Of a stretch of DNA of 64,000 nt, positions 1 through 64,000 are shown piece by piece. Within the stretch, counting starts at the first letter, position 1. Each line of letters starts with the position of its first letter. The position numbers were made by a program, and so were the translations under genes. The notes below the pieces were generated by a model. The model saw nothing but the letters and a program-made list of their open reading frames with translations, did not search any database and was not told the DNA's origin. Origin of the DNA: Haloferax mucosum ATCC BAA-1512 (GTDB taxonomy: Archaea > Halobacteriota > Halobacteria > Halobacteriales > Haloferacaceae); the NCBI RefSeq assembly GCF_000337815.1, contig NZ_AOLN01000017.1, positions 62,001 through 126,000 of the forward strand, written 5' to 3'.

Positions 1-163
1 CTTCAGTACAGCCATTTACAGCCCTTCAAAGCCCTCATATCTCGGGGAGCGAACCACCGGACACGTACTGAACGGCTACTCTCCCGCGTAACGGCGTGGT
101 CACGGAATTCGACGCTCAGATTCGTCACGGGATTTATGCACGTGCCATACTTACCACGAGTCA
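1..163. promoter_or_regulatory. Left edge and promoter of the M50 protease gene
   Basis: No gene is supported here. A TATA-like gatttatg at about 130-137 lies roughly 28 bp before the ATG at 164, which is the usual spacing for a leaderless haloarchaeal transcript. The rest shows no clear signal. Confidence 0.4.
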
Positions 164-1303
164 ATGGAACAGTCCGAATCGGCGGGCGGCCCGCCGGTTG
201 AGGCACTTCGTGCAGTCTTCGACGTACACGAGGTACGCTCAAACGGTGAGCAACGCGTCTACTACGGGAAATCGCTGGTCCCCGAGCAGATGCTCGTTCG
301 GGAGATCTGGCCGACGTTTCGGGAAGCCGGCTACGACGTGCAAGCACAGGTCTCCAGGGTCGGCCAGACAGACGTCGTCGTCGCCGAACCGGTTTCGATC
401 GGCATCGACGGGGTGCCGTGGAAGAATCTCGCACTCTTCTGTTTGACCGTTCTCTCGACGCTCCTCGTCGGCGCGAGAAGTTGGTACTACATCCCCTTCG
501 AAGATATCGCGGCGAATCCGCTCTTGATTCTACAGGCGTGGCCGTTTACCGCCGCCATCTTGGGCGTGCTCTCGGTTCACGAACTTGGCCACTACGTCAT
601 GGGACGGTATCACGGAGTCAACGTCTCGCTCCCGTATCTGATTCCCTTTATCTTCCCGTTCGGGACACTAGGGGCGATTATTCGAATGCGCGGGCAGATG
701 CCCGACCGAAAGACGCTGTTCGATATCGGCGTCGCCGGGCCGCTGGCGGGACTCGCGGCGACAATCGTCGTCACGGCTGTCGGTCTCTCGCTCGACCCGA
801 TGACCGTTCCGGCGTGGGCGCTCAACGGGTCGGGCGACGTCATTATGTTCAATAACCCGCCGCTGTTGGACGCGATTGCCGCCGTGCTCGGTCAACCGAC
901 AGAATATCCCGACCCGCAGACGACCGTCCATCCCGTCGTCATCGGCGGGTGGGTCGGCATGTTCTTTACCGTCCTGAATCTGCTTCCCGTCGGTCAACTC
1001 GACGGTGGGCACATGGTTCGGGCGATGCTCGGAGAGCGACAGGAGTCACTGGCCGCGGTCGTCCCGTTCGGTCTCTTCGGTCTCTCCGGCTACCTTCACT
1101 ACGTCCGCGGTCTCGGAATCAACCAGTCGGTCGGTCTCTGGTTCTTCTGGGGACTGCTCGCAACGTTTATCGCCTACAACGGACCCGCGAATCCCGTCGA
1201 TGAGACGCCGCTCGGACGGGGCCGAATGGCCGTCGGGGTGTTCACGTTCGCGCTCGGAGCGGCGTGTTTCCTCCTCGTCCCGATTCAAGTAATCCCGGCG
1301 TGA
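164..1303 (+). CDS. Site-2 protease family (M50) membrane metalloprotease
   Basis: Predicted intramembrane zinc protease of 379 aa. An N-terminal cytosolic region of about 90 residues precedes several hydrophobic segments. The zinc motif HELGH is at residues 139-143, and the second-site motif LLPVGQLDGGH has its likely metal-binding Asp at about 280. Both are diagnostic of the M50/S2P family, which cuts membrane-bound substrates such as anti-sigma-like or signalling proteins; the substrate here is unknown. The ATG at 164 follows a TATA-like element with leaderless spacing. It stands alone, convergent with thiL. Confidence 0.93.
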   Translation: MEQSESAGGPPVEALRAVFDVHEVRSNGEQRVYYGKSLVPEQMLVREIWPTFREAGYDVQAQVSRVGQTDVVVAEPVSIGIDGVPWKNLALFCLTVLSTLLVGARSWYYIPFEDIAANPLLILQAWPFTAAILGVLSVHELGHYVMGRYHGVNVSLPYLIPFIFPFGTLGAIIRMRGQMPDRKTLFDIGVAGPLAGLAATIVVTAVGLSLDPMTVPAWALNGSGDVIMFNNPPLLDAIAAVLGQPTEYPDPQTTVHPVVIGGWVGMFFTVLNLLPVGQLDGGHMVRAMLGERQESLAAVVPFGLFGLSGYLHYVRGLGINQSVGLWFFWGLLATFIAYNGPANPVDETPLGRGRMAVGVFTFALGAACFLLVPIQVIPA

Positions 1304-1363
1304 GTGAGATGCAGACAGTGTCGCGGGAAGATACAGAGTCACAGTCCGAGCGCGGACGCAGAT

Positions 1364-2245
1364 TCAGTCGTCGCCGTGGGTGTAGCCGCGGTCCGGAAGC
1401 GGGTCGCCATCGGCGAGGATATCCGTCGTTTCGGTGGCGCGCCCGACAGCCGTGAGGGGAACGCCAAGCGCGTCACGGGCGGCGTCGAAGTCGGCTTCCG
1501 GAACGGTACACACGAGTTCGAAGTCCTCTCCGAAGTAGGTCGAAAGAGAACGTGCCTCCGCGTCGTCGTCCGCGACGTCCGAAACCGCTTCGTGGACGGG
1601 GAGCGCGTCCCAGTCGAGTTCGAACCCGCAGTCGCTCGCCTCCGCGAGTTGGTGAACAGAGCGGGCGAGTCCGTCGCTGGAATCCATCATCGCCGTCGCA
1701 ACGCCGCGGAGCGAAATCCCGGCTTCGACCCGCGGCGTGAACCGAAAGAGTCGGTTCGCGCGCTCCGTCTCGCCGCTCTCGAAGAGGAGGACCGCGGCTG
1801 CGGACCGACCTAATTCACCGGTGACACACAGCAGGTCGTCCGGTTTCGCACCCGAGCGGAAAACCGGGTCGTCGGTGCGGCCGATGGCCGTACTCGCCGT
1901 CGTGAACTCGCTATGTGTGTCGAGGTCGCCGCCGACGTACTCCGCCGAAACCGTTTCGCAGACGTCACGAGCGCCCTGCACGAAATCGCCGAGTTCCGAG
2001 GCATCGAGTTCAGTTGCGGCGTACGCGGCGACAGCGCAGGTTGCGGTTGCACCCATCGCGGCCACGTCGGACAGCGAGGCTCCGACGGCACGCCACCCGG
2101 CGGTGTATCGGGTCGTTCCGGCGGGAAAATCCGTTGCCTCGTGAAGCATGTCGGTCGTGACGACGAGACCGTCAACGACGGCGGCGTCGTCACCGGCACC
2201 CGGAAGGTCCGCGGCGAGCAATCGGAGGGCGGCGCGCTCGTCCAT
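1364..2245 (-). CDS. thiL: Thiamine-monophosphate kinase
   Basis: ATP-dependent phosphorylation of thiamine monophosphate to thiamine diphosphate, the last step of cofactor synthesis. The 293-aa protein has the AIRS/PurM-type N-terminus with GDDAAV at about 18-23, followed by TTDM and a DVAAMGA segment as in ThiL, and later MMDSSDGLARS, a typical ThiL substrate-binding stretch. Length is close to the family norm (about 300). The ATG is at 2243-2245. It is transcribed towards the M50 gene; no other thiamine genes are nearby. Confidence 0.93.
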   Translation of the reverse strand: MDERAALRLLAADLPGAGDDAAVVDGLVVTTDMLHEATDFPAGTTRYTAGWRAVGASLSDVAAMGATATCAVAAYAATELDASELGDFVQGARDVCETVSAEYVGGDLDTHSEFTTASTAIGRTDDPVFRSGAKPDDLLCVTGELGRSAAAVLLFESGETERANRLFRFTPRVEAGISLRGVATAMMDSSDGLARSVHQLAEASDCGFELDWDALPVHEAVSDVADDDAEARSLSTYFGEDFELVCTVPEADFDAARDALGVPLTAVGRATETTDILADGDPLPDRGYTHGDD

Positions 2246-2411
2246 ATCTCGGACGTGTCGGGCGGAGCGGAAATGTCCATCTATCCGAGTCGAACCCGGT
2301 GCTTCCGGGTGACAAAGGTCCGTATCGGCCTCGGCGTCCCACGGTTGCGAGCCGTCGTGCCGGCCGCCAAATCCGGTGACTTAATGCTCGTCGTGGATAC
2401 ATTCACAGCAA

Positions 2412-3440
2412 ATGGCCCGCGAGAATATTCGTGCGACAATCCTCGGGTTCGCCGCGGCCATCGTCGTCTTCGCCGTTCTGTTCTACTTCGCGGGCGTGGA
2501 CGAACTCATCGACCGAGTGACGATGGCCGACCCGATGTATCTGGTGGTCATCTTCGGCATCACGCTCCTTTGGCTTCTCTCGTGGGGAACCTCACTGAAG
2601 ACGGTGCTCGGCGTGCTCGGCGTCCGAATCTCCGTCACACGGGCGTTTCTGGTGTTCACCGGAGCGATGTTCTCGAACAACATCACACCGTTCGGACAGG
2701 CTGGCGGCGAACCCGTGACTGCGCTTCTCATCTCGCGGAGCACCAACACCGAGTACGAGACGGGACTGGCGGCTATCGCCAGCGTGGATACGCTGAACTT
2801 CGTCCCCTCGATCACGATTGCGCTCATCGGCGCGGGTTACTACGCGACCGAGGTAACGCTCGGAAGGAATCTCGAAATCGCGCTGGTCGCCGTCGTCGGT
2901 CTCGCCATCGGCGTCCCCGCGACGGTGTACGTCGCGTGGCAACGGCGGTACGACCTTGAACGACGGATTATCCGAGCGTTGACGCCGGTCATCCGCACCA
3001 TCGCCCGCTACGTTCCGCGAGTGCCCGTCCCCTCTGCCGACGGCATCAAGCGACGAATAAACGGGTTCTTCCGTTCTATCGAACGCGTTGGTCGAAATCC
3101 CCGAGGACTGGTCGTCGCACTCTTGTTGTCTGGCTTCGGCTGGTTCTGCCAGATGGTCGCACTCTGGCTCGCGTTTCACGCCATTGGCGTCCCAATCGCG
3201 TTCTCGATTGCGCTGTTCGTCGTTCCTATCGGTGCGATTGCGGGCGTGACGCCGCTTCCGGGTGGGGCTGGCGGTATCGAGTGGGCGCTTGCGATTCTCG
3301 TCGCCGCCGCGAGTTCGGCCGTCTCGTTCGAAGCGGCGACCGCGGGCGTCGTCGTCTTCCGCGGGTTCATCTACTGGGTGCCGACGCTCCTCGGTGGCCT
3401 CGTGATGGGAGTCGAGAGCGCTCAGGGAAGACGCGCGTGA
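2412..3440 (+). CDS. Flippase-like integral membrane protein (UPF0104 / LPG synthase TM domain)
   Basis: A 342-aa protein with about eight hydrophobic segments and the family landmark PLPGGAGGIEW near residue 280, characteristic of the lysylphosphatidylglycerol synthase transmembrane domain (UPF0104). There is no C-terminal aminoacyl-transferase domain, so it is more likely a lipid or glycolipid flippase-type protein than an LPG synthase. Substrate unknown. It is divergent from thiL; the intergenic stretch 2246-2411 would hold both promoters. Confidence 0.85.
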   Translation: MARENIRATILGFAAAIVVFAVLFYFAGVDELIDRVTMADPMYLVVIFGITLLWLLSWGTSLKTVLGVLGVRISVTRAFLVFTGAMFSNNITPFGQAGGEPVTALLISRSTNTEYETGLAAIASVDTLNFVPSITIALIGAGYYATEVTLGRNLEIALVAVVGLAIGVPATVYVAWQRRYDLERRIIRALTPVIRTIARYVPRVPVPSADGIKRRINGFFRSIERVGRNPRGLVVALLLSGFGWFCQMVALWLAFHAIGVPIAFSIALFVVPIGAIAGVTPLPGGAGGIEWALAILVAAASSAVSFEAATAGVVVFRGFIYWVPTLLGGLVMGVESAQGRRA

Positions 3441-3527
3441 AACGAGGTCTCGAACGCGCACGTTCCCGGCACACGCCGGGCGGGGCAGAGGAGCCTCCAA
3501 TCGCCCGTATCGGGTGAATACGATGCC

Positions 3528-3533
3528 TTTAAA
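3528..3533 (+). promoter_or_regulatory. TATA box for the S19e gene
   Basis: tttaaa centred about 27 bp upstream of the ATG at 3558, the expected TBP site position for a transcript beginning at or close to the start codon. Confidence 0.5.
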
Positions 3534-3557
3534 CGCCGCGATTATGAACCAATAGCC

Positions 3558-4013
3558 ATGGTAACCATCTATGACGTCCCGGCGGACGCCCTCATCGAGG
3601 AGGTCGCCGGACGACTCGAAGACCGTATCGAGCAACCCGACTGGATGGCCTTCGCAAAGAGCGGCCAGACCCGCGAACTGCCGCCTCAGCAGGACAACTT
3701 CTGGTTCATCCGCGGCGCAAGCCTGCTCCGCAAGGTCGCAATGAACGGTCCCGTCGGTGTTGACCGGCTCTCCACCGAATACGGCGGCCTCAAGCGCGGT
3801 AGCAACCGATACAGTGTCTCCGGCGCACACAACGACACCGGAAGCAAGAAGATCATCCGCAAGCTCCTCCAGCAACTCGAAGAAGAAGGCTTCGTCGAGA
3901 CTGCGAAGGGCGAAGGTCGCCGCATCACGGCCGACGGTACAAGCTTCCTCGACAACGCCGCGTCCGACGTGCTCTCCGACCTCGACCGCCCGGAACTCGA
4001 ACGCTACGCGTAA
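3558..4013 (+). CDS. rps19e: 30S ribosomal protein S19e
   Basis: Archaeal/eukaryotic-type small-subunit protein of 151 aa. Recognisable features are the N-terminal YDVPAD, the WFIRGASLLRKVAM segment, GVDRLSTEYGG and the C-terminal winged-helix-like KIIRKLLQQLEEEGFVE. Length matches the family (about 150). It is followed after 106 bp by the PDCD5-family gene, an association commonly seen in archaea, suggesting a translation-linked cluster. Confidence 0.97.
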   Translation: MVTIYDVPADALIEEVAGRLEDRIEQPDWMAFAKSGQTRELPPQQDNFWFIRGASLLRKVAMNGPVGVDRLSTEYGGLKRGSNRYSVSGAHNDTGSKKIIRKLLQQLEEEGFVETAKGEGRRITADGTSFLDNAASDVLSDLDRPELERYA

Positions 4014-4119
4014 CACCGCCGACACATACTGAGAGTTCTTCTTCGACCGAGAATCCCGTAGCGAGCCGTCCGTACACGGGTCCGTAATGGTTTTCAGACA
4101 TCGGACCGTGCGCTAGCAT

Positions 4120-4482
4120 ATGAGTGGCAGTCCAGACGACGAGCGACTGGAGGAGCTTCGCCGAAAGAAGATGCAGAAACTCCAAGAACAGCAGTCGGGA
4201 CAACAGGGGTCTGCCGAACAACAGCAGGCCGAAGAGGCGGCCCAACAACGCGCCGAACAGCAGAAACAGGCGGTTCTCAAGCAGTATCTAACCGACGAGG
4301 CCCGCCAGCGACTCAACGCGGTCCAGATGTCGAAGCCGGACTTCGCAGAGAAAGTAGAGCGCCAAATCGTGGCGCTCGCACAGAGCGGTCGGATTCAGGG
4401 CCGCATCGACGACGACAAAATGAAGGCGCTCCTCAAGGAGCTACAGCCCGAATCGAAGAGCTTCAACATCCGACGCCGGTAA
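4120..4482 (+). CDS. PDCD5-family DNA-binding protein
   Basis: A 120-aa protein with a Gln/Ala-rich N-terminal helix (residues 9-55, many QQ and EEA repeats) and a C-terminal three-helix core containing [20 protein letters not shown], the signature of the archaeal homologue of eukaryotic PDCD5. The family binds DNA and is usually next to S19e, as here. Cellular role in archaea is not established. It is followed 4 bp later by a GTG-initiated PP-loop gene, so the two are probably co-transcribed. Confidence 0.93.
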
Positions 4483-4486
4483 ACAC

Positions 4487-5077
4487 GTGGAACTCGCGCT
4501 TCTCTACAGTGGCGGGAAAGACTCTTCGCTCGCCGCTTTGCTTCTCGATACGTTCTACGACGTAACGCTCGTGACGGCGCATTTCGGCGTCACCGACGAT
4601 TGGGCGCACGCCAAAGACGCCGCAGGCGAACTCGGCTACGCGTTCGAAACGCTGGAACTCGACCGCGACATCGCCGAGAAAGCGACGGCCCGCATGGTCG
4701 AAGACGGCTACCCTCGCGGCGGTATCCAACAGGTCCACGAACACGCGCTCGAAGCCGTCTGCGGGCTCGATTTCGACGCGATTGCCGACGGCACCCGGCG
4801 CGACGACCGCGTGCCGTCCATCTCGCGGGCGCAAGCGCAGAGTCTCGAAGACCGCCACGGTGTCGATTACCTCTCGCCGCTTTCCGGGTTCGGCCGCGGC
4901 GCGGTTGACCGCCTCGTCGAGACGCACCTCGACGTCGAGACAGGTCCCTCCGAGGAGATACCGAAAGCCGACTACGAGGGCGAACTCAGAGCACTCATCG
5001 CGGCGGAGCACGGCCGGGAGGCGGTTGATGAGGTGTTCCCCGACCACGTCCAAAGTTACGTCCACGGTCGGCGGTAG
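4487..5077 (+). CDS. PP-loop ATPase (alpha-hydrolase / asparagine-synthase-like fold)
   Basis: A 196-aa ATP-pyrophosphatase-type protein with SGGKDS at residues 8-13, the PP-loop that binds ATP in tRNA-thiolating enzymes, GMP synthetase and asparagine synthetase. No second catalytic domain is present, so the reaction (perhaps tRNA or other nucleotide modification) cannot be assigned. Start is GTG at 4487, 4 bp after the PDCD5 stop; the glycine-rich loop lies right at the N-terminus, so a later start would destroy it. Confidence 0.85.
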   Translation: MELALLYSGGKDSSLAALLLDTFYDVTLVTAHFGVTDDWAHAKDAAGELGYAFETLELDRDIAEKATARMVEDGYPRGGIQQVHEHALEAVCGLDFDAIADGTRRDDRVPSISRAQAQSLEDRHGVDYLSPLSGFGRGAVDRLVETHLDVETGPSEEIPKADYEGELRALIAAEHGREAVDEVFPDHVQSYVHGRR

Positions 5078-5158
5078 GTGTGGGGAGACTAACATCCAGT
5101 CGCCCCGCCGTTCGTCAGTACCGCGCCGTTTTTGACCGCGCCACTCGCCGACTCAAAC

Positions 5159-6064
5159 ATGGACCCGGGTATCTTCTATTCCGTGCTTGCCGCGTTCGTC
5201 TGGGGCGTCTACATCTTCGTGTTGAAGCGCTACTTTCCGGGCTACCCCGGCGCGGTTCTCACCGTCGTCGTGAACGCGTTCGCCGTCGCGTGGTATCTGC
5301 CCGTCTCAGTCGTGACGTTCGAGCCGTCGGCGGTGCCGTCGCCTGCGGAAATCGGCGCTGACGGGACCGTTATCGTCGCCGGGACGGCGGTCCTCGTCGG
5401 CGTCGCCTTCATTCTGTTCGTGGACGCGCTCGACGCGGGTGATGTCTCCTACGTCGCGCCGATCAACAAACTGGTCCCGGTGTTCGTGTTGCCAATCGAG
5501 ATTCTCTTCTTGGACCAGTTTCTCACGGGACTCCAGGTAGCCGGCGTCGCCGTCGCAACCGTCGCGGTCTACGTGGCGAACTACGAGGGCGGCGCACTGC
5601 TCGACCCGCTTCGCAGGGCAGTTCGCTCCCGTCCGGCGCAACTCGCGTTGGCGAGTGCGGCCTGTTACGCCGCCAGCGACGTTGGAAAGCGCGTCGCCTT
5701 ACAGGAACTTTCCATTCCGACGAGCGTGTTCGTCCCGATTCTGTTCGCCGGCGCGGGCATCGCGGTTCTCCCGGTCGCACTCCGGAAGTGGACGAGTGTC
5801 CGGGGGGATTTGCCGAAGTTCGCCGCCGCAGGTGCGCTCGTCGCGCTCGGTGAGCACATCACCTCGACGGCGTTCGGCCTGGTTCCCGCGAGCATCGCCT
5901 CCCCAATCGTCAACACGCAGGCGGTCATCGCCGTGGTTCTCGGCGGGGTCGTCCTCCGCGAAGCGCAGTTCGGAACGCGCCTCGTCGCCGCTCTGCTCGC
6001 CGTCACCGGCGTCTCGCTTATCGCCATCGGCGACGTGGACGTCATCCTCGCGGCCGTCCGATAG
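5159..6064 (+). CDS. EamA/DMT-family transporter
   Basis: A 301-aa membrane protein with about ten hydrophobic segments in two EamA repeats; the second repeat ends in the typical region with PASIASPIVNTQAVIAVVLG. The drug/metabolite transporter superfamily exports or imports small metabolites; substrate unknown. I chose ATG 5159, starting MDPGIFYSVLAAFVWG at the first membrane segment, rather than the TTG at 5132. It is the first of three DMT proteins in the window. Confidence 0.88.
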   Translation: MDPGIFYSVLAAFVWGVYIFVLKRYFPGYPGAVLTVVVNAFAVAWYLPVSVVTFEPSAVPSPAEIGADGTVIVAGTAVLVGVAFILFVDALDAGDVSYVAPINKLVPVFVLPIEILFLDQFLTGLQVAGVAVATVAVYVANYEGGALLDPLRRAVRSRPAQLALASAACYAASDVGKRVALQELSIPTSVFVPILFAGAGIAVLPVALRKWTSVRGDLPKFAAAGALVALGEHITSTAFGLVPASIASPIVNTQAVIAVVLGGVVLREAQFGTRLVAALLAVTGVSLIAIGDVDVILAAVR

Positions 6065-6124
6065 CGTCGCGGGAACTTGCTCGGAACAACAGGTTTCAAG
6101 CGCCGCCTTCGCCAACCACTGTCC

Positions 6125-7420
6125 ATGTACGACCGACTCAAGGGATTTCGTGACTTCTATCCCGAAGAGATGTCGGCCCGGCGCGAGGTAATCGACACCG
6201 TCGAAACCGCCGCCGCCCGGTACGGCTTCCGCGAAATCGGGACGCCGTACCTCGAACGGACACAGATGTACGTCGATAAGTCCGGCGAGGAAATCGTCGA
6301 TGAACTGTACGCTTTCGAGGACAAAGGCGGCCGCGAAATCGCTCTCACGCCCGAACTGACGCCGACCGTCGCCCGGATGGTCGTCGCCAAACAGCAGGCG
6401 CTCTCGAAACCTATCAAGTGGGTCTCGACGCGCCCCTTCTGGCGCTACGAGCAGGTCCAACAGGGTCGATTCCGCGAATTCTACCAGACCAACGCCGACA
6501 TCTTCGGCTCTTCGGAACCCGAGGCGGACGCCGAAATTCTGGCGTTCGCGGCCGACGCGCTCACCGACCTCGGTCTCACGGCCGACGACTTCGAGTTCCG
6601 CGTCTCGCACCGCGACATCCTCGGCGGTCTCCTCCGGTCGTTCGACGCCGACGTACACGTCGCGGACGCGATTCGCGCCGTCGATAAGTCCGAGAAAGTC
6701 GAACGCGAGGAGTACCTCGGCCTGCTCTCCGACGCCGGTCTCTCCTACGCCCAGGCGGACGAGTTCGCCGACCTCATCGAGCGCGGCGACCTCGACGAAA
6801 TCGCCGACTTCGGCGGCGAGAGCGTCGCATCGGCGGTCAAAAACCTCAGAAGCGTCCTCGCGGCGGCCGACGACTTCGGGGCGGGCGACTACTGCGAAAT
6901 CTCGCTCACGACCGCCCGCGGGCTTGATTACTACACTGGCGTCGTCTTCGAATGTTTCGACTCCACGGGCGACGTGTCCCGCGCGACCTTCGGCGGCGGC
7001 CGCTACGACGACCTCATCGAATCGTTCGGCGGCCAACCGACCCCTGCGGTCGGCGTCGGCATCGGCAACGCGACGCTCCAACTGCTCTGTCAGCGCGCCG
7101 GCGTCTGGCCCGACGAGGAACTGACGACCGACTACTACGTCCTCACCGTCGGCGACACCCGCGATGTCGCCTCCCGTATCGCTCGGGACCTCCGCGCGGC
7201 GGGCAATATCGTCGAAGCCGACGTCTCCGACCGGAGTTTCGGCGCACAGATGTCGTATGCCGACTCGGTGAACGCGAGCACCGTCGTCATCGTCGGCGAG
7301 CGCGACCTCGAAAACGGCGAAGTGACCATCAAAGACATGGAAACCGGCGACCAGACGACCGCCGCCGTCGATGAGTTCCCCGGCGACCGCGGCGAACCGA
7401 CGTACGAGGACTTCGAATAG
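6125..7420 (+). CDS. hisS: Histidyl-tRNA synthetase
   Basis: Class II aminoacyl-tRNA synthetase charging tRNA-His, 431 aa. The N-terminus MYDRLKGFRDFYPEEM matches the HisRS start. Motif 2 region RPFWRYEQVQQGRFREF is at about residues 100-116, the histidine-binding loop GLDYYTGVVFE near 267-277, and motif 3 around GVGIGNATL. A C-terminal anticodon-binding domain of about 100 residues follows. ATG 6125 is preferred over the upstream TTG at 6077 because conservation begins there. Confidence 0.96.
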   Translation: MYDRLKGFRDFYPEEMSARREVIDTVETAAARYGFREIGTPYLERTQMYVDKSGEEIVDELYAFEDKGGREIALTPELTPTVARMVVAKQQALSKPIKWVSTRPFWRYEQVQQGRFREFYQTNADIFGSSEPEADAEILAFAADALTDLGLTADDFEFRVSHRDILGGLLRSFDADVHVADAIRAVDKSEKVEREEYLGLLSDAGLSYAQADEFADLIERGDLDEIADFGGESVASAVKNLRSVLAAADDFGAGDYCEISLTTARGLDYYTGVVFECFDSTGDVSRATFGGGRYDDLIESFGGQPTPAVGVGIGNATLQLLCQRAGVWPDEELTTDYYVLTVGDTRDVASRIARDLRAAGNIVEADVSDRSFGAQMSYADSVNASTVVIVGERDLENGEVTIKDMETGDQTTAAVDEFPGDRGEPTYEDFE

Positions 7421-7531
7421 ACCGACTGTCGGGGGGTTGCGGCCGCCGCATCCTCGTTTCCGCTCTGTCGCACCGTTTTCGCACCGGGAACGCCGGGCGG
7501 CCTTTTGTCGCGTCCCGACCTACGACGAGGT

Positions 7532-8056
7532 ATGTACGAGACCATCCTCGTTCCGCTCGACGGAAGCGCACCGAGTGACGCGGCGTTCGACCGCGCGCTC
7601 GACCTCGCGGTGAGCATGGACGCGACGCTACACCTGCTCTACGTCGTTGACGAGCGCATTCTCCACGCGACCCAACTCGATGCCGGCGGTCTCGTACGCG
7701 GCTACGAAGAGGAAGGCGACGAAATCGTCACCGCGGCCGCCGACGAAGCCGGCAAAGCGGGTCTCGAAGTCGTGACGGCGGTCGAACACGGCACGCCGCA
7801 CCGAGAGATTCGCCGGTATATCGAAACGGCCGATATCGACCTCGTGGTCATGGGGACGCACGGCCGACGCGGTCTCGAACGGTACCTCATCGGAAGTGTC
7901 ACAGAGCGCGTGCTTCGGCTGTCCGATGCGCCGGTGCTTACGATTCGAGCCACGGAGTCTCCTGCGGAAGACGAGACGATAGACGAGACTGGTGGAGAGG
8001 AAACCGGAGGAGAAGGGACCAGAAGGGAAGAGACCGGGGAAGAAGAGACCGAGTGA
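7532..8056 (+). CDS. Universal stress protein A-family protein
   Basis: A 174-aa protein with one USP domain (residues 1-145) starting MYETILVPLDGS and ending with the ATP-binding-type pattern GTHGRRGLERYLIGSVTERV. A strongly acidic Glu/Thr/Gly tail of about 30 residues follows, probably disordered. USP proteins bind nucleotides and respond to stress; the ligand is unknown. ATG 7532 was chosen over the TTG at 7505 because the beta-1 strand starts there. One of four USP genes in this window. Confidence 0.92.
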   Translation: MYETILVPLDGSAPSDAAFDRALDLAVSMDATLHLLYVVDERILHATQLDAGGLVRGYEEEGDEIVTAAADEAGKAGLEVVTAVEHGTPHREIRRYIETADIDLVVMGTHGRRGLERYLIGSVTERVLRLSDAPVLTIRATESPAEDETIDETGGEETGGEGTRREETGEEETE

Positions 8057-8105
8057 GTCGCACGAAGGGTGATTCGGTTAAGTAGACCCGCAAAAAAGCC
8101 AGCGT

Positions 8106-8918
8106 ATGCGCGCGTTCCGCGTCGCCTACGACGGCCGCCCGTTTCACGGATTTCAGCGACAACCCGACGTTCCGACGGTCGAAGACACCATCTTCGACGC
8201 CTGCCGCGCCCTCGGCGTCTGCGATTCTGATACCGACCCGACCGCGTACGCCGCCGCTGGACGGACCGACGCCGGCGTCTCCGCGCTCGCACAGACCGTG
8301 GCGTTCGAGTGCCCAGACTGGTGTACGCCGCGGGCGTTGAACTCGGAACTCCCGGCGACGGTTCGGGCGTGGGCGTCCGCCGACGTGCCCGACGACTTTC
8401 ACGCGAGACACCGACCGACCCGCCGCGAGTACGTCTACGACCTGTACGCGCCGACCGACGAGTTCGACGACGACCGGGCCGCCGCCGTGCTCGACGAACT
8501 CCGCGGCGAACACGACTTTCACAACCTCACGCCCGACGAACGGGGAACCGTCCGAGCCATCGACGGCGACCTGAAACGTGACGGCGACTTTCTCGTCATT
8601 CGGGTCGAAGCCGGTGGGTTCGCCCGCGAACTCGTCCGCCGACTCGTGTCGCTGATTCGCGCCGTCGCGTCGGGCGCGGCACCGACATCGAAGGTCGATG
8701 ACGTACTCGGCCCGGAACACCTCGGCGGACCCGACGGCGTCCCGGCCGCTCCGCCGACACCGCTTCTCCTCACCGCCGTCGAGTATCCGACCGTCGAGTT
8801 CGAGGTTGATTCCATGGCGGCAGAAAGCACCGTCACGGCGTTCGACGAGCGGGCGCTCGCGGACCGAATCGGGTGGCGCGTCGGGTCGCGCATCCGCGAC
8901 GGCGTCGGTCGTTTGTAG
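8106..8918 (+). CDS. truA: tRNA pseudouridine synthase A
   Basis: Converts uridines at tRNA positions 38-40 to pseudouridine. The 270-aa protein begins MRAFRVAYDGRPFHGFQRQ and carries the catalytic motif GRTDAGV at residues 52-58 with Asp55 as predicted nucleophile. A second conserved region lies around the RREYVYDLY and GFARELVRRLVSLI segments. Length is normal. It follows a USP gene by 49 bp and precedes a HAD phosphatase. Confidence 0.95.
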   Translation: MRAFRVAYDGRPFHGFQRQPDVPTVEDTIFDACRALGVCDSDTDPTAYAAAGRTDAGVSALAQTVAFECPDWCTPRALNSELPATVRAWASADVPDDFHARHRPTRREYVYDLYAPTDEFDDDRAAAVLDELRGEHDFHNLTPDERGTVRAIDGDLKRDGDFLVIRVEAGGFARELVRRLVSLIRAVASGAAPTSKVDDVLGPEHLGGPDGVPAAPPTPLLLTAVEYPTVEFEVDSMAAESTVTAFDERALADRIGWRVGSRIRDGVGRL

Positions 8919-9002
8919 CACACACAGACGTCAATAGCACTCCGGAGCGGTGGGGGTGGCTCATAGCAAGGCTATCGACCCCCGGGGACGAATCGTACGC
9001 AC

Positions 9003-9650
9003 ATGTGCTACGACGCTGTCATCTTTGACAACGACGGCGTGCTGACGGAACCGACACTCCTCGAAGTGGAGCGCGAGGCGGTCCGCCGAGCGTTCGCCGA
9101 GTTCGGCGTGGACCCGACGACGGAGGCTATCGACGGCGTGATTCACGGTGGGCTTACGAATCTGCGTCGAATCTGCGGCATACACGACGTGCCTGTCGAT
9201 GAGTTCTGGTCGCGTCACGAGGCGCACGCGGCCACCACACAGTTGGAATGTCTCGAAAACGGGATGAAGCCGCTGTACGACGACGTGCACGCGCTCGACG
9301 ATATCGAACATCCGCTCGCTGTCGTGAGCAACAACCAGCACGCGACCATCGAACACATCCTCGACGTGTTCGACATCGGCGACCGCTTCGAGGTCGCCTA
9401 CGGCCGCGACCCGACGGTCGAGGGTGTTCGCGTCAAAAAGCCGAATCCACACTACATCGAGCGGGCGATGGACCGCCTCGGTGTCGAAAGCGCGCTCTAC
9501 GTGGGTGACAGCAACGTTGACGTGGTCGCCGCCAACCGCGCCGGTATCGACTCCGCGTTCGTCCGCCGCCCGCACCGCGAGGGGTACCAACTCGCCGCCG
9601 ACCCGACGTACGAACTCGATTCGTTATCCGAACTGCCCGCAGTCTGTTGA
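9003..9650 (+). CDS. HAD-superfamily hydrolase (phosphoglycolate-phosphatase-like)
   Basis: A 215-aa phosphatase-type protein. HAD motif I FDNDGVLT has the nucleophile Asp9 and acid/base Asp11; motif II is VVSNN, motif III is the Lys in VKKPNPHY, motif IV is VGDSNVDVVAANRAG. A helical cap between motifs I and II marks subclass IA. Substrate unknown; phosphoglycolate or another sugar phosphate is a guess from family membership. Confidence 0.88.
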   Translation: MCYDAVIFDNDGVLTEPTLLEVEREAVRRAFAEFGVDPTTEAIDGVIHGGLTNLRRICGIHDVPVDEFWSRHEAHAATTQLECLENGMKPLYDDVHALDDIEHPLAVVSNNQHATIEHILDVFDIGDRFEVAYGRDPTVEGVRVKKPNPHYIERAMDRLGVESALYVGDSNVDVVAANRAGIDSAFVRRPHREGYQLAADPTYELDSLSELPAVC

Positions 9651-9781
9651 CTCGATACGGGGACAGTCGCGCGGGCGGTGACTGGCCTCATGCGGAGTAC
9701 AACCGGGTGGCGACATAACGCTGACTTCCTGACTATCTCGGTATCGACGTATTCAACGGGGCTTCGTCCGTCTGCTGACAC

Positions 9782-10057
9782 ATGGAACGCTCTGCCGCGT
9801 GGGATGCAACCCTCCGCATCGTCTTCGGCCTGCTCGTCATCGGCATCGGGAACACCATCGGCGCGTTCGTCGCCAGCGCGGTGGGTATCGCCAGTCTGGC
9901 GCTCTATCTCCTCGTCGCGGTTCCGACGTTCGTCTACGGGATGTTCTACGTCGTCATCGGGGCGGGCATGGTCGTCGAAGCGGGGACGAAAAGCGCCATC
10001 GAAGAGCTGGGGCTCTCCGACGAGAAGGCTGTGAACGGAGACGACGCCGACGACTGA
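9782..10057 (+). CDS. Small two-helix membrane protein
   Basis: A 91-aa protein that I do not recognise. It has two long hydrophobic segments, roughly residues 12-33 and 38-62, and an acidic soluble C-terminus ending NGDDADD. Codon use fits neighbouring genes. It lies just upstream of, and convergent with, the M28 peptidase gene, separated by 11 bp. Confidence 0.72.
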   Translation: MERSAAWDATLRIVFGLLVIGIGNTIGAFVASAVGIASLALYLLVAVPTFVYGMFYVVIGAGMVVEAGTKSAIEELGLSDEKAVNGDDADD

Positions 10058-10068
10058 CGACAGGAACG

Positions 10069-11406
10069 TTACTCCCAGCCGTCGGGCCAGATACCCGCCG
10101 CTTTCATCCCGGTCGCAAAGTCCGCCCGCCGGAAAGCCCCGGCAAGTTCGTCGGCATCGAGGCGGGAGAGTTCGTCGGCGGCGGCGGCCGACGCGAGTTC
10201 TCGGACGAGAAGCGCCGCCAGCATCGCGTGTTCACGGATATTCCTCACGTCTACTTTGTCTCGCGTGTCCGCGTGAGTGTGGCCCCACCCCCGGCCGCGT
10301 TCGCCGCTGTCGCTGTGGAGTTGGAGCGCCGGAACGCCGGCGCGGACGAACGGCCACTGGTCGCTGAACGGGTGTGGCGTCTCCTCGACGCGAATCGGAT
10401 GTCGCGTCTCGTCCGCGACGCGGGTTGCGACGTCGGCCGTCGCCTCCGAGGTGTGGGACATCGCAACGAGGTCACGGAATCTCCCCGCGCCATCGACGTT
10501 GACGACGGCGGCCACGCGGTCGAGGTCGAGACGCCGGACGAGGTGTTCCGCGCCGGTGAGACCGAGTTCCTCGGCACCGACGCCGACCACACGGACGCCG
10601 AGGTCGAGGTCCATCGCCGCGAGAAGTCGGGCCGCGGTGACGACGGTTGCGATGCCGCATCCGTTGTCGAGCGCGCCCTCGGCGATGTCGTGGGCGTCGA
10701 AATGCGCACAGAAGACGAGTTCGCGCTCGGTGTCGGGTCCGAGGTGCCCCTCGACGTTCCGACTCTCACCAGGGGTCGTCGCGGCGGAAACCGAGAGTCG
10801 AGCGGTTCCGTTTCGCTCCGCGTAGTCGGTCAACCACGCGCCGGTCTCTTTGCTCACGCCGACCCCGGGAGCGACAGCCACCTCGTCGTATCGGAGCGCG
10901 CCGGTCGGCGGGAGTTGTCCGGGGACGTGGTTGACGAAGACGAACCCGAGCGCGCCCGAGTCGATAGCGTAGTTGAACTTCTCCATCCTGTGGACGAAGC
11001 GACCGTCTCCGGGCGTCGTCGTGCTAGCGACGGCGATACCGCCGTCTACGTCGCAGTCGTCGATTTCGGACGGCGTGCCGTAGCCGACATCAACGAGCGG
11101 GCCGGAAACGTCCACCGCAGGGGCGTACGGAAGCGCAACCGCGTCGAACGACCGCTCGTCGGGCGCGGTGAGTTCGAGCGTCGTTTCGCCGCGCGTCCAG
11201 CGGGCCATCTCGAACGGGTCGAACTCGACGGCTTCGACGCCCGCATCGGCAAACGCGTTGGCGACGAGCGAACTGGCCCGACTGTCGCCCTCGCCGCCGG
11301 CCATCCGGTCGCCAATCGAAGTGAGGGCCGTCAGGAACTCCCACGGGCGGTCGTCGGTCCACGTGCGGGCGAACGCTCCGCGGGCGTCGGCTGACAAGTC
11401 GTCCAT
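10069..11406 (-). CDS. M28-family zinc peptidase
   Basis: A 445-aa protein with a C-terminal M28 aminopeptidase-type catalytic domain. Metal-ligand regions visible are FCAHFDAHD (H and first D), LDNGCGIATV (bridging D), GVGAEELGLTGAEH (catalytic Glu pair) and VNVDGAG. A PA-like insert lies in the N-terminal half. No signal peptide is seen, so it is probably intracellular. The open frame extends to 11826, but MDDLSADARG from 11406 is the natural start because the extension overlaps another gene. Confidence 0.85.
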   Translation of the reverse strand: MDDLSADARGAFARTWTDDRPWEFLTALTSIGDRMAGGEGDSRASSLVANAFADAGVEAVEFDPFEMARWTRGETTLELTAPDERSFDAVALPYAPAVDVSGPLVDVGYGTPSEIDDCDVDGGIAVASTTTPGDGRFVHRMEKFNYAIDSGALGFVFVNHVPGQLPPTGALRYDEVAVAPGVGVSKETGAWLTDYAERNGTARLSVSAATTPGESRNVEGHLGPDTERELVFCAHFDAHDIAEGALDNGCGIATVVTAARLLAAMDLDLGVRVVGVGAEELGLTGAEHLVRRLDLDRVAAVVNVDGAGRFRDLVAMSHTSEATADVATRVADETRHPIRVEETPHPFSDQWPFVRAGVPALQLHSDSGERGRGWGHTHADTRDKVDVRNIREHAMLAALLVRELASAAAADELSRLDADELAGAFRRADFATGMKAAGIWPDGWE

Positions 11407-11517
11407 GTCCCACCCACTCGCCGTCGGCCAAAGTCGTTTGTGCCAGTCGCGCTCGGAGCGCGGATAAAAACGTTGCCCACAACATCTAACTAATTTGACG
11501 TGGTACGAACGAGCACC

Positions 11518-11673
11518 ATGCCAACATGTCAGAACTGCAGTTCTTTCGTCACAGAAGGCTACGTCAAGGTGTTCGCACCCGAGGGCATGGAGGACCCACG
11601 GGTCTGTCCACACTGCGAGGATTTGGTCCGTGACGGCGCCCAAGTTCGGCAGGCGAGAGCGACTCGACACTAA
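11518..11673 (+). CDS. 51-aa double-CxxC zinc-finger protein (DUF7563-like)
   Basis: A very small protein, MPTCQNCSSF at its start, with C4-x2-C7 and C30-x2-C33 forming one probable zinc site and a basic tail (RQARATRH). The arrangement CxxC, about 22 residues containing a VKVF-type strand, CxxC resembles the small haloarchaeal zinc-finger family I know as DUF7563. Such micro-proteins may bind nucleic acid or a protein partner; function unknown. It is divergent from the M28 gene. A relative occurs on the mobile element at 58947. Confidence 0.85.
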   Translation: MPTCQNCSSFVTEGYVKVFAPEGMEDPRVCPHCEDLVRDGAQVRQARATRH

Positions 11674-11764
11674 CCCCGGCTCACGACCGCCCTGCAACCC
11701 TCCATTTCTCCCCGCCGGCAGTTGATTGACAAGGCTTACCATCCGCGGGTGCAACTGCCGAGAT

Positions 11765-13564
11765 ATGAGTTCGGTTCCCGAGCGAAGCGACATCGACGAG
11801 AAGTACAAGTGGGACCTCGACAGCATCTACGCCGACGACGAGGAGTGGGAAGCGGCCTACGAGGACGTTGCCGAGCGCATCCCCGAACTCGAAGCCTACG
11901 AGGGGCGCGTCACCGAAGACCCGGAGACGCTTCTCGAACTCCTCGAAACGATGGAGTCGGTGCTCCGCGAGGTTTCGATGGTCGCCTCGTATGCGAACCT
12001 CCGGAGTAGCGAGGACACGCGAAATCAGGAGTATCAGGCCCAAGCCAGCCGTTCGGAGGCACTGGCGTCGAAAGCGCGGAGCGCAGTCAGCTATCTCGAC
12101 CCCGAACTGCAGGCACTCGACCGCGACGAGATACAGGCGTTCATAGACGAAGAGCCGGCGCTCGAAGCCTACGAGCACTACTTCGACGACGTACTTCGGA
12201 CGAAAGAACACACCCGCTCGGCCGAAGTCGAGGAAGTGTTGGCGGACCTCTCCGACGTGACCGGCGCGTCGAGCGATATCTACTCCATGCTCGCAAACGC
12301 CGACATGGAGTTCCCGACGGTCCAAAAGCCCGACGGGTCCACAGTCGAGATTACGCAGGGTAACTTCACGAAACTCCAGAAGCACCCCGACCGCGAGTTC
12401 CGCCGAACGGTCCACGAGGAGTTCTACGACCGCTGGGCCGACGTGCGAAACGCGGTCGGCACCTCGCTGAAAAACAGCGTCAAAAAGGACGTCAAGACCG
12501 CCCGTATCCGAAACTACGAGACCGCCCGTGAAGCCGCGCTCGACGGTCCCAACGTCCCGGTCGAGGTGTACGACAACCTGCTCGAAACCGTCCGCGACAA
12601 CCTCAACCACCTCCACCGCCACGCCGAGTTGAAGCGGAAAGCCATCGGTGCTGACACGCTCCAGATGTGGGACCTCTACGTGTCTCTCACCGGTGACCAC
12701 GGTCCCGAGATTCCGTACGAACAGGCGAAAGAGTACATCATCGAGGCCGTCGAACCGCTCGGCGAAGCTTACCAAGAGCGCATGGCCGCCGGACTCGAAG
12801 ACCGCTGGGTTGACGTGTACGAAAACCGCGGCAAGCGCGCCGGGGCGTACTCCGCCGGCACGTACGACACCCAGCCGTTCATCATGATGAACTATCAGGA
12901 CGACGCGGCCTCGATGTTCACCCTCGCACACGAACTGGGCCACTCGATGCACTCCGAACTCGCCAACGACGCCCAACCGTGGCACGACGCGAGTTACGAC
13001 ATCTTCACCGCCGAGGTCGCCTCGACGGTCAACGAGACGCTTCTCACCGAGTATCTCCTCGAAAACGTCGATGACGACGAACTCCGGATGCACGTCCTCG
13101 ACGAGTATCTCGAACGGTTCCGCTCGACGCTCTTCCGGCAGACGATGTTCGCCGACTTCGAACTCCAGATTCACGACATCGTCGAAGACGACGGCGCGCT
13201 CACCCCGGACCGCTTCGACCAGCTCTACGGCGACCTGAAATCGACGTACTACGAACCCGCCGAGACGGACGACTCGATTGCCCGCGAGTGGATGCGGATT
13301 CCGCACTTCTACTACAACTACTACGTCTACCAGTACGCGACCGGCATCTCGGCCGCCGCGGCCATCGTCGAACGCATCCGCGAAGAAGGCGAAGACGCCG
13401 CCGTAGACTACCGCGAAGCGCTCTCGCTCGGCGGAAGTGAGTACCCAATCGACGTGTTGCAGACGGCCGGCGTAGACATGACCGACCCCGAACCCATCGA
13501 GGACGCGATGTCCGTCTACAGCGAGTTCCTCGACGAAGCCGCGGCGCTTCTCGACCTCGAATAG
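11765..13564 (+). CDS. pepF: Oligoendopeptidase F (M3B)
   Basis: Cytosolic zinc endopeptidase degrading short peptides, 599 aa. The zinc motif HELGHSMH starts at residue 389, with the third ligand expected in FTAEVASTVNETLL about 25 residues on. The N-terminal helical PepF domain (SDIDEKYKWDLDSIY onwards) and C-terminal HFYYNYYVYQYATG substrate-cleft segment are both present. ATG 11765 was chosen over 11726 because homology-type sequence starts there. It is followed by tRNA-Lys. Confidence 0.95.
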   Translation: MSSVPERSDIDEKYKWDLDSIYADDEEWEAAYEDVAERIPELEAYEGRVTEDPETLLELLETMESVLREVSMVASYANLRSSEDTRNQEYQAQASRSEALASKARSAVSYLDPELQALDRDEIQAFIDEEPALEAYEHYFDDVLRTKEHTRSAEVEEVLADLSDVTGASSDIYSMLANADMEFPTVQKPDGSTVEITQGNFTKLQKHPDREFRRTVHEEFYDRWADVRNAVGTSLKNSVKKDVKTARIRNYETAREAALDGPNVPVEVYDNLLETVRDNLNHLHRHAELKRKAIGADTLQMWDLYVSLTGDHGPEIPYEQAKEYIIEAVEPLGEAYQERMAAGLEDRWVDVYENRGKRAGAYSAGTYDTQPFIMMNYQDDAASMFTLAHELGHSMHSELANDAQPWHDASYDIFTAEVASTVNETLLTEYLLENVDDDELRMHVLDEYLERFRSTLFRQTMFADFELQIHDIVEDDGALTPDRFDQLYGDLKSTYYEPAETDDSIAREWMRIPHFYYNYYVYQYATGISAAAAIVERIREEGEDAAVDYREALSLGGSEYPIDVLQTAGVDMTDPEPIEDAMSVYSEFLDEAAALLDLE

Positions 13565-13772
13565 CGAACACGCAGGACAAAGACCGAAAACACGGCGTGG
13601 AAACTTTTTGACGTCCGAAGATGCGGCGGGCATGGACGGGCATGAACAATTGTGAGACGACGCATCTCACGAGTATGTCTCCCGTCGCAGAATCCTCGAC
13701 CGGCGGGTTCGCGGTAGCTTCCGTGAATCCACAGCCACGCAGTATCGAGCACTACCGCTCAGAGTGTAAAAA

Positions 13773-13846
<74 letters not shown>

Positions 13847-13931
13847 TCGATTTCTCTTTAAATGGGGATACTGATAAGCGTTTATTTTCGCTCCCCCGAT
13901 TGCTTTGTACCCCGTTGCCGTCTACCAATGT

Positions 13932-15176
13932 ATGGACTTGCGAGACTTCGTTGATACCTTCTTACGATTCGAGAGTGTCGGCGGTGCAGAAGCGCCGGCA
14001 CAGCAATGGGTCAAAAACCGCCTGCACGACCTCGGATTCGAGACGTACGAGTGGACCGCGGACCCAACGCGCCTCGCAGAGCATCCATCGTTTCCAGACG
14101 ACTCCGCCGATATCGACACCGTAGACCGCCCGAGCGTCGCCGGTGTGTTCGAGTTCGGCGACCCCGATGCCGGGCCGACGCTCGTCCTCAACGGACACGT
14201 CGATGTCGTCCCTGCCGACGCGGAACTGTGGTCTTACGACCCGTTTTTACCCCGCTGGAGCGACGGCGACGAAACCGTAAGCGCCCGCGGCGCGGCCGAC
14301 ATGAAAGCCGGTCTCTCGGCCTGCGTGTTCGCCGCGCTCGGTCTCCGGGATGCGGTCGAAGCCGGGGCTACCGAACTCGACGGCCGAATCGTCGTCGAGA
14401 GCGTCGTCGGTGAAGAAGAAGGCGGAATCGGTGCGGCGGCCGCCGCGCTCGACAACCCGTATCCGTTCGAGCGCGATGCCGCAGTCGTCGCCGAGCCGAC
14501 GCAACTCAAGCCGGTCGTCGCCACTGAAGGCTCGGTGATGAAGCGACTCCGCCTGACCGGGCGGACCGCTCACGCGGCCTCGCGGTGGCGCGGCGTCGAT
14601 GTTCTCCCGAAGTTCGAGGCGATCCGTCAAGCGTTTTTCGAGCTCGAAGCAGAGCGCGCCGAACGCGTGTCACATCCACTGTACGACCACCCGATTCCGT
14701 GGCCGATTTGCGTCGGCCGCGTCGAAGCCGGGACGTGGGCGTCGAGCGTCGCCGGAACACTCACCGCCGAGTGGCGACTGGGAGTCGCGCCGGGTGAGAC
14801 CGTCTCAGCGGTCGAGCGGACGTTCGAAGACAGACTGGCCGCCGTCGTCGCCGACGACGAATGGCTCGCAGAACACCCGCCCACGTTCGAGCGATTTTCC
14901 GTCCAGTTCGAACCCGCAGAAATCGACGCCGACGAACCCGTCGTCGCGGCGCTTCAGGCGGCGCTCCGCGAAGCGAATCTGGACGACGACCCGACGGGAG
15001 CGACCTACGGCGCGGACTCGCGGCACTACGTCGAGGCGGGGATTCCGACGGTGCTCTTCGGGCCGGGGGACATCGAACAGGCGCACTTCCCCGACGAGAC
15101 TATCGAGTGGAACGATGTCGAAGTCGCCCGCGACGTACTGCAGGAGACGGCGCGTCGATTCCTTCAGTCGGAATAA
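13932..15176 (+). CDS. M20-family metallopeptidase / deacylase
   Basis: A 414-aa two-zinc amidohydrolase of the ArgE/DapE/CPG2 type. Metal-ligand motifs seen are NGHVDVVPA (His then Asp), GAADMKAGL (bridging Asp) and EEEGGIGA (catalytic Glu and ligand Glu); the dimerisation domain lies in the middle and TYGADSRHY near the C-terminus. Substrate could be N-acetyl-amino acids, succinyl-DAP or dipeptides; it cannot be told apart from sequence. ATG 13932 is the first ATG in frame; the 3' end overlaps the convergent neighbour by 13 bp. Confidence 0.9.
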   Translation: MDLRDFVDTFLRFESVGGAEAPAQQWVKNRLHDLGFETYEWTADPTRLAEHPSFPDDSADIDTVDRPSVAGVFEFGDPDAGPTLVLNGHVDVVPADAELWSYDPFLPRWSDGDETVSARGAADMKAGLSACVFAALGLRDAVEAGATELDGRIVVESVVGEEEGGIGAAAAALDNPYPFERDAAVVAEPTQLKPVVATEGSVMKRLRLTGRTAHAASRWRGVDVLPKFEAIRQAFFELEAERAERVSHPLYDHPIPWPICVGRVEAGTWASSVAGTLTAEWRLGVAPGETVSAVERTFEDRLAAVVADDEWLAEHPPTFERFSVQFEPAEIDADEPVVAALQAALREANLDDDPTGATYGADSRHYVEAGIPTVLFGPGDIEQAHFPDETIEWNDVEVARDVLQETARRFLQSE

Positions 15177-15838
15177 GCGTCGAGCGCGTCGGCGACAACG
15201 GTTCCCGGGTCCGTGTCCTCCAGCGAAGCACGTCGCCGGAGTTCGAGATACACGTCGGGCGGAAGCGACACGTCAAGAGTTCCGATATCGACTCCGTGGT
15301 CGGTGAGGGTCGTGATGACGGGCGTTCCGTCGTTGACTTGGCTTGCGAGGCGGCGCACTTCTCGGACGGTCAAGCCGGCGTCGAGCGTCGCCCACGCGAG
15401 GTGAAGCCGGGCGTCACCGGAGACGCGTGCGATGTGTTTCGCGGCGGTCGGTGCAATCTGTCCGCGGGCGACGTGTCGCCGAACCGACTGCGGCAGGTCG
15501 TGTACGCGGGCCCACTTGCGGATGAAAGAGACCGAAACGTCGCCGCCGGCTCGTTCTGCGGCGCGTTTGTACGACCCGACACCGCGGACGAGGGCGGCGC
15601 AGGCGGCGGCTCCGCGGAGCATGAACACGTGGTCGTCGTCGCCAGCGGTCGATTCGGAAAACGAGCGGACCGTCCGGGCGGCTTCGGCGACGCTCTCGGG
15701 GTCGTTTGGGTCGAACCCGACCGCCTCGTGGGCGCGGTCACCCGTGACCGCGGGGTCCCCACGGACGACAGGCTGGCCGACCGGTTCTCGCCGGTCGGCG
15801 GGCACCTGACCGGTGCGTCGGCGTTCGTCGTTCGTCAT
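15164..15838 (-). CDS. Haloarchaeal conserved protein with ParB-like helix-turn-helix
   Basis: A 224-aa protein. Central residues resemble the HTH of ParB/Spo0J-type proteins: SVSFIRKWARVHDLPQ, then RGQIAPTAAKHIARV and LTVREVRRLASQV. No nuclease-like N-terminal ParB motif is visible. The C-terminal part SLPPDVYLELRRRASLED resembles a short ribbon- or CopG-like segment. It may be a DNA-binding protein restricted to haloarchaea. Function not assigned. It is convergent with the M20 gene. Confidence 0.75.
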   Translation of the reverse strand: MTNDERRRTGQVPADRREPVGQPVVRGDPAVTGDRAHEAVGFDPNDPESVAEAARTVRSFSESTAGDDDHVFMLRGAAACAALVRGVGSYKRAAERAGGDVSVSFIRKWARVHDLPQSVRRHVARGQIAPTAAKHIARVSGDARLHLAWATLDAGLTVREVRRLASQVNDGTPVITTLTDHGVDIGTLDVSLPPDVYLELRRRASLEDTDPGTVVADALDAYSD

Positions 15839-15917
15839 CTACGAGTCGGTTACGCGCTCGCGGATAAAAACGTCCCCCTGAGTGGCGAGATTCGCGCGCG
15901 AGCGGGGTTCGTTCGGG

Positions 15918-16091
15918 TCACTCCTCGCGGGACTCCGAGAGGTGCGACCAGATTTCGGCGCATCCGGCACCGTCTTCGAGGTCCTTGAGGTGGGCCGTCG
16001 CGTCCGAGTCTTCGGTCTCTGCGGGGGCGTGGGTGGATGCGTCGGCGTCCGATTCCAACTCGTCGGGGTCGAGTTCTGCCTCGCTCGTCAT
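15918..16091 (-). CDS. 57-aa acidic protein
   Basis: Reads MTSEAELDPDELESD..., with 16 or more acidic residues in the first half and CAEIWSHLSESREE at the C-terminus. Translation is probably coupled to the 29-aa ORF upstream: its ATG overlaps that ORF's TGA in ATGA. Unrecognised function; the high Asp/Glu content and coding-like third positions favour a real gene. Confidence 0.6.
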   Translation of the reverse strand: MTSEAELDPDELESDADASTHAPAETEDSDATAHLKDLEDGAGCAEIWSHLSESREE

Positions 16092-16177
16092 GTTTCGTCC
16101 TCCGTTGGCCAGTCGAACAGTTCGGGGGCGACGTCGGCGGAGGCGTGTTGTCTGACGGCGGTTCGGTGGTCACTCAT
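16088..16177 (-). CDS. 29-aa ORF coupled to the acidic protein
   Basis: Short reading frame MSDHRTAVRQ...ending TEDET, whose stop TGA overlaps the ATG of the downstream 57-aa ORF in an ATGA. Could be a micro-protein or a translated leader that feeds ribosomes to the next gene. Too short for independent proof. Confidence 0.4.
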   Translation of the reverse strand: MSDHRTAVRQHASADVAPELFDWPTEDET

Positions 16178-16396
16178 CACCCTGCCATACCGAGGGAACT
16201 GTCATAAGCGAATCCGCACCTGTAATGTGTACCCCCACTCCCGGGTACCGGAAGCGGTTGCCACTACCTCAGACGGTCGAAAACGGGCGAAACCACCCGA
16301 CTGCGACGGCCTCAGGCCCCGAGTCGCTGTCGTGTCCCACCCGCGGGAATTGCGGCCGTCGTCTCACATACGTACACGGGGCACCGACGAAGAGAC

Positions 16397-16711
16397 ATGA
16401 GCGTCTCTCTTCGCGTCCTCGACGACGGGGCGTGGGTCTCCGTGAACGACGCCCGAGAAGTGAGCGTAAGCGAACTCTGGCGACTCGACGCGCCCGCATT
16501 CTGTGGCTGTGACCTCCCGGATTTCGTCGTCGAAAACGTCCTCTCGGTCGGGGCAGACGGACGAACCGTCTCGGCGAAAGTGTACGGCCAATGTATCGCC
16601 TGCGGCGAGACCGGCACCCCCGGTTGGGTCCCGGTCGGCCGCCTCTCGGACGGCGAATTCACCGATATCGCCCGCGAGCGTGTCGTCCTCCCGGTCCGAA
16701 ATGATAGCTGA
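16397..16711 (+). CDS. Small four-cysteine protein, haloarchaeal
   Basis: A 104-aa protein beginning MSVSLRVLDDGAWVSV. It contains CGCD near residue 35 and CIAC near residue 75, probably one zinc site holding together a beta-rich fold. No catalytic motif. It lies about 100 bp upstream of the nitrite/sulfite reductase on the same strand. I do not recognise it with certainty. Confidence 0.72.
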   Translation: MSVSLRVLDDGAWVSVNDAREVSVSELWRLDAPAFCGCDLPDFVVENVLSVGADGRTVSAKVYGQCIACGETGTPGWVPVGRLSDGEFTDIARERVVLPVRNDS

Positions 16712-16808
16712 ATAACATAGGCAATACTGTCCCCTTTTCGGTAGCACCGGGAAGGGTTGACGGTACGCTCGGGGCCTTACGTAGGGAAATACATGGGTGT
16801 TCGTACGA

Positions 16809-18581
16809 ATGCCCACGGACGTCGAACGCTGGAAATCAGAGGTCTACGGAAACGAGATACGAGAGCATCTGTTCCGTTTCGCCGAGGAGGGTTGGGACGC
16901 GATTCCCGACGACGAACGAGACGCGTGGTTCGAGCGCTTCAAATGGTGGGGATTGTACCACCAGCGAAACGGCCAAGAGTCGTACTTCATGTTGCGTATC
17001 GGGACGCCGAACGGCCGTCTCGAACCCGAACAACTCCGTGTCGTCGGCGAAGTCGCAAAGGAGTACGCGACCGGCCCGGGAACGAACCCGATTTTCGGCG
17101 ACGCCTACGCCGACTTCACCACCAGACAATCCATCCAACTCCACTGGATAAAGCTCGAAGACGTTCCGGACCTCTTCGAAACGCTCGAAGCTAACGGACT
17201 CTCCGCACAGCAGGCCTGTGGCGACTCGTGGCGCAACATCGTCGGCAACCCGATGGCCGGCGACGACGCGGCCGAAATCATCGACGCGTGGCCGGTCATC
17301 AAGGAACTCAACGAGACGTTCAAGGGCAACGACGACCACTCGAACCTCCCGCGCAAGTGGAAGGTGTCCGTGGCCGGGTCGGCCGACGGCTCCGGGCAAG
17401 GAGACATCAACGACCTTGCGCTCGAACCTGCCTACAAAGAGATCGATGGCGAGCGCACGGTGGGGTTCAACGTCCGCGTCGGCGGCGGGCTTGCCCGCAA
17501 CGAAGAGCGGTTCGCCCGCGATATCGACGTGTGGGTCGCTCCCGAGGACACCGCCGCCGTCGCCGGGGGCCTTTCGGCACTTTTCCGTGACTACGGCGAC
17601 CGTGAGAACCGCTACAACGCCCGCATCAAGTTCCTCGTTGACGAGTGGGGACCGGAGAAAATCCGGGAGACACTCCAATCGGAGTACGTCGATTTCGAAC
17701 TGGAGACGGCAGGCGAGGACGTGCGCGACCAGTACACCTACAACGCCGGCGGTGACGGCCGCAACGACCTCCTCGGCGTCCACAAGCAGAAGGATGGCAA
17801 GAACTTCGTCGGCTTGAACGTCCTCGTGGGCCGGATGGGCGCGGATGACGTTATCGAACTCGCCGACCTCGCCGAGACGTACGGCTCCGGCGCGGCCCGC
17901 CTGACGCAACGGCAGAACGTCATCATCCCCGACATACCGGACGAGAAACTGGACGACTTCCTCGCGGAAGACCTGCTCGAACACTACTCGCCCGACCCGT
18001 CGCCGTTCATGCGCGGCTCTGTCGCCTGTACGGGCACCGAGTTCTGTTCGCTCTCCATCGTCGAGACGAAGAACCGACAGGTCCGCTTCGCTCGCTGGCT
18101 GAAAGAGAACGTCGAACTACCGTCCGGCGTCGATGCGTTCCACATCCACCTCTCGGGTTGTACGGCCTCCTGCGCCCAGCCGCAGATTGCAGACGTGAGC
18201 CTCCGCGGGATGAAGACCCGTAAAAACGGAGACCCGGTCGAAGCACTCGACATTGGTCTCGGCGGCGGTCTCGGCGAGGAACCGCAGTTCGCCCGCTGGG
18301 TAACCCAGCGCGTTCCCGTAGACGAGGTACCCGGCGCAATCAAGAACCTGCTCGCCAACTTCGACGACCAGAGCGACGAGGGCGAGACGTTCCGCGAGTT
18401 CGTCCAGCGGCACGACGACGACGAACTGGCCGAACTGGTAGAACCCGAAGAGACCAGCTACGAGGACCCGATGATGCACAACACGAAGCGCACGTGGTAC
18501 CCCTACGCCGAAGAGGACAGCCTCGACGCCGGTCCTGCACCGACTCGCGCCGACGGCACTCCAATCACGAGCGGCGACTGA
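16809..18581 (+). CDS. Ferredoxin-type nitrite/sulfite reductase (siroheme, 4Fe-4S)
   Basis: A 590-aa siroheme reductase with two nitrite/sulfite-reductase ferredoxin-like half domains and two siroheme/4Fe-4S domains. Cluster ligands are C407-x5-C413 (CTGTEFC) and C451-x3-C455 (CTASC). It reduces nitrite to ammonia or sulfite to sulfide by six electrons, probably from ferredoxin. Residues alone do not decide the substrate; no nitrate reductase or sulfate-assimilation gene is nearby. ATG 16809 is preferred over GTG 16797. A 93-aa protein follows 1 bp after the stop. Confidence 0.92.
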   Translation: MPTDVERWKSEVYGNEIREHLFRFAEEGWDAIPDDERDAWFERFKWWGLYHQRNGQESYFMLRIGTPNGRLEPEQLRVVGEVAKEYATGPGTNPIFGDAYADFTTRQSIQLHWIKLEDVPDLFETLEANGLSAQQACGDSWRNIVGNPMAGDDAAEIIDAWPVIKELNETFKGNDDHSNLPRKWKVSVAGSADGSGQGDINDLALEPAYKEIDGERTVGFNVRVGGGLARNEERFARDIDVWVAPEDTAAVAGGLSALFRDYGDRENRYNARIKFLVDEWGPEKIRETLQSEYVDFELETAGEDVRDQYTYNAGGDGRNDLLGVHKQKDGKNFVGLNVLVGRMGADDVIELADLAETYGSGAARLTQRQNVIIPDIPDEKLDDFLAEDLLEHYSPDPSPFMRGSVACTGTEFCSLSIVETKNRQVRFARWLKENVELPSGVDAFHIHLSGCTASCAQPQIADVSLRGMKTRKNGDPVEALDIGLGGGLGEEPQFARWVTQRVPVDEVPGAIKNLLANFDDQSDEGETFREFVQRHDDDELAELVEPEETSYEDPMMHNTKRTWYPYAEEDSLDAGPAPTRADGTPITSGD

Positions 18582-18582
18582 G

Positions 18583-18864
18583 ATGGACCGTATCCTGAAG
18601 GTCAACGCGTACACGACGCTGGACCTCGTTGATGCGACGGCGACGGGCCACGACTTCGAGGACACGGCGTTCGCGGTGCTCAACGCGACGTCGCCGCGAA
18701 AGAATCCCGACGAAATCACGCTCGAACTGGAACTCGACGGGACGCAACTGGAGTCGCTTCCTCCGCACGCGACCACGGTGACGCTCTCACCCGAGGAGGC
18801 CCGGAGTCTCGCCGCCGACCTCGAAAAACACGCCGACCGCGTCGAAGCCGCACGAGGCGACTAA
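18583..18864 (+). CDS. DUF6360-type small protein, partner of the siroheme reductase
   Basis: A 93-aa protein beginning MDRILKVNAYTTLDLVDA, matching the haloarchaeal family I recall as DUF6360. Its ATG is 1 bp after the reductase stop (TGAGATG), so translation is very likely coupled and the two should act together. No cofactor motif; an assembly, electron-transfer or regulatory accessory role is inference. Confidence 0.82.
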   Translation: MDRILKVNAYTTLDLVDATATGHDFEDTAFAVLNATSPRKNPDEITLELELDGTQLESLPPHATTVTLSPEEARSLAADLEKHADRVEAARGD

Positions 18865-19267
18865 CCGCAGTTCCGAGACGTGCCGAGCGCCGAGAGAGAC
18901 GACACGCAACGTGGCTGTCGAGTGCGTTCAACACCGTCGCAGTGCTGTCTACTGCTGTTCCGTCGCAGTGCTGTTCCAATTCCCACCTAGTCGCCACCGA
19001 CCGGCCCGTCGATAACCCCTGCGCCTCGACAACCAGGCACACAGATAATTGCGCCATATTCGAAACGTTCGATGAGAAACGAGCCACCTAATTGTTCATT
19101 CACATATCGTCACCGCCCATCGGTAGACATATGACTTCGAAACCCACAGCGTAGCGTGTGCTAGAGACGATGCTCTCACGCCGTCAACGCATCGCGCGTC
19201 GGTCACTCTCCACCTCCCGTGCTCACCCGGCAAATCGAACGCCGGTCACAGCACGGGGGGTGGTGGC
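18865..19267. other. 403-bp intergenic region, no gene
   Basis: No convincing reading frame. A 15-bp direct repeat, ccgtcgcagtgctgt, occurs at 18934-18948 and 18960-18974 (26 bp apart). AT-rich stretches near 19055-19130 may hold the promoter of the downstream transporter. Confidence 0.5.
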
Positions 19268-20188
19268 GTGAGCCGTCACCGAAGCCTCGTTCTCTTCGTC
19301 GCGGCCGCGGTGCTGTTCGGCACCTCGTTCGTCGGCATCAAAGCCGCTATCGACGTCGTGCCGCCCGTGTTGTTCGCGGCGTTCCGCGTCGATGTGGCCG
19401 CTATCGTGCTTTTGAGTCTCGTCTTCGTCCGCGGCGGCTACTGGCGACCGCGGAGTCGCGCCGATGTGTTCGGCATCCTCGCCAGCGGCGCGTTCGTCCT
19501 CGGCGCGAACAACGTGCTTCTCTTTCTCGGCCAGCAACACGCGACGACCGGTGCCGCGGCCGTCATGTACAGTCTCATGCCCGTCGTCTCGCCGGTGTTC
19601 GCCGTGCTCCTCCTCGACGACGAACGCATCTCGGCACTCGACGCCGTCGGGATTCTGCTCGGACTGGTCGGCGTCGTCGTCATCGTCGGGCCGGAGAGCG
19701 TCCTCGGCGGCGGCAACGTCGGGCAGGCGCTCGTCGTCGGGTCGGCACTCTCGGTGGCGTTCGGAACCGTTCTCCTCGACCGCGTCGGTCCCGATATCGG
19801 CACGCTCCCGCTAACCGCGTGGGCGATGGCAGTCGCCGCCGTCGGCATCCACGTCGCCAGCCTCGGTCTCGGCGAATCGCCCGCACAGGTGGCGTGGTCA
19901 CCGACTGTCGTCGCCGCGATTCTCTACGTGGGGATGCCCGCGACGGCGGCCGCCTACCCGGTGTATTTCGCACTGCTCGCGGAGGCGGGCCCGGTCCGCG
20001 GCAATCTCGTCGCCTACGCGATGCCAATCGTCGCAACCATCACCGGATGGGCGTTCCTCGGTGAATCGATTTCGGCGGCAACCGTACTCGGATTCGGAGT
20101 CATCGTCACCGGGTTCGTGTTCGTTCAACGCGAGAGCGTGGCCAAGGTTGTTGGGACGGCAACGAAGCGCCCCGCCGAAGCGGAGTGA
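19268..20188 (+). CDS. EamA/DMT-family transporter
   Basis: A 306-aa ten-helix metabolite transporter with duplicated EamA domains. First repeat LFGTSFVGIKAAIDVVPPVLFAAFR and second ATAAAYPVYFALLAEAGPVRGNLVAY are typical. GTG start at 19268 places the first helix at residue 6. It is convergent with a second DMT gene (stop-to-stop gap 63 bp) and quite different from it, so not a recent duplicate. Substrate unknown. Confidence 0.9.
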   Translation: MSRHRSLVLFVAAAVLFGTSFVGIKAAIDVVPPVLFAAFRVDVAAIVLLSLVFVRGGYWRPRSRADVFGILASGAFVLGANNVLLFLGQQHATTGAAAVMYSLMPVVSPVFAVLLLDDERISALDAVGILLGLVGVVVIVGPESVLGGGNVGQALVVGSALSVAFGTVLLDRVGPDIGTLPLTAWAMAVAAVGIHVASLGLGESPAQVAWSPTVVAAILYVGMPATAAAYPVYFALLAEAGPVRGNLVAYAMPIVATITGWAFLGESISAATVLGFGVIVTGFVFVQRESVAKVVGTATKRPAEAE

Positions 20189-20251
20189 GAAAAGCGCACG
20201 AGGGAGGGCCGAGGAGACCGTTTCGGGGAGCGAAAGACACGAAAGACCGGA

Positions 20252-21190
20252 TTACGCCGCGACACGCCGCCGAACCGCGACGACAACATCGACGAGAACC
20301 TCTTTTTTCATCATGGCGAAGCCGACGAAGATAGCGCCGAAGCCGACGAGCGCCATTGTGTCGATGGCGTGACCGAGGAGGACCCAACTCATGAGTGCCG
20401 CGACGACGGGTTCGACGTAGCCGATGAGGTTGAGTTCCGTCGGGCCGAGGCGGTCTAGCAGTTCGAAGTAGAGGAGGAACGCTACCGCGCCGGAGACGAG
20501 CGTCAGGTAGAGGAACGACGCGATTCCAGTCGGTGCCCACTCGATGGCGGAAAGCGACTCCCCACGGAACAGCGCCCAGACGTGGAGGATGACGCCGCCG
20601 CCGAGCATCGTCCACGCCTGCATGGACTGGACCGGTAGGTCGGTGCGGAGCGGACGGGTGAGGACCGCGCCGAGGGCGAACGAGACAGCACCGAAGAAGA
20701 TGAGAACCATGCCGAGGCCCTGCGCCGAGTCGAGAATTCCGGTGCCGGGGTTGGCGACGAGAACGACACCGGCGAAGCCGGAGAGAAGGCCCAAGACGCC
20801 CGACGTGCCGAGCGACTGGTTCGAGAGAATTGCCGCGGCGAAGACGGCGGTGAGGATAGGCGAGAGGCTAATGATAATCGAGGCGACGGCACCGGGGACG
20901 TGGTTCTGGCCGAGATAGAGCAGGCCGTGATAGGCGGCGATGATGAACACCGCACCGATGGCCGTCGCAAGCAGTTCGTCTCTGGTTCGTGGTCGCCAAC
21001 GGTCGGTCGAGTACACGGCGTACGCTAACATCACGAGCCCGGCGAGTTCGTAGCGGACCGCCGCAAAGGTCAGCGTCGGGAAGAACTCCAAGCCGACCTC
21101 GATGGCGACGAACGACGTGCCCCACATCGCCGCGAGGGCGACGAACAGCAGGGGAGTCGTCGGAATATTTCTCCAAGTGGTTCGCGTCAT
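20252..21190 (-). CDS. EamA/DMT-family transporter
   Basis: A 312-aa ten-helix transporter beginning MTRTTWRNIP, with MWGTSFVAIEVGLEFFPTL in the first repeat and SGAVAFLLYFELLDRLGPTEL in the second. It is divergent from the Lrp-family regulator at 21395; the AT-rich 204-bp gap between them is a natural place for Lrp control of export, for example of an amino acid. That link is inferred from gene arrangement only. Confidence 0.9.
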   Translation of the reverse strand: MTRTTWRNIPTTPLLFVALAAMWGTSFVAIEVGLEFFPTLTFAAVRYELAGLVMLAYAVYSTDRWRPRTRDELLATAIGAVFIIAAYHGLLYLGQNHVPGAVASIIISLSPILTAVFAAAILSNQSLGTSGVLGLLSGFAGVVLVANPGTGILDSAQGLGMVLIFFGAVSFALGAVLTRPLRTDLPVQSMQAWTMLGGGVILHVWALFRGESLSAIEWAPTGIASFLYLTLVSGAVAFLLYFELLDRLGPTELNLIGYVEPVVAALMSWVLLGHAIDTMALVGFGAIFVGFAMMKKEVLVDVVVAVRRRVAA

Positions 21191-21394
21191 AGTCGAATCT
21201 ACTCCAACATCCGACCGGCGTGTTGTTAAATCCTTCTACAATAGAAACAGAATTAGTTGAATCTTTCATTGAGTAATACCATATTTACTGGATTTGACTT
21301 CACATAAATCGTTAAAATCTGAGTGCGTGCGTCGTGGTGGCGAATACGGGTGACAGAACAAGGACTTAGGTCTCCGCCTGCGCCCAGTGTAGGT
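21191..21394. promoter_or_regulatory. Divergent promoter region between DMT transporter and Lrp regulator
   Basis: AT-rich island in GC-rich surroundings. gttaaatcc at 21224-21232 is, on the minus strand, a plausible TATA element about 35 bp before the transporter start. Further AT-rich stretches (about 21250-21320) could bind the Lrp protein itself. Confidence 0.45.
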
Positions 21395-21883
21395 ATGGAC
21401 GAACGCGACGTGCGCCTGTTGAAGGCCATCGCGGACCTCGGGACGGGCAGTCCCGAGAAGCTACACGAAGCGACCGACATCCCGGTATCGACCATCCACT
21501 ACCGGTTGAACAACCTGAAAGACGACGGCGTCATCGAAAACGACCTCTACGACATCGACCTCGAAGCGTTCGGTCTCGGCGTCACCGTCGTCATCGAGGT
21601 GTTGGCCGACTACAGCGGCTCTTACGAGGGCGTCGGCAACAAACTGCTGGAGATAGAAGGCGTCACCCAACTGTATTTCACGATGGGTGAGACGGACTTC
21701 ATCGTCGTGGCCCACCTCGCCGACTCCGATCGCGTCGAGCGTCTCATCAGCGACTTCGAGGCGATACCGGAAGTCGAGCGAACGAACTCCACATTCGTCA
21801 TCTCGACGATGCGCGACAGCCACAGGGCGCTACAGAGCTACACGTTGGAGACGTTGCTAGACGAGTTGGGTATCGAGAGCTGA
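21395..21883 (+). CDS. Lrp/AsnC-family transcriptional regulator
   Basis: A 162-aa regulator: N-terminal winged HTH (MDERDVRLLKAIADLGTGSPEKLHEATDIPVSTIHYRLNNLKDDGVI in pieces) with DUF-type Lrp effector/RAM-like domain from about residue 65 (VEVLADYSGSYEGVGNKLLEIEGV, YFTMGETDFIVVAHL). Binds amino acids or other effectors in this family. ATG 21395 was chosen because the HTH starts there. Probable target is the divergent DMT transporter. Confidence 0.92.
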   Translation: MDERDVRLLKAIADLGTGSPEKLHEATDIPVSTIHYRLNNLKDDGVIENDLYDIDLEAFGLGVTVVIEVLADYSGSYEGVGNKLLEIEGVTQLYFTMGETDFIVVAHLADSDRVERLISDFEAIPEVERTNSTFVISTMRDSHRALQSYTLETLLDELGIES

Positions 21884-21927
21884 ACGCCGCCATTGGGATT
21901 ACCTGCCCGCGTCGCGTAGAGATTCGT

Positions 21928-22203
21928 ATGTCGGACTCCGTGCGAACGTGGCTCGTCGAACGGACGTATTCGGACGACGAACAGAATATCATCATCCTCG
22001 TATACGCGACGCCGGACGGAACGCGGTACCACCGAAAAGAGCGGTCGATAACGAGCTTCGAATCCGATATTCGAGACACGTACGCCGCACTCGACGTCGA
22101 TTCGGACGCGCTGGGCCGCGTCACCGACGAAGAGACACGAGAGGCCTACGCCGCGGCGGCACAGGAGATGGCTGAGACCCACGACCCGACGGATACCGTC
22201 TGA
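21928..22203 (+). CDS. Conserved small haloarchaeal protein
   Basis: A 91-aa acidic protein, MSDSVRTWLVERTYSDDEQNI at its start, with a short beta-rich N-terminal half (IIILVYATPDGTRYHRKER) and a helical C-terminal half. No motif or family recognised. Same strand as, and 44 bp after, the Lrp gene; co-transcription possible. Confidence 0.72.
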   Translation: MSDSVRTWLVERTYSDDEQNIIILVYATPDGTRYHRKERSITSFESDIRDTYAALDVDSDALGRVTDEETREAYAAAAQEMAETHDPTDTV

Positions 22204-22403
22204 GGCGAGACGACGGCTGAGAGCAATCGGAGAGCAACTGGTCAGTTGGCCGGTGGGTGGGAGATTCGGTGAGTCGGCAGTTCAGCGGGTGAGCAAGTCG
22301 TCAAATGGGCGGCTGGCGGGCTGGCGAGTCGCAGTTTTCGGGTCGATAACTAACCACGGGCCTGATGTCCGGCCATCCAGTAAGTCGGCGAAAAGTGGGC
22401 CAC

Positions 22404-24512
22404 TCAGTCGGCCGATGCGAGCGGCAGTTCGATGACGACGACCGAGCCAGTCGGTTCGTTGTCCTCGAAGTGGACCGTTCCGCCGAACGAACTGACGAGT
22501 TCGTTGACGAGGTAGAGTCCGAGACCGGTGCCGGTGCTGTCGAGTCCTTTCTCGCCTTTGCCGAAGACGACCGGTTTCCTGCTGTCTGGAATGCCAGAGC
22601 CGTCGTCGGCAATGCGGATGACGACGGATTCTGCGTCCTCGTCAACCGTCGCCGAGAGCGTGACGGTGATGTGGCCCTCGTTGTGCTGGGCGGCGTTGTT
22701 GAAGATGTTGCCGAACACCGACGCGAGAAGCGGGTTCGCCCGTACCGCGACGTCCGGAATCTCACCTTCGACCTCGAACGTGGCGTTCGGAAACGCCTCG
22801 CGCCGGACGGCGAGTTCACGCTGCAGGGAGTCTGCGAGCGGGAGCGGCCGCGTATCGACCGTGTCGCCGCTCATCGTCTCGATGAGGTCGCGGGCGACTT
22901 CGGTTATCTCGATGGTGTGCCGCCCCGTCGAGAGGATGCGCGAGAGGATGTCCGAAGCTTCGTCGTCAACGTGTTCTTCGAGCAACTCCGCCCATCCGAC
23001 GATGACGGACATATCGTTTCGGATGTCGTGGCGGACGATGCGGTTCAGCGCCTCCAGTTCGGCGTTTGCTCGCTCTAACTCCCGTTCGCGGCTTCGTCGG
23101 GTCGTTACGTCCTGAATCGTCCCCCTGAGAGCCGCGACGCGACCGTTTCGGATGACCGGTTCGCCACGGGTTCGAACCCACAGTTCCGTGCCCTCGTCGG
23201 TCACGATTCGAAATTCATCTTCCCATGCGATGCCTTCGTTGCGACAGCGATCTACCAGTTTGGTCGCCCGCTCTCGGTCTTCTTCGACGTAGAATCCGAG
23301 TGCGTCGTCCAGCGAGGGTTCGTAATCGAGTGGGACGTCGTGGATTCGTTTCGTCTGGTCGGTCCATTCGAGCGACTCCGTTACGAGGTCGAGTTCCCAG
23401 CCGCCGACCTTCGAGATGCGCTGTGTCCGCTCCAAGAAATCACGACTGCGTTCGAGTTCGCGCTCGCGTTCTTTCTGTTCTGCGAGGTCCTGAAAGACGA
23501 TGACGGACCGGTCATCGACGAGCGAGGTGATAGAGAGTCGAACGGGAACGGCCGCGCCGTCAGGCGTTCGAACCGTTACCTCGCCTTGCCACCGGCCGAC
23601 GGTTTCGAGTGCGGTGATGACTGACTCGTTGATTCGGTCGGCCTCTGTCTCGTCGTGCAGTTCGTGCCACGAGACGCCGACCATCGACGCGGCGTCCGGG
23701 TAGCCGCAGATGTTCGCCCCCGTCTCGTTGACATAGACGTGCGTTCCGCCCTCGGTGAGCGCGACACCGGCATCGACGGCATCGACCGCCCGCTTGAACG
23801 CTTCGAGGTCGCGTTTTCGCTTTCGTTCCTCCGTCACGTCCTCGATAGTCGAAACGAGCCGACGGCCGCCCGAAAGTTCGGCGACTGTGAGGCTCACCCG
23901 AATCCAGACGGTCTCTCCCGCGGTCGTCTCCATCGGCCACGTGAACGTGTTACTCCCAGTTTCGCGGGCCGTCTTGACCTCGGCAGTGGCGCGCTCGGCG
24001 GTGTAGCCGGGGAAGTTGGCGGTCACGTCCGACGGGGCGGTTTCGAGCATCGTCTCGCGGTCGGCACCGAGAAGGTCGAGATACCGCTGGTTGATGTCGA
24101 TGAGTTCGAGCGTATCGAGGTCGCGGACCGCAAGCCCGACGTTGACGGCCTCGAATAACTCTCGGTGGTCGAGCGACCCGACGGTGTTTCGCGCGGCACC
24201 GTAGACGACGTGCCCGAGATTTTCGATGTCGGTTGCTGACGGATTCGACCGTTCGAACGAGACGAGCGGCACGCCGTCGGACCGCAACGTGCGGATAATC
24301 GGCTGACGCATCTCGTTCATCACGTGCGTCGAGACGACGAGGCAGTCCACACGAGACAGTTCGAGTTCCGAATAGGCGGTGTCGATACTGTCCGTCGTCG
24401 AGACCCGAACGTCGGTCGTCGTACCGCCGACTGCATCGGGGAGTGCCTCGGCGAGGCGTTCACGCACGGACTGGTTCTCGCTGACGACGAGAACGTTCAG
24501 CCGACCAGACAT
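22404..24512 (-). CDS. PAS-domain sensor histidine kinase with degenerate receiver-like N-terminus
   Basis: A 702-aa orphan kinase. Residues about 1-120 look like a response-receiver fold (RLNVLVVSENQSVRERL) but the strand that should hold the phospho-acceptor reads VDCLVVSTHVM, so phosphorylation there is unlikely. Three PAS domains follow, then HisKA with RHDIRNDMSV as the phosphorylation site and a HATPase with N-box and IADDGSGIP, and TGTGLGLYLV. No membrane segments, so a cytosolic sensor. No partner regulator is adjacent. Start is ATG at 24510-24512. Confidence 0.9.
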   Translation of the reverse strand: MSGRLNVLVVSENQSVRERLAEALPDAVGGTTTDVRVSTTDSIDTAYSELELSRVDCLVVSTHVMNEMRQPIIRTLRSDGVPLVSFERSNPSATDIENLGHVVYGAARNTVGSLDHRELFEAVNVGLAVRDLDTLELIDINQRYLDLLGADRETMLETAPSDVTANFPGYTAERATAEVKTARETGSNTFTWPMETTAGETVWIRVSLTVAELSGGRRLVSTIEDVTEERKRKRDLEAFKRAVDAVDAGVALTEGGTHVYVNETGANICGYPDAASMVGVSWHELHDETEADRINESVITALETVGRWQGEVTVRTPDGAAVPVRLSITSLVDDRSVIVFQDLAEQKERERELERSRDFLERTQRISKVGGWELDLVTESLEWTDQTKRIHDVPLDYEPSLDDALGFYVEEDRERATKLVDRCRNEGIAWEDEFRIVTDEGTELWVRTRGEPVIRNGRVAALRGTIQDVTTRRSRERELERANAELEALNRIVRHDIRNDMSVIVGWAELLEEHVDDEASDILSRILSTGRHTIEITEVARDLIETMSGDTVDTRPLPLADSLQRELAVRREAFPNATFEVEGEIPDVAVRANPLLASVFGNIFNNAAQHNEGHITVTLSATVDEDAESVVIRIADDGSGIPDSRKPVVFGKGEKGLDSTGTGLGLYLVNELVSSFGGTVHFEDNEPTGSVVVIELPLASAD

Positions 24513-24741
24513 ACCGGATTGTGGACTTCGAAGTTGAAGTATGAACCGGCGGGACGTCGCCTCGGCCGGGGCGAACAGCGTCGTCTCGGGTCCGACTAAG
24601 ATTCCAAACTCGACACCCACCTCGACGACAGATTCGAACGTCTACCGGGGGCTGAAACCGGTGTTAGAAAACGGAAATCGCCCTAAATTGGGACGACGTA
24701 CTAGCTACTGAGGGGCGGCAATCGCTCCCTCGGTGATTCCA

Positions 24742-25125
24742 ATGACGACGACAAATTCGACACGGCTCGCCGGTATCGTACTGCTCGCGGTAGCCGCGCT
24801 GTTCGTGTTTCCGGTCCTCCTCGGAATGTCCGGGTTCTTCGGCGCGGGACCAATGGGCTGGGGCGGCGGCTGGATGCACGACACGTGGATGCACGGTGGA
24901 GGCGGCGGAAGCGCCGTCCCGTGGTGGATGTGGGGAACGGGTCTTGTCGGCCAACTGCTCCTCATCGCAGTGCTCGTCGGCGGCGGCGTCCTGCTCTTTC
25001 GAGCGGTGGGTGGGGACGGAACCCGCGGCGATGAAGCACTCGCCGAACTGCGTAGCGCCTACGCCCGCGGCGACATCGACGACGAGGAGTTCGACCGACG
25101 GCGCGAACGCCTCGAACGCGACTGA
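24742..25125 (+). CDS. SHOCT-domain small membrane protein
   Basis: A 127-aa protein with two hydrophobic helices (about residues 9-32 and 68-90) flanking a Gly/Trp/His/Met-rich loop (MGWGGGWMHDTWMHGG), and a C-terminal SHOCT domain, LAELRSAYARGDIDDEEFDRRRERL. SHOCT domains mediate oligomerisation. The His/Met-rich loop could bind a metal, which is only suggestive. ATG 24742 was chosen over an upstream GTG. Confidence 0.85.
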   Translation: MTTTNSTRLAGIVLLAVAALFVFPVLLGMSGFFGAGPMGWGGGWMHDTWMHGGGGGSAVPWWMWGTGLVGQLLLIAVLVGGGVLLFRAVGGDGTRGDEALAELRSAYARGDIDDEEFDRRRERLERD

Positions 25126-25378
25126 GACCCCGGTATCCTCTCGAACAACCGACTTACTCGTCGAAGTCGGGGCGCAGATTGTTGCAGGCGAAACGAAGGG
25201 GTTCGAGACGAAGTGGGGAGGTCGAGGGGAGAAAGATGGGTTCAAAGAGAGAAAACGAGTTCGAGGAGAAAGGGAAGTCGGTTCGAAGAGCGGAACACAG
25301 ATTCGAAGGGAACAGACCGTGAACTACCGAGCGAGTCGAAGTCAAGGGCGAGTGATTCATCCGGAACAGCTATCAATG

Positions 25379-25394
25379 TTTAGGCCAACCTAAA
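25379..25394. promoter_or_regulatory. Perfect palindrome TTTAGG-CCAA-CCTAAA, probable metal-regulator operator
   Basis: Six-base arms, four-base spacer. TTAGG half-sites of this kind are typical of DtxR/IdeR/SirR-type iron or manganese repressors. It ends 3 bp before the ATG at 25398, so bound protein would cover the transcription start of a leaderless gene. Confidence 0.55.
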
Positions 25395-25397
25395 TAT

Positions 25398-25559
25398 ATG
25401 GGTTCGGAGTCACAGAACGGTGGTCTCATTTCGGTTCTGCGGCAGTTCAAGCCGAAGCGGACGCGGATTCGGGTGGCCGCGTGCGTCGCCGCAAGCCGGT
25501 CGCTAACGGAGTCTTCCGACGACGAGACCGGCAAGGAACAAGAAGAAGAGATAGAGTAG
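25398..25559 (+). CDS. 53-aa basic/acidic small protein, putatively metal-regulated
   Basis: Reading frame MGSESQNGGL...EEEIE, with a basic middle (KPKRTRIRV) and an acidic tail. It starts 3 bp downstream of the palindrome at 25379-25394, consistent with leaderless expression under a DtxR-type repressor. No recognised family, and not proven to be translated. Confidence 0.45.
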   Translation: MGSESQNGGLISVLRQFKPKRTRIRVAACVAASRSLTESSDDETGKEQEEEIE

Positions 25560-25649
25560 AAGAGGAGTAGAGTAAGAATAAGAGGAAAAAGAGGAGGGTA
25601 CCAGAAGCGAGCGCTTCGGCGCGGCGCGACGGAGTGAGCGCGGTGTCAG

Positions 25650-26882
25650 TCAGATTTCCGCGACGGTTCCGAGGTCGGGTGCGGTAGCCTCGTACCCGTC
25701 TGCCGCCAATTCCTCGGCGAACGCTCCACAGCGGTCGCCGTGGTTGACGAAGACGGGAGCGTCGCGGTACTCGTCGAGGAACGAACGAAGCCCGTGTTTG
25801 TCGGCGTGCGCGGAGAAGTCGTACATCTCGGCGCGTGCGGCGACCGGCACGACGCCGCCGTTGAGTTCACACCGGCCGCGTTCGACCAGTTCGCGTCCGG
25901 GCGTCCCTTCGACTTGGTAGCCGGTGAGACAGATTTTGTTCGTCGGGTCCTGCCGAATCTCGGGAATGTAGGTCATCGCCGGCCCGCCCGAAAGCATCCC
26001 GCTCGTAGTGACGATAACCGAATTTTGCCGGGCGATACGGCGTCGTTGACCGTCGCGTCCCGAGACGATTCGAGCGTTCGATTTCGCCCGCTTGAGCGCG
26101 TCCGAATCGCGGACGTAGTCGGGGTGATTGCGGAGCATCTGGAGGACATGCGTGCCCATGCCATCGACGTAACAGTCGATGTCGTGCGCGTCAAGCACCA
26201 TAAGAATCTCCTGTGTGCGTCCGATGGCGAAGGCGGGAACCACGACCGTTCCGCCCTGCCAAATCGTGGTCTGCACCGACTCGATGAACCGCTTTTCGAC
26301 CGTCGCGCGGTCGTCGTGTTCCACGTCAGAGTACGTGGATTCGCAGATAACGACGTCGGCGTCCGGCCGGTCGGTCGTGCCCGAGACCAATCGCTGGTCG
26401 TCGGTGTGGAAGTCGGCCGTATAGAGCAGTCTCGTCTCGCCGTCATCGATGAGGACGTGCGCGCTTCCGGGGATGTGACCCGCGTTGTAGAAGGTGACTT
26501 CGTGACCGGCGGCGGTGAAGGTCTCGCCGTAGTCGTGCGGGTCCGACTGTTGGGTCATCCGCTGGATGTGCGTCTCGGTGAACGGGCAGTCGTAGGTGCC
26601 GCCGTGCAGATTCAGGGTGTCTCGCGCGAGTGTGAGCGCGAGTTCGTACGTCGGCGGCGTCCAGTGGACTGCCGGCCACTCGGCACCGGAGAGAAGCGAG
26701 GGGACCGTCCCGACGTGGTCGAGGTGGCCGTGAGAGACGACGACGGCGTCGGGTTCGACAGTGCCGACGGGGAACTGCGGCGGATTGCCGGTCAGCATCC
26801 CGTAATCGAGAAGCAGTGAGTCGTTGACGAGAATCGCACTGCGCCCGACCTCCCCGGCCCCGCCGAGGAACTGGAGTTGCAT
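25650..26882 (-). CDS. Beta-CASP metallo-beta-lactamase ribonuclease (aCPSF2-like)
   Basis: A 410-aa nuclease. The MBL motif HGHLDH (residues 51-56) binds two zincs, and further ligands appear in the AGHIPGSAH and YTADFHTDDQ segments. The beta-CASP cap has VTTSGMLSGGPAM and IPEIRQDPTNKICLTGYQ, and the C-terminal MYDFSAHADKHGL and FVNHGD complete the fold. There are no N-terminal KH domains, so it is closer to archaeal CPSF2 than CPSF1. Likely RNA 3'-end processing or decay. Start CAT at 26880-26882. Confidence 0.9.
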   Translation of the reverse strand: MQLQFLGGAGEVGRSAILVNDSLLLDYGMLTGNPPQFPVGTVEPDAVVVSHGHLDHVGTVPSLLSGAEWPAVHWTPPTYELALTLARDTLNLHGGTYDCPFTETHIQRMTQQSDPHDYGETFTAAGHEVTFYNAGHIPGSAHVLIDDGETRLLYTADFHTDDQRLVSGTTDRPDADVVICESTYSDVEHDDRATVEKRFIESVQTTIWQGGTVVVPAFAIGRTQEILMVLDAHDIDCYVDGMGTHVLQMLRNHPDYVRDSDALKRAKSNARIVSGRDGQRRRIARQNSVIVTTSGMLSGGPAMTYIPEIRQDPTNKICLTGYQVEGTPGRELVERGRCELNGGVVPVAARAEMYDFSAHADKHGLRSFLDEYRDAPVFVNHGDRCGAFAEELAADGYEATAPDLGTVAEI

Positions 26883-26996
26883 TGGAGAGACGTACCGACT
26901 GGAGGGGCTTTTGCTCGTCGGTCCGGGTGGCGAGAGCGACGCGAACGCCCGCGACGACACTCGACGCTTTTGTTCGCCGCCCGCGTTATAGACTGT

Positions 26997-27284
26997 ATGT
27001 CCGACCCGCCGCTCGACCGACTCGTCTCGACGCTTCACGAACACCTCGCCGCGACGGCGACGCGCCCCGTCCGCGAGGACGCGAGTAGATGGCTCGGCGA
27101 AGCCGAAGCGGTCGTGTCCGACCTCGACGCCGGGCCGCTCCCGGAAGCGACCGTCGTGAAACGGCGTCTCGGCCACGTCGAACACCTGCTTTCGAACGTC
27201 GAGGCGACAGAAGACGCCGACGCTGACGAACACGTTGCCGCGGCGCGCGAGGCGCTTTGGGACGCGCTCGCGGCGCTCGACTGA
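26997..27284 (+). CDS. Haloarchaeal helical protein of unknown function
   Basis: A 95-aa, Ala/Asp/Glu-rich, probably all-helical protein beginning MSDPPLDRLVSTLHEHL. No motif found. It is divergent from the beta-CASP nuclease gene (115 bp apart); ATG 26997 follows an AT-rich gttatag element about 8-15 bp upstream. Confidence 0.7.
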   Translation: MSDPPLDRLVSTLHEHLAATATRPVREDASRWLGEAEAVVSDLDAGPLPEATVVKRRLGHVEHLLSNVEATEDADADEHVAAAREALWDALAALD

Positions 27285-27372
27285 CGAAGGACTGCGGCGA
27301 TTCGGTCGGGTGTCGGGTGTCGAAGGCAAACACCGAGAACGGATGCGCGACCGGATACGGACGGCAGACGGG

Positions 27373-28605
27373 TTAGTTCGAGAACCAGTCTTTCGCCGTC
27401 GAAGCGAGAATCGAGAAGTCTTCGAGCTTCAACATCTGGAACATGGCGAGCGGGTTCCCGTCGTTCGCGGCGTTCAACCGCTCCTGTGGGATTCTGTGGA
27501 GGTCTTCGAGGAACGTGTCGTACCGCTCGTTGGACGCGCGGTAGAGCATCTCGGTCATGAACAGCCGGTTTTTCGCCTTGGGCGCGACGCGGTCGTGCCA
27601 GAGGCGGTCGTAGATAGCGAGTTCGGACGCGGAGGTGTCGCGCTCGCTGTGGGTGAGCACGCGGTCTGCGGTCGCGGCCGCGACCCGGCCGGAGCGCATG
27701 CACTTGTCGATGCCCTCGCCCCACAGTGGGTCCACGGTCGGGACGGTGTCACCGATAGCCATGAAGTTATCCGTGCTCATGCTTCCGGGCAGTTGGATGT
27801 GCGCCGAGCCGCGGTGTTGTTTGCCTGCGATACGCGATGCGTTCTCGAAGCGCGGGTCGGTGTCAACCCAGTACTGGAGGTAGTCATCGACCGTAAACCC
27901 GGACCGGGCGTTCTGTCTGTGACCCTCGTTTTGGATGTAACAGACGCCAACTTTCGCGGTGTCCTCGCCGGTGTGGAAAATCCACGAGTAACCGCCGGGG
28001 GCCATGTTGTGGTCGAGACGAAGCATCATCGAATCGCGGAGGTCGGCGTAGCCGTCGGGGTTCAAATCGAGACCTTCGAACTCGTATTCGATGCCGATAG
28101 CCTGTTTTTTCCGTTTGAGGGTGCACACGTCGAGCGCCTTCGCAAGGGGCGCGCTCGGGCCGGTCGCGTCGATGATGATGTCGGCGTACACTTCTTCGTC
28201 GCCGTTGTACCGAACGCCGACGATTTCACCGCCTTCCATCACCGGCTTGGAGACGCGGGCGTCGAAGCGGTACTCCGCGCCGTCCGCTCTGGACTCGTCT
28301 ACCAACCAGTTTTTGAAGTCCGCGAACTCCAAGACGGCACCGGGTTGGTGTCGCTGGAAGTGGTTATTCGGCGACTCCAAGATGACGTCGTCGGTGAAGT
28401 TCATCACGACTTCGTCGGGGACGTTGAACGAAGCCATCGTGGACGGGAACGTCCCGGCGGTCGATTTGTTGCTCCGCGAGGGGAATTCGTCCTCGGACTC
28501 GGTTTCGAGAACGCAAACGTCGTAGCCGCGAGCCGCGAGGTCTCGTGCCGCTTGTCCACCCGCAGGACCCGCACCAGCGATAATCACGTCGTATGTATCT
28601 GTCAT
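27373..28605 (-). CDS. Geranylgeranyl reductase family flavoprotein
   Basis: A 410-aa FAD enzyme that saturates isoprenoid double bonds in archaeal lipids (digeranylgeranylglycerophospholipid reductase type). The Rossmann motif GAGPAGG is at residues 11-17, the GD motif region reads NFMAIGDTVPTVDPLWGEGI, and the family sequence HNMAPGGYSWIFHTG lies in the middle. ATG 28605 was chosen over an upstream ATG at 28653 because the nucleotide-binding strand begins there. Stands alone. Confidence 0.9.
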   Translation of the reverse strand: MTDTYDVIIAGAGPAGGQAARDLAARGYDVCVLETESEDEFPSRSNKSTAGTFPSTMASFNVPDEVVMNFTDDVILESPNNHFQRHQPGAVLEFADFKNWLVDESRADGAEYRFDARVSKPVMEGGEIVGVRYNGDEEVYADIIIDATGPSAPLAKALDVCTLKRKKQAIGIEYEFEGLDLNPDGYADLRDSMMLRLDHNMAPGGYSWIFHTGEDTAKVGVCYIQNEGHRQNARSGFTVDDYLQYWVDTDPRFENASRIAGKQHRGSAHIQLPGSMSTDNFMAIGDTVPTVDPLWGEGIDKCMRSGRVAAATADRVLTHSERDTSASELAIYDRLWHDRVAPKAKNRLFMTEMLYRASNERYDTFLEDLHRIPQERLNAANDGNPLAMFQMLKLEDFSILASTAKDWFSN

Positions 28606-28908
28606 TGTAAAGTAGGCATCACCGGTAGTCTTGTTCGTACACGCGTTACCCACCCTTTCTGAAACAAGCGTGTAATCTGCTTTGGTTTTGGACGGTCACC
28701 GATGCCGACTCGTGCGCCGATAGTATAGGAGTGTTTACAACTTCGTACACAGCCCATCGCATGACGACGTTCGACCGAGCGTGTACAGACGTACAATCGC
28801 TACTACAGTTCTCCCAGAAGCAACAAAATAGAGGAGAGATAGAACGACACGGGTCCTAACACAACGAGTGAGTGAAGCGCGGGGACGATGCGGTCGCAGA
28901 GAACAGAC
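28606..28908. other. 303-bp region upstream of the reductase, no gene
   Basis: Lower-GC stretch holding the reductase promoter on the minus strand; no convincing reading frame or repeat seen. Confidence 0.5.
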
Positions 28909-29220
28909 CTACGGCTCCGGAATGCGCCGCACCTGAAACTCGCGGTAACCGCCGTAGGCGGCTTCGAGCGCGCCGAGCCACCAGTTCCAGCGCGTCGCGG
29001 GACCGCCTTCGGGCGCGTCGCGCATGTTCCGGACGATTTCGTCTTCCGTCAGCGGTGCGCCGCGGTCGCGTTTAGCTTGTTCCGAATCGACGAGGTCGCG
29101 GGCTTGTCGCGCGACGACCTGTCGCTCGGCCTCCGTGCCGCCGAACTCGACGAGGGCGTCCCGAAACGACTCCTCGTCGAACGAGGTGTGAGGGCTGTCG
29201 TTCCGATCAGTGGGGATCAC
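28909..29220 (-). CDS. Conserved small haloarchaeal protein
   Basis: A 103-aa acidic protein with an N-terminal helical half (FDEESFRDALVEFGGTEAERQVVARQARDL) and RWNWWLGALEAAYGGYREF near the C-terminus. No recognised domain. GTG start at 29218-29220. Unlinked to the genes on either side by more than 260 bp upstream. Confidence 0.7.
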   Translation of the reverse strand: MIPTDRNDSPHTSFDEESFRDALVEFGGTEAERQVVARQARDLVDSEQAKRDRGAPLTEDEIVRNMRDAPEGGPATRWNWWLGALEAAYGGYREFQVRRIPEP

Positions 29221-29481
29221 ACGCTACCTACGGGTGCTGTCACAAAGAAGGGCTCGGCCGATTGATTCGGTTGTGCTAGCGTCGAATCTGTCGATATCGG
29301 CGCCTTCGACGGCTTATTCTGCTTCCTCGGTTGGCCGTTCTGGCTGTGTGATTGTCCGTAGTACACGGTCGTCTTGACTGCCTGACCGTCCGCATCGGTT
29401 GGTCGTTCGAACTGCTTGACTACCGCATTGCCTGACCGTCCGCAGTTCCTGGCTGTTGGTACCCCGTTGCCGACCGCACTG

Positions 29482-30642
29482 TTATTCGTTCCACCACTCG
29501 CTTCGACGCTCGCTGTACGTGGCGTTTCGGAACGGGTCGGGTTTGTCCTCGTCGTCCTCCGCGCCGAGATAGTGGGCGAACCAGTAGCCGACGTGCCACC
29601 CGACGGCGTCGGTATCGAGGTCAACGAGGACGATTCGGAGGCCGCCGTAGGTCTCAAGTGCTCCGTCCCCGTCGGGGTCGTAGCCGCTCGCGGCGGCACA
29701 CGAGGCCGCCCCCCGCACACACGGTGAGGTCTCGGCGAACGAGATTCTGACTTCCGCCTCATCAGGGTCGGAAACGTAGGTGAACGTGACGTTGTCGGGC
29801 ATTCCGGGCGCGCCGTCAGTGTAGTAGTCGAGCGCGTTCCGAACCTGGTCGCGTGCCGCGTCGGTGTCGGCCGCGCCCGTGTCGTTCACATAGACGGTAA
29901 ACGAGGAGTCGTCCCACGGGAACGCCTTGTCGGTGGCGTTCGTCCGCGGAAGCGTGTAGAGGATGCTCGTCGCGTTCATGAGTTCGGCGGGTTCGTCGTC
30001 GTGGTCGAGACCGAGCGTGTGACCCAGTTCGTGTTCGATGACCTCGGCCGTCGAACGGTCGCCGAATCCGGTTCGGACGTAGACGGTTTCCGGTCGGTCG
30101 ATTTGTCTGCGGTCGGTGATGTACGGCGCACAGCCGGCGGCGTCGGCCTGTCCGCTACACTCCGGGATGTCGTCGGAAAAGCGAACCACGAGGTCCGGGT
30201 TTCGGGCGTCGGCATCGACTTCGTAGTCGATTTCGTAGCCGAGATACCGCGCGTCGTTTGCCTCCCAGAACGCCGCCGCCTCGCTCACGAGCGACGCGTA
30301 CTCTCGGTCGTCGCCCTCGGGGACTTCTACGGCTATGACGACCGGGTCGGACCCCCACGGCCCGAAGCCAGACGCTGGCGTGGTCGTTGGCGTCGGTTCG
30401 GGCGTTGGTGCTGGCGTCGTCGGCTCCGGCGTTGTCGTCGGCGCTGGCGTAGCAGTCGTCGGCGCTGGCGGTGTGTCCTGCGCCGTAGTCGTCGGCTCGG
30501 CCGTCGCGGTGGCAGGCGTCTGTCCCTCCGCTGTCGTCGGCGTTGCTGTCGTAGTCGTCCGCCCATCTTCGGTCGGGGAAAGCGGCGCGGTACAGCCGGC
30601 GAGAACCACGAGGAGGACGACGAAAACCGAGACGCCACGCAT
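29482..30642 (-). CDS. Secreted lipoprotein zinc metalloprotease (metzincin, matrixin-like)
   Basis: A 386-aa lipoprotein. Signal peptide ends in the lipobox VLAGC with lipidated Cys17. A Thr/Pro/Ala-rich linker (residues about 25-90) would act as an O-glycosylated stalk. The catalytic motif is IEHELGHTLGLDHDDE, the metzincin HExxHxxGxxH, followed by MNATSILY, which may contain the Met-turn. Likely active at the cell surface. Start CAT at 30640-30642; it precedes the RNase P RNA gene on the same strand. Confidence 0.9.
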   Translation of the reverse strand: MRGVSVFVVLLVVLAGCTAPLSPTEDGRTTTTATPTTAEGQTPATATAEPTTTAQDTPPAPTTATPAPTTTPEPTTPAPTPEPTPTTTPASGFGPWGSDPVVIAVEVPEGDDREYASLVSEAAAFWEANDARYLGYEIDYEVDADARNPDLVVRFSDDIPECSGQADAAGCAPYITDRRQIDRPETVYVRTGFGDRSTAEVIEHELGHTLGLDHDDEPAELMNATSILYTLPRTNATDKAFPWDDSSFTVYVNDTGAADTDAARDQVRNALDYYTDGAPGMPDNVTFTYVSDPDEAEVRISFAETSPCVRGAASCAAASGYDPDGDGALETYGGLRIVLVDLDTDAVGWHVGYWFAHYLGAEDDEDKPDPFRNATYSERRSEWWNE

Positions 30643-30806
30643 ACTATTTGAGGGGCGACGAATCGGTAAGAAGGTTTGTTCGCGGGAGTCGAAGCGGCGT
30701 GAGAGTGAGACCAGCCGTGAAGATAGACCCAGCCGTGGAGTGTAAGAGTGAGAACAAACGCGAGCGTCTCGAACCGCGAGTGCGGCGGCTCGACGATTGA
30801 AAGCGG

Positions 30807-31241
30807 CTGAGAGGAGTAAGCCCCCTTCTGTTCGTCCCAGCATTCGGCTTAGCGTCCGCGTCCTTCTCGGGGCGAACCCCGAGGGCACGCCGGGCGAACC
30901 CGACGCGCCGTCCGAACTACCTTCGCGGCGCGGACTTGCACCGGTGAGGATTCGCCGTTCCACCCATTCTCGACCGTCCATCCTCTGCGGGTTATCTCCC
31001 TCCCCTTACGGGTCGGTTCGCGCGCGGACGGCGAAACCGTCCGCGCCGGCGACGGCGGAGCCGTCGCGCGCGCATCATCGGTCGGGTCGAGCGGTCTCGT
31101 TTCTGTTCCAGCGCCAGCCGTCTCCGACTCCGGGCTTGCGCCCGGTCACCTGTTCAGACGGTGGGGGGACTTTCCTCATACCCGAAACCGGGCACGGGAA
31201 CTGGGCTCTCTCTGCCGACGTACTCTAGCCCCGTCCCTCAG
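30807..31241 (-). ncRNA. rnpB: RNase P RNA
   Basis: About 435 nt, minus strand. CR-I GAGGAAAGTCC is at 31167-31177, and CR-V includes ACAGAA at 30826-30831 followed by GGGGGCTTA. P1 can be formed by CTGAGGG (31241-31235) with CTCTCAG (30813-30807). Strong additional hairpins (for example the CCCGGGTTTCGGG-type P3-like arms near 31180) are present. The length matches haloarchaeal RNase P RNA; the 5' and 3' ends are set by P1. Confidence 0.95.
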
Positions 31242-31366
31242 ATAAGCGGTTCGATTACCCCAGTCGAACGCGAGGTTTTCGACCTGTTAGATACTGGTTA
31301 ATTTACGTAACAGCTGAATAACAGTCGAGGGAAGCGTTGAAGTCACCGTGGAACTTGAATGGTAAT

Positions 31367-31969
31367 ATGTCCGAGGCGCAGACCGTACACCTCACCTACG
31401 AGGATGGGGCGCGGGCGGTCGAACTAGCGCGGGAATCCGTCGAATCGTACGTTCTTCATGGGCAGAGAGAACAACCGGGCAGTATGCGGGACGCATTCTA
31501 CGCACGAACTGGGGCGTTCGTGCGCGTCAAATCGACACGGGGGCGTGGGCGACTTCGCGGATGCGCGGGGGCCTATCGCGGCAAAGACCAACTCGGTCAC
31601 GCCATCGTCGATGCGGCCATCAAAGCCGCGTCTGGCGACTCGTGTCAAACAGAAATCGAAGCACCCGAACTCCCGAACCTGAATATCTCCGTTTGTATCG
31701 TCAACGAATACACGTTGACGAACGACCCACTTTCTGACATCGAACTCGGAAAACACGGGGTCGCCATCGACGCCGGCGGAGAACACGGCTGGATGTACCC
31801 AACGATTCCGGTCGAACTCGGCTGGTCCAAAGAACAGTTCCTGACGAACGCCTGCCGAAAGGCCGGTCTGTCGCCGCTTGCGTGGCAGAAAGAAGATACG
31901 ATGATTACGCTCTTCGAGGGGCAAGTGTTCCGCGAGCGCGAAGACGGCGGGAGCGTCGAAGCGCTGTAG
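31367..31969 (+). CDS. AMMECR1-domain protein
   Basis: A 200-aa protein, MSEAQTVHLTYEDG at the start, with the conserved RGCAGAYRG motif (residues about 65-73), WSKEQFLTNACRKAGLSPLAWQ and other AMMECR1/TIGR00296 features. The family is near universal in archaea and eukaryotes with no settled biochemical role. ATG 31367 was chosen over 31337. It is divergent from rnpB. Confidence 0.93.
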   Translation: MSEAQTVHLTYEDGARAVELARESVESYVLHGQREQPGSMRDAFYARTGAFVRVKSTRGRGRLRGCAGAYRGKDQLGHAIVDAAIKAASGDSCQTEIEAPELPNLNISVCIVNEYTLTNDPLSDIELGKHGVAIDAGGEHGWMYPTIPVELGWSKEQFLTNACRKAGLSPLAWQKEDTMITLFEGQVFREREDGGSVEAL

Positions 31970-32176
31970 CCCGGCGACGAGAAGAGCGACTCCTTCATGC
32001 GACCATCGTCACACGCCCAGAGAGGCGTCGCTCTGTCCGCCACAGTTCGAATGAAGGGCGGTGGTGAAAGTGAGAGGTGAGAGGTGGGGGATGAAGTGAG
32101 AAGTATGAGTAGAGTAGTTTCAGAGAGCAGAGCGCGTAGAAAGCGAACGGAGTGAGGAAAAAGCGGCGAACGTCCG

Positions 32177-33328
32177 TTACTCGGCTCCGAACCCGACGTT
32201 CGCGGCGTCCTCGCGCGCCCTCGCCGCGGCCGCGTCGAGGTCGAAGTCGCGGACGACTTCGCCGTCACGAATCAGCGGTTCGAGCAGTGGTTCGCCGTCG
32301 GCCGGTGCGTCTGTGCCGCGGAGACCGACGTGGTGGCCGCCGTCTTCGGTTCGGTAGACCGCTTTGACGCCCGAGAGTTTCCCACGCTTCGCCGCTGGTT
32401 CACCGTCTACTTCGACGATGTCGAGCGCGAAATCGACCGGGTTGGCGTTCGAGATGTAACCGCCGACGCCGAACCCTTCGACGACGTCGCGGAGAGTTCG
32501 AAGTTCGGTCGGGCCGAGACCGCCGCTCACGAAGATGCCGACATCCTCGTGGCCGCGGGCGTCCAGTTCCCAGCGAACCTCGCGGACGATGTGGCGGAAG
32601 TCGCCACGCCGAGACGAGGTGGTGTCGAGACGGACGCTATCGAGGCGGTCGCCGAGCGTTTCGACCGCGAGGAGGACTTCTTCGGTCTCGTCGCCGTAGG
32701 TGTCACAGAGCGTAACGCGAGGCACGTCCTCCGGAACCGCCTCGTCGAACGCCTGAAACGCCTCGGCTTGGTTGCCGCGGCCGAAGGAGATGAGAAGCGC
32801 GTGCGGCATCGTCCCCGAGGCTTCCTTGCCGAGAATTTCGCCGGCGGCGACGTGCGAAAAGCCGTCGAGACCGGCGACGAGCGCGCTCCGTTCGACCATC
32901 GCGGCAATCGAGGGGTGAACGTGGCGCGCGCCGAACGAAAACACCGTCGAGTCGGGGGCGGCGGTTCGGGTTTCGAGCGCGGCCGTGGCACAGCCGGACG
33001 CGTGCGAGAGGAAGCCGAGAAGAGAGGTCTCAAACCGGGCGAATTCGAGGTAGTCGCCCTCGATTCGCATCACCGGACCGCCGTCGAACAGGAGGCCCTC
33101 GCGCATGGCGTCAACGTCGATGTCGCGCCCGGAGAGGAGCGCCGCGGCGTCTTTCACACCAGCGAACACCTCGTAGTTCCCGTCCGGGAACTGGTCCGCC
33201 GTCACCTCGGCGACGACGCGAGGGTTCCGCCCCGCGTGCTTGAGAGTGGCCTCGGTCCGCTGGAAGTAGGCGTCGGTCGCAACGCCCTCACGGATGGCTT
33301 CGGGACCGACGATGTCGAATTCGCTCAT
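32177..33328 (-). CDS. pncB: Nicotinate phosphoribosyltransferase
   Basis: Forms nicotinate mononucleotide from nicotinate and PRPP in NAD salvage. The 383-aa protein has FSFGARHVHP, the conserved HVAAGEILGKEASGTMPHALL region, SVRLDTTSSRRGDFRHIVREVRW and VFVSGGLGP-type C-terminal phosphate-binding signature IFVSGGLGPTEL. Length fits archaeal NAPRTase. A nicotinamidase-like gene lies 3.3 kb away. Promoter TATA (tgtataatcg) at 33361-33370 is about 35 bp upstream. Confidence 0.93.
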   Translation of the reverse strand: MSEFDIVGPEAIREGVATDAYFQRTEATLKHAGRNPRVVAEVTADQFPDGNYEVFAGVKDAAALLSGRDIDVDAMREGLLFDGGPVMRIEGDYLEFARFETSLLGFLSHASGCATAALETRTAAPDSTVFSFGARHVHPSIAAMVERSALVAGLDGFSHVAAGEILGKEASGTMPHALLISFGRGNQAEAFQAFDEAVPEDVPRVTLCDTYGDETEEVLLAVETLGDRLDSVRLDTTSSRRGDFRHIVREVRWELDARGHEDVGIFVSGGLGPTELRTLRDVVEGFGVGGYISNANPVDFALDIVEVDGEPAAKRGKLSGVKAVYRTEDGGHHVGLRGTDAPADGEPLLEPLIRDGEVVRDFDLDAAAARAREDAANVGFGAE

Positions 33329-33360
33329 TGCCCGAGGTTCCGCCCGCCCGATGAAAAAGG

Positions 33361-33370
33361 TGTATAATCG
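33361..33370 (-). promoter_or_regulatory. TATA-like element for nicotinate phosphoribosyltransferase
   Basis: tgtataatcg, reading gattataca on the minus strand, about 35 bp before the start at 33328. Confidence 0.45.
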
Positions 33371-33600
33371 TTTGCTAACGTCGAAGAGAGATGGTCTTCA
33401 ACAGGCCGTGCCGGCCCGGTCAGCAAACGAGAACGTCGGGAGGATAGGGCGTGGGAGAAAGCGAGTCGTACGGGACCACCGTGACATCCTCGGAGGCGTC
33501 GTCTACCGGGAACCGATCAAACGAGCGCGAGGGCGACGAGAGCGAACAGCCCGGTTCGACGAGACGGACGCAGAACTGTCAGGTTTGAGCTAAGTATCTT

Positions 33601-35013
33601 CTACTCCCGCGCGTGTACGTCGTCCAGTTCTTCGACCGTCGGCGCGTTCACGATAGTCACTGTCTCACCCCGTCGGGTCACGCGGTAGGCGTCGGCGAAG
33701 GGACCGTCATCGACGACGTAGGTGTCTTCCGCGACCAGTCGTGCGCCGAGTCTGAGTTTGAGCGTTCGGGTCAGATACGCCGACTCGAACTGTCTGGCGT
33801 CCGTTTCCGTGTCCCAGACCGTCTTCCAGACGTAGCCGCGGGCGTGGGGGTTCGAATCGGCTTCGGCGTCCGAGGCCGGGCGGTACGGGACCACGAGGTC
33901 GCCGGACCATCCCGTGGCGGGGCCGGCGGTATAGTTGTACGCGGAGTACGCTCCGGGGTCGTCTCGAAGCTTGTCGCGGTCGATAGCCCTATGCTTCCAG
34001 AACATCGTGAAGATGGACGCTTCGCCGACTGTATCACCCACCGGGTCGGTGTCGTATCGCGTCCACGCGGCGGACGACCGGTCTTCGATAGTCACCTCGA
34101 CCGGCTTCTCGTCGGGGTAGTCCCTCGGGTGGAGAATCTGCTCTGTCGAGACTGGCCGGTCTGCGTAGGCGTCGTTGACCGCGGCCCAACCCCCGCGCTC
34201 GCGGAGCGTGTAGACGAACGTCGGTCCCTCGCTGTAGGGCGTGTAGATGGTCAAAAAGACCGGATAGTCAACAGCGCCACTGCCGGACCCGCTTCCACCC
34301 GGGCGGGGAACGCACTCCCAATCGGCGGCACATCGCTCCTCGTAGAGGCGGTCAACGTAGCGAGCGTCGCCTTCGACGAGACCGTTTTCGGCGAGTTGTC
34401 CGTCCTGCGTGGGTGGCGTCTCGTCGAGTCCGAACTGCTGGTCTTGCAACGCGTGGTGGAGTTCGTGAGCGAGCGTCCGGCGGTTGATAGTCGGCGACTC
34501 GCCGTTGCTGATGAGAACGATTCGGTCCTCCGAAGGCGAGTAGTAGCCGAGGACCGACCCGCCGTAGAGTTCGTCGAACACGTCTTCGATGGTGCGGTCT
34601 TCGCCGACCAACAGGAGGGCTTCCCACACTTGGTCGTTCCAGTCGGCGTAGAACGGGTCCGACTCGTCTTCGGATTGATTGCGGTACTCGGCGCGGGAGA
34701 TGACCTCGACCGGAACTGGTTCTGTGAACTCCAGTTCGCGGATGACCTCGACGCGCGCCATCGTGCGGGCGACGAACGCCTCGCGCTCTGTCGCGTTCAG
34801 GCCGTCAGACTGGTTGACCGCGATAGACTCATTGTGCCAGTAGCCGGCCTCCCAGCCGAGTCTGTCGGTCGGCGGGTCGGCGGGCCACGACCAGTCTGCG
34901 GACCCGTCTGCGGTCGAATCCGCGTCTGCATCCGGGTTTGCGACCGGTGCGGCGCACCCGGCGACGACGAGCAAGAGCGCGGAAAAGAGCGCGGCGAGTC
35001 GAGGGCGATGCAT
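33601..35013 (-). CDS. Hvo_1808-family surface lipoprotein with HExxH motif
   Basis: A 470-aa lipoprotein. The lipobox ends at Cys20 (VVAGC) and is followed by an Asp/Ala-rich linker. It contains HELHH at residues 183-187 (LAHELHHALQDQ), a zinc-metalloprotease-type motif, and GYWHNESIAVNQSDGLNATEREAFVARTMARVE before it. It is a paralogue of the gene immediately upstream. Proteolytic activity is not shown for this family as far as I know; the motif is only suggestive. Confidence 0.88.
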   Translation of the reverse strand: MHRPRLAALFSALLLVVAGCAAPVANPDADADSTADGSADWSWPADPPTDRLGWEAGYWHNESIAVNQSDGLNATEREAFVARTMARVEVIRELEFTEPVPVEVISRAEYRNQSEDESDPFYADWNDQVWEALLLVGEDRTIEDVFDELYGGSVLGYYSPSEDRIVLISNGESPTINRRTLAHELHHALQDQQFGLDETPPTQDGQLAENGLVEGDARYVDRLYEERCAADWECVPRPGGSGSGSGAVDYPVFLTIYTPYSEGPTFVYTLRERGGWAAVNDAYADRPVSTEQILHPRDYPDEKPVEVTIEDRSSAAWTRYDTDPVGDTVGEASIFTMFWKHRAIDRDKLRDDPGAYSAYNYTAGPATGWSGDLVVPYRPASDAEADSNPHARGYVWKTVWDTETDARQFESAYLTRTLKLRLGARLVAEDTYVVDDGPFADAYRVTRRGETVTIVNAPTVEELDDVHARE

Positions 35014-35074
35014 AGAAGAGAGTGGTGCGGCGACGGAAAAAGCGTCACGGAGGGTTGGGTGGGTCGCAGAGCGC

Positions 35075-36532
35075 TCAGGAGGCGAGACTCGGCCGAATCT
35101 CGTTGACGTCGGCGGGCGTTGGCCCGTTGACGATGACGACGCGGTCACCTGTGCGGACGACCCGGAAGGCGTCGTTGAACTCGCCGTCTTCGATGACGTG
35201 GATGTCGCCTGCCTGTGTTTCGGCCCCGTTCGCGTCGAGGATGTTCTCGTACGCGTCAGTGAACTCGCGGGCGTCGCCCCCCGAGTCCCACTTGGTCACC
35301 CAGACGTAGCCGTATTCGGATTCCGACCCGTCCTCGTTTCGGTACGGGAAGAGGCGGTCGTTACCCCAGCCACTCGACGGGACCGCCTCGTAGTTGTAGG
35401 TGTCGTAGGACGAGTCGGTGTCCGTGACGGACCGCACGCGGACGGTGCGTGCGCCGCTCTCTCTGGCCTGATACCAGAACATGGAGAACATCGACGCCTC
35501 ACCGACCGTGTCGGAACCATCGACGCCGAACTCGGGGAAGGTCGTCCAGCCGTTCGTCCCCTCGTCTTCGAATTCGATCGGTTTCGGCGTGTCGTTGGTC
35601 AGGTGAATCGTCTGCTCGGTGGAGACCGGCGGGTTTCTGAGCGCGTCGTTGACGGTCTCCCAGCCGCCCCGTTCGTACAGGTCGTTGGCGTACACCGGCC
35701 CGTCGGAGTACGGTTGGAAAATGGTGAGCAGGATGCCGAAGTTCGGTCCACCGCCGGAACCGGAGCCACCGGAACCGCCCGCAGAGGGCGTGGCAACACA
35801 CTCCCAGTTGCCGGCGTCGCACTGTTCGACGTACCGCAGTTCGACGAGTTTCGCGTCGCCTTCGACGATGCCATCGGTAGCGAGGTCTGCATCTTGGGTT
35901 TTCCCGCGGTAGCGCCGGTCAGTCAGGTCGAAATGCTGGTCCTGAAGCGCGTGGTGCAGTTCGTGAATCAGAGTCGCGTTGTCGATTGTCGGCGCGCCGG
36001 TCGAGTCGGTGACAATCTTGATTTCGTCGTCCGACGGGGAGTAAAAGCCAGCGACGGAACTACCGGTTGTCTCGGAGATCGCGTCGGAACTGCCTTCGGA
36101 CTCGCCGGTGATAAAGAGTGCTTCCCACACTTGGTCGTTCCAGCGGTTGTACTCGGAGTTCGAAGCTCCCGAGCCACCGGCGTTGCCGCTCCGATACTCC
36201 TCGCGGGAGATGACCTCGACCGGGACCGACTCTTGGAATTCGAGTTCGCGCACGGCTTCGACGCGGGCCATCGCACGGCTGACGTAGGCGTCGAGTTCGG
36301 TGTCGTTCAGGCCGTCAGACTGATCGACCGCGATGGATTCGTCGTACCAGTAGCCGTCTTCCCACCCGAGCACGTCTTCGTCGGGGTCGTCGAATCCGGT
36401 TCGGTCAGGGTCAGGTGTTAAAGCGGGTGCCGTGTCGCCGTCACCCGCACCGGGAATCGCCGTTGGAGCGGCGCACCCGGCGAGAACCAGGAGAACAGCA
36501 ACGAAAACGGCACGGAGACCAATCGTTCGCAT
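35075..36532 (-). CDS. Hvo_1808-family surface lipoprotein with HExxH motif
   Basis: A 485-aa lipoprotein with signal and lipobox ending at Cys20 (VLAGC). Same domain organisation as the next gene downstream, including GYWYDESIAVDQSDGLNDTELDAYVSRAMARVE and HELHH at 190-194 (LIHELHHALQDQ). The pair is a tandem duplication 61 bp apart that has diverged substantially. The stretch GGSGGSGSGGGP in the middle is a flexible linker. Confidence 0.88.
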   Translation of the reverse strand: MRTIGLRAVFVAVLLVLAGCAAPTAIPGAGDGDTAPALTPDPDRTGFDDPDEDVLGWEDGYWYDESIAVDQSDGLNDTELDAYVSRAMARVEAVRELEFQESVPVEVISREEYRSGNAGGSGASNSEYNRWNDQVWEALFITGESEGSSDAISETTGSSVAGFYSPSDDEIKIVTDSTGAPTIDNATLIHELHHALQDQHFDLTDRRYRGKTQDADLATDGIVEGDAKLVELRYVEQCDAGNWECVATPSAGGSGGSGSGGGPNFGILLTIFQPYSDGPVYANDLYERGGWETVNDALRNPPVSTEQTIHLTNDTPKPIEFEDEGTNGWTTFPEFGVDGSDTVGEASMFSMFWYQARESGARTVRVRSVTDTDSSYDTYNYEAVPSSGWGNDRLFPYRNEDGSESEYGYVWVTKWDSGGDAREFTDAYENILDANGAETQAGDIHVIEDGEFNDAFRVVRTGDRVVIVNGPTPADVNEIRPSLAS

Positions 36533-36647
36533 ACCGTATGGTTAGGCTCCGGCGTGAAGTACTTGTTCGGTTTCCGCGTCGAAACGAGCGTCGAACCAAG
36601 AGGCGGCGCGCCGACCGCTTTTGGTCGTCCCGACGTAAGTATCCGGT

Positions 36648-37220
36648 ATGTCACTCGATGCAACGCGGACCGCAGTCGTCGTCGTCGATATGCAAAACGG
36701 CTTTTGTCACCCCGACGGCAGTCTGTTCGCGCCGGGGAGCGAGGCCGCAATCGACCCCGTAACCGACCTCGTTTCGAGGGGCCGCGACGCCGGCGCACAC
36801 GTCGTCTACACGCAGGACGTTCATCCGCCAGAGCAGTTCGACGGCAACCACTACTACGACGAGTTCGAGCGCTGGGGCGAACACGTCGTCGAGGGGTCGT
36901 GGGATGCCGAATTGGTCGATGCACTGGACGTCCGCGAAGAGGACCTCGTCGTTGAGAAACACACCTACGACGCGTTCTATCAGACGCAACTCGAAGGCTG
37001 GCTCGACGCGCGCGGCATCGACGACCTGCTCATCTGCGGGACGCTTGCGAACGTCTGTGTTCTCCACACCGCCGGAAGCGCCGGGCTACGCGATTACCGT
37101 CCGATTCTGGTCACCGACGCACTCGGCTACATCGAAGCGGAACACAAGGAGTACGCCGTAGACCACGCAAACTGGCTGTTCGGCGAGACGACAACGCTCG
37201 CGGACGCCGAATTCGAGTAA
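36648..37220 (+). CDS. Isochorismatase-fold cysteine hydrolase (nicotinamidase-like)
   Basis: A 190-aa hydrolase with the catalytic triad Asp (VVVDMQNGF, about residue 14), Lys (VEKHTYDAF, about 104) and Cys (GTLANVCVLHTA, about 142). Nicotinamidase is the probable function, supplying nicotinate to the phosphoribosyltransferase encoded 3.3 kb upstream. The metal-binding DxHxxxH is less clear: VYTQDVHPPEQFDGNHYY retains the DVH. Confidence 0.88.
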   Translation: MSLDATRTAVVVVDMQNGFCHPDGSLFAPGSEAAIDPVTDLVSRGRDAGAHVVYTQDVHPPEQFDGNHYYDEFERWGEHVVEGSWDAELVDALDVREEDLVVEKHTYDAFYQTQLEGWLDARGIDDLLICGTLANVCVLHTAGSAGLRDYRPILVTDALGYIEAEHKEYAVDHANWLFGETTTLADAEFE

Positions 37221-37264
37221 TCTCGATTGAGGGCCGTCGAAGACGGTGCCCGGAGGCACCGACG

Positions 37265-37750
37265 TTACTCTCGGAACAGTCGGTACGCGCCCTGTCCGGT
37301 GGCGACGGCGTCCTGCCAGTCGGTCGAAGGAGACTGTCGGCCGGCCACGTCGGAGTCGTCTTCGGGGTCGGTACTGACGACGGTAATCGTGCTCACGCCG
37401 ACTGAACCGCCCGCGCGGACGACCTCCGCGACGGCGGTCAGGTCGCCAGCCGCTCGGCGCAGGTAGTTCACGTTGAGGTTAATCGTCGCCACGCCGCCGG
37501 AAAGGGGGTCGTCGAGCATGGTTCGAAGCGCGATGCCGCCCGCCGTGTCGATAAGCGTCGCCGCGATACCGCCGTGAATCGTCGGCGGCGAGACCGTGTT
37601 GGTGAGTTTCTCGTCGTAGGGGATGGTCATCACGATACGACCGCGTTCGATGGCATCGACGCGGGTGTTGAGCCACGAGAGATAGCCGTGTTCGTCTTCG
37701 ATGTGTTGCTGGACGATGGCCGCGGCCTCGGCGGGAAAATCGTCGTTCAT
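37265..37750 (-). CDS. PaaI-family thioesterase
   Basis: A 161-aa hot-dog-fold thioesterase with the family segment PPTIHGGIAATLIDTAGGIALRT, in which HGG marks the active-site helix start. Substrate is probably an acyl- or aryl-CoA; unknown. ATG at 37748-37750 was chosen since the protein begins there at the hot-dog helix; the frame extends further upstream but into the next promoter region. Confidence 0.9.
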   Translation of the reverse strand: MNDDFPAEAAAIVQQHIEDEHGYLSWLNTRVDAIERGRIVMTIPYDEKLTNTVSPPTIHGGIAATLIDTAGGIALRTMLDDPLSGGVATINLNVNYLRRAAGDLTAVAEVVRAGGSVGVSTITVVSTDPEDDSDVAGRQSPSTDWQDAVATGQGAYRLFRE

Positions 37751-37833
37751 ACCACAACGAGTGTGTGAGATAGCATGTAACCGACGGTCGGCGAGACAGT
37801 CGCCGGGTTCTGGCTTCGTAATTTGGGACGTGA

Positions 37834-37841
37834 GATATATA
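37834..37841 (+). promoter_or_regulatory. TATA box for the PAS kinase
   Basis: atatatac centred about 28 bp upstream of the ATG at 37865; consistent with a leaderless transcript. Confidence 0.5.
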
Positions 37842-37864
37842 CTGCACCCGAAAATCATACTGGT

Positions 37865-40453
37865 ATGGGCGACTTCCGCGTCCTCTGTATCGACGAGGGC
37901 ACGTCGAACCTCGCGGAGGCCATCGAGCGACGCGGATTCTCCGTCGATATCTATTCGACCGACGACGCACCGTTCGAGATGCTGGACGAATCCGTCGATG
38001 GAATCATCGTGGGCGGCGACATCGACGTCGAACTCGTTTCTCACGTCCGTGACCACCTCGGTGTGGTTCCGATATTCTTCCTCGTTGACGGCGAGCCGGA
38101 AGCCGACGTTTCGACGAGCGAAAACGGCGCAATCGCGGTCGAGTGGCCGGCGACCGACGCCGAGTGCAACGCGCTCGCGGCACGAGTCGAGCGCGCGGTC
38201 GAGTTTTCACAGTGGGTCGCGGCGAGTCGGGACAGCGAATCGCTGTACCGGACGGTCGTCGAACAGAGCCACGACGCCATCTTCATCGCCCAAGACGGCG
38301 GGTTTCGGTTCTGGAACCGGCGATTGACCGACCTCACCGGTCTCACCGACGACGAACTCGCCGACTGTACGCTGTTGGACGTCATCCACCCCGACGACAG
38401 GGAGAAGGTCTCCGAAATTTCCGAGATGCGGCGACGGGGCGACGACGCACCCGTGAGCTACGACGTCCGAATCGTCGATACCGACGGGGACGTCCACGAG
38501 TGCTCGGCCAACGTCAAGGATATCGTCTATCACGACTCCTACGGCATCCTCGTCACGGTGCGTGACGTGACCGAGCGACGCGCCACGGAGGCCCAGTTTC
38601 GCGCCCTCGTGGAACTCGCACGCGACATCGTGACGCTCATCGGGTCCGACGGGCGAATCAAGTACCAAAGCCCGTCCATCGAAGACATCCTCGGGTTCGG
38701 CCAAGAGGAGCTAGTCGGCACGCACATCAGCGAGCACATCCACCCCGACGACTGGGGCACCGTCGAAGACGCGTTCCAAGCGTCGATACGAACCGGCACG
38801 GACACCCAAGAGCCGATTCGGTATCGACACCGCGACGCGGACGGAGCGTGGCGCTGGCTGGAGTCAACCGGGTCGAACCAGACTGACACGTCGGTCGATG
38901 GCTTCGTCGTCACCACCCGCGACGTGACAGAACAGCGGAACTACGAACAGCAGTTACAACGACACGAGAGTATCGTCGAGAGCATTCGGCAGGGGGCCTA
39001 CGTCTTCGACCACGAGGGCATCCTCCGGTACGCCAACGGGGCGGCGGTCGAGCGAACGTCGGTTCCGCGGGAACGACTGGTCGGACATCACATCTCCGAT
39101 GTGCGCGAGATGACGCTCCTCGACGACGAGCAGTGCGCCCGTCTCGAAACTGCGCTCGACGCGGTTCTGCGCGGCGAGAGCGACGGCGAGCGATTCGAAC
39201 TCGAACCGTTAGACTCCGACGCGGGGACCGTCGTCGAGTTCGCCATCTCGCCGATTATCGGCGACGACGGCGAGATTACCGGTGCGGTCGGCATTTCGAC
39301 CGACATCACGGAGCGGAAACGGTACGAAAAGCAACTCAACGCGCTCCACGTCTCGACGCGGGAGCTAACCGCCGCAACCAGCCGAGAGCAGGTCGCAACG
39401 GTCGTTTGCGATGCGGCCGACGGGGTCCTCAACTACAACATCAGCGGCGTCCTCCTGTACGACGAGGCAACCGACTCGCTCGTGCCGACGGCGTTCACGG
39501 CCGAGGCCCGAGAGATATTCGGCGAGGTGCCGCCGCTCCCACGCGGAACCGGCTTTTCGTGGGAAGTGTTCGAGCGTGGTGAGCCACACCTGTACACCGA
39601 TTTCGAGGCGCACCCATACCGGTACGAACCCGTCGAAGAACTCAAAGAGGAGTTGGTCGTCCCGATACCCGACCACGGCGTGTTCTTCGTCGGGTCGCGC
39701 GACGAGGGCGCGTTGGCCGACCAGCGCCTCATGCTGGCGAAAGTGTTGGCGTCGAACACGCGCGCCGCACTGGACCGCGTCGAGCGCGAGCAACTGCTCC
39801 GCCAGCGCGAGCGCGAACTCGCGCGACAGAACGAGCAACTCGAATCGTTCGCGTCGGCGGTCTCTCACGACCTCCAGAACCCACTGAACGTGGCCATGGG
39901 CTATCTCGAACTCGCCCAAGAGAGATACGACAGCGACGAACTCGCGCGGGTAGAAGAGGCGCACGACCGGATGGAAGACATCATCCAAGACGTGTTGGCG
40001 TTGGCGCGAAGCGGCCAGACGGTCGATGAAGTCGAGACGCTTTCGCTCAAGCGCGTCGCCTCCGAGGCGTGGAACACCGTCGCTACCGATGCGCCGGACG
40101 CGACGCTCGAATTCGACGGCGAAACCGAGATAGCGGCTCACCACGGACGGCTTCGACAGCTCTTCGAAAACCTCCTGTCGAACGCGATTCGTCACGGCGG
40201 TGACGACGTGACGATCAGGGTCGGTGTGCTCGAAGACGCCCCCGGGTTCTACGTCGAAGACGACGGTCCCGGCATCCCGTCCGACGAGCAGTCGCACGTC
40301 TTCGAGGCGGGCTACACGACGAGTGCCGAAGGAACCGGCTTCGGTCTGAGCGTCGTCATGGGCGTCGTCAACGCACATGGCTGGGCTATCCAACTCGCCG
40401 AGACCGACGGCGGCGGCGTTCGGTTCGAAGTCACGACCGACGGCACCCGCTGA
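37865..40453 (+). CDS. Multi-PAS/GAF sensor histidine kinase with degenerate receiver-like N-terminus
   Basis: An 862-aa soluble kinase. Residues 1-120 are receiver-like but the expected phospho-acceptor strand is VDGIIVGGDID, without a clear Asp in place. Three PAS domains (about 125-250, 250-370, 375-490), then a GAF-like domain (REQVATVVCDAADGVLN...), a HisKA with AVSHDLQNPLNV, and a HATPase with VEDDGPGIP and GTGFGLSVV. Orphan kinase: no regulator adjacent. Part of the large haloarchaeal Bat-like family. Confidence 0.92.
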   Translation: MGDFRVLCIDEGTSNLAEAIERRGFSVDIYSTDDAPFEMLDESVDGIIVGGDIDVELVSHVRDHLGVVPIFFLVDGEPEADVSTSENGAIAVEWPATDAECNALAARVERAVEFSQWVAASRDSESLYRTVVEQSHDAIFIAQDGGFRFWNRRLTDLTGLTDDELADCTLLDVIHPDDREKVSEISEMRRRGDDAPVSYDVRIVDTDGDVHECSANVKDIVYHDSYGILVTVRDVTERRATEAQFRALVELARDIVTLIGSDGRIKYQSPSIEDILGFGQEELVGTHISEHIHPDDWGTVEDAFQASIRTGTDTQEPIRYRHRDADGAWRWLESTGSNQTDTSVDGFVVTTRDVTEQRNYEQQLQRHESIVESIRQGAYVFDHEGILRYANGAAVERTSVPRERLVGHHISDVREMTLLDDEQCARLETALDAVLRGESDGERFELEPLDSDAGTVVEFAISPIIGDDGEITGAVGISTDITERKRYEKQLNALHVSTRELTAATSREQVATVVCDAADGVLNYNISGVLLYDEATDSLVPTAFTAEAREIFGEVPPLPRGTGFSWEVFERGEPHLYTDFEAHPYRYEPVEELKEELVVPIPDHGVFFVGSRDEGALADQRLMLAKVLASNTRAALDRVEREQLLRQRERELARQNEQLESFASAVSHDLQNPLNVAMGYLELAQERYDSDELARVEEAHDRMEDIIQDVLALARSGQTVDEVETLSLKRVASEAWNTVATDAPDATLEFDGETEIAAHHGRLRQLFENLLSNAIRHGGDDVTIRVGVLEDAPGFYVEDDGPGIPSDEQSHVFEAGYTTSAEGTGFGLSVVMGVVNAHGWAIQLAETDGGGVRFEVTTDGTR

Positions 40454-40513
40454 CGGGCGAGTCCACTGTTACCGTCGGAAACGCCTAATTCCCGGTCGGC
40501 CCAACGACAGCGT

Positions 40514-41650
40514 ATGAACAGTCCGGACGAGGCGACGACGCAAGCGGTCGCATCGTGTCACGACGCGCTCCCACCGGCGGTAGACGGCGGACGCGTCGTA
40601 TTCGGGTTCGACGGGTACATCGACCGGGTGAGAGAGTTCGTCTCAGAGCGCCAGTCCGCGACGTCGTACGAGCGCGTGCCGACGCTCGACGCCTTCGCCG
40701 ACCGCGTGAACGCGTCGGTCGAAGCCGAAAGCTCGCTCTCGTTCGAATGGATTCAAGCGGGCGTCAGAACCGGCGGCCACGTGAGCCACCTCGCCCGCGC
40801 GTTCGACGCGTTGGGCTTCGAGCCCGCTATCGTCGGCTGTCTCGGCGACCCACCGAAAGACCCGTTTCTCGAAGCGTTCGGCGACATGCCGTTGGAAACC
40901 CTCGGGTCGCCGGGATACACCGACGCCGTGGAGTTCGCCGACGGCAAACTGATGCTCACCGAAATCGGCGCGCTGATGACGCTCGACTGGGCCGATATCG
41001 AATCTCGCGTCGGTCTCGACCGACTCACGGAACTCGTCGATGGGACCGACCTGCTCGGCGTCGGCTACTGGTCCGAACTCCCCGCCCTGCCGGACATCGC
41101 CCGCGGGCTTCGGACAGACCTCTGGCCGACGCTCTCGAACCCGCCGGAGACGCTTCTTCTCGACCCCGGCGACCTGCGCAAGCGCGAACCCGACGTCGTC
41201 GCCGACGGCGTCGAACAGGTGTCGGCGCTGAACGACGTCGTTGACGTGGTCGTCTCGGCGAATCGCTACGAAACGCGGTATCTCGCACAACTCGCAGGCG
41301 TCGAAGACGAGGCGTTCGAACGCGAGGCGCGTGCCGCGTTCGACCACCTCGACGTCGCCCGATTCGCGGGCCACGGAATCGACGCGGCCCACCTCGTTGA
41401 CGACGACGGTCTCGTCAGCGTCGGCGTCCCGCGAACCGACGACCCGGTGCTCACGACGAGTTCCGGCGACCACTTCAACGCCGGACTCGCCCTCGCGCAC
41501 GTTCTCGGTCTCGGTCCCACCGAGTCGCTCGTCGTCGGGAACGCGGTCGCCGGCCATTTCGTCCGCAACGGACGCCCGCCGACGTACGAAGAACTCACCT
41601 CGTTCGTCGCGTCGTACGTCGATTATTTTGACCATATAAATACAGGTTGA
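40514..41650 (+). CDS. PfkB-family carbohydrate kinase-like protein
   Basis: A 378-aa ribokinase-fold protein. The N-terminal FGFDGYIDRVREFV and RTGGHVSHLARAFDALGFEP with the di-Gly resemble the PfkB sugar-binding region, and the C-terminal TTSSGDHFNAGLALAHVLGLG resembles PfkB signature 2, with GDHFNAG holding the catalytic Asp. The substrate is not assignable; several nucleoside, sugar or sugar-phosphate kinases share the fold. It follows the PAS kinase by 60 bp. Confidence 0.85.
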   Translation: MNSPDEATTQAVASCHDALPPAVDGGRVVFGFDGYIDRVREFVSERQSATSYERVPTLDAFADRVNASVEAESSLSFEWIQAGVRTGGHVSHLARAFDALGFEPAIVGCLGDPPKDPFLEAFGDMPLETLGSPGYTDAVEFADGKLMLTEIGALMTLDWADIESRVGLDRLTELVDGTDLLGVGYWSELPALPDIARGLRTDLWPTLSNPPETLLLDPGDLRKREPDVVADGVEQVSALNDVVDVVVSANRYETRYLAQLAGVEDEAFEREARAAFDHLDVARFAGHGIDAAHLVDDDGLVSVGVPRTDDPVLTTSSGDHFNAGLALAHVLGLGPTESLVVGNAVAGHFVRNGRPPTYEELTSFVASYVDYFDHINTG

Positions 41651-41809
41651 CAGAACAAGGGTCAGATATATTACTAGAATGGCCGATATTTTCGTTGTCA
41701 GTGGCACCCCTTTTCGAGGTACGACGTGTCGTCGGCGAACGGACCTCGCCTTCGCACGCCTCTCGATAGCGGATTTTTCGGGACTGCGGCGGAGTTCGGC
41801 GAATCGAGA

Positions 41810-42496
41810 TTACTCTACTTGGAGCGAGTCGTCGTCGAGGTCTTCGACCGCAGAGCCGACGAGGTGTCGAAGTCCGCGACGGAGCCGTTGCGATAGCGCC
41901 TGTTCGGAGATGTCCAGGTTCGACGCGATATCGCCGAGCGTCGTCTCTTTCGGCGTCTCGAAATAACCGTGACTGAACGCGAGTTTGAGCGCGGCTAACT
42001 GTTTCTCCGAGAGGTTGCTGTTCGGGTAGTGTCGCTCGTCGAGGTGCGTGGATTCGACGCGTCGGATGTCGATGTCGATGCCACGGTCGAGGCAAGCGTC
42101 GTGAAACTGGGTCGTTTGCTCGTTCGTCGGGAAGTAGATAGAGAGCGTCCAGCCGTGTTTTGTGCCGACGATTTTCCGAACGATACCGCCGCACTCACGA
42201 ATCGTCGTGATGAGTCCGTCACCTTTGAGCATCCACTCACACCGGTAGAGTCGCCCTCGCTGGCTCTCCGAGACGACTTCGAAATCCTCGACGCCGACGT
42301 GGCTTTCGAGACGGTCGGAGACGGCGTCGAATCCGTCGCCGTGGGCAAAGAAGTACGGAATCTGCTCGCCCGAGACGGGAACGCACCCGACGAACGTGAT
42401 TTCGAGGTCGGCGTCGGCGAGGACGGCACTCAGACACGAATCGTCAAGTGAGTGGCCGAGTTCGACTTCGTACCCGTGGGTGTAGCCACCAGTCAT
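41810..42496 (-). CDS. Bat-like HTH-10 domain transcriptional regulator
   Basis: A 228-aa regulator with a C-terminal HTH-10 (LTEKQLAALKLAF-type; here LSEKQLAALKLAFSHGYFETPKETTLGDIASNLDISEQALSQRLRRGLRHL, in part) and an N-terminal sensory domain with no recognised ligand site. Family is typical of the haloarchaeal Bat regulators. Upstream (42497-42723) there is a 7-bp inverted repeat. Confidence 0.9.
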   Translation of the reverse strand: MTGGYTHGYEVELGHSLDDSCLSAVLADADLEITFVGCVPVSGEQIPYFFAHGDGFDAVSDRLESHVGVEDFEVVSESQRGRLYRCEWMLKGDGLITTIRECGGIVRKIVGTKHGWTLSIYFPTNEQTTQFHDACLDRGIDIDIRRVESTHLDERHYPNSNLSEKQLAALKLAFSHGYFETPKETTLGDIASNLDISEQALSQRLRRGLRHLVGSAVEDLDDDSLQVE

Positions 42497-42609
42497 CGTC
42501 GCGCGAGCGTGCCGACGGAAGAAATCAAAACATCGTCACATATCCGCGTATCACGTCTCACAAACAGTGTGAAACACGAACGAATAGAGGATATTATTTG
42601 CGGAGCCGC

Positions 42610-42629
42610 CACCTTTCATAGTAAAGGTG
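42610..42629. repeat. Inverted repeat CACCTTT-N6-AAAGGTG
   Basis: Perfect 7-bp arms with a 6-bp loop, in the 227-bp gap between the M23-like gene and the HTH-10 regulator gene (both minus strand). It could be an operator for the regulator or a terminator for the upstream gene; no U-tract follows, which weakens the second. Confidence 0.4.
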
Positions 42630-42723
42630 TTTAAATGTATATGAGCGTACACCGGTGGTAGTTGTCGATGGTATCCCGACGTATTCTAGGCAAAACAAGA
42701 CAACGAAATGTAATATTAAACGA

Positions 42724-43635
42724 TTATCCAAGCCGAATCGGATTCTCGCTCGTCCGAATCGTCACTTCGAGGTCGTCGCCGACCGAAAAGTCGTGGTCGG
42801 GACAGACTACCTTCGTTCCGAACGTCGTCTGCGAGGCGAAAAGCGAGAGTCCGGTGACGCGCTCGCCGTTTGCGACCACGTCGAACGCCGCCCACGGAAC
42901 GTCGCGGCCGGTGGTGCGGCCGACATCGACGTCGAAAAGCGAGAGTCGGGTCTCGTCTGCGACCGGCGAGAGAGTCCCACCGGCGGCGTAGTGAGCGAGA
43001 CCGCCGTCGAGGACGATACCGTCGTCGCTGGCGAGGCCGGCGAACTCGCCGGTATCGACCGCGTTGTCGGCTCTAGTCGGTCGGTCGAGAACGACGAACG
43101 TCTCGCCGACATCGACGACGGTTCCGCGACCGTCCCAGTCGAGTGGCAAGACGGGGACATCGGCCGTAAGGGGGAGCGACCCGCGAGCGCGATGGAGATT
43201 CGCCGACGCCCGGCGGAAGCCGAGATGGACGTGGTTCGAAACCCACGGCGCGAAAAACCCGGACCGGACGAGTCGCCCGAGCGAGTCGCCGACAGCGACC
43301 TCGTCGCCCACGGCGACGCCGGGTTCGACGTGGAGAATTCGCGCGACGAGTCCATCACGCGGGTCGGTTTCGGGGTCGCCGCTCCAACCCAGCCCGGTCC
43401 GTTCGGCGTCCACGTCGAGTAAGATGAGATACTCGTCGTCGTGGGCGTAGGGCTTGTCCGGAGCGCGGACGGTTCGCGTCTCGCGGACGACGCCCGCGAC
43501 CGGCGAGCGGGCCACTGGGTCGTCGTCGTCCACGTAGAGGTCGATTGCACACCCGCTGTCGTGGGCGGGGTACGGGGAGTTGTAGAGTGAAAAGCGCTCG
43601 AACCGAAAGCAGATCGACCGCGGCAGACGCAACAT
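42724..43635 (-). CDS. M23-like (LytM/duplicated hybrid motif) domain protein
   Basis: A 303-aa cytosolic-type protein with no signal peptide. The segment from about residue 20 to 160 resembles the M23 lysostaphin/LytM fold: HDSGCAIDLYV holds the HxxxxxxD pair, and WVSNHVHLGF carries HxH, the third and fourth positions of the zinc and catalytic site. The C-terminal 140 residues are beta-rich with no assignment. Archaea lack peptidoglycan, so any peptidase role would be on something else. Start MLRLPRSICF at 43635. Confidence 0.65.
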   Translation of the reverse strand: MLRLPRSICFRFERFSLYNSPYPAHDSGCAIDLYVDDDDPVARSPVAGVVRETRTVRAPDKPYAHDDEYLILLDVDAERTGLGWSGDPETDPRDGLVARILHVEPGVAVGDEVAVGDSLGRLVRSGFFAPWVSNHVHLGFRRASANLHRARGSLPLTADVPVLPLDWDGRGTVVDVGETFVVLDRPTRADNAVDTGEFAGLASDDGIVLDGGLAHYAAGGTLSPVADETRLSLFDVDVGRTTGRDVPWAAFDVVANGERVTGLSLFASQTTFGTKVVCPDHDFSVGDDLEVTIRTSENPIRLG

Positions 43636-43689
43636 GGTCGTCGGGACGGGACGGATGTGCTTAGGTACGTCGGGGTGTTTCGAACGGGT

Positions 43690-44376
43690 ATGCGCGTCAT
43701 CCGCGGTCGCGGAACTGACAGAGACGCCGACAGCGCGGTCACCGCGGCCATGCTCCGCGACGCGGGCGAGACGGGCGAACCGGCCTTCCGCGCGTGGACG
43801 CCGCACCGACAGATTGCGTTCGGCAGGCGGGACGCCCGCGCCGACCGATACGACGACGCCGTCGCCGCCGCCGAAGCACGCGGGTTCCCGCCCGTCGAGC
43901 GCTCCGTCGGCGGTCGAGCGGTCGCCTACACCGGTACGACGGTCGCGTTCGCCCACGCGGTTCCCCTCGACGACGCGCGGGCCGGTCTCGACGCGCGATA
44001 CGAGGCCGAAACGTCAGCCGTCGTTCGCGCCTTGCGAACCCTCGGCGTTCCCGCGCGACGGGGCGAGCCGCCGAACTCGTACTGCCCCGGCGAGCACTCG
44101 GTGCAAGCGGGCGGGAAACTCTGCGGTATCGCCCAGCGCGTCCGCAAGTCGGCCGCGCTCGTGTCCGGCGTCGTCGTCGTCGCCGACCGGGACGAAATCG
44201 TCGACGTACTCGTCCCGATATACGACGCCATCGGCGTGCCGTTCGACCCCGATTCGGTCGGGAGCGTCGCAACCGCAGGCGGTTCCGCGAGTCCGGACGA
44301 CGTGTGCCGCGCGCTCGAATCCGTCTTCGTCGGCGACGCGGAATCGCGGGTCGAAGACGCCGCCGACGTGACGTGA
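43690..44376 (+). CDS. Lipoate-protein ligase-like (BPL/LplA fold)
   Basis: A 228-aa ligase of the lipoate/biotin protein ligase fold. Visible features: AFGRRDARADRYDDAVAAA, RSVGGRAVAYTGTTVAFAHAVPL (a glycine-rich substrate-binding region) and GGKLCGIAQR (ligase Lys motif GKxxG). It would attach lipoate or octanoate to 2-oxoacid dehydrogenase or glycine cleavage proteins. ATG 43690 was chosen over 43657. Confidence 0.82.
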   Translation: MRVIRGRGTDRDADSAVTAAMLRDAGETGEPAFRAWTPHRQIAFGRRDARADRYDDAVAAAEARGFPPVERSVGGRAVAYTGTTVAFAHAVPLDDARAGLDARYEAETSAVVRALRTLGVPARRGEPPNSYCPGEHSVQAGGKLCGIAQRVRKSAALVSGVVVVADRDEIVDVLVPIYDAIGVPFDPDSVGSVATAGGSASPDDVCRALESVFVGDAESRVEDAADVT

Positions 44377-44448
44377 AGCCGCCGACGCGGGCACGCACTC
44401 ACCGGCCGAACCGCCGGACTTAGAACCCGGCACGTCGCACCCTCACCT

Positions 44449-45738
44449 ATGCGAATCGAGAACGCGACGCTGGCCGACGGGCGCGTGGTCGATGTCCGCG
44501 TCGAAGACGGCGTCATCGACGCCGTCGGCGACCTCGACCCCGCCGACGGCGAGGAGGTAATCGACGCCGACGAGAACCTGTTGCTCCCGGGCGCTATCGA
44601 CGTGCACGTCCACTTCCGCGAACCCGGATTCGAACACAAAGAGACGTGGGAAACTGGCTCGAAGAGCGCCGCCGCGGGCGGCGTGACGACCGTCGCCGAC
44701 CAGCCGAACACGGACCCGACGACGACGACCGGCGAGGGTTTCGACGCGAAGGCCGAACGCGCCACGACGTCGTGTATCGACTACGGTATCAACGGCGGCG
44801 TCACGGCTGACTGGGACCCCGACACGCTCTTCGACCGACCGCTTTTCGCCCTCGGCGAAGTGTTCCTCGCGGACTCGACCGGTGACATGGGCATCGACGC
44901 CGACCTGTTCGCCGCGGCCGCCGAACGCGCCGGCGAAGCCGACGTTCCCGTGACCGTCCACGCCGAAGACGCCGACCTGTTCGACGAGTCCGCTATCGAG
45001 GGCGACCTCGGCGGAGCGGGCCGCGACGCCGACGCCGACGCGTGGAGCGCCTACCGCCGCGCCGACGCCGAGGAAGCCGCCGTCGAGCGCGCCGTCCGCG
45101 TCGGTGGCGAGACGGGCGCACAGGTCCACATCGCTCACACGAGCACGCCCGAAGGTGTCGATGCCGCCCGCGACGGCGGCGCGACCTGCGAAGTGACGCC
45201 GCACCACCTCTTTTTGTCGCGTGACGACTGCGACGAACTCGGGACGTACGGTCGGATGAACCCGCCGCTCCGGTCGGAAACGCGCCGCGAAGCCATGTTC
45301 GAACGCCTCGCCGACGGCCGCATCGACGTGGTTGCGACCGACCACGCGCCCCACACGGTCGATGAGAAAGACCAGTCACTCCTCGACGCGCCGAGCGGCG
45401 TCCCCGGCGTCGAGACGATGGTGCCGCTCCTGCTCGGGGCCGCCGTCGAAGGCGACCTCTCGATCGAACGCGTCCGCGACGTCGTTGCGACGAACCCCGC
45501 GGACATCTTCGATCTGCCGCGGAAAGGCCGTATCGAGGCAGGTGCCGATGCCGACCTCGCGCTGTACGACCTCGACGCCACCCGCGAAATTCGCGGCGAC
45601 GACCTCCACTCGAAGTGCGGGTGGACGCCGTTCGAGGGCTTCACGGGCGTCTTCCCCGAGTGGACGATGCTCCGCGGCGAGACGGTCTGGGACGGCGAGT
45701 CGTTCGGAGACGTGGCGGGCGAGAACGTCCGCGCGTAA
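44449..45738 (+). CDS. pyrC: Dihydroorotase
   Basis: Third step of pyrimidine synthesis: cyclises carbamoyl aspartate to dihydroorotate. The 429-aa amidohydrolase has the metal motif DVHVHFREPGFEHKETWETGSKSAAAGGVTT, HAEDA in the middle, IAHTSTPEG, and TDHAPHTVDEK near residue 300. Length fits class I enzymes. No other pyr genes are adjacent. Confidence 0.94.
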   Translation: MRIENATLADGRVVDVRVEDGVIDAVGDLDPADGEEVIDADENLLLPGAIDVHVHFREPGFEHKETWETGSKSAAAGGVTTVADQPNTDPTTTTGEGFDAKAERATTSCIDYGINGGVTADWDPDTLFDRPLFALGEVFLADSTGDMGIDADLFAAAAERAGEADVPVTVHAEDADLFDESAIEGDLGGAGRDADADAWSAYRRADAEEAAVERAVRVGGETGAQVHIAHTSTPEGVDAARDGGATCEVTPHHLFLSRDDCDELGTYGRMNPPLRSETRREAMFERLADGRIDVVATDHAPHTVDEKDQSLLDAPSGVPGVETMVPLLLGAAVEGDLSIERVRDVVATNPADIFDLPRKGRIEAGADADLALYDLDATREIRGDDLHSKCGWTPFEGFTGVFPEWTMLRGETVWDGESFGDVAGENVRA

Positions 45739-45803
45739 CTCCCTCCTCGACAGGTCACGCAAGCGAACATTTTCCCGTCTGACGACCTGAGACACCCACA
45801 GGC

Positions 45804-46322
45804 ATGACCGACGAGCAGACGCCGCGGAGTCGCGGCCCGAACGCGGACGAGTCGCACGCGCTGACTGGGATGCTCTCGTTTTGGGAGACGGTCATCGAAG
45901 ACGCCGAGGCGACCGCCGCCGAGTACACAGAGGAAGGCTGGGAGACGCTCGTGCTCCACCCCAGCGACGTGACGGTGCTCCCGCCGTCGAATCTCCCGGA
46001 CTCGACGGCGCGCGTCGGCTTCGACGTACTCGTTCCGGGCGAGGAGTTCGAGACGCTCTCGGAGTGGGTTGCCGACGCCGCGTTCGACCGGTACGACGTG
46101 TATCGCGCCCACGAGGACGGCACCGCGTTCGTCGTCTCGGTCGTCCAATCGGCGACAACCGAGAGAGCGGTCGTCGTGCCGCTGTACTACGGACTCGACG
46201 AGGTGTCGGTGTTGAAACGGCGGGCGAAAAAACAGGGCGCGCTCCGTCTGTACGTCCGGCCGGTCGAAGCCGACCAGCGCGTCGAATTGGTCCAGTCCGA
46301 CCCGGACCCGCTGTTTCCGTAA
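45804..46322 (+). CDS. Conserved haloarchaeal protein
   Basis: A 172-aa acidic soluble protein beginning MTDEQTPRSRGPNADESHALTG, with a helix MLSFWETVIEDAEATAAEYTEEGWETL followed by a beta-rich domain with LVPGEEFETLSEWV and VVQSATTERAVVVPLYYG. No family function known to me. 65 bp after pyrC; may be in the same operon. Confidence 0.75.
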   Translation: MTDEQTPRSRGPNADESHALTGMLSFWETVIEDAEATAAEYTEEGWETLVLHPSDVTVLPPSNLPDSTARVGFDVLVPGEEFETLSEWVADAAFDRYDVYRAHEDGTAFVVSVVQSATTERAVVVPLYYGLDEVSVLKRRAKKQGALRLYVRPVEADQRVELVQSDPDPLFP

Positions 46323-46349
46323 CGTCCCGGTTTCGACTGCGAGCGGTGT

Positions 46350-47093
46350 TCAGTCGTCGTTCGAGAGTTCTTCTTCTCGCAGTTCCGTACTCGCCTCGCG
46401 GACCTCGCGCATGACGCTCGAAATGCGCTCTTCGGCTTCGAGTTCTTCTTCCACGGAGAGGTCTACGCCCTCTACTTCGAGGAGGAACTTGGCGATTTCC
46501 GTCACCTCGTACATCATCTCGTCGAGTTCTTCGGCGGTGAAAAAGCCCGACATCGCCCCGTAGAGGAACGTCGCACCCGACTTTCGGACCTTGTCGCGGA
46601 AGGCAGAGCGCGCTTGGTTGACTGCCTGTGGGGTGTACGTGTCGGTCATGAAGGGGACGAGTTCGGGGAGGTTCTCGCCGATTTTCGTCATCTCGACGCC
46701 CGTCTCGGTTCGGAAGTCGGCACAGAGTCGAGCGATGGCCCACTCGCGCGCCGTCACGTAGGTTCGCTCGCGGAGGAAGTCGTTGACGCGGTCGTACTGC
46801 GCGCCATCGACCTTCTTGAATCGAGCGTACTTCTGTACGTCTTTGGGAACGTCGGCGGTGGCGGAGTCGGAAGCGTCGTCGCCCGGGACGTCGGCGTCGG
46901 CGACGCTCGCCTCGTCAGCGCTTTCGCCTTCGGCGGTTGCGGCCTCCTCGCCAGTCATTTCGACGTTAGAAGTCTCGTCGGCGGTGGCTGTCGGAGACGA
47001 GTCGGCGTCTGGCTGGCGTTCGGCATCGCGCTCGGGTGCGTCGGCCTCGGTGTCGGCCGCCCCCGTCTCAAACTCGTCGGACTCGTCAGTCAT
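46350..47093 (-). CDS. DUF5806-type protein with long acidic N-terminus
   Basis: A 247-aa protein. The first about 85 residues are low-complexity Asp/Glu/Ala/Ser/Thr and probably disordered. The conserved part, DVQKYARFKKVDGAQYDRVNDFLRERTYVTAREWAIARLCADF, is helical and matches the haloarchaeal family I know as DUF5806. No catalytic motif. Function unknown. Confidence 0.8.
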   Translation of the reverse strand: MTDESDEFETGAADTEADAPERDAERQPDADSSPTATADETSNVEMTGEEAATAEGESADEASVADADVPGDDASDSATADVPKDVQKYARFKKVDGAQYDRVNDFLRERTYVTAREWAIARLCADFRTETGVEMTKIGENLPELVPFMTDTYTPQAVNQARSAFRDKVRKSGATFLYGAMSGFFTAEELDEMMYEVTEIAKFLLEVEGVDLSVEEELEAEERISSVMREVREASTELREEELSNDD

Positions 47094-47224
47094 ACCGCGG
47101 GCTACCGCGGCATCGCCGAAAAGGGTTCCGCGACGGTCGGTCCCACGTTCACCCCGCGTTCACCCCACGTTCGACCCCCGGTTTCGGGTAAGGGTTTTCT
47201 ATCACCACCGCGAGATTGGGAATC

Positions 47225-47593
47225 ATGAAGGTACTGCTCGGAATCGGTGGCAGTGACGATTCCATCCGAGCGCTCGAAAAGACGGTCGAGCGGACGGCCG
47301 ACGCCGGCGATGACCTCACCATCGCAGTCGTCGATAACCCCGCCGTCGAGCGCTCGCGCGAGGACATCGAAACGACAGTGGGAGACGTGCTCGGCGACCA
47401 TGGCGTCGATGCGACCGTCCTCCGGCTCGACGGCGACCCCGGGAGCGCGCTCGTGGACCTCGCCGAGAACGAAGGGTTCGAACAACTCGTCCTCGGCGGC
47501 GGCCAGCGAAGTCCGATGGGGAAGATTCAGATCGGGAACATCGCGGAGTTCGTCCTGCTCAACTCCCACGTGACCGTGACTCTGGTACGATGA
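47225..47593 (+). CDS. Small universal stress protein A-fold protein
   Basis: A 122-aa USP-like protein (MKVLLGIGGSDDSIRALEKTVERTA ... NIAEFVLLNSHVTVTLVR) with the shortened GGGQRSPMGKIQIG nucleotide loop. ATG 47225 was chosen over an upstream TTG. Its stop overlaps the start of the GNAT gene in ATGA, so the two are translationally coupled. Confidence 0.85.
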   Translation: MKVLLGIGGSDDSIRALEKTVERTADAGDDLTIAVVDNPAVERSREDIETTVGDVLGDHGVDATVLRLDGDPGSALVDLAENEGFEQLVLGGGQRSPMGKIQIGNIAEFVLLNSHVTVTLVR

Positions 47594-48138
47594 GCCCACG
47601 AACGTACTCCGAAGCCGTCGCCGACCCCTACGAGGCACCGCCGCTGTCGTTTACCGACGGGGACAACAGAACCATCGAACTTCGGGCCTACGACGGCTCC
47701 GACGAGGAGTTAGAGGCGCTCGTCGAGATGTACGACGCGTTCGACCCCTCGGACCGCGCACAGGGAATCCCGCCGGGACGCGAAGACCGCATCCGCGACT
47801 GGCTGGACAACATCCTCGGCGACGACTGTCTGAACGTGGTCGCGTGGAGCGATGACGAAGTCGCGGGTCACGCGACGCTCGTCCCCGACGGCGACGCCTA
47901 CGAACTCGCCATCTTCGTCCATCAGGACTACCAGCGCGCCGGTATCGGGACGCGACTCATCAAAGCGCTTCTCGGCCACGGCCGTGAATCCGGCGTCGAA
48001 AAGGTCTGGCTCACGGTCGAACGCTGGAACCGCGCCGCGGTCGGACTCTACAAGACCGTCGGCTTCGAGACGAGCGACGCCGAAAGCTTCGAATTGGAGA
48101 TGACGATTCGACTCTCCGAACCGGACGAAGCGGCGTAA
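47590..48138 (+). CDS. GNAT-family N-acetyltransferase
   Basis: A 182-aa acetyltransferase with the acetyl-CoA motif A HQDYQRAGIGTRLIKALLGHG (Q/RxxGxG/A at QRAGIG) and a downstream WNRAAVGLYKTVGFE strand. Acceptor unknown. Overlaps the USP gene by 4 bp (ATGA), implying coupled translation and a shared role. Confidence 0.9.
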   Translation: MSPRTYSEAVADPYEAPPLSFTDGDNRTIELRAYDGSDEELEALVEMYDAFDPSDRAQGIPPGREDRIRDWLDNILGDDCLNVVAWSDDEVAGHATLVPDGDAYELAIFVHQDYQRAGIGTRLIKALLGHGRESGVEKVWLTVERWNRAAVGLYKTVGFETSDAESFELEMTIRLSEPDEAA

Positions 48139-48263
48139 GCGGACGCGAAGCGCGAAAAACGAAACGTGAAGGCCGAAACACGAGGACGCCAGAAAAATAG
48201 AAACGCAGAAAAAACAGAAACGCGAGACGAAGACGCCTTCGACGGCTCTGAAGCCGCGAAATG

Positions 48264-48719
48264 TCAGACCGAAAGTACGGGCTGGCTGGCGTACAGGAGG
48301 ACGTACTCGGCGGCCTTGGCGAGCACCTCGCCGGGGTCGTCGGAGATGGGTTCTCGCGGGACGACCACGAAGTCGGCGTCGAGTTCTTCTGCGGTGTCGA
48401 GGACGACGCTTCCGGGGTGGCGGAGTTTGCTCGTCCGCGAGAAGCCGTACGCGACAGAGGTAGTAATCGGCACGTCGGCGTCGGCGGCGATGTGCGACAC
48501 CGTGTTGGTGACGGCCTTGCTGTCTTCGGCGACGGCGTCCTGATCGACGACGCCCTGCTCGATAGCGCGTACGACGTCGTCGCCGAGTACGTGAACGGCG
48601 TGGACCGCGGCGTCGTATTCGGCCGCGATGGCGACGGCGAACTCCGCCGCACGCGTCGCCTCCTCGCTTTGATCGACCGGCACGAGAACGAGGTCAATGG
48701 AGAGCGGGCGCGATGACAT
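48264..48719 (-). CDS. Universal stress protein A-family protein
   Basis: A 151-aa USP domain protein (LVPVDQSEEATRAAEFAVAIAAEYDAAVHAVHVL) ending in AAEYVLLYASQPVLSV. The usual GxxGxxxxxxxxxG loop is not obvious (PREPISDDPGEVLAK), so ATP binding is doubtful. Divergent, 100 bp from another USP gene starting at 48820. ATG at 48717-48719. Confidence 0.85.
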   Translation of the reverse strand: MSSRPLSIDLVLVPVDQSEEATRAAEFAVAIAAEYDAAVHAVHVLGDDVVRAIEQGVVDQDAVAEDSKAVTNTVSHIAADADVPITTSVAYGFSRTSKLRHPGSVVLDTAEELDADFVVVPREPISDDPGEVLAKAAEYVLLYASQPVLSV

Positions 48720-48819
48720 GCACCCATCTCCGTTGGGGGATGACAAAAAAGTCACCCCACCGTCCCAGTTCCCGGCGTCTCAGACTGGTTTTATGACGCC
48801 GCACCGTGAACCCGTGGAC

Positions 48820-49281
48820 ATGTTCGACACCATCGTCATCGCCACCGACGGTTCGGCGAGCGTCCGCCGGGCGGTTCGCGTCGCCGTCGATCTCGCCGAC
48901 CGCTTCGACGCCTCGGTTCACGCGCTCTACGTCGTCGATGCCGGGGACGTCGAGACGGCCCCAGAGCGTCTCCGCGACGAGATGCGCGACGCGCTCCGCG
49001 AGCGAGGTGAGGAGGCGTTGGCCGACGTTCGAGCGGAGACGGACCACGACATCACCGTCGCCATCCGCGAAGGGCGGCCGTCCGGCGAGATTTCGAACTA
49101 CGCCCGCGAGGTCGGTGCCGACGTGGTTGCGATGGGCACTCGCGGACGACACGGCGAAAACCGCTTTCTCATCGGGAGCGTCGCCGAGCGCGTCGTCCGA
49201 ACCTGCCCCGTGCCGGTGTTGACGGTGCGACAACTGGAAGAAAACACGACCGACGACCTGCTCGCCGGAGACGCCGACTGA
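48820..49281 (+). CDS. Universal stress protein A-family protein
   Basis: A 153-aa single USP domain, MFDTIVIATDGSASVRRAVRVAVDLADRF..., with the nucleotide-binding-type loop GTRGRHGENRFLIGSVAERVVRTCPVPVLTV. ATG 48820 was chosen over upstream ATG 48793 as the conserved strand starts at Asp3. Short acidic tail. Confidence 0.92.
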   Translation: MFDTIVIATDGSASVRRAVRVAVDLADRFDASVHALYVVDAGDVETAPERLRDEMRDALRERGEEALADVRAETDHDITVAIREGRPSGEISNYAREVGADVVAMGTRGRHGENRFLIGSVAERVVRTCPVPVLTVRQLEENTTDDLLAGDAD

Positions 49282-49350
49282 CGCGCGACGCGGGGTGAGA
49301 CCGCGGGCGGAATCGGGAGGAGTTTTCCCCGTCGCGTCCGACCCACTGGT

Positions 49351-50610
49351 ATGGAAGACGAGCTTATCGACAGTTCTCAACTCTCTCTCCCCCGGAAGTC
49401 GGTCCTCCCGGGTGCCGGATTCTTCTATCCCGACTCGTTCGACGAAGAACGCGCCGAAGAGCGTGCCAGAGAAAAACTCGAAGACGCCGCCGTCGCGGTC
49501 GTTACCGACACCGACGCCGACGGTCTCGGCTGTGTCGCACTCGTCCGCGAACGGTACGACGCGGCCCTCGACGTGGCCGACTTCGAAGCACGAATCAAAG
49601 AGCGACTGCGCGACGACGACGCCGAGGAAGAAGACGAAGCCGAGGCGGACGACGACGAGGAAGAAGACAGGCCGAAATCGTCTGTCGCGCTCGTCGGGTC
49701 GAGTCCGTACTCGCTGGAAGACGACCTCCAGCGCGTCGCCGACTACGCACCCGACGGCATCGAGGTATTCGTCTGCGACCTCTGTCCGGACAAATACGAG
49801 TACGTCGAAGACGAACTCGAAGCACTCGCCGAGATGGCGGGCGAGGTTCACTGGTACGACCACCACCAGTGGAAACCTGAAGTCGCCGAGAGCGTGCGCG
49901 ACGCGGGCGTTGACCTCGTCGTCGGCGAGTCCGACGAGGAGTGTTCGACCGACGTGACGCTCCGCGAACTCGACTACGACTTCGACGAGCGATTCGTCGA
50001 ACTCGCCGCGGTCACCCGCGACCACGACCTCTGGCTGAACGAAGACCCTCGAAGTCAGGATCTCGCGGACTACGCGTACTGGACCTCAAAAGAGGAGTAC
50101 GTCGCCGTCGCCGGTGCCTACGGTGCCGACCTCCCGCCGGTCGTCGAGGAGTACATCGCCCATCGACGCGTCGAAAAAGAGAACCTCATCGAGGCCGCCG
50201 TCGAGCGCGCCGAGTTGAAGACGGTCGGCGACTGGACCGTCGGCATCACCTACGGCCGGTGTTCGCAGAACGAAGTCGCAGACGCGCTCCGCGAAAACGG
50301 CGCTGACGCCGCGGTTATCGTCAAACCCGCCGGAAGCGCGAGCATCCGCGGCTCCGAGGACTTCGAACGCGCACACGAGGTCGCCGACTTCGTCAACGGC
50401 GGCGGCCACCCGAAGGCCGCCGGCTGTAAGCCGGATATCTACGACGACATGCTCGACTACGCCCACCACTGGACGACACAGGGCGCGACGACGAAGCGCG
50501 TCATCCTCAACGCCTTCGAGCGCGTGGCCGAGACGGCCGGAGACGAGACTGGCGATACTGGCGAAACCGACGAGGCCGGCGAAACCGACGAGACCAAAAG
50601 CGAAGAATAG
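49351..50610 (+). CDS. DHH-family phosphoesterase (RecJ-like), with acidic insert
   Basis: A 419-aa DHH/DHHA1 protein. N-terminal VVTDTDADGLGC carries Asp ligands, WYDHHQWKP is the DHH motif, DHDLW follows, and FVNGGGHPKAAGC is the DHHA1 motif. An acidic run (DDDAEEEDEAEADDDEEED) lies inside the domain, a haloarchaeal-type insertion. Family members act as single-strand exonucleases, nanoRNases or cyclic-dinucleotide hydrolases; archaeal GINS-associated RecJ-like is possible. Confidence 0.9.
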   Translation: MEDELIDSSQLSLPRKSVLPGAGFFYPDSFDEERAEERAREKLEDAAVAVVTDTDADGLGCVALVRERYDAALDVADFEARIKERLRDDDAEEEDEAEADDDEEEDRPKSSVALVGSSPYSLEDDLQRVADYAPDGIEVFVCDLCPDKYEYVEDELEALAEMAGEVHWYDHHQWKPEVAESVRDAGVDLVVGESDEECSTDVTLRELDYDFDERFVELAAVTRDHDLWLNEDPRSQDLADYAYWTSKEEYVAVAGAYGADLPPVVEEYIAHRRVEKENLIEAAVERAELKTVGDWTVGITYGRCSQNEVADALRENGADAAVIVKPAGSASIRGSEDFERAHEVADFVNGGGHPKAAGCKPDIYDDMLDYAHHWTTQGATTKRVILNAFERVAETAGDETGDTGETDEAGETDETKSEE

Positions 50611-50636
50611 GAAGGGACGCCGGTCGGGAGTCCTTC

Positions 50637-51062
50637 TTATTCGTCAACGACCCAGCGGTCGGAGTACGTCGTGCCGCAGGTGCACTTGGCGTAGGCGTGA
50701 ATCACGTCGCCCTCCTCGTAGATACCACCGACCTCCTCGTTTTGCGCCTCGGCGAACGAGAAGATGAACTTCGTCTCGTGGTGTTCGTCGGCGGCCGCAT
50801 CGGGGCAGACGCCGCCGCTCAGGCCGTCGTCGATATCGCCGTCGTTTCCCATGGCGGTCTGTGCGAACTCCATGGCGTCCATGCCGGTGCCGGCCGCGAA
50901 GGCGCGACGGCCGTCGTCGCCGGGGACGACGAGAATGTAGCCGTTTTCGACCTCGACGCCCATGTTCGGGAGTTTCCCCTGACTGTCGAGATACTCGTGG
51001 GTGAGAAACAGCGCTACGTCGTCGAGGCGCTCGCCTTTGAGATACTCCGTTACCTTGCTCAT
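50637..51062 (-). CDS. DUF5807-type protein
   Basis: A 141-aa protein beginning MSKVTEYLKGERLDDVALFLTHEYL, with CPDAAADEHHETKFIFSFAEAQNEEVGG and CTCGTTYSDRW at the C-terminus (CxC near the end, possibly a zinc site with the earlier Cys). Matches the haloarchaeal DUF5807 family as I recall it. Function unknown. Confidence 0.8.
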   Translation of the reverse strand: MSKVTEYLKGERLDDVALFLTHEYLDSQGKLPNMGVEVENGYILVVPGDDGRRAFAAGTGMDAMEFAQTAMGNDGDIDDGLSGGVCPDAAADEHHETKFIFSFAEAQNEEVGGIYEEGDVIHAYAKCTCGTTYSDRWVVDE

Positions 51063-51155
51063 ACCCCGCCTACGGGTGTCACGCCCTAAAAGCGGCGCGT
51101 CTCCGCGTCGGGAACCACCGTCGGTGACGAGTCACCGCTCCGCGGAGGTGGCCCG

Positions 51156-51593
51156 CTACTCGTCGGGACGACCGAACTTTTCTGCGAGGTTCGAGAGCGA
51201 ATCGTTCGGGCGCTCTGTCACTCGGTAGACGGTGCGGACGCCCGGCACGCGCACGCCGTACTGATAGCCGTCGTCGAGTTCGTCGAGTTCGACAGCGTCA
51301 CCGTCGCTTCGGTCGTTCTCGCGGCACCACTCGACGAGTCGGTTCTCGCCGCCGTTGGGCGTGCGCGCGAGACGCTTGTTGTCGTACGCCCCGCGAATCA
51401 CGAGTCCCGACGCGTCGGCGGACAGTCGGGCGTGGTACGCGGTGCCGTCGAGGTGGAGACGGACGAAGTCGCCGTCGGCGGCGTTAACGTCGTCGGGGAC
51501 GCGCAAGCAGGGACGACGGGTGCCACCGCTACGCGCGATGTTCGCGCGGAACGTCTGGACCGACGGATGATCGGAGGGCAGTTGCTCTGGCAC
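51156..51593 (-). CDS. Haloarchaeal DUF7112-like protein
   Basis: A 145-aa basic-to-acidic beta-rich protein: SGGTRRPCLRVPDDVNAADGDFVRLHLDGTAYHARL, then DASGLVIRGAYDNKRLARTPNGGENRL and GYQYGVRVPGVRTVYRV. A small OB- or AbrB-like beta barrel is possible. Adjacent to rps6e (24 bp downstream of its stop region), so perhaps co-transcribed. Confidence 0.72.
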   Translation of the reverse strand: MPEQLPSDHPSVQTFRANIARSGGTRRPCLRVPDDVNAADGDFVRLHLDGTAYHARLSADASGLVIRGAYDNKRLARTPNGGENRLVEWCRENDRSDGDAVELDELDDGYQYGVRVPGVRTVYRVTERPNDSLSNLAEKFGRPDE

Positions 51594-51617
51594 GGGAAAG
51601 AGAGAAGTGAGACGGCG

Positions 51618-52019
51618 TTATTCGTCCGCTTCTTCGTCGTCGCCCTCGCCGAGGGCGGCGGCGACGTCGCCCTCACCGGAGGCGACCTTCGCGTTGATCT
51701 GGACCGTTTCCTCGGAGATTTCGCGGCCACGGACGGTGACGCGCTTGCGCTCGCCGTCGCGGGACGGTTTGTATCCGATGCCGTCCTCGGCGAGGATTTC
51801 CTTGAGGTTACCGCCGGGGACGTCGGGGTGCATCGGACGGCCGGCCTTGTCGGAGCCACCGGTCAGTTCGAGCGTGAAACCGTCGAGACCGACAGCGCCG
51901 GCGTCAACCTCGTCACCGAGGTCGCGGCCGAGGAATCGATTTGCGTCCTGTCCTTCGACGTCGAGCTGGTAGGTCTCGCCGGAGTCGGGGTCGGCGACGA
52001 CGACCATGAATTCTGCCAT
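51618..52019 (-). CDS. rps6e: 30S ribosomal protein S6e
   Basis: Archaeal-type small-subunit protein of 133 aa. [23 protein letters not shown] begins the beta-barrel core; [17 protein letters not shown] and [25 protein letters not shown] are characteristic. The C-terminus is shortened and acidic ([12 protein letters not shown]). CAT at 52017-52019. The frame stays open upstream but the core starts here. Confidence 0.97.
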
Positions 52020-52173
52020 GCGCGGATGAAAACGGTCGCGGATAAAAAGTACGTCGAAAGCGCGTCTCGGGACCATACCTGTCGAACTCGGTCGAAATCG
52101 GCGAATTAGGGGCGATTTCGGCGCAGTACGGTGGGTGAGAAAAGTTAACTTCCAACACTGTGTAGCTGGCGGT

Positions 52174-52524
52174 ATGACCGAGCAGGCCGACACACGAGCG
52201 TCTGGACGCCTCGTCGAAGCCGAATCGCGGGCGTTGGTCGGTCCCGAACCGACCGCGTTAGTCGAACGACCGACCGCCGAATTGGTCGGGCCAAAGCCGA
52301 CCGAACTGGTCGAACGTCCACCCGCGGAGTTGATGACGCGGCGGACCGACGCGCTCACCACGCGCCGAACCGACGCACTGGTAACAGCCGAACCGACCGC
52401 GCTCGTGGCGCGTTCGCGGTTCGAGTGTGGGGTCTGTGGCACTCGCTCCGCGTCGAGCACCCACGAACAGGCGTGTCCGCGGTGCGGCGGGGCACTGGAA
52501 CGTCTCGGCGCGTCGAACGAGTAA
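52174..52524 (+). CDS. Repeat protein with C-terminal zinc ribbon
   Basis: A 116-aa protein. Residues 18-79 are a run of about eight degenerate octad-like units of the kind xALVxRPT / AELVGPKP, and residues 85-104 hold CxxC...CxxC (C85, C88, C101, C104), a zinc ribbon ([22 protein letters not shown]). The repeat would suit a flexible docking or basic/acidic linker; the ribbon suits nucleic-acid or RNA-polymerase binding. No family recognised. ATG 52174 follows an AT-rich element. Confidence 0.75.
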
Positions 52525-52533
52525 CTGCGTCGG

Positions 52534-53037
52534 CTACGACGAGTTGTTCGCCTCGCCAGCCTCCGCCTCGGCCTCTGCTTCTTCGATTGACTCCCAGAGC
52601 GAGCACCAATCTTCCGGCCCGATGTACCCTTCGACTCGCGCACAGGCACCGAAGCCGTCACCGTTTTTGTCGGGAATGTACTCGGCGCAGTTGTCGCAGT
52701 CGCGGCCGCTCTGTGTCAGTCCCGCCTCGACGGCGTCGGTCGCTTCTTGGAATTTAACGTCCGCCTTCGGGAACAGTTCGTCCGGATTTCGTTCTTCGTC
52801 GGCCTGCGAGCGCGCCGTCCGATACGCATCGGGAACCGGCCCGCGCTCGAACTCCTCTCGTGAGACGCCCTCGGGGAGTTCCTCTTCGTGGTCGTCGTCT
52901 CCTGTCTCGGTCGTCGCGGTCGTCGTAGTCGTCTCCGCTTGTCCGTCGTCGCCGCCGAGACACCCCGCGAGTCCGACGACCGTTCCGGTCCCCGCCAGTC
53001 GAAGGAATCGTCGTTTCGTTCGGTCAAAATGTGTCAT
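52534..53037 (-). CDS. Tat lipoprotein, high-potential iron-sulfur protein (HiPIP)-like
   Basis: A 167-aa exported protein. The N-terminus has twin arginine KRRFLR (R9 R10) and lipobox VVGLAGC with Cys26, followed by a Thr/Asp/Glu-rich linker. The C-terminus has Cys114-x2-Cys117-x14-Cys132-x12-Cys145 with aromatic residues and WCSLW, matching the HiPIP 4Fe-4S pattern. Likely a surface-anchored electron carrier. HiPIP fold is inferred from cysteine spacing only. Confidence 0.75.
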
Positions 53038-53151
53038 GAATAGAAGATACGCGACGGGCGGGTTTGAGTAGCCACCGCGTTATCGACGGTAAGTCGGTTC
53101 AATTGTCAATTATTTCAGGTCGTCACGAACGGGCAACGAGGAGAGCGCGTC

Positions 53152-54252
53152 TCAGCCTTCGAAGCCGTCTTCCCACCGGAACGTACCGTTTCGCTGGACG
53201 ACCGCCCCATCGACCTCGATGAACGATTCGTCGCTCATGTCGGTAATCATGTCCACGTGGACGGCCGACTGGTTTCCGTCCTCGCCCTCGGAGAGACACG
53301 ACCCGTAGGCGCGCCCGACCGCGAGGTGGATGGTGTCACCCATCTTCTCGTCGAAGAGAATACTGTCAGTAAAGCGGTCGATACCGCGGTTCATCCCGAT
53401 ACCGAGTTCGCCGAGGCGACGCGCGCCCGCGTCGGTGTCGAGGATGCCGGCGAGCGCCTCTTCGCCAGCGCCCGCGGAGAAGTCCACGACCTCGCCGCCC
53501 TCGAACGTGAGATGGACGTTCTCGACGCGCTGGCCTTCGAGCGTCATCGGCACGTCGAAGAACACCTCGCCCTCGACGGCGTCTTCGACGGGGGCGGTGA
53601 ACACCTCGCCAGACGGGAGGTTGTGCGAGTCGTAGGCGACCGAGGCGGCGGAGTTGACCGCGGTTCTGCCCTCGATGGACATCGTGAGGTCGGTGTCTTC
53701 CTTGACGATGCGGACCTCGGAGCCGTCGTCGAGAATCTCTTTCATGTTCGCCATCTCGTCGGCGAGTTCCGCCCAGTCGCGGAGGATTGCGTCGTAGACG
53801 AAGTCGGCGTACTCCTCGAATGACATCCCGGCCTGCTGAGCCATGGCGCGAGTGGGGTGGACCGTCGAGACCCAGTCGGTGTCCATGCGCGCCTCGCGGA
53901 CCTCGCTCGTGGCGCGGCCGTGGGCCTGTTTCGTCTCGGTTGGCACGTCCGCAGTCGCGGCCGTGTTGCGCGTCCCGCCGAGAAAGAGCACGGAGTCGGC
54001 GGTCTCGTAGAGCGCCAATTGGTGTTCGGGACATTCAAAGTCCCCTTCGTGTGCGCGCAGGTACGCCCGCTGTACCTCGTCGGAGTTGTAGGTCGTCACG
54101 ACGTTCGCGCCGCGCTCGCCGAGCGCCGCGGCGACCGCTACCGCGAGGTCGTGGGCACCTTCGCCGACCGAGACCACGACGTCGTCGCCGGTCTCGACCT
54201 GTGCGCTCCAATCGACGAGCACTGCGGCGTGCTCGTGAATTCGTTCGTCCAT
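53152..54252 (-). CDS. M29-family aminopeptidase
   Basis: A 366-aa metallo-aminopeptidase of the AmpS/AmpT type. Conserved blocks seen: ANVVTTYNSDEVQRAYL, DTDWVSTVHPTRAMAQQAGMSFEEYADFVYDA, GTFRWEDGF at the end and the metal-ligand region EVFTAPVEDAVEGEVFFDVPM, GIGMNRGIDRFTDSILFDEKMGDTIHLAVGRAYG. Cleaves N-terminal residues from peptides; cytosolic. ATG at 54250-54252. Confidence 0.9.
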   Translation of the reverse strand: MDERIHEHAAVLVDWSAQVETGDDVVVSVGEGAHDLAVAVAAALGERGANVVTTYNSDEVQRAYLRAHEGDFECPEHQLALYETADSVLFLGGTRNTAATADVPTETKQAHGRATSEVREARMDTDWVSTVHPTRAMAQQAGMSFEEYADFVYDAILRDWAELADEMANMKEILDDGSEVRIVKEDTDLTMSIEGRTAVNSAASVAYDSHNLPSGEVFTAPVEDAVEGEVFFDVPMTLEGQRVENVHLTFEGGEVVDFSAGAGEEALAGILDTDAGARRLGELGIGMNRGIDRFTDSILFDEKMGDTIHLAVGRAYGSCLSEGEDGNQSAVHVDMITDMSDESFIEVDGAVVQRNGTFRWEDGFEG

Positions 54253-54339
54253 ACGCGACCCTCGGTCGGTGCGGTAAAAACGTCGGCGTCTACCGTCGCT
54301 GACGGAACGTTTATCGATAGCCACACGTCACCAATTGTC

Positions 54340-55209
54340 GTGACTACTATCGCACTCGCCACCTGCGAGGACCTTCCGTCGCTCGTCGCCGACGACACCT
54401 CGTTCGTCGCGGCGCTTCGGGACCGCGGGGTAACAGCCGAACCGGTCGTCTGGTCCGACGAGTCGGTCGATTGGGGCGACTACGACGCCGTCGTCGTTCG
54501 GTCGATTTGGGACTACTACAAGCGGCCCGAGCAGTTCAGCGCGTGGATCGAGACACTCGCATCCGCCGACTGCGACGTGTGGAACCACTCGGACGTGTTG
54601 CGGTGGAACAGCCACAAATGCTACCTTCGAGACCTCGCGGCGCGCGGCGTCTCGACGCTTCCAACCGAGTACGTCGAGCAGGGTGACGACGCGTCGCTCG
54701 AAGCGATTTTCGACGACCGAGGCTGGGACGAACTCGTCGTCAAACCCGCCGTGAGCGCCGGTGCGTTCGAGACGAAGCGCATCTCCCGCGACGCGGCCGC
54801 CGCCGAGCAGTCGTGGTTCGACGACCTCGTGAGGCGAAACGACGTGCTCGTCCAAGCGTTCGTCGCCGACATCACAGACGGCGAGTGGTCACTCGTGTTC
54901 TTCGGCGGTGAGTACAGTCACGCCGTCGTCAAACGCCCCGAAGCGGGCGATTACCGGGTGCAGGAGAAACACGGCGGGAGCGTCAACGTCGAGACACCCA
55001 GCGACGGGCTTCTCGAACAGGCGGCCAGGGTTGTCGATGCGGTCACCGCAGAAGTCGGTGCAAAGCCGCTCTACGCCCGGGTCGATGGTGTCGAGCGCGA
55101 CGGCGACTTCCGTCTTCTCGAAGTCGAACTCATCGAACCGGAGTTGTTCTTCCGGGTCGACTCCGAGGCGGGCGATAGATTTGCCGAGACGATTCTCGAA
55201 CGGGTCTGA
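54340..55209 (+). CDS. ATP-grasp domain protein (RimK/glutathione-synthase-like)
   Basis: A 289-aa ATP-grasp enzyme. The ADP-forming ligase fold shows VWNHSDVLRWNSHKCYLRDLAARGV, a large-loop DELVVKPAVSAGAFETKRI, and the metal-binding ELIEPELFFRVD. Substrates unknown (carboxylate plus amine or thiol). GTG start at 54340 is the best-placed start since no nearby ATG fits and the protein begins right at strand one (TTIALATCEDL). Confidence 0.85.
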   Translation: MTTIALATCEDLPSLVADDTSFVAALRDRGVTAEPVVWSDESVDWGDYDAVVVRSIWDYYKRPEQFSAWIETLASADCDVWNHSDVLRWNSHKCYLRDLAARGVSTLPTEYVEQGDDASLEAIFDDRGWDELVVKPAVSAGAFETKRISRDAAAAEQSWFDDLVRRNDVLVQAFVADITDGEWSLVFFGGEYSHAVVKRPEAGDYRVQEKHGGSVNVETPSDGLLEQAARVVDAVTAEVGAKPLYARVDGVERDGDFRLLEVELIEPELFFRVDSEAGDRFAETILERV

Positions 55210-55271
55210 TGGCGCACTCTCACGGACGGGAAACCACAACCACTACCTCCCCCCGCAGACGACTCCGACCC

Positions 55272-56171
55272 ATGCAACTAGGCGTCATCGGCCTCGGCCG
55301 GATGGGGCGCATCGTAGTCGACCGAGTGCTCGATGCCGGGCACGAGGTCGTGGCTTTCGACCTCTCTGCGGAAGCGGTCGCGGCCGCCGCCGACGCGGGT
55401 GCCGAACCCGCAGAGAGCGTCGCCGACCTCGCCGACCGACTCGGCGACGACAAGCGCATCTGGCTCATGGTTCCCGCGGGCGACGCGGTGGACGCGACCC
55501 TCGACGACCTCGACCCGCATCTCGACGCGGACGACGTCGTCGTTGACGGCGGTAACTCGCACTTTGAGGAGTCCGTCCGACGAGCCGAGGCATGTTCCGC
55601 GGCGTATCTCGACTGCGGCACCTCCGGCGGCCCCGCCGGTGCCGAACTCGGCTTCTCGCTCATGATTGGCGGCCCGCAGTGGGCCTACGACGAGATGACG
55701 CCCGTCTTCGACGCCGTCGCAACCGGCCCCGCTGGCCACGACCGCATGGGCGCGGCAGGCTCCGGTCACTACGTGAAAATGGTCCACAACGGCGTCGAAT
55801 ACGCCCTCATGCAGGCGTACGGTGAAGGCTTCGAACTGCTCGCCGAGGGTCGCTACGACCTCGACCTCGAATCGGTCGCCCGCACGTGGAACAACGGTGC
55901 GGTCATCCGCTCGTGGCTCCTCGAACTCTGCGAAGAAGCGTTCCGCGAGGAAGGGACCGACCTCGGCGACGTTGACGACCACATCGCCGGTGGCTCGACG
56001 GGCACGTGGACGGTCCAAGAAGCGCTCGAACAGGAAGTTCCCGTCCCGCTTATCTACCAGTCGCTCGCCGAGCGCTTCGGCTCCCGCGCCGACGACCGGT
56101 TCTCGCGCCGCCTCGCCAACCGACTTCGCTACGGGTTCGGCCGCCACGAAGTCGCCCGGAAAGACGAGTAA
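55272..56171 (+). CDS. gnd: 6-phosphogluconate dehydrogenase, decarboxylating
   Basis: Oxidises 6-phosphogluconate to ribulose 5-phosphate in the oxidative pentose phosphate pathway, 299 aa. GLGRMG (residues 7-12) binds NAD(P), DGGNSHFEES is the sugar-binding stretch, the GTSGGPAGA loop follows, and GHYVKMVHNGVEY carries the catalytic Lys. This is the shorter GndA type. ATG 55272 was chosen over 55209 (which overlaps the previous stop) because MQLGVIGLG begins the Rossmann strand. It follows an ATP-grasp gene. Confidence 0.94.
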   Translation: MQLGVIGLGRMGRIVVDRVLDAGHEVVAFDLSAEAVAAAADAGAEPAESVADLADRLGDDKRIWLMVPAGDAVDATLDDLDPHLDADDVVVDGGNSHFEESVRRAEACSAAYLDCGTSGGPAGAELGFSLMIGGPQWAYDEMTPVFDAVATGPAGHDRMGAAGSGHYVKMVHNGVEYALMQAYGEGFELLAEGRYDLDLESVARTWNNGAVIRSWLLELCEEAFREEGTDLGDVDDHIAGGSTGTWTVQEALEQEVPVPLIYQSLAERFGSRADDRFSRRLANRLRYGFGRHEVARKDE

Positions 56172-56329
56172 GCGACCGGTCGTGGTTTGCTCGCAGGCGA
56201 CGGATACGGGCGAACCCACCTCGATATTTTGGGAATCCTTCGAGAGCGCCGTCTGGACGGTGAAATCAGCCGTCCGAGACCGCCGCCATAATCACAATTT
56301 CCTTAACCCCTCCCTCCATATCCGCCCTT

Positions 56330-56914
56330 ATGGCAGTCATCAGTCTGGTGGGTGTCGGGGCCGGATTGGTCCTGGTACTCCTCGCCGTCGCCCTGCACTT
56401 TTCGAAGGGCACCGGTTGGGAGCCGACCGCCGACATCACGCAGGAAGTCCTCGAACGCCGCGCGGCGACCGTCGCAGAGACCGACTTCCCCGAGCCGATG
56501 AACCGCTCTATCGGTGGCGGTGCCGTCGCTGGCGCGGTCGCCGGCGGCGAGGAAGGCGCTGAACTCGAAGGTGAAGGCGCGGCGGAAGAAGAACAGAGTC
56601 CCGCCGACATACCCGAAGACGAAGTCGAGTACTTCGAAGTCGAGTTCGTCAAGCAGGGTGAGACCATCGAACTGGCGAGCAACGAGACGGTGCTCGACCA
56701 AGGTGAAGACGCCGGGATGGACCTCCCCTACGCGTGCCGTCAGGGCCAGTGTGTCTCCTGTGCAGGGAAGATCACCGACGGTCCCGCCGAAGAGTACGTG
56801 ACGCACTTCAAACAGGAGACGCTCTCCGGCGGCGAGATGGAGAAAGGCTACACGCTGACGTGCGTCGCCTACCCGAAAGCCGACTTCGCCATCGAGACCG
56901 GCGAAGCACCGTAA
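56330..56914 (+). CDS. Membrane-anchored plant-type 2Fe-2S ferredoxin
   Basis: A 194-aa protein: hydrophobic N-terminal anchor (residues 3-23), an acidic linker (about 70-100), then a C-terminal ferredoxin domain with cluster Cys136-x4-Cys141-x2-Cys144 and Cys178. The anchor suggests electron transfer at the membrane. Follows gnd by 158 bp; any link to the pentose phosphate pathway is not shown. Confidence 0.9.
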   Translation: MAVISLVGVGAGLVLVLLAVALHFSKGTGWEPTADITQEVLERRAATVAETDFPEPMNRSIGGGAVAGAVAGGEEGAELEGEGAAEEEQSPADIPEDEVEYFEVEFVKQGETIELASNETVLDQGEDAGMDLPYACRQGQCVSCAGKITDGPAEEYVTHFKQETLSGGEMEKGYTLTCVAYPKADFAIETGEAP

Positions 56915-57171
56915 CGACGCGACCCACCATTCGTTTCTCACGCCTTCGATTTCTGCCGACACCAGTCTTCCGAGCGATACCGCCCGCGTGAAACTGACCT
57001 CGAACCTCTCCCCTCCCCAGTACATTCAGAGCATTCTCCTCGCACGCTCCCCAGTACATTCGAAGCGCTCACACAGTAGCCCGACGTGCCCCCTGCCGGC
57101 GGTACGGTGACCCGGCACGGGACGTCACCTATCGACGGGTTAAAACGGGGGCCGCGTGTCTCACCTGTTCA

Positions 57172-58638
57172 GTGTCCGTCCCCGAAGGAGGCTCTCTGAC
57201 CGAAGGAGACCTCAAAGGTCCGATGTTCGCGCTCGCGTGGCCGATTATCGTCACCGAACTCTTTCAAGTGGCGTACAACCTCGCCGATACCGTCTGGCTC
57301 GGTCGTCTCTCGACCGACGCGGTGGCCGCGATTAGCCTCGCGTTTCCGCTCATCTTCCTTTTCATCTCCGTCGGTGGCGGCTTCACCGTCGCTGGAAGCA
57401 CGCTCGTCGCGCAATACACCGGCGCGAAAAGTGAAGGCTCGGCCGGAACCGTCGCCGGCCAGACGCTGACGTTTATCACCCTCATCGCTATCGTCGTCGG
57501 CTTCGTCGGGTTCCTCGCAACCGATGCGATGCTCGGTGTGCTTCCCAGTTCGCCCGCGACCGCCGGGCAGGTGATTCCCCTCGCCGGTGACTACATGCGT
57601 GTGTTCTTCCTCGGCCTGCCGTTCCTCTTCGGCTTTTTCGTCTTCTCTGCGCTCATGCGCGGCTACGGCAACACCCGCGCGCCGATGGTCGTGATGTTCA
57701 TCAGCGTCCTCATCAACGTCATCATCGACCCGATTTTCATCTTCGGCTTCGAGTCGAATCCGCTTTTCGGGATGCTCGGACTGGAAGCGCTCCAAGCGGA
57801 CCTCTTCGCCGCCACCGGCTTCGACGGGGAGGGCGTCGCCGGTGCCGCTTACGCGACGGTCCTCTCACGAGGGGTTGCGACCGTCATCGGTATCTACATC
57901 ATCTTCGGAACGAGCGCCGGTCCCGACGTCGAATTCGACGATTTCCGACCGCAACTTCGATACATCAAGAAAATCGTCTCTATTGGCGTTCCGAGCGCCG
58001 TCGAACAGTCGGCTACCGCCCTCGGGTTCATCACGCTCACCGCGATGGTCGTCACGTTCAAACCCGAAGTCGTCGCCGCCTTCGGACTCGGTAATCGTCT
58101 CACATCACTCGTGTTCCTCCCGGCGCTCGGTCTCGGCCGTGCTACGAACACCATCGTCGGGCAAAACCTCGGCGCTCAAAAACCAGACCGCGCCGAAAGC
58201 GCTGTCTGGCTCGCCGCGAAGGTCGGCTCCAGCGTCATGGTCGTCACCGGCGTTCTCGCGTTTATTTTCGCCGAGCCAGTCGTCGCGTTCTTCCTCCCAA
58301 CCGGGACGCCGTCGGCCGCACAGACCATCGATCTCGGCGTCGAGTATATCCGTATTCGGGCGTTCGAATTCGGCTTTATCGGCGTCTTGCAGGTCGTCCT
58401 CGGCGCGTACCGCGGTGCCGGAAATACGAAGACCGCACTCGGCTTTTCGTTGTTCGCACTCTGGCTGGGCCGTGTCCCTATCGTCTACCTGCTTTCGTTC
58501 CAGTTCGGATTCGCCGAGACGGGTATCTGGCTCGGCATGTCCGTCGGACAGATTCTCGGCGCGATTGCCGCGACAGCGTGGTTCACCCGTGGAACGTGGA
58601 AACAAAGCGTCATTAGTTCAGAACCGAGCACGACGTAA
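57172..58638 (+). CDS. MATE-family efflux transporter
   Basis: A 488-aa twelve-helix multidrug and toxin extrusion protein. MatE domains at about 20-180 and 240-400: PMFALAWPIIVTELFQVAYNLADTVWLGRL and STDAVAAISLAFPLIFL are typical, and the second half starts VSIGVPSAVEQSATALGF. Exports cationic compounds with Na+ or H+ exchange. GTG start at 57172, preceded by a clear AT-containing element. Confidence 0.94.
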   Translation: MSVPEGGSLTEGDLKGPMFALAWPIIVTELFQVAYNLADTVWLGRLSTDAVAAISLAFPLIFLFISVGGGFTVAGSTLVAQYTGAKSEGSAGTVAGQTLTFITLIAIVVGFVGFLATDAMLGVLPSSPATAGQVIPLAGDYMRVFFLGLPFLFGFFVFSALMRGYGNTRAPMVVMFISVLINVIIDPIFIFGFESNPLFGMLGLEALQADLFAATGFDGEGVAGAAYATVLSRGVATVIGIYIIFGTSAGPDVEFDDFRPQLRYIKKIVSIGVPSAVEQSATALGFITLTAMVVTFKPEVVAAFGLGNRLTSLVFLPALGLGRATNTIVGQNLGAQKPDRAESAVWLAAKVGSSVMVVTGVLAFIFAEPVVAFFLPTGTPSAAQTIDLGVEYIRIRAFEFGFIGVLQVVLGAYRGAGNTKTALGFSLFALWLGRVPIVYLLSFQFGFAETGIWLGMSVGQILGAIAATAWFTRGTWKQSVISSEPSTT

Positions 58639-58700
58639 TCGGCCGCCAGCGGTGCTTCCACAACGGTTTTACGTCGGTGTCGTGTAGCTCTCTTCGCTGA

Positions 58701-58773
58701 GGGCCCGTAGCTCAGTGGACAGAGTGCTTGGTTCCGGACCAAGATGTCGCGGGTTCAAATCCCGTCGGGTCCG
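58701..58773 (+). tRNA. tRNA-Arg (CCG anticodon)
   Basis: Cloverleaf with acceptor stem GGGCCCG/CGGGTCC (one G-T pair), D-loop AGCTCAGTGGACAGAGT, anticodon loop TTCCGGA reading CCG inside the CTTGG/CCAAG stem, and T-arm GCGGGTTCAAATCCCGT; discriminator G at 58773. No intron. The downstream DNA differs in composition, so this is the likely attachment site of the element to the right. Confidence 0.96.
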
Positions 58774-58841
58774 TCAAAATTTTACTCGGTTCCTATATGT
58801 ATAAAATACAGCTCTCAGCTCATCTATCGGCTGGTCTCGTC

Positions 58842-58859
58842 CCGAGTATATATACTCGG
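58842..58859. promoter_or_regulatory. 18-bp perfect palindrome CCGAGTATATATACTCGG
   Basis: Self-complementary over 18 bp, with a TATATA core that looks like a TBP site. It lies about 105 bp before the zinc-finger start at 58947 and near the element's edge. A dyad over a TATA element suggests an autoregulated promoter, where a repressor would block TBP. Confidence 0.55.
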
Positions 58860-58908
58860 AGCGAAGGGCCGAAAGAGAGTAAACAACCGTAGGGAACGCG
58901 CCACGCCG

Positions 58909-58935
58909 CCGTCTCTCGGTGACGAGAGTAAAACG
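58909..58935 (+). other. Stem-loop with GNRA tetraloop, leader of the element operon
   Basis: CTCTCG-GTGA-CGAGAG (58913-58928) is a perfect 6-bp stem with a GTGA (GNRA-type) loop; flanking CCGT (58909-58912) and ACGG (58933-58936) extend it after an internal TAAA bulge. It sits immediately before the first start codons (58938-58950), so it could control translation. Could also be chance. Confidence 0.4.
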
Positions 58936-58946
58936 GGGTGGTGGGC

Positions 58947-59180
58947 ATGATGCTACTCGACTCTCGGAGCGAGTCGGGTAGGTGTCTGTACTGCGGGTCT
59001 CACGTCTCGCTGGACTTCCGGCGAGTCTACGGCGATGACGACGACCGCGCACACCGCTGTTTCGAGTGTGATACGCTGGTTCGCTTACAGCGCGGGTCAG
59101 CTGGCGGTCTCGACGTTCCGATACCGGACCCGTGGATCGCGCCCGGTCGTCACGGTGGCGACCCTGAACGGTGGTCATAA
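58947..59180 (+). CDS. Small zinc-finger protein of the mobile element (DUF7563-like)
   Basis: About 77 aa with one CxxC...CxxC site (CLYCGSHVSLDFRRVY then CFECDTLVR), related in layout to the 51-aa chromosomal protein at 11518. Candidate starts are GTG 58938, GTG 58941, ATG 58947 and ATG 58950; ATG 58947 is shown. The stop TAA overlaps the next start (TAATG), so it heads a coupled operon. Likely DNA- or protein-binding. Confidence 0.8.
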   Translation: MMLLDSRSESGRCLYCGSHVSLDFRRVYGDDDDRAHRCFECDTLVRLQRGSAGGLDVPIPDPWIAPGRHGGDPERWS

Positions 59181-59644
59181 TGGGTGTCGCAGCCTCGAAG
59201 CGGGCGGGCGCGACTGTCGAGTCCGCACTGCTTCAACGGCATCCCGAGCTGCGGCACGTCCCTGACGACGTAGCCGAGCATCACGACGCGGTGGCCGTCT
59301 CGTTACTCTCGCCGAGTCGTGACCTACCCTTCGTCGGTCTCTGTCTCCTCGAGACGGGGACCGTCGTAGAGATCAAGAGCGCGATGGTGGTGTACGGTGA
59401 GCGACAGCGCCGCGGGCGCTTCCTGATTCGGGAAGCCCAACACAACCACCTCCTCGAGAAAGGTGGTGTCTACCTCTTCGCCGTCTGTGCGCCCACGCCC
59501 GACCGCGACATCATCGCGGCGAAGGTCATCCCGGCGAGTCTCGTTGACGAGTTCAACTTCTCGTGGGTCTCACCGAAAACGCGGTCGAACTACGCGCAAT
59601 TCGCGTGGTCGCGGGTATTCTCGCCTGAGGAGGTGGAAGGATGA
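59180..59644 (+). CDS. PD-(D/E)XK nuclease-like protein
   Basis: A 154-aa protein with a pattern like Holliday-junction-resolvase or restriction-type nucleases: Glu in an early helix (GATVESALLQ), HHDAVAV, VVEIKSA as the E-x-K core, and REAQHNHLLEKGGVYLFAV with the conserved Gln. Start ATG overlaps the previous stop by 1 bp. It could resolve junctions during element replication or act as a nuclease in defence. Enzyme activity is inference from motifs. Confidence 0.72.
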   Translation: MGVAASKRAGATVESALLQRHPELRHVPDDVAEHHDAVAVSLLSPSRDLPFVGLCLLETGTVVEIKSAMVVYGERQRRGRFLIREAQHNHLLEKGGVYLFAVCAPTPDRDIIAAKVIPASLVDEFNFSWVSPKTRSNYAQFAWSRVFSPEEVEG

Positions 59645-60213
59645 CCCGCCTCCGCGGGACGTACTTCGCGCGACTATCCAACGGAGTGGCGACACCACCG
59701 CCGTACGCGACGGTCTTCGCTGTTGTCCGTGACGCGCCTGCGTGGGTCGAAGGCATCGCCGACCGGAACCTCCCTCATCTCGCCCCACCAGAGGAGCTGA
59801 CAGAGACTCGGAATCGAGTCGAATCAGCTGCCGAGGACGACGGTGTAGACGACCCCGAGCTGGTTGCGTGGAACTCGGTCAACTTCGAAGCACAGTACCG
59901 AGACCACTTGTCTCGCGGGGGCGCACGCGAAGTCCTCAGAACGCTGGTGGAGACAGTCGAACGTCGCCCCGTGTGGCTTGTCTCGTGGCGCTCTCGCGCC
60001 GACTTAGACCATCGCTCGGTCCTTCTCGAAGAACTCCGCCAGCGGGCTGAACTCGGCCCGTGTGAACCGGGCCAACACCGTTGGACACGCGGAGTGGTAC
60101 CGACAACGGTCGTCTGTGGTCGGTGTGGCTACGGTTCAACGAGCCTCACGACTGGCCAGCTCGCGCAGGACATCGACATACCCGCGCGGATTTCGGGAGG
60201 TGTCACGCAGTGA
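59641..60213 (+). CDS. Element protein with C-terminal zinc knuckle
   Basis: A 190-aa protein, MTRLRGTYFARLSNG at the start. Near the C-terminus CEPGQHRWTRGVVPTTVVCGRCG contains C/H...CxxC, a possible zinc site; the N-terminal half is alpha/beta with no motif. It overlaps the nuclease gene by 4 bp (ATGA) and the next gene by 4 bp (GTGA). I do not recognise it. Confidence 0.75.
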   Translation: MTRLRGTYFARLSNGVATPPPYATVFAVVRDAPAWVEGIADRNLPHLAPPEELTETRNRVESAAEDDGVDDPELVAWNSVNFEAQYRDHLSRGGAREVLRTLVETVERRPVWLVSWRSRADLDHRSVLLEELRQRAELGPCEPGQHRWTRGVVPTTVVCGRCGYGSTSLTTGQLAQDIDIPARISGGVTQ

Positions 60214-61841
60214 GTTTTGTCGCCAGCGCACCGCACGAGACTCGTGGCGATCTCCTGTACGCAGAGTACGGGTCGTCACCGTACTGGGCGGTTCGCCAGC
60301 TGTACAACCACATCGACGGTGGTCTCTCGAAACTCGAGGTAGAGATTCCCCGTCACGAGGAGGATGGAACCGAGACGTGGGTCGTCTCGCTTGGCTTCCA
60401 CCAGTCAGGTCTCTCACCGCGAGAGTCGGACACGGTGAACACGCTCCTCGAGTACGACATCAACGCCTACGGCGAGGGTGAGCGGAAACTACCGGTCTGT
60501 GTACAGCCGCGACTCGCGTGGTCTGACGAGAATCGCCCAGACAGTGTTCCGGCAGCTCTCGGCCCCGCGACGAACGTGAAGCTGCAGAACGTGGTGAACC
60601 TCGAGCTGGACGAGATTCCACACGTGTTCAAGTGGGTGATGCGCCGCGTCTGCGAGCAAGTCGGCTTCGACTGGTCGCGGAAGTACTTCACCGAGGAGCC
60701 ACACAAGTTCTCGACTCTCACCCAACACGAGCGATACCTGCGAATCGACCGCGAACAGGCGCAGAAGTTGGTCAGACGCGATGGCGTGTTCATGAAGCTC
60801 TTCATGCTCTGTGCCGACATCGAAGGGTCCCACATCGTCTACGATTCGAACAACGAGGACGTGGTAGGCTTCAACCACCAGCTCCGGCTGGACCGCTCGG
60901 CTATCGAAGAACTGTTCTCGAACAGCCAGCACCGCCCGCGCGGGCTGCAGCTGAAGCACTATCACCCGCAGTACGTGCGCACGGAAGCGAACGGTGACCC
61001 GCTGTATCACCCGAAGCTCGGTGCGCTGTACAAGAAGAACCTGAACCGAGATCAGGCGGTCCCGTGGAGCGAGCGCCACGATCTCGTGGCTGACCTCGAG
61101 GAGAAGTTGATGAACGTCCTGTCGTGGGCGGATATCCCGACACAGCCGGGAATGTGGTTCGTCCCTGACGACCACTTCGACGCGAGTGCGTCCGACCGGA
61201 CGGTTGCACTCTGGGATGACCCGACGCCGCAGATTGAAGCGTCCCAGGAATCGGTCATCATGCGCACGTTCTCGAGGCTCACCGATTCCGACCGCGACGT
61301 ACTCGAACACCTCGCACTCACCGACGGTGGACGCTCGGTTAGTGAACTCAAGGATGAAACGGGCTGGTCTTCCACGACGATCCATCGCGTCCTGCGCCGT
61401 CTCTCGGGGTTGCTCGAGGAAGACGGCAGAGTCGTGACGTGGGTCTCGTCGAAGATTGCCCAAGAAGTGCGCGAGCTGGTGTCCATCGCTGACGACGTGG
61501 TGGACTCGGTGGCCGCCCGAATCGAGAACGTCCTGAACGTTGACCCGCGCGATCTCGAGCGGTCCGGCCGCGCCCTGCAGAACTGGCTGAACCGCTACGG
61601 TGCGGAAGTCGTCGCCGGGATGAACGACCGGTCTGAGCGCGTGCGGATTCGGGTTCGAACGGTGCTGACCCAATCGAAGAACTCGGCTGCAACGGGTGAG
61701 TATCTGCCCGACGTTCTCGAGGAAGGCCACCGGGCGTGGTGTGACGCGGGTCTCGACTCGCGACGGTTCCTGAACGCGATCATTACCTACGATCAGGCGT
61801 ACGGCCCCATCCAGAACACGGTCGCTCGGAAGCACCTCTAA
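60210..61841 (+). CDS. 543-aa winged-helix protein of the element, candidate replication or regulatory protein
   Basis: GTG start overlaps the preceding stop (GTGA). The N-terminal about 370 residues form a large unrecognised domain (SPYWAVRQLYNHIDGGLSKLEVEIPRHEEDG and later VFKWVMRRVCEQVGFDWSRKYFTEE). Residues about 390-450 form a winged HTH (TDSDRDVLEHLALTDGGRSVSELKDETGWSSTTIHRVLRRLSGLL in parts). I recall related haloarchaeal annotations as DUF7845. A replication initiator or host-range regulator role is a guess. Confidence 0.78.
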   Translation: MSFVASAPHETRGDLLYAEYGSSPYWAVRQLYNHIDGGLSKLEVEIPRHEEDGTETWVVSLGFHQSGLSPRESDTVNTLLEYDINAYGEGERKLPVCVQPRLAWSDENRPDSVPAALGPATNVKLQNVVNLELDEIPHVFKWVMRRVCEQVGFDWSRKYFTEEPHKFSTLTQHERYLRIDREQAQKLVRRDGVFMKLFMLCADIEGSHIVYDSNNEDVVGFNHQLRLDRSAIEELFSNSQHRPRGLQLKHYHPQYVRTEANGDPLYHPKLGALYKKNLNRDQAVPWSERHDLVADLEEKLMNVLSWADIPTQPGMWFVPDDHFDASASDRTVALWDDPTPQIEASQESVIMRTFSRLTDSDRDVLEHLALTDGGRSVSELKDETGWSSTTIHRVLRRLSGLLEEDGRVVTWVSSKIAQEVRELVSIADDVVDSVAARIENVLNVDPRDLERSGRALQNWLNRYGAEVVAGMNDRSERVRIRVRTVLTQSKNSAATGEYLPDVLEEGHRAWCDAGLDSRRFLNAIITYDQAYGPIQNTVARKHL

Positions 61842-62168
61842 CGGGTGGCCTGCCGAGTGGCAACACTCTCACTCACTTCCTTCTTTTATATACTATCCCG
61901 CTTTTTTCGCCCGGCCCTTGGTTTCGTGTGGAGTCTCGATTCATCGTGAGTGACGACTCTCGCGGAGATCGGGCGGGCGCTGTTTCACTCAGCGGGCCAG
62001 CCCCCTTAGTGAGTGTGACTAACGTCACAACTGCGAAAAAATAACCCTCCACCACCGCAGCTCCAGTTGATCCACGTGAAGGATTGCAGATTATTCTCAG
62101 TAGGACAGGAGGTTTGTGCAACCGTGCTTGTACCAACCTTTACTCCACAGTCATATTTACACACGAGG
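61842..62168. other. 327-bp intergenic region of the element
   Basis: No secure gene. It holds a TATA-like ttttatatac at about 61883, a hairpin cgctgtttcactcagcg around 61977-61993, a perfect inverted repeat TGTGAC-TAAC-GTCACA at 62014-62029, and a 32-aa GTG frame at 61946-62044 that looks weakly coding. Possible operator or terminator. Confidence 0.4.
62014..62029. promoter_or_regulatory. Inverted repeat TGTGAC-TAAC-GTCACA
   Basis: Perfect 6-bp arms with a 4-bp spacer, within the 327-bp gap after the winged-helix gene. Arms of this length suit a dimeric HTH regulator, such as the one encoded upstream. Confidence 0.35.
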
Positions 62169-63119
62169 TCATGGGGAGTACTCTCGAAAGGTCTGAAGTT
62201 GTTTGATTTTTCCCAAGTCAATTTCTGATAGGTTGATTACAGTGCGACGAGGCTTACCCTGACCAACAGACATTTCGATGAATAATCTCCGTTTGACAAC
62301 CAAAGATTCGAGGAATGAATTGTAGTCTGTGTATGGTCCAATAGTTCCAATGAGTCCTCTTTGTCGATCTACAACACCGATATTCCATTCAGTATCTTCT
62401 CGAGCAAGTACAATATCTAAATCCAACCTCCCTTCCTCGATTGATTGCATCGTTTCTTGATTTGTTTCTAGTTCAAGACATACATCTCCATTCTTGTCTT
62501 TAACAACACGACGAATTTCGGTATCACTCGAACCCCGGATTAGGTCAATATTTCCTTCGGGGTGTTTGATAACTGCAGCAGTATCTTTTGAATTGAATAG
62601 CGCGACTTTGAATTTAATGCTTTTTCCGTTGTCAAGGTCGGACATCACTTTGGAAAGTATCTCATCGTCTGCATCAATCGAAACAGACAAATTTGCACCG
62701 CAGTTTGCGCAATGCTTGGGAAGCGAATCTTCAGAATTTGGCACATACGAAGTGGCTGTCTCACATTCCAAACATGGCAATAGTATTTCAAACAACCCGT
62801 CTTCTGTTTTCCTAAATCCCGGGAAAGCAGCGACTGAAACCACTCTAACAGAAATATAGGTGGATAGCATGAATATGAGTATAAGCACAGACACCCCCCC
62901 ACGGAGAGGTATGGGAAGAGGAAGGAAGAGAGCTGAGATTACGGCTAACACTACTGAGAGAAACCTAAGTGGTTTCAAATATTTCTCACCAGCGTCCTTC
63001 CATTTTGTCACAATATATCGAGCATGGTCATTGTTGAGTGTCAGCTCTAATTCCCGATCACGGAGCGATAGCTGACTTGGGTATACCGCATTCCGTATCC
63101 ACCATTCGTCTAATTTCAA
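62169..63119 (-). CDS. AT-rich membrane protein with a zinc ribbon
   Basis: A 316-aa protein with two hydrophobic helices (about residues 50-70 and 75-95), a CLEC...CANC zinc ribbon at about 130-155 and a soluble beta-rich C-terminus. Base composition and codon use (AAT, AAA, ATA) differ strongly from the chromosome, so it is probably acquired. Start is uncertain: TTG at 63117-63119, consistent with a leaderless transcript from the TATA-like element at 63145-63155. No family recognised. Confidence 0.6.
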   Translation of the reverse strand: MKLDEWWIRNAVYPSQLSLRDRELELTLNNDHARYIVTKWKDAGEKYLKPLRFLSVVLAVISALFLPLPIPLRGGVSVLILIFMLSTYISVRVVSVAAFPGFRKTEDGLFEILLPCLECETATSYVPNSEDSLPKHCANCGANLSVSIDADDEILSKVMSDLDNGKSIKFKVALFNSKDTAAVIKHPEGNIDLIRGSSDTEIRRVVKDKNGDVCLELETNQETMQSIEEGRLDLDIVLAREDTEWNIGVVDRQRGLIGTIGPYTDYNSFLESLVVKRRLFIEMSVGQGKPRRTVINLSEIDLGKIKQLQTFREYSP

Positions 63120-63144
63120 AGCACTACCAATTTTCTCCAGACAC

Positions 63145-63155
63145 TAATTATAGTA
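63145..63155 (-). promoter_or_regulatory. TATA-like element for the AT-rich membrane protein
   Basis: taattatagta (tactataatta on the minus strand), centred about 31 bp upstream of the TTG at 63119. Confidence 0.4.
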
Positions 63156-63174
63156 TCCCACCTCATTTCGGGAG

Positions 63175-63402
63175 TTAGTCTTTTGACCCACGTTGTTCTC
63201 GCAGTTCCTCGAGCAACCCACCACCCGAAATCGAGACTTCACCGGGGATTGGTGACCACCGGGGGGCCGCCAAATCGCCCCCTAGTGTAAGTAAGTATAC
63301 GCCCGGTGGGGGGTGTGTGGTGGTGGCCACTTCTCGAAGTATCCGCAGTCTGCCGGTTCGACGTTTTGGACCGACCACGGCCCCACATTCGTAACGAGTC
63401 AC
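63175..63402 (-). CDS. Possible 75-aa element protein
   Basis: GTG-started frame with MTRYECGAVVG at the start and GGGLLEELREQRGSKD at the end. Composition is mixed and the middle is Pro/Thr-rich. It overlaps a GC-rich region with short repeats (63240-63264), so it could be an artefact. Shown with low confidence. Confidence 0.3.
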   Translation of the reverse strand: MTRYECGAVVGPKRRTGRLRILREVATTTHPPPGVYLLTLGGDLAAPRWSPIPGEVSISGGGLLEELREQRGSKD

Positions 63403-63450
63403 ATCGAAGATAGAACTAAGTAGGATTGGGTGGCCGATGGGTTGTCAACA

Positions 63451-63678
63451 ATGGTATTCCGAAAGCTCCGAAACCACGACGGCACTCCGCTTGTTGCACT
63501 CGACCGCGACGATCTCGTCCTCGACGGCGTGATCTCTGCGGACGAGGAGGACCGCGAGGATCAGAACATGCACGTCCAGCGATTGGGGAAGGGAGTGTAC
63601 GTCGTTCGGCCGGTTCCGGAGGACGGTCCTATGCAGCCGCTTCACGAGACCGAGCTGTTGCAGGGCCTTGTTAAGTAG
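63451..63678 (+). CDS. Small beta-strand protein of the element, AbrB-like possibility
   Basis: A 75-aa protein beginning MVFRKLRNHDGTPLVALDRDDLVLDGVIS. The pattern K-L...G-T-P-L-V-A-L-x-x-D-D-L resembles swapped-hairpin AbrB-type DNA-binding N-termini (a family I recall as DUF8053 in haloarchaeal elements). The ATG at 63451 was chosen over a GTG at 63430. Could be a transcription regulator of the element. Confidence 0.6.
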   Translation: MVFRKLRNHDGTPLVALDRDDLVLDGVISADEEDREDQNMHVQRLGKGVYVVRPVPEDGPMQPLHETELLQGLVK

Positions 63679-63723
63679 GAACTACGATACCAATCACCAT
63701 TGAAATCGGGAGAGCTTGACCAG

Positions 63724-63864
63724 TTACAAGATCACGCGTGCGATTAGTAGCGACGCGGCCACTTGGTAGAATGGCACCCCAATGATCAGGGCGACCACAA
63801 CTGGTACTATTACTACTGCCCGATTTGTTGATCGGATCGTCTGGTCTTGTATTTCTTTTTTCAT
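63724..63864 (-). CDS. 46-aa hydrophobic protein
   Basis: Small frame MKKEIQDQTIRSTNRAVVIV...ARVIL with a hydrophobic stretch from about residue 16 to the end and a charged N-terminus, so a single- or double-pass micro-membrane protein. ATG at 63862-63864. No family recognised. Confidence 0.45.
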   Translation of the reverse strand: MKKEIQDQTIRSTNRAVVIVPVVVALIIGVPFYQVAASLLIARVIL

Positions 63865-64000
63865 GGCGTTTGCCCTCTCGGGCCTAGTTCATACGCCTTT
63901 AATCCAGACTTTAGATCAACAGTAGATTTTGGTGGACGTACTACATGAGAATTATCTAATTATGTTTAACTGTTCGAATTGAATAATAGTTCAGTAGTCT
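63865..64000. other. Right edge of the window, no gene seen
   Basis: AT-rich 136 bp, beyond the 46-aa ORF; no motif stands out. It may contain the promoter of that ORF. Confidence 0.4.

Follow-up and report, generated by a model that had tools for sequence, protein, structure and literature searches.

Does the 53-residue open reading frame (ORF) that starts directly beneath an iron-box-like palindrome in Haloferax mucosum ATCC BAA-1512 represent a real gene, and, if so, is it controlled by iron? The locus lies in a stretch of 64,000 nucleotides (contig NZ_AOLN01000017.1, positions 62,001 to 126,000), hereafter called the window. An initial annotation had placed the palindrome TTTAGG-CCAA-CCTAAA 3 bp from the ATG of this ORF and proposed that a DtxR/SirR-type repressor would sit on the start site. 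The placement was confirmed, with the palindrome at 25379-25394, the ATG at 25398 and the end of the stop codon at 25559. The features of the locus are listed below in window coordinates.

24742..25125, plus strand: SHOCT-domain protein gene, upstream neighbour (Pfam)
25361..25369, plus strand: BRE-like element CCGGAACAG (sequence and upstream alignment)
25370..25377, plus strand: TATA-like element CTATCAAT, adjoining the palindrome and about 25 bp 5' of the ATG
25379..25394, no strand: palindrome TTTAGGCCAACCTAAA, predicted DtxR-family repressor operator
25398..25559, plus strand: microprotein gene, 53 aa, probably leaderless (ORF, orthologs, codon bias)
25650..26882, minus strand: beta-CASP metallo-nuclease gene (Beta-Casp and RMMBL domains), convergent (Pfam, tblastn)

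Promoter and neighbourhood of the microprotein gene

The low-GC pocket that the initial annotation took as support for a real promoter is indeed present (GC content of 0.38 at 25350-25399 versus 0.56-0.76 in most neighbouring intervals), and the purine-rich 3' flank is likewise low in GC. The element at 25361..25369 is presumably a BRE, judging from its position and the BRE consensus; at the equivalent place, most other Haloferax species read ACCGcAACG in the upstream alignment. The TATA-like element is nearly matched by CTATCAATATTTAGG at another boxed gene (L050) of the same genome, and its centre, about 25 bp 5' of the ATG, is compatible with a leaderless transcript. Such transcripts are common in haloarchaea, and that of the micro-ORF is probably one of them. 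The terminator and sigma-70 scan was of little value for archaea.

A scan of the window for the exact 16-mer with ≤3 mismatches allowed matched this site alone (chance mean 0.02). The bare palindrome at ≤2 mismatches was observed once versus 0.31 expected and is not rare enough for the window by itself to be decisive. The beta-CASP gene is syntenic in 15/15 Haloferax genomes (tblastn), and the upstream SHOCT and kinase genes adjoin the microgene in nine of the 15. Both the beta-CASP and the SHOCT genes stand outside the microprotein unit, which we take to be monocistronic. HVO_0873 to HVO_0875, assumed to cover the neighbour's number, were searched for without useful result.

The palindrome as a predicted iron operator

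The genome-wide search for the palindrome that had been suggested in the initial annotation returned 27 exact TTAGGN4CCTAA sites in the 3.37-Mb genome versus one site for the reversed pattern. When one mismatch was allowed, the enrichment was lost (44 sites versus 54 reversed-control sites in the genome), which leaves exact arms as the informative ones. The regions around the other 26 sites were fetched and their genes predicted by codon bias; for the 27 sites together, ORFs of at least 150 aa have 11 starts at a distance of 17-19 bp from the box versus 17 at the remaining offsets between 14 and 74.

Pfam analysis of 20 near-box proteins matched seven of them (six above the cut-off, one just below) to Peripla_BP_2, the siderophore-binding-protein type. 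This set includes some proteins not directly under a box, such as a ferritin-like protein whose gene ends before its nearest box, and leaves out three long boxed ORFs (L050, L052 and L056), all with lipoprotein-like starts. One box precedes an Aminotran_3 and Pyridoxal_deC pair arranged as in siderophore synthesis. The remaining families include SBP_bac types, NifU, a DtxR-type regulator and the ferritin-like protein, and some near-box genes belong to families without an obvious iron link. Taken over the genome, many boxes lie 17-19 bp 5' of siderophore-type substrate-binding lipoprotein genes or ahead of siderophore-synthesis genes. The initial annotation would have given up its proposal had the palindrome been missing from iron-regulated genes; it is found in front of siderophore-type binding-protein and biosynthesis genes, and this position identifies it as a predicted iron (DtxR-family) operator.

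Similar boxes occur at start sites in 24/24 other genera of the family, with 117 matches versus five controls (one place being counted twice), and the long ORFs at them encode mostly Tat-type lipoproteins as judged by eye. The H. mucosum genome encodes four DtxR-type regulators. TroR is said, in the title of the TroR study, to be the primary regulator, and Leyn and Rodionov reportedly described a 'ferR' signal for the Haloferax iron regulon in 2015. In the available part of a study of Hfx. volcanii, the fhu genes carry a regulon signal, iron is linked to Idr, SirR and TroR, and proteins are listed for a 10-fold iron-starvation response (PMC11349517).

The operator-to-ATG offset of the micro-ORF is 18 bp, equal to that of the boxed siderophore-type binding-protein genes. 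Given an operator common to siderophore-uptake genes, the microprotein is very probably made only under iron shortage. Its promoter has one box only, versus two boxes about 36 bp apart at several other boxed genes.

By inspection of the H. mucosum genome, eight such pairs were noted, with boxes 36-37 bp apart and the second copy at times carrying one mismatch:

C12: 27755/27791
C20: 8118/8154
C20: 16756/16792
C1: 118477/118513
C1: 284604/284640
C18: 147764/147800
C19: 21973/22009
C4: 231246/231283

The pairs flank the BRE/TATA region of the promoter, an arrangement that suggests two repressor dimers clamping it. On C12, an 87-aa ORF (L057:3310-3573) starts 18 bp 3' of a paired box, with an ORF of 270 aa and the gene of a DtxR-type regulator after it; it is possibly another small iron-controlled protein. 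An exact box without a nearby ORF start was seen at L053:3109-3122 (C6:91608). About 105 bp to its right, at L053:3214, begins a short ORF whose C-terminal end is basic, and the box could mark a promoter for a small protein or RNA. Another exact box with a TATA-like stretch (L055:3253-3266, C10:109752) lies 204 bp ahead of the box of a siderophore-type aminotransferase gene, with no convincing ORF between the two, and possibly serves a leader or small RNA. In addition, a large gene for a DUF5059 and copper-binding (plastocyanin-type) lipoprotein (L059:807-3272, C18) starts 18 bp 3' of an iron box, hinting at a copper protein used during iron starvation.

Conservation and distribution of the microprotein

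A profile built from seven members found an ortholog, with one match per genome, in 15/15 Haloferax genomes; eight named species with matching loci are H. profundi, H. elongans, H. marisrubri, H. larsenii, H. marinum, H. denitrificans, H. massiliensis and H. sulfurifontis. The protein is 43-53 residues long across the genus. All 15 genomes retain identical box arms, the 3-bp gap, the ATG and the reading frame; the spacer is CCAA in 13 of them, and the other two have one other sequence each. Pairwise differences per codon among the 15 genomes are 0.05/0.03/0.40 at positions 1/2/3 for codons 20-36, and 0.35/0.25/0.48 for codons 1-19. The median dN/dS over codons 1-36 is 0.27 (101 of 105 pairs, four having no usable dS), and 16 residues are invariant. 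Judged by these substitution patterns, the micro-ORF is a real gene under purifying selection.

The microprotein has no match in Pfam or NCBIfam. When 392 genomes of the order were searched with the profile, 13 strong matches were obtained, all in Haloferax, and weak ones in 19 further genomes (E 8.9e-5 to 0.009), mostly to part of the core. No box was present at the 19 weak loci that were scanned (17 from this search and two from another). At the syntenic beta-CASP site in 24 other genera (25 loci, a few shortened by contig ends), neither an exact box nor the core motif was detected. Moreover, the core was seen by eye in none of 125 predicted starts at boxes in 24 genera, some of which were counted twice in overlapping stretches. 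The microprotein thus appears to be Haloferax-specific, with the proviso that very short or diverged relatives may be missed. The idea that its gene start was copied from a boxed binding-protein gene was unsupported (first-codon similarity of 0.26 versus 0.23 for other ORF starts). Among the papers listed by literature searches on Haloferax small proteins, ribosome profiling and iron, none was seen to name such a protein, and a line in a published supplementary table is quite possible.

Properties of the predicted protein

The invariant core, RTRxRVxACVAASRS, spans R21 to S35 and is followed by an acidic tail. Its computed pI is 11.6-12.0 and the net charge of residues 10-36 is +6 to +9 in 15/15 genomes, while the ORFs of the window have a median pI of 4.6, with only one of 52 above 8. 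The whole protein has a charge of -2 in the window copy, where the long acidic tail makes it slightly negative, and one of -1 to +4 in the other copies. A single Cys is present and invariant in all 15 genomes. Two AlphaFold models are helical with low confidence (pLDDT 60.5 and 59.4) and differ in detail, one having two helices and the other one long helix; given this low confidence, a binding role has no structural support. An amphipathic helix was unsupported (moment 0.10 versus a shuffle mean of 0.32), and the raw value for strand-like alternation is 0.55.

Proposed mechanism and alternative explanations

We propose that, under iron-replete conditions, a metal-loaded DtxR-family repressor, by inference TroR, would occupy the palindrome between the TATA box and the start codon and block transcription. 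Under iron starvation, the repressor would depart and the microprotein would be produced alongside the siderophore-uptake proteins that have the same operator. Of the DtxR/SirR-type control claimed at the outset, the box between the TATA-like element and the start, its offset as at iron genes and its conservation in 15/15 genomes have held up, whereas repressor binding, and with it repression, the identity of the regulator and induction by low iron, is what we infer from them. The microprotein is too small for an ordinary enzyme, and its basic core fits docking to RNA or to an acidic protein. Most likely, the invariant core would form such a docking surface, and the microprotein would then be an iron-starvation regulator acting like FbpB or MntS. 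We are highly confident of an iron-controlled microprotein gene as such, and consider this gene and its control together with a non-enzymatic role to be likely. The iron-starvation regulatory role is a tentative guess. The full account, in which this would be the first archaeal iron-starvation regulator microprotein, its gene having arisen within Haloferax and been put under the iron repressor, and its core binding RNA or an acidic partner and thereby re-routing iron use, is more speculative still.

Several other explanations were weighed. The conserved unit might be an iron-repressed small RNA in which the ORF is incidental: the promoter is strongly conserved, and bacteria commonly possess iron-repressed regulatory RNAs. 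However, the codon-position bias of codons 20-36 and the frame kept throughout the genus indicate selection on the protein, and there is no Rfam match at the locus, so that this reading seems very improbable, a dual-function RNA being possible. The absence of the gene from the syntenic site in 24/24 other genera and the lack of relatives with convincing scores beyond the genus would also be expected of a recently captured promoter driving a selfish or near-neutral short ORF, but the 16 invariant residues and the median dN/dS point to a selected function, and a copied gene start is unsupported; this explanation is hardly credible. Manganese sensors exist among DtxR-family proteins, and any of the four DtxR-type regulators might in principle make the box respond to manganese or another metal instead of iron. 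Such a paralog is improbable as the explanation, since the boxes lie at genes of siderophore-uptake and siderophore-synthesis type and since, in the accessible text on Hfx. volcanii, a signal at fhu and a tie between iron and Idr, SirR and TroR are described (PMC11349517).

The alternative that deserves more weight, unlikely as we consider it, is an MntS-like metal-trafficking partner that would bind to a transporter or exporter and adjust it, or hand on iron, rather than act on gene expression. It draws on the close parallel with MntS in regulation and evolution, as far as the part of the MntS report that was available describes it (PMC4361602), and on the invariant Cys, yet the sequence has no apparent membrane helix and, beyond its single Cys, few of the classic ligands.

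Comparison with known systems

To our knowledge, no metal-starvation microprotein has been characterized in archaea, and such proteins are known from few bacteria. Within the Haloferax DtxR-family regulon (Idr, SirR, TroR), the microgene has the same predicted operator at the same offset as the siderophore-type binding-protein genes, but it encodes a microprotein that belongs to no named family, rather than a transport protein or a siderophore enzyme. It has genus and size class in common with the C(P)XCG zinc-finger micro-proteins of Haloferax volcanii, as presented in the available portions of two reports (PMC11241148, PMC10716476); with a single Cys in 15/15 genomes, it lacks the C(P)XCG pair and does not belong to them.

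The closest parallels are bacterial. According to the available text, Escherichia coli MntS has 42 aa, is repressed by MntR:Mn, and is recognizable only in close relatives, with mostly silent changes (PMC4361602). The Haloferax protein resembles it in its very small size, its predicted DtxR-family-type operator, its restriction to close relatives and the predominance of silent changes, whereas MntS is a bacterial manganese protein and the Haloferax protein is marked by a basic invariant core. Bacillus subtilis FbpA, FbpB and FbpC are small basic iron-starvation proteins (48 aa for FbpB) suggested, in the part of the source available, to be helpers of an iron-sparing RNA (PMC7430163). Here the likeness lies in small size and a basic core, the whole-protein charge in Haloferax being -2 to +4; the Fbp proteins are bacterial and Fur-controlled, while the microprotein stands under a putative DtxR-type box. 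Both parallels are drawn as analogies. MntS and FbpB illustrate, in the same partial sources, that small metal-starvation proteins can modulate transport or gene expression (PMC4361602, PMC7430163).

Beside these bacterial systems, the microgene stands as a conserved example, present in one copy throughout a genus that is amenable to genetics, for which both the condition (low iron) and the class of regulator are clear. It also exemplifies a lineage-restricted gene recruited into an old regulon. If true, the regulator reading would add Haloferax as a third lineage in which the MntS/FbpB mode of action arose independently.

Follow-up and report, generated by a model that had tools for sequence, protein, structure and literature searches.

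CTCGAG is one among about ten type II restriction sites that are avoided in the chromosome of Haloferax mucosum ATCC BAA-1512, and a foreign segment beginning after a tRNA-Arg gene differs from the chromosome in carrying this word at normal frequency, the chromosome being the depleted partner. We consider it probable that long-term restriction purged these sites, with two of the enzymes still resident, that CTCGAG avoidance is the trace of a lost system, and that the segment entered afterwards. The window, the stretch of 64,000 nucleotides under analysis, forms part of contig C17 of a draft genome (3.37 Mb in 20 contigs, 97.8% complete), the HisRS of which is 90-91% identical to that of named Haloferax species. 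Genome-wide O/E values refer to the 2.63 Mb of the genome that was read; the other 0.73 Mb (22%) was covered by family models only.

Scarcity of CTCGAG and its controls

Exact counting placed all twelve CTCGAG copies of the window within positions 59348-63213 (starts at 59348, 59453, 60333, 60447, 60600, 61095, 61271, 61413, 61554, 61716, 62399 and 63208) and none in the chromosomal part (positions 1-58700). The earlier note had listed the same twelve sites and the same zero count, with one start given as 61717 rather than 61716, and its figure of about 20 copies expected by chance equals that of an independent-base model (19.9; Poisson P(0) = 2e-9). Better models give more, with 51.1 copies expected in 1-58700 under a maximal-order Markov model (P about 6e-23) and 45.9 (sd 6.6) over the whole window in dinucleotide-preserving shuffles, and neither reproduces the scarcity. 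Several other words are scarce in this chromosomal part, including GTCGAC (3 observed/84 expected), TCGCGA (0/49), GGCGCC (2/33), GCWGC (2/77), GATC (29/246) and CCWGG (12/72). The foreign segment in the window holds 12 copies of CTCGAG against 9.7 expected under the maximal-order Markov model, which rules out an enrichment of the word and supports the view of the element as foreign DNA that has yet to adapt.

The scarcity extends throughout the genome, with 158 copies of CTCGAG in 3.37 Mb and, in the 2.63 Mb read, 130 copies versus 2118 expected (O/E 0.06). The contrast that had been claimed for the dipeptide Leu-Glu, written CTCGAA in the chromosome and CTCGAG in the element, is borne out: among 1648 predicted core genes CTC GAA occurs 2526 times and CTC GAG 42 times, while three element genes contain nine CTCGAG and two CTCGAA. 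As GAGCTC is avoided too and is unusable as a control word for CTCGAG, comparison was made with congeners, Markov models and codon shuffles. When synonymous codons were shuffled within each gene, leaving its protein and codon counts unchanged, CTCGAG proved to be depleted in all three frames (observed/expected 42/1100, 4/49 and 6/123), and the avoidance claimed for the host chromosome therefore depends neither on codon use nor on the frame. GTCGAC, TCGCGA, GGCGCC and GCWGC behave like CTCGAG in this control, the forms of GRGCYC reach ratios of 0.05 (GAGCTC), 0.10 (GAGCCC), 0.14 (GGGCTC) and 0.08 (GGGCCC), and the control palindromes ACCGGT, CGGCCG and TTCGAA show no depletion.

The codon shuffle largely refutes the alternative that CTCGAG is rare through biased use of codons or dinucleotides or through mutation, for instance the deamination of methylated cytosine. 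CTAG and, less so, CTCGAG are scarce in many haloarchaea and transitions make up many of the changes at lost sites, as might be expected of such a process, but a depletion that persists in every frame of the codon shuffle, an excess of near neighbours (CTCGAC 1.49, ATCGAC 1.60, CCGCGA 1.49), the undepleted control palindromes and the 5000-7000 GTCGAC kept in congeners argue against it, leaving this explanation extremely unlikely.

Extent of the avoided set and its depth in the genus

The most strongly avoided words, at 2-12% of expectation in core DNA, are TCGCGA (1.6%), CTCGAG (3.9%), GTCGAC (6.6%), GCWGC (7.0%), GGCGCC (11.7%) and GATC (11.8%), with weaker avoidance of CCWGG, ATCGAT, GRGCYC and CTAG. 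The core comprises 237 of 266 ten-kb bins (2.34 Mb), while fourteen bins represent islands with avoided sites nearer to normal frequency; since the bins were sorted by these same sites, the core figures look somewhat too strong. The unselected O/E values for 2.63 Mb are 0.04 for TCGCGA (85/2081), 0.08 for GTCGAC (286/3405), 0.14 for GCWGC, 0.14 for GGCGCC (160/1169), 0.16 for GATC (1893/12106), 0.25 for GGGCCC, 0.29 for CCWGG, 0.31 for ATCGAT, 0.34 for both CTAG and GAGCCC, and 0.42 for GAGCTC. Recognition-type words are thus far below expectation in a model that accounts for their parts, and no 7-mer stands out as depleted in the 2.63 Mb read. With seven strongly avoided palindromes, this genome ranks highest among 61 haloarchaeal samples of similar size, the next having five. 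A single degenerate site, STCGAS, that would cover both GTCGAC and CTCGAG is ruled out by an excess of CTCGAC/GTCGAG (1.49). The earlier interpretation was sound as to the avoidance and the foreign element; it was too narrow in its single site, and neither a present enzyme nor tRNA integration is supported by the results given below.

The avoided set accumulated in layers, with CTCGAG old and GTCGAC and GCWGC recent. CTCGAG is scarce across the genus (158 copies here vs 84-1386 per genome in 14 congeners), and since its avoidance is common to Haloferax it must be old; the O/E values are 0.22 in pooled Haloferax samples, 0.33 in Halorubrum and 1.52 in Natrialbaceae. The pooled Haloferax samples avoid GGCGCC (0.08) and GATC (0.07) as well. 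Within the genus the avoidance of GTCGAC is specific to this species, in which the word (375 copies vs 5283-7247 in 14 congeners) is 14-fold scarcer than in any congener, and the same is true of GCWGC (O/E 0.07 here vs 0.60 in the pooled samples). TCGCGA occurs 92 times here versus 1734-2460 times in six congeners. At independent positions matched with nine named Haloferax, the DNA of which is mostly 78-88% identical, none of 78 GTCGAC of a relative is kept (P = 2.5e-8), nor any of 29 TCGCGA (P = 0.0017) or 12 CTCGAG (P = 0.08 for CTCGAG alone), whereas control palindromes are kept at 140 of 633 positions. The replacements at lost sites are distributed over several positions.

The over-representation of CTCGAG in the Natrialbaceae (samples L045, L075, L078, L079, L087, L092 and L097-L099) is the opposite of the state in Haloferacaceae, with copy numbers of 11293 and 16818 in G040 and G199, which belong to this one family. 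Both CTCGAG and TCGCGA, the same pair that is scarce in the present genome, are missing from 21-kb samples of Halonotius roseus and H. terrestris (L039 and L070; 0/29 and 0/28).

Candidate resident and probable lost restriction enzymes

XamI cuts GTCGAC and SacI cuts GAGCTC, and genes of both families are encoded in the genome. A gamma-class adenine methylase adjoins a XamI-family nuclease on contig C19 (23234-26590), while a D12 (Dam-type) methylase and a SacI-family nuclease are found on C13 (101501-103554). The other methylase genes found are a plasmid one of the beta class on C7, at a distance of 4 kb from a BglII-family nuclease, one for a type IIG/PglX-like protein at C1:68001, and one for a beta-class methylase at C18:556932, which we take to be the conserved CTAG methylase. 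A family-model search of the whole genome found no C5 methylase. Judging from family names, the pair on C19 can plausibly explain the loss of GTCGAC, and that on C13 plausibly the loss of GRGCYC/GAGCTC. None of the 12 congeners listed has the XamI-family gene, which thus matches the loss of GTCGAC in being specific to this species among its congeners. Of 392 genomes of the order, 10 carry the SacI family; two of these carriers (G098 and G143) contain 94 and 71 GAGCTC, while genomes of their genus without the family contain 2093 and 2813. Avoided sites are nearly lacking from the SacI-type cassette and its flanks as well (observed/expected: GATC 4/33, CTCGAG 0/6, CCWGG 0/9), as long residence would give.

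Restriction as the cause of the avoidance we infer because discrete restriction-type words are depleted genome-wide and equally in all frames, because lost sites set against retained controls point the same way, and because the XamI-family pair accompanies the species-specific scarcity of GTCGAC and the SacI-family pair has its counterpart in carriers low in GAGCTC. An unmethylated site would be cut whenever methylation lags or is lost, so that lineages losing the site, mostly through synonymous point mutation, would be favoured and the chromosome purged over the long term. The pairs on C19 and C13, both still encoded, would account for GTCGAC and for GRGCYC/GAGCTC, and an older XhoI-type system, since lost but of a kind still moving around the order Halobacteriales, would account for CTCGAG. 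Against this explanation stand several carriers of SacI- or XamI-family genes without site loss, G099 (93% identity) and G045 (83%) among them, and four words, TCGCGA, GCWGC, GGCGCC and ATCGAT, to which no enzyme could be assigned from the genes found. Recent acquisition or changed specificity would give SacI-family carriers without loss, such as G099. The SacI-family nuclease is a weak candidate for the TCGCGA enzyme, as the two carriers that avoid TCGCGA, G098 and G143, also avoid GAGCTC, and avoidance of TCGCGA is not seen in seven further carriers.

Two further observations concern the families named above. In the island part of C7, the BglII-family nuclease, a pentapeptide/ion-channel protein, a GHKL ATPase with a weak MzaB match and the beta-class methylase lie side by side (L013:4632-11099), a gene group that may represent a possible defence cluster. 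Genomes G094 and G163 each contain a pair of genes for XamI-family nucleases, separated by about 3 kb, which may flank a single methylase.

The recognition site of XhoI is CTCGAG. No match to the XhoI family (PF04555) was found in the whole genome, nor in the 12 congeners listed, although 16 of the 392 genomes of the order encode such nucleases. The four that were fetched each adjoin a methylase, of which no close relative was found in the genome, and the C19 methylase is ruled out as an XhoI-type enzyme (24-29% identity over part of its length to true XhoI-linked methylases). A search of the whole genome with PF04555, PF00145, PF01555 and PF02384 found no gene that could be assigned to a CTCGAG-recognising nuclease or methylase, and of the past or present restriction or modification enzyme proposed in the earlier note, it is the past one that is favoured. 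That such an enzyme is still active here, in an unrecognised family or in the 0.73 Mb outside the DNA read, is unlikely. In its favour, the draft is 97.8% complete, many nucleases fit no family model, PF02384 finds XhoI-linked methylases weakly and most congeners have more CTCGAG than this genome; against it, the genome-wide searches leave only the plasmid methylase on C7 and the type IIG-like one on C1 as unassigned candidates, and 16 CTCGAG sites entered with the element. The avoidance of CTCGAG is thus most likely the trace of a lost XhoI-type system, since the family provides a plausible source in other Halobacteriales in the past and none here at present, and since traces of lost restriction-modification systems are an established part of type II site avoidance (Rusinov et al. 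2015, PMC4687349). The XhoI carriers do not themselves prove that XhoI caused the loss of CTCGAG, as they avoid the word no more than many non-carriers and the counts overlap.

Avoidance could alternatively have been shaped by foreign enzymes met during mating or other DNA exchange, with site-free chromosomes surviving in the cytoplasm of the partner. The avoided sites outnumber the candidate enzymes, mating via cell bridges is known in Haloferax, and joint avoidance of many sites is seen in several distant lineages (G098 and G143), all of which would suit this alternative; the loss of GTCGAC and the nuclease gene that accompanies it are both specific to this species, as resident enzymes predict, and the alternative is accordingly rated as highly improbable. 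Equally slight is the prospect that restriction in trans, during mating with partners that have other restriction-modification systems, lies behind the purging of many sites in Haloferax, with site-free chromosomes as universal donors and an avoided set that records the enzymes of the mating community too.

The foreign segment and a probable record of restriction

An intact tRNA-Arg (CCG) gene on the forward strand (58701..58773; ARAGORN) forms the edge of the region of normal CTCGAG frequency, which occupies 58774..64000 and continues beyond the window, with its last CTCGAG at window coordinate 66125. From 58774 to 70396, the contig end in window coordinates, CTCGAG (16 observed/14.1 expected) and AGCT (37/36) are at expectation, GTCGAC is missing (0/7.0; P 0.0009) and CCWGG is scarce (3/13.8). 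Forward-strand genes encode a DUF7563/phrog_7550 small protein (58938..59180; 80 aa), a phrog_2095 protein (59171..59644; 157 aa), a protein with a weak DUF488-N3a/phrog_2450 match (59641..60213; 190 aa), a DUF7845/phrog_3288 protein of the betapleolipovirus/pL6-plasmid replication type (60081..61841; 586 aa as called, with the true start probably near 60210; PMC11431627) and a phrog_14267 small protein (63430..63678; 82 aa). On the reverse strand, a 316-aa protein for which no family was found is encoded in an AT-rich stretch (62169..63119). Eight of the twelve CTCGAG lie in the DUF7845 gene. Its product represents the likeness to betapleolipoviruses and pL6-family plasmids (PMC11431627), with which it shares 23-32% identity; in contrast to these, no spike, ATPase or integrase gene was recognised in the stretch read. 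No other virion genes or ATPase module were recognised among the element proteins scanned, which cover part of the frames, and a search for close viral relatives of the replication protein found none. Past the window, near the end of C17, are a PIN-domain (VapC-like) protein (L005:2472-2873) and a winged-helix protein followed by a weakly PemK/MazF-like protein (L005:3399-4175).

The segment had been described as a tRNA-Arg-linked element, and its foreign nature and position after the tRNA hold. Integration is not supported, with neither a second copy of the tRNA 3' end nor a recognisable integrase between the tRNA and the contig end at 70396, although the contig may end inside the element; insertion at tRNA-Arg is a guess. 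On the preferred reading of a lost CTCGAG system, the segment would have come from a source without CTCGAG avoidance and arrived after cutting at this word had ceased. It is suggestive only that the element could enter then by lacking the site of the resident XamI-type enzyme, as this is a single element, a GTCGAC-avoiding donor would look the same, and other islands contain GTCGAC (58/128 observed/expected).

The genome thus presents a strong new case of a known phenomenon, the extent of which is unusual. As in the genomes surveyed by Rusinov et al. (2015; PMC4687349), palindromic type II sites are depleted, including those of enzymes present in relatives but missing from the genome itself, and depletion was found there to grow with residence time; here about ten sites are affected together, several of them at less than 7% of expectation, and GTCGAC and GCWGC were lost within a single species of the genus. 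Patchy restriction-modification genes, a conserved CTAG-type methylase and scarce CTAG are features shared with the Halobacteria described in the available part of Fullmer et al. (2019; PMC6471742), where the motifs counted are CTAG and GATC only, as opposed to CTCGAG, GTCGAC, TCGCGA, GCWGC and GGCGCC in addition here. The literature searched, with subscription journals mostly outside it, yielded no description of this avoided set in Haloferax. With respect to characterised enzymes, the likeness consists of XamI- and SacI-family nucleases with neighbouring adenine methylases, the specificities of which are presumed from family, and the difference of an XhoI family that occurs in other Halobacteriales and was not found here.

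The avoided words can be read as a layered record of past restriction enzymes, with GATC, GGCGCC and CTCGAG genus-wide and GTCGAC and GCWGC in this species only, and the return of avoided words marks foreign DNA. From the set one can predict the sites that vectors for this strain should lack. With thousands of GTCGAC lost in one species and a candidate enzyme present, the genome offers a natural case for the pace and strength with which restriction shapes a chromosome.
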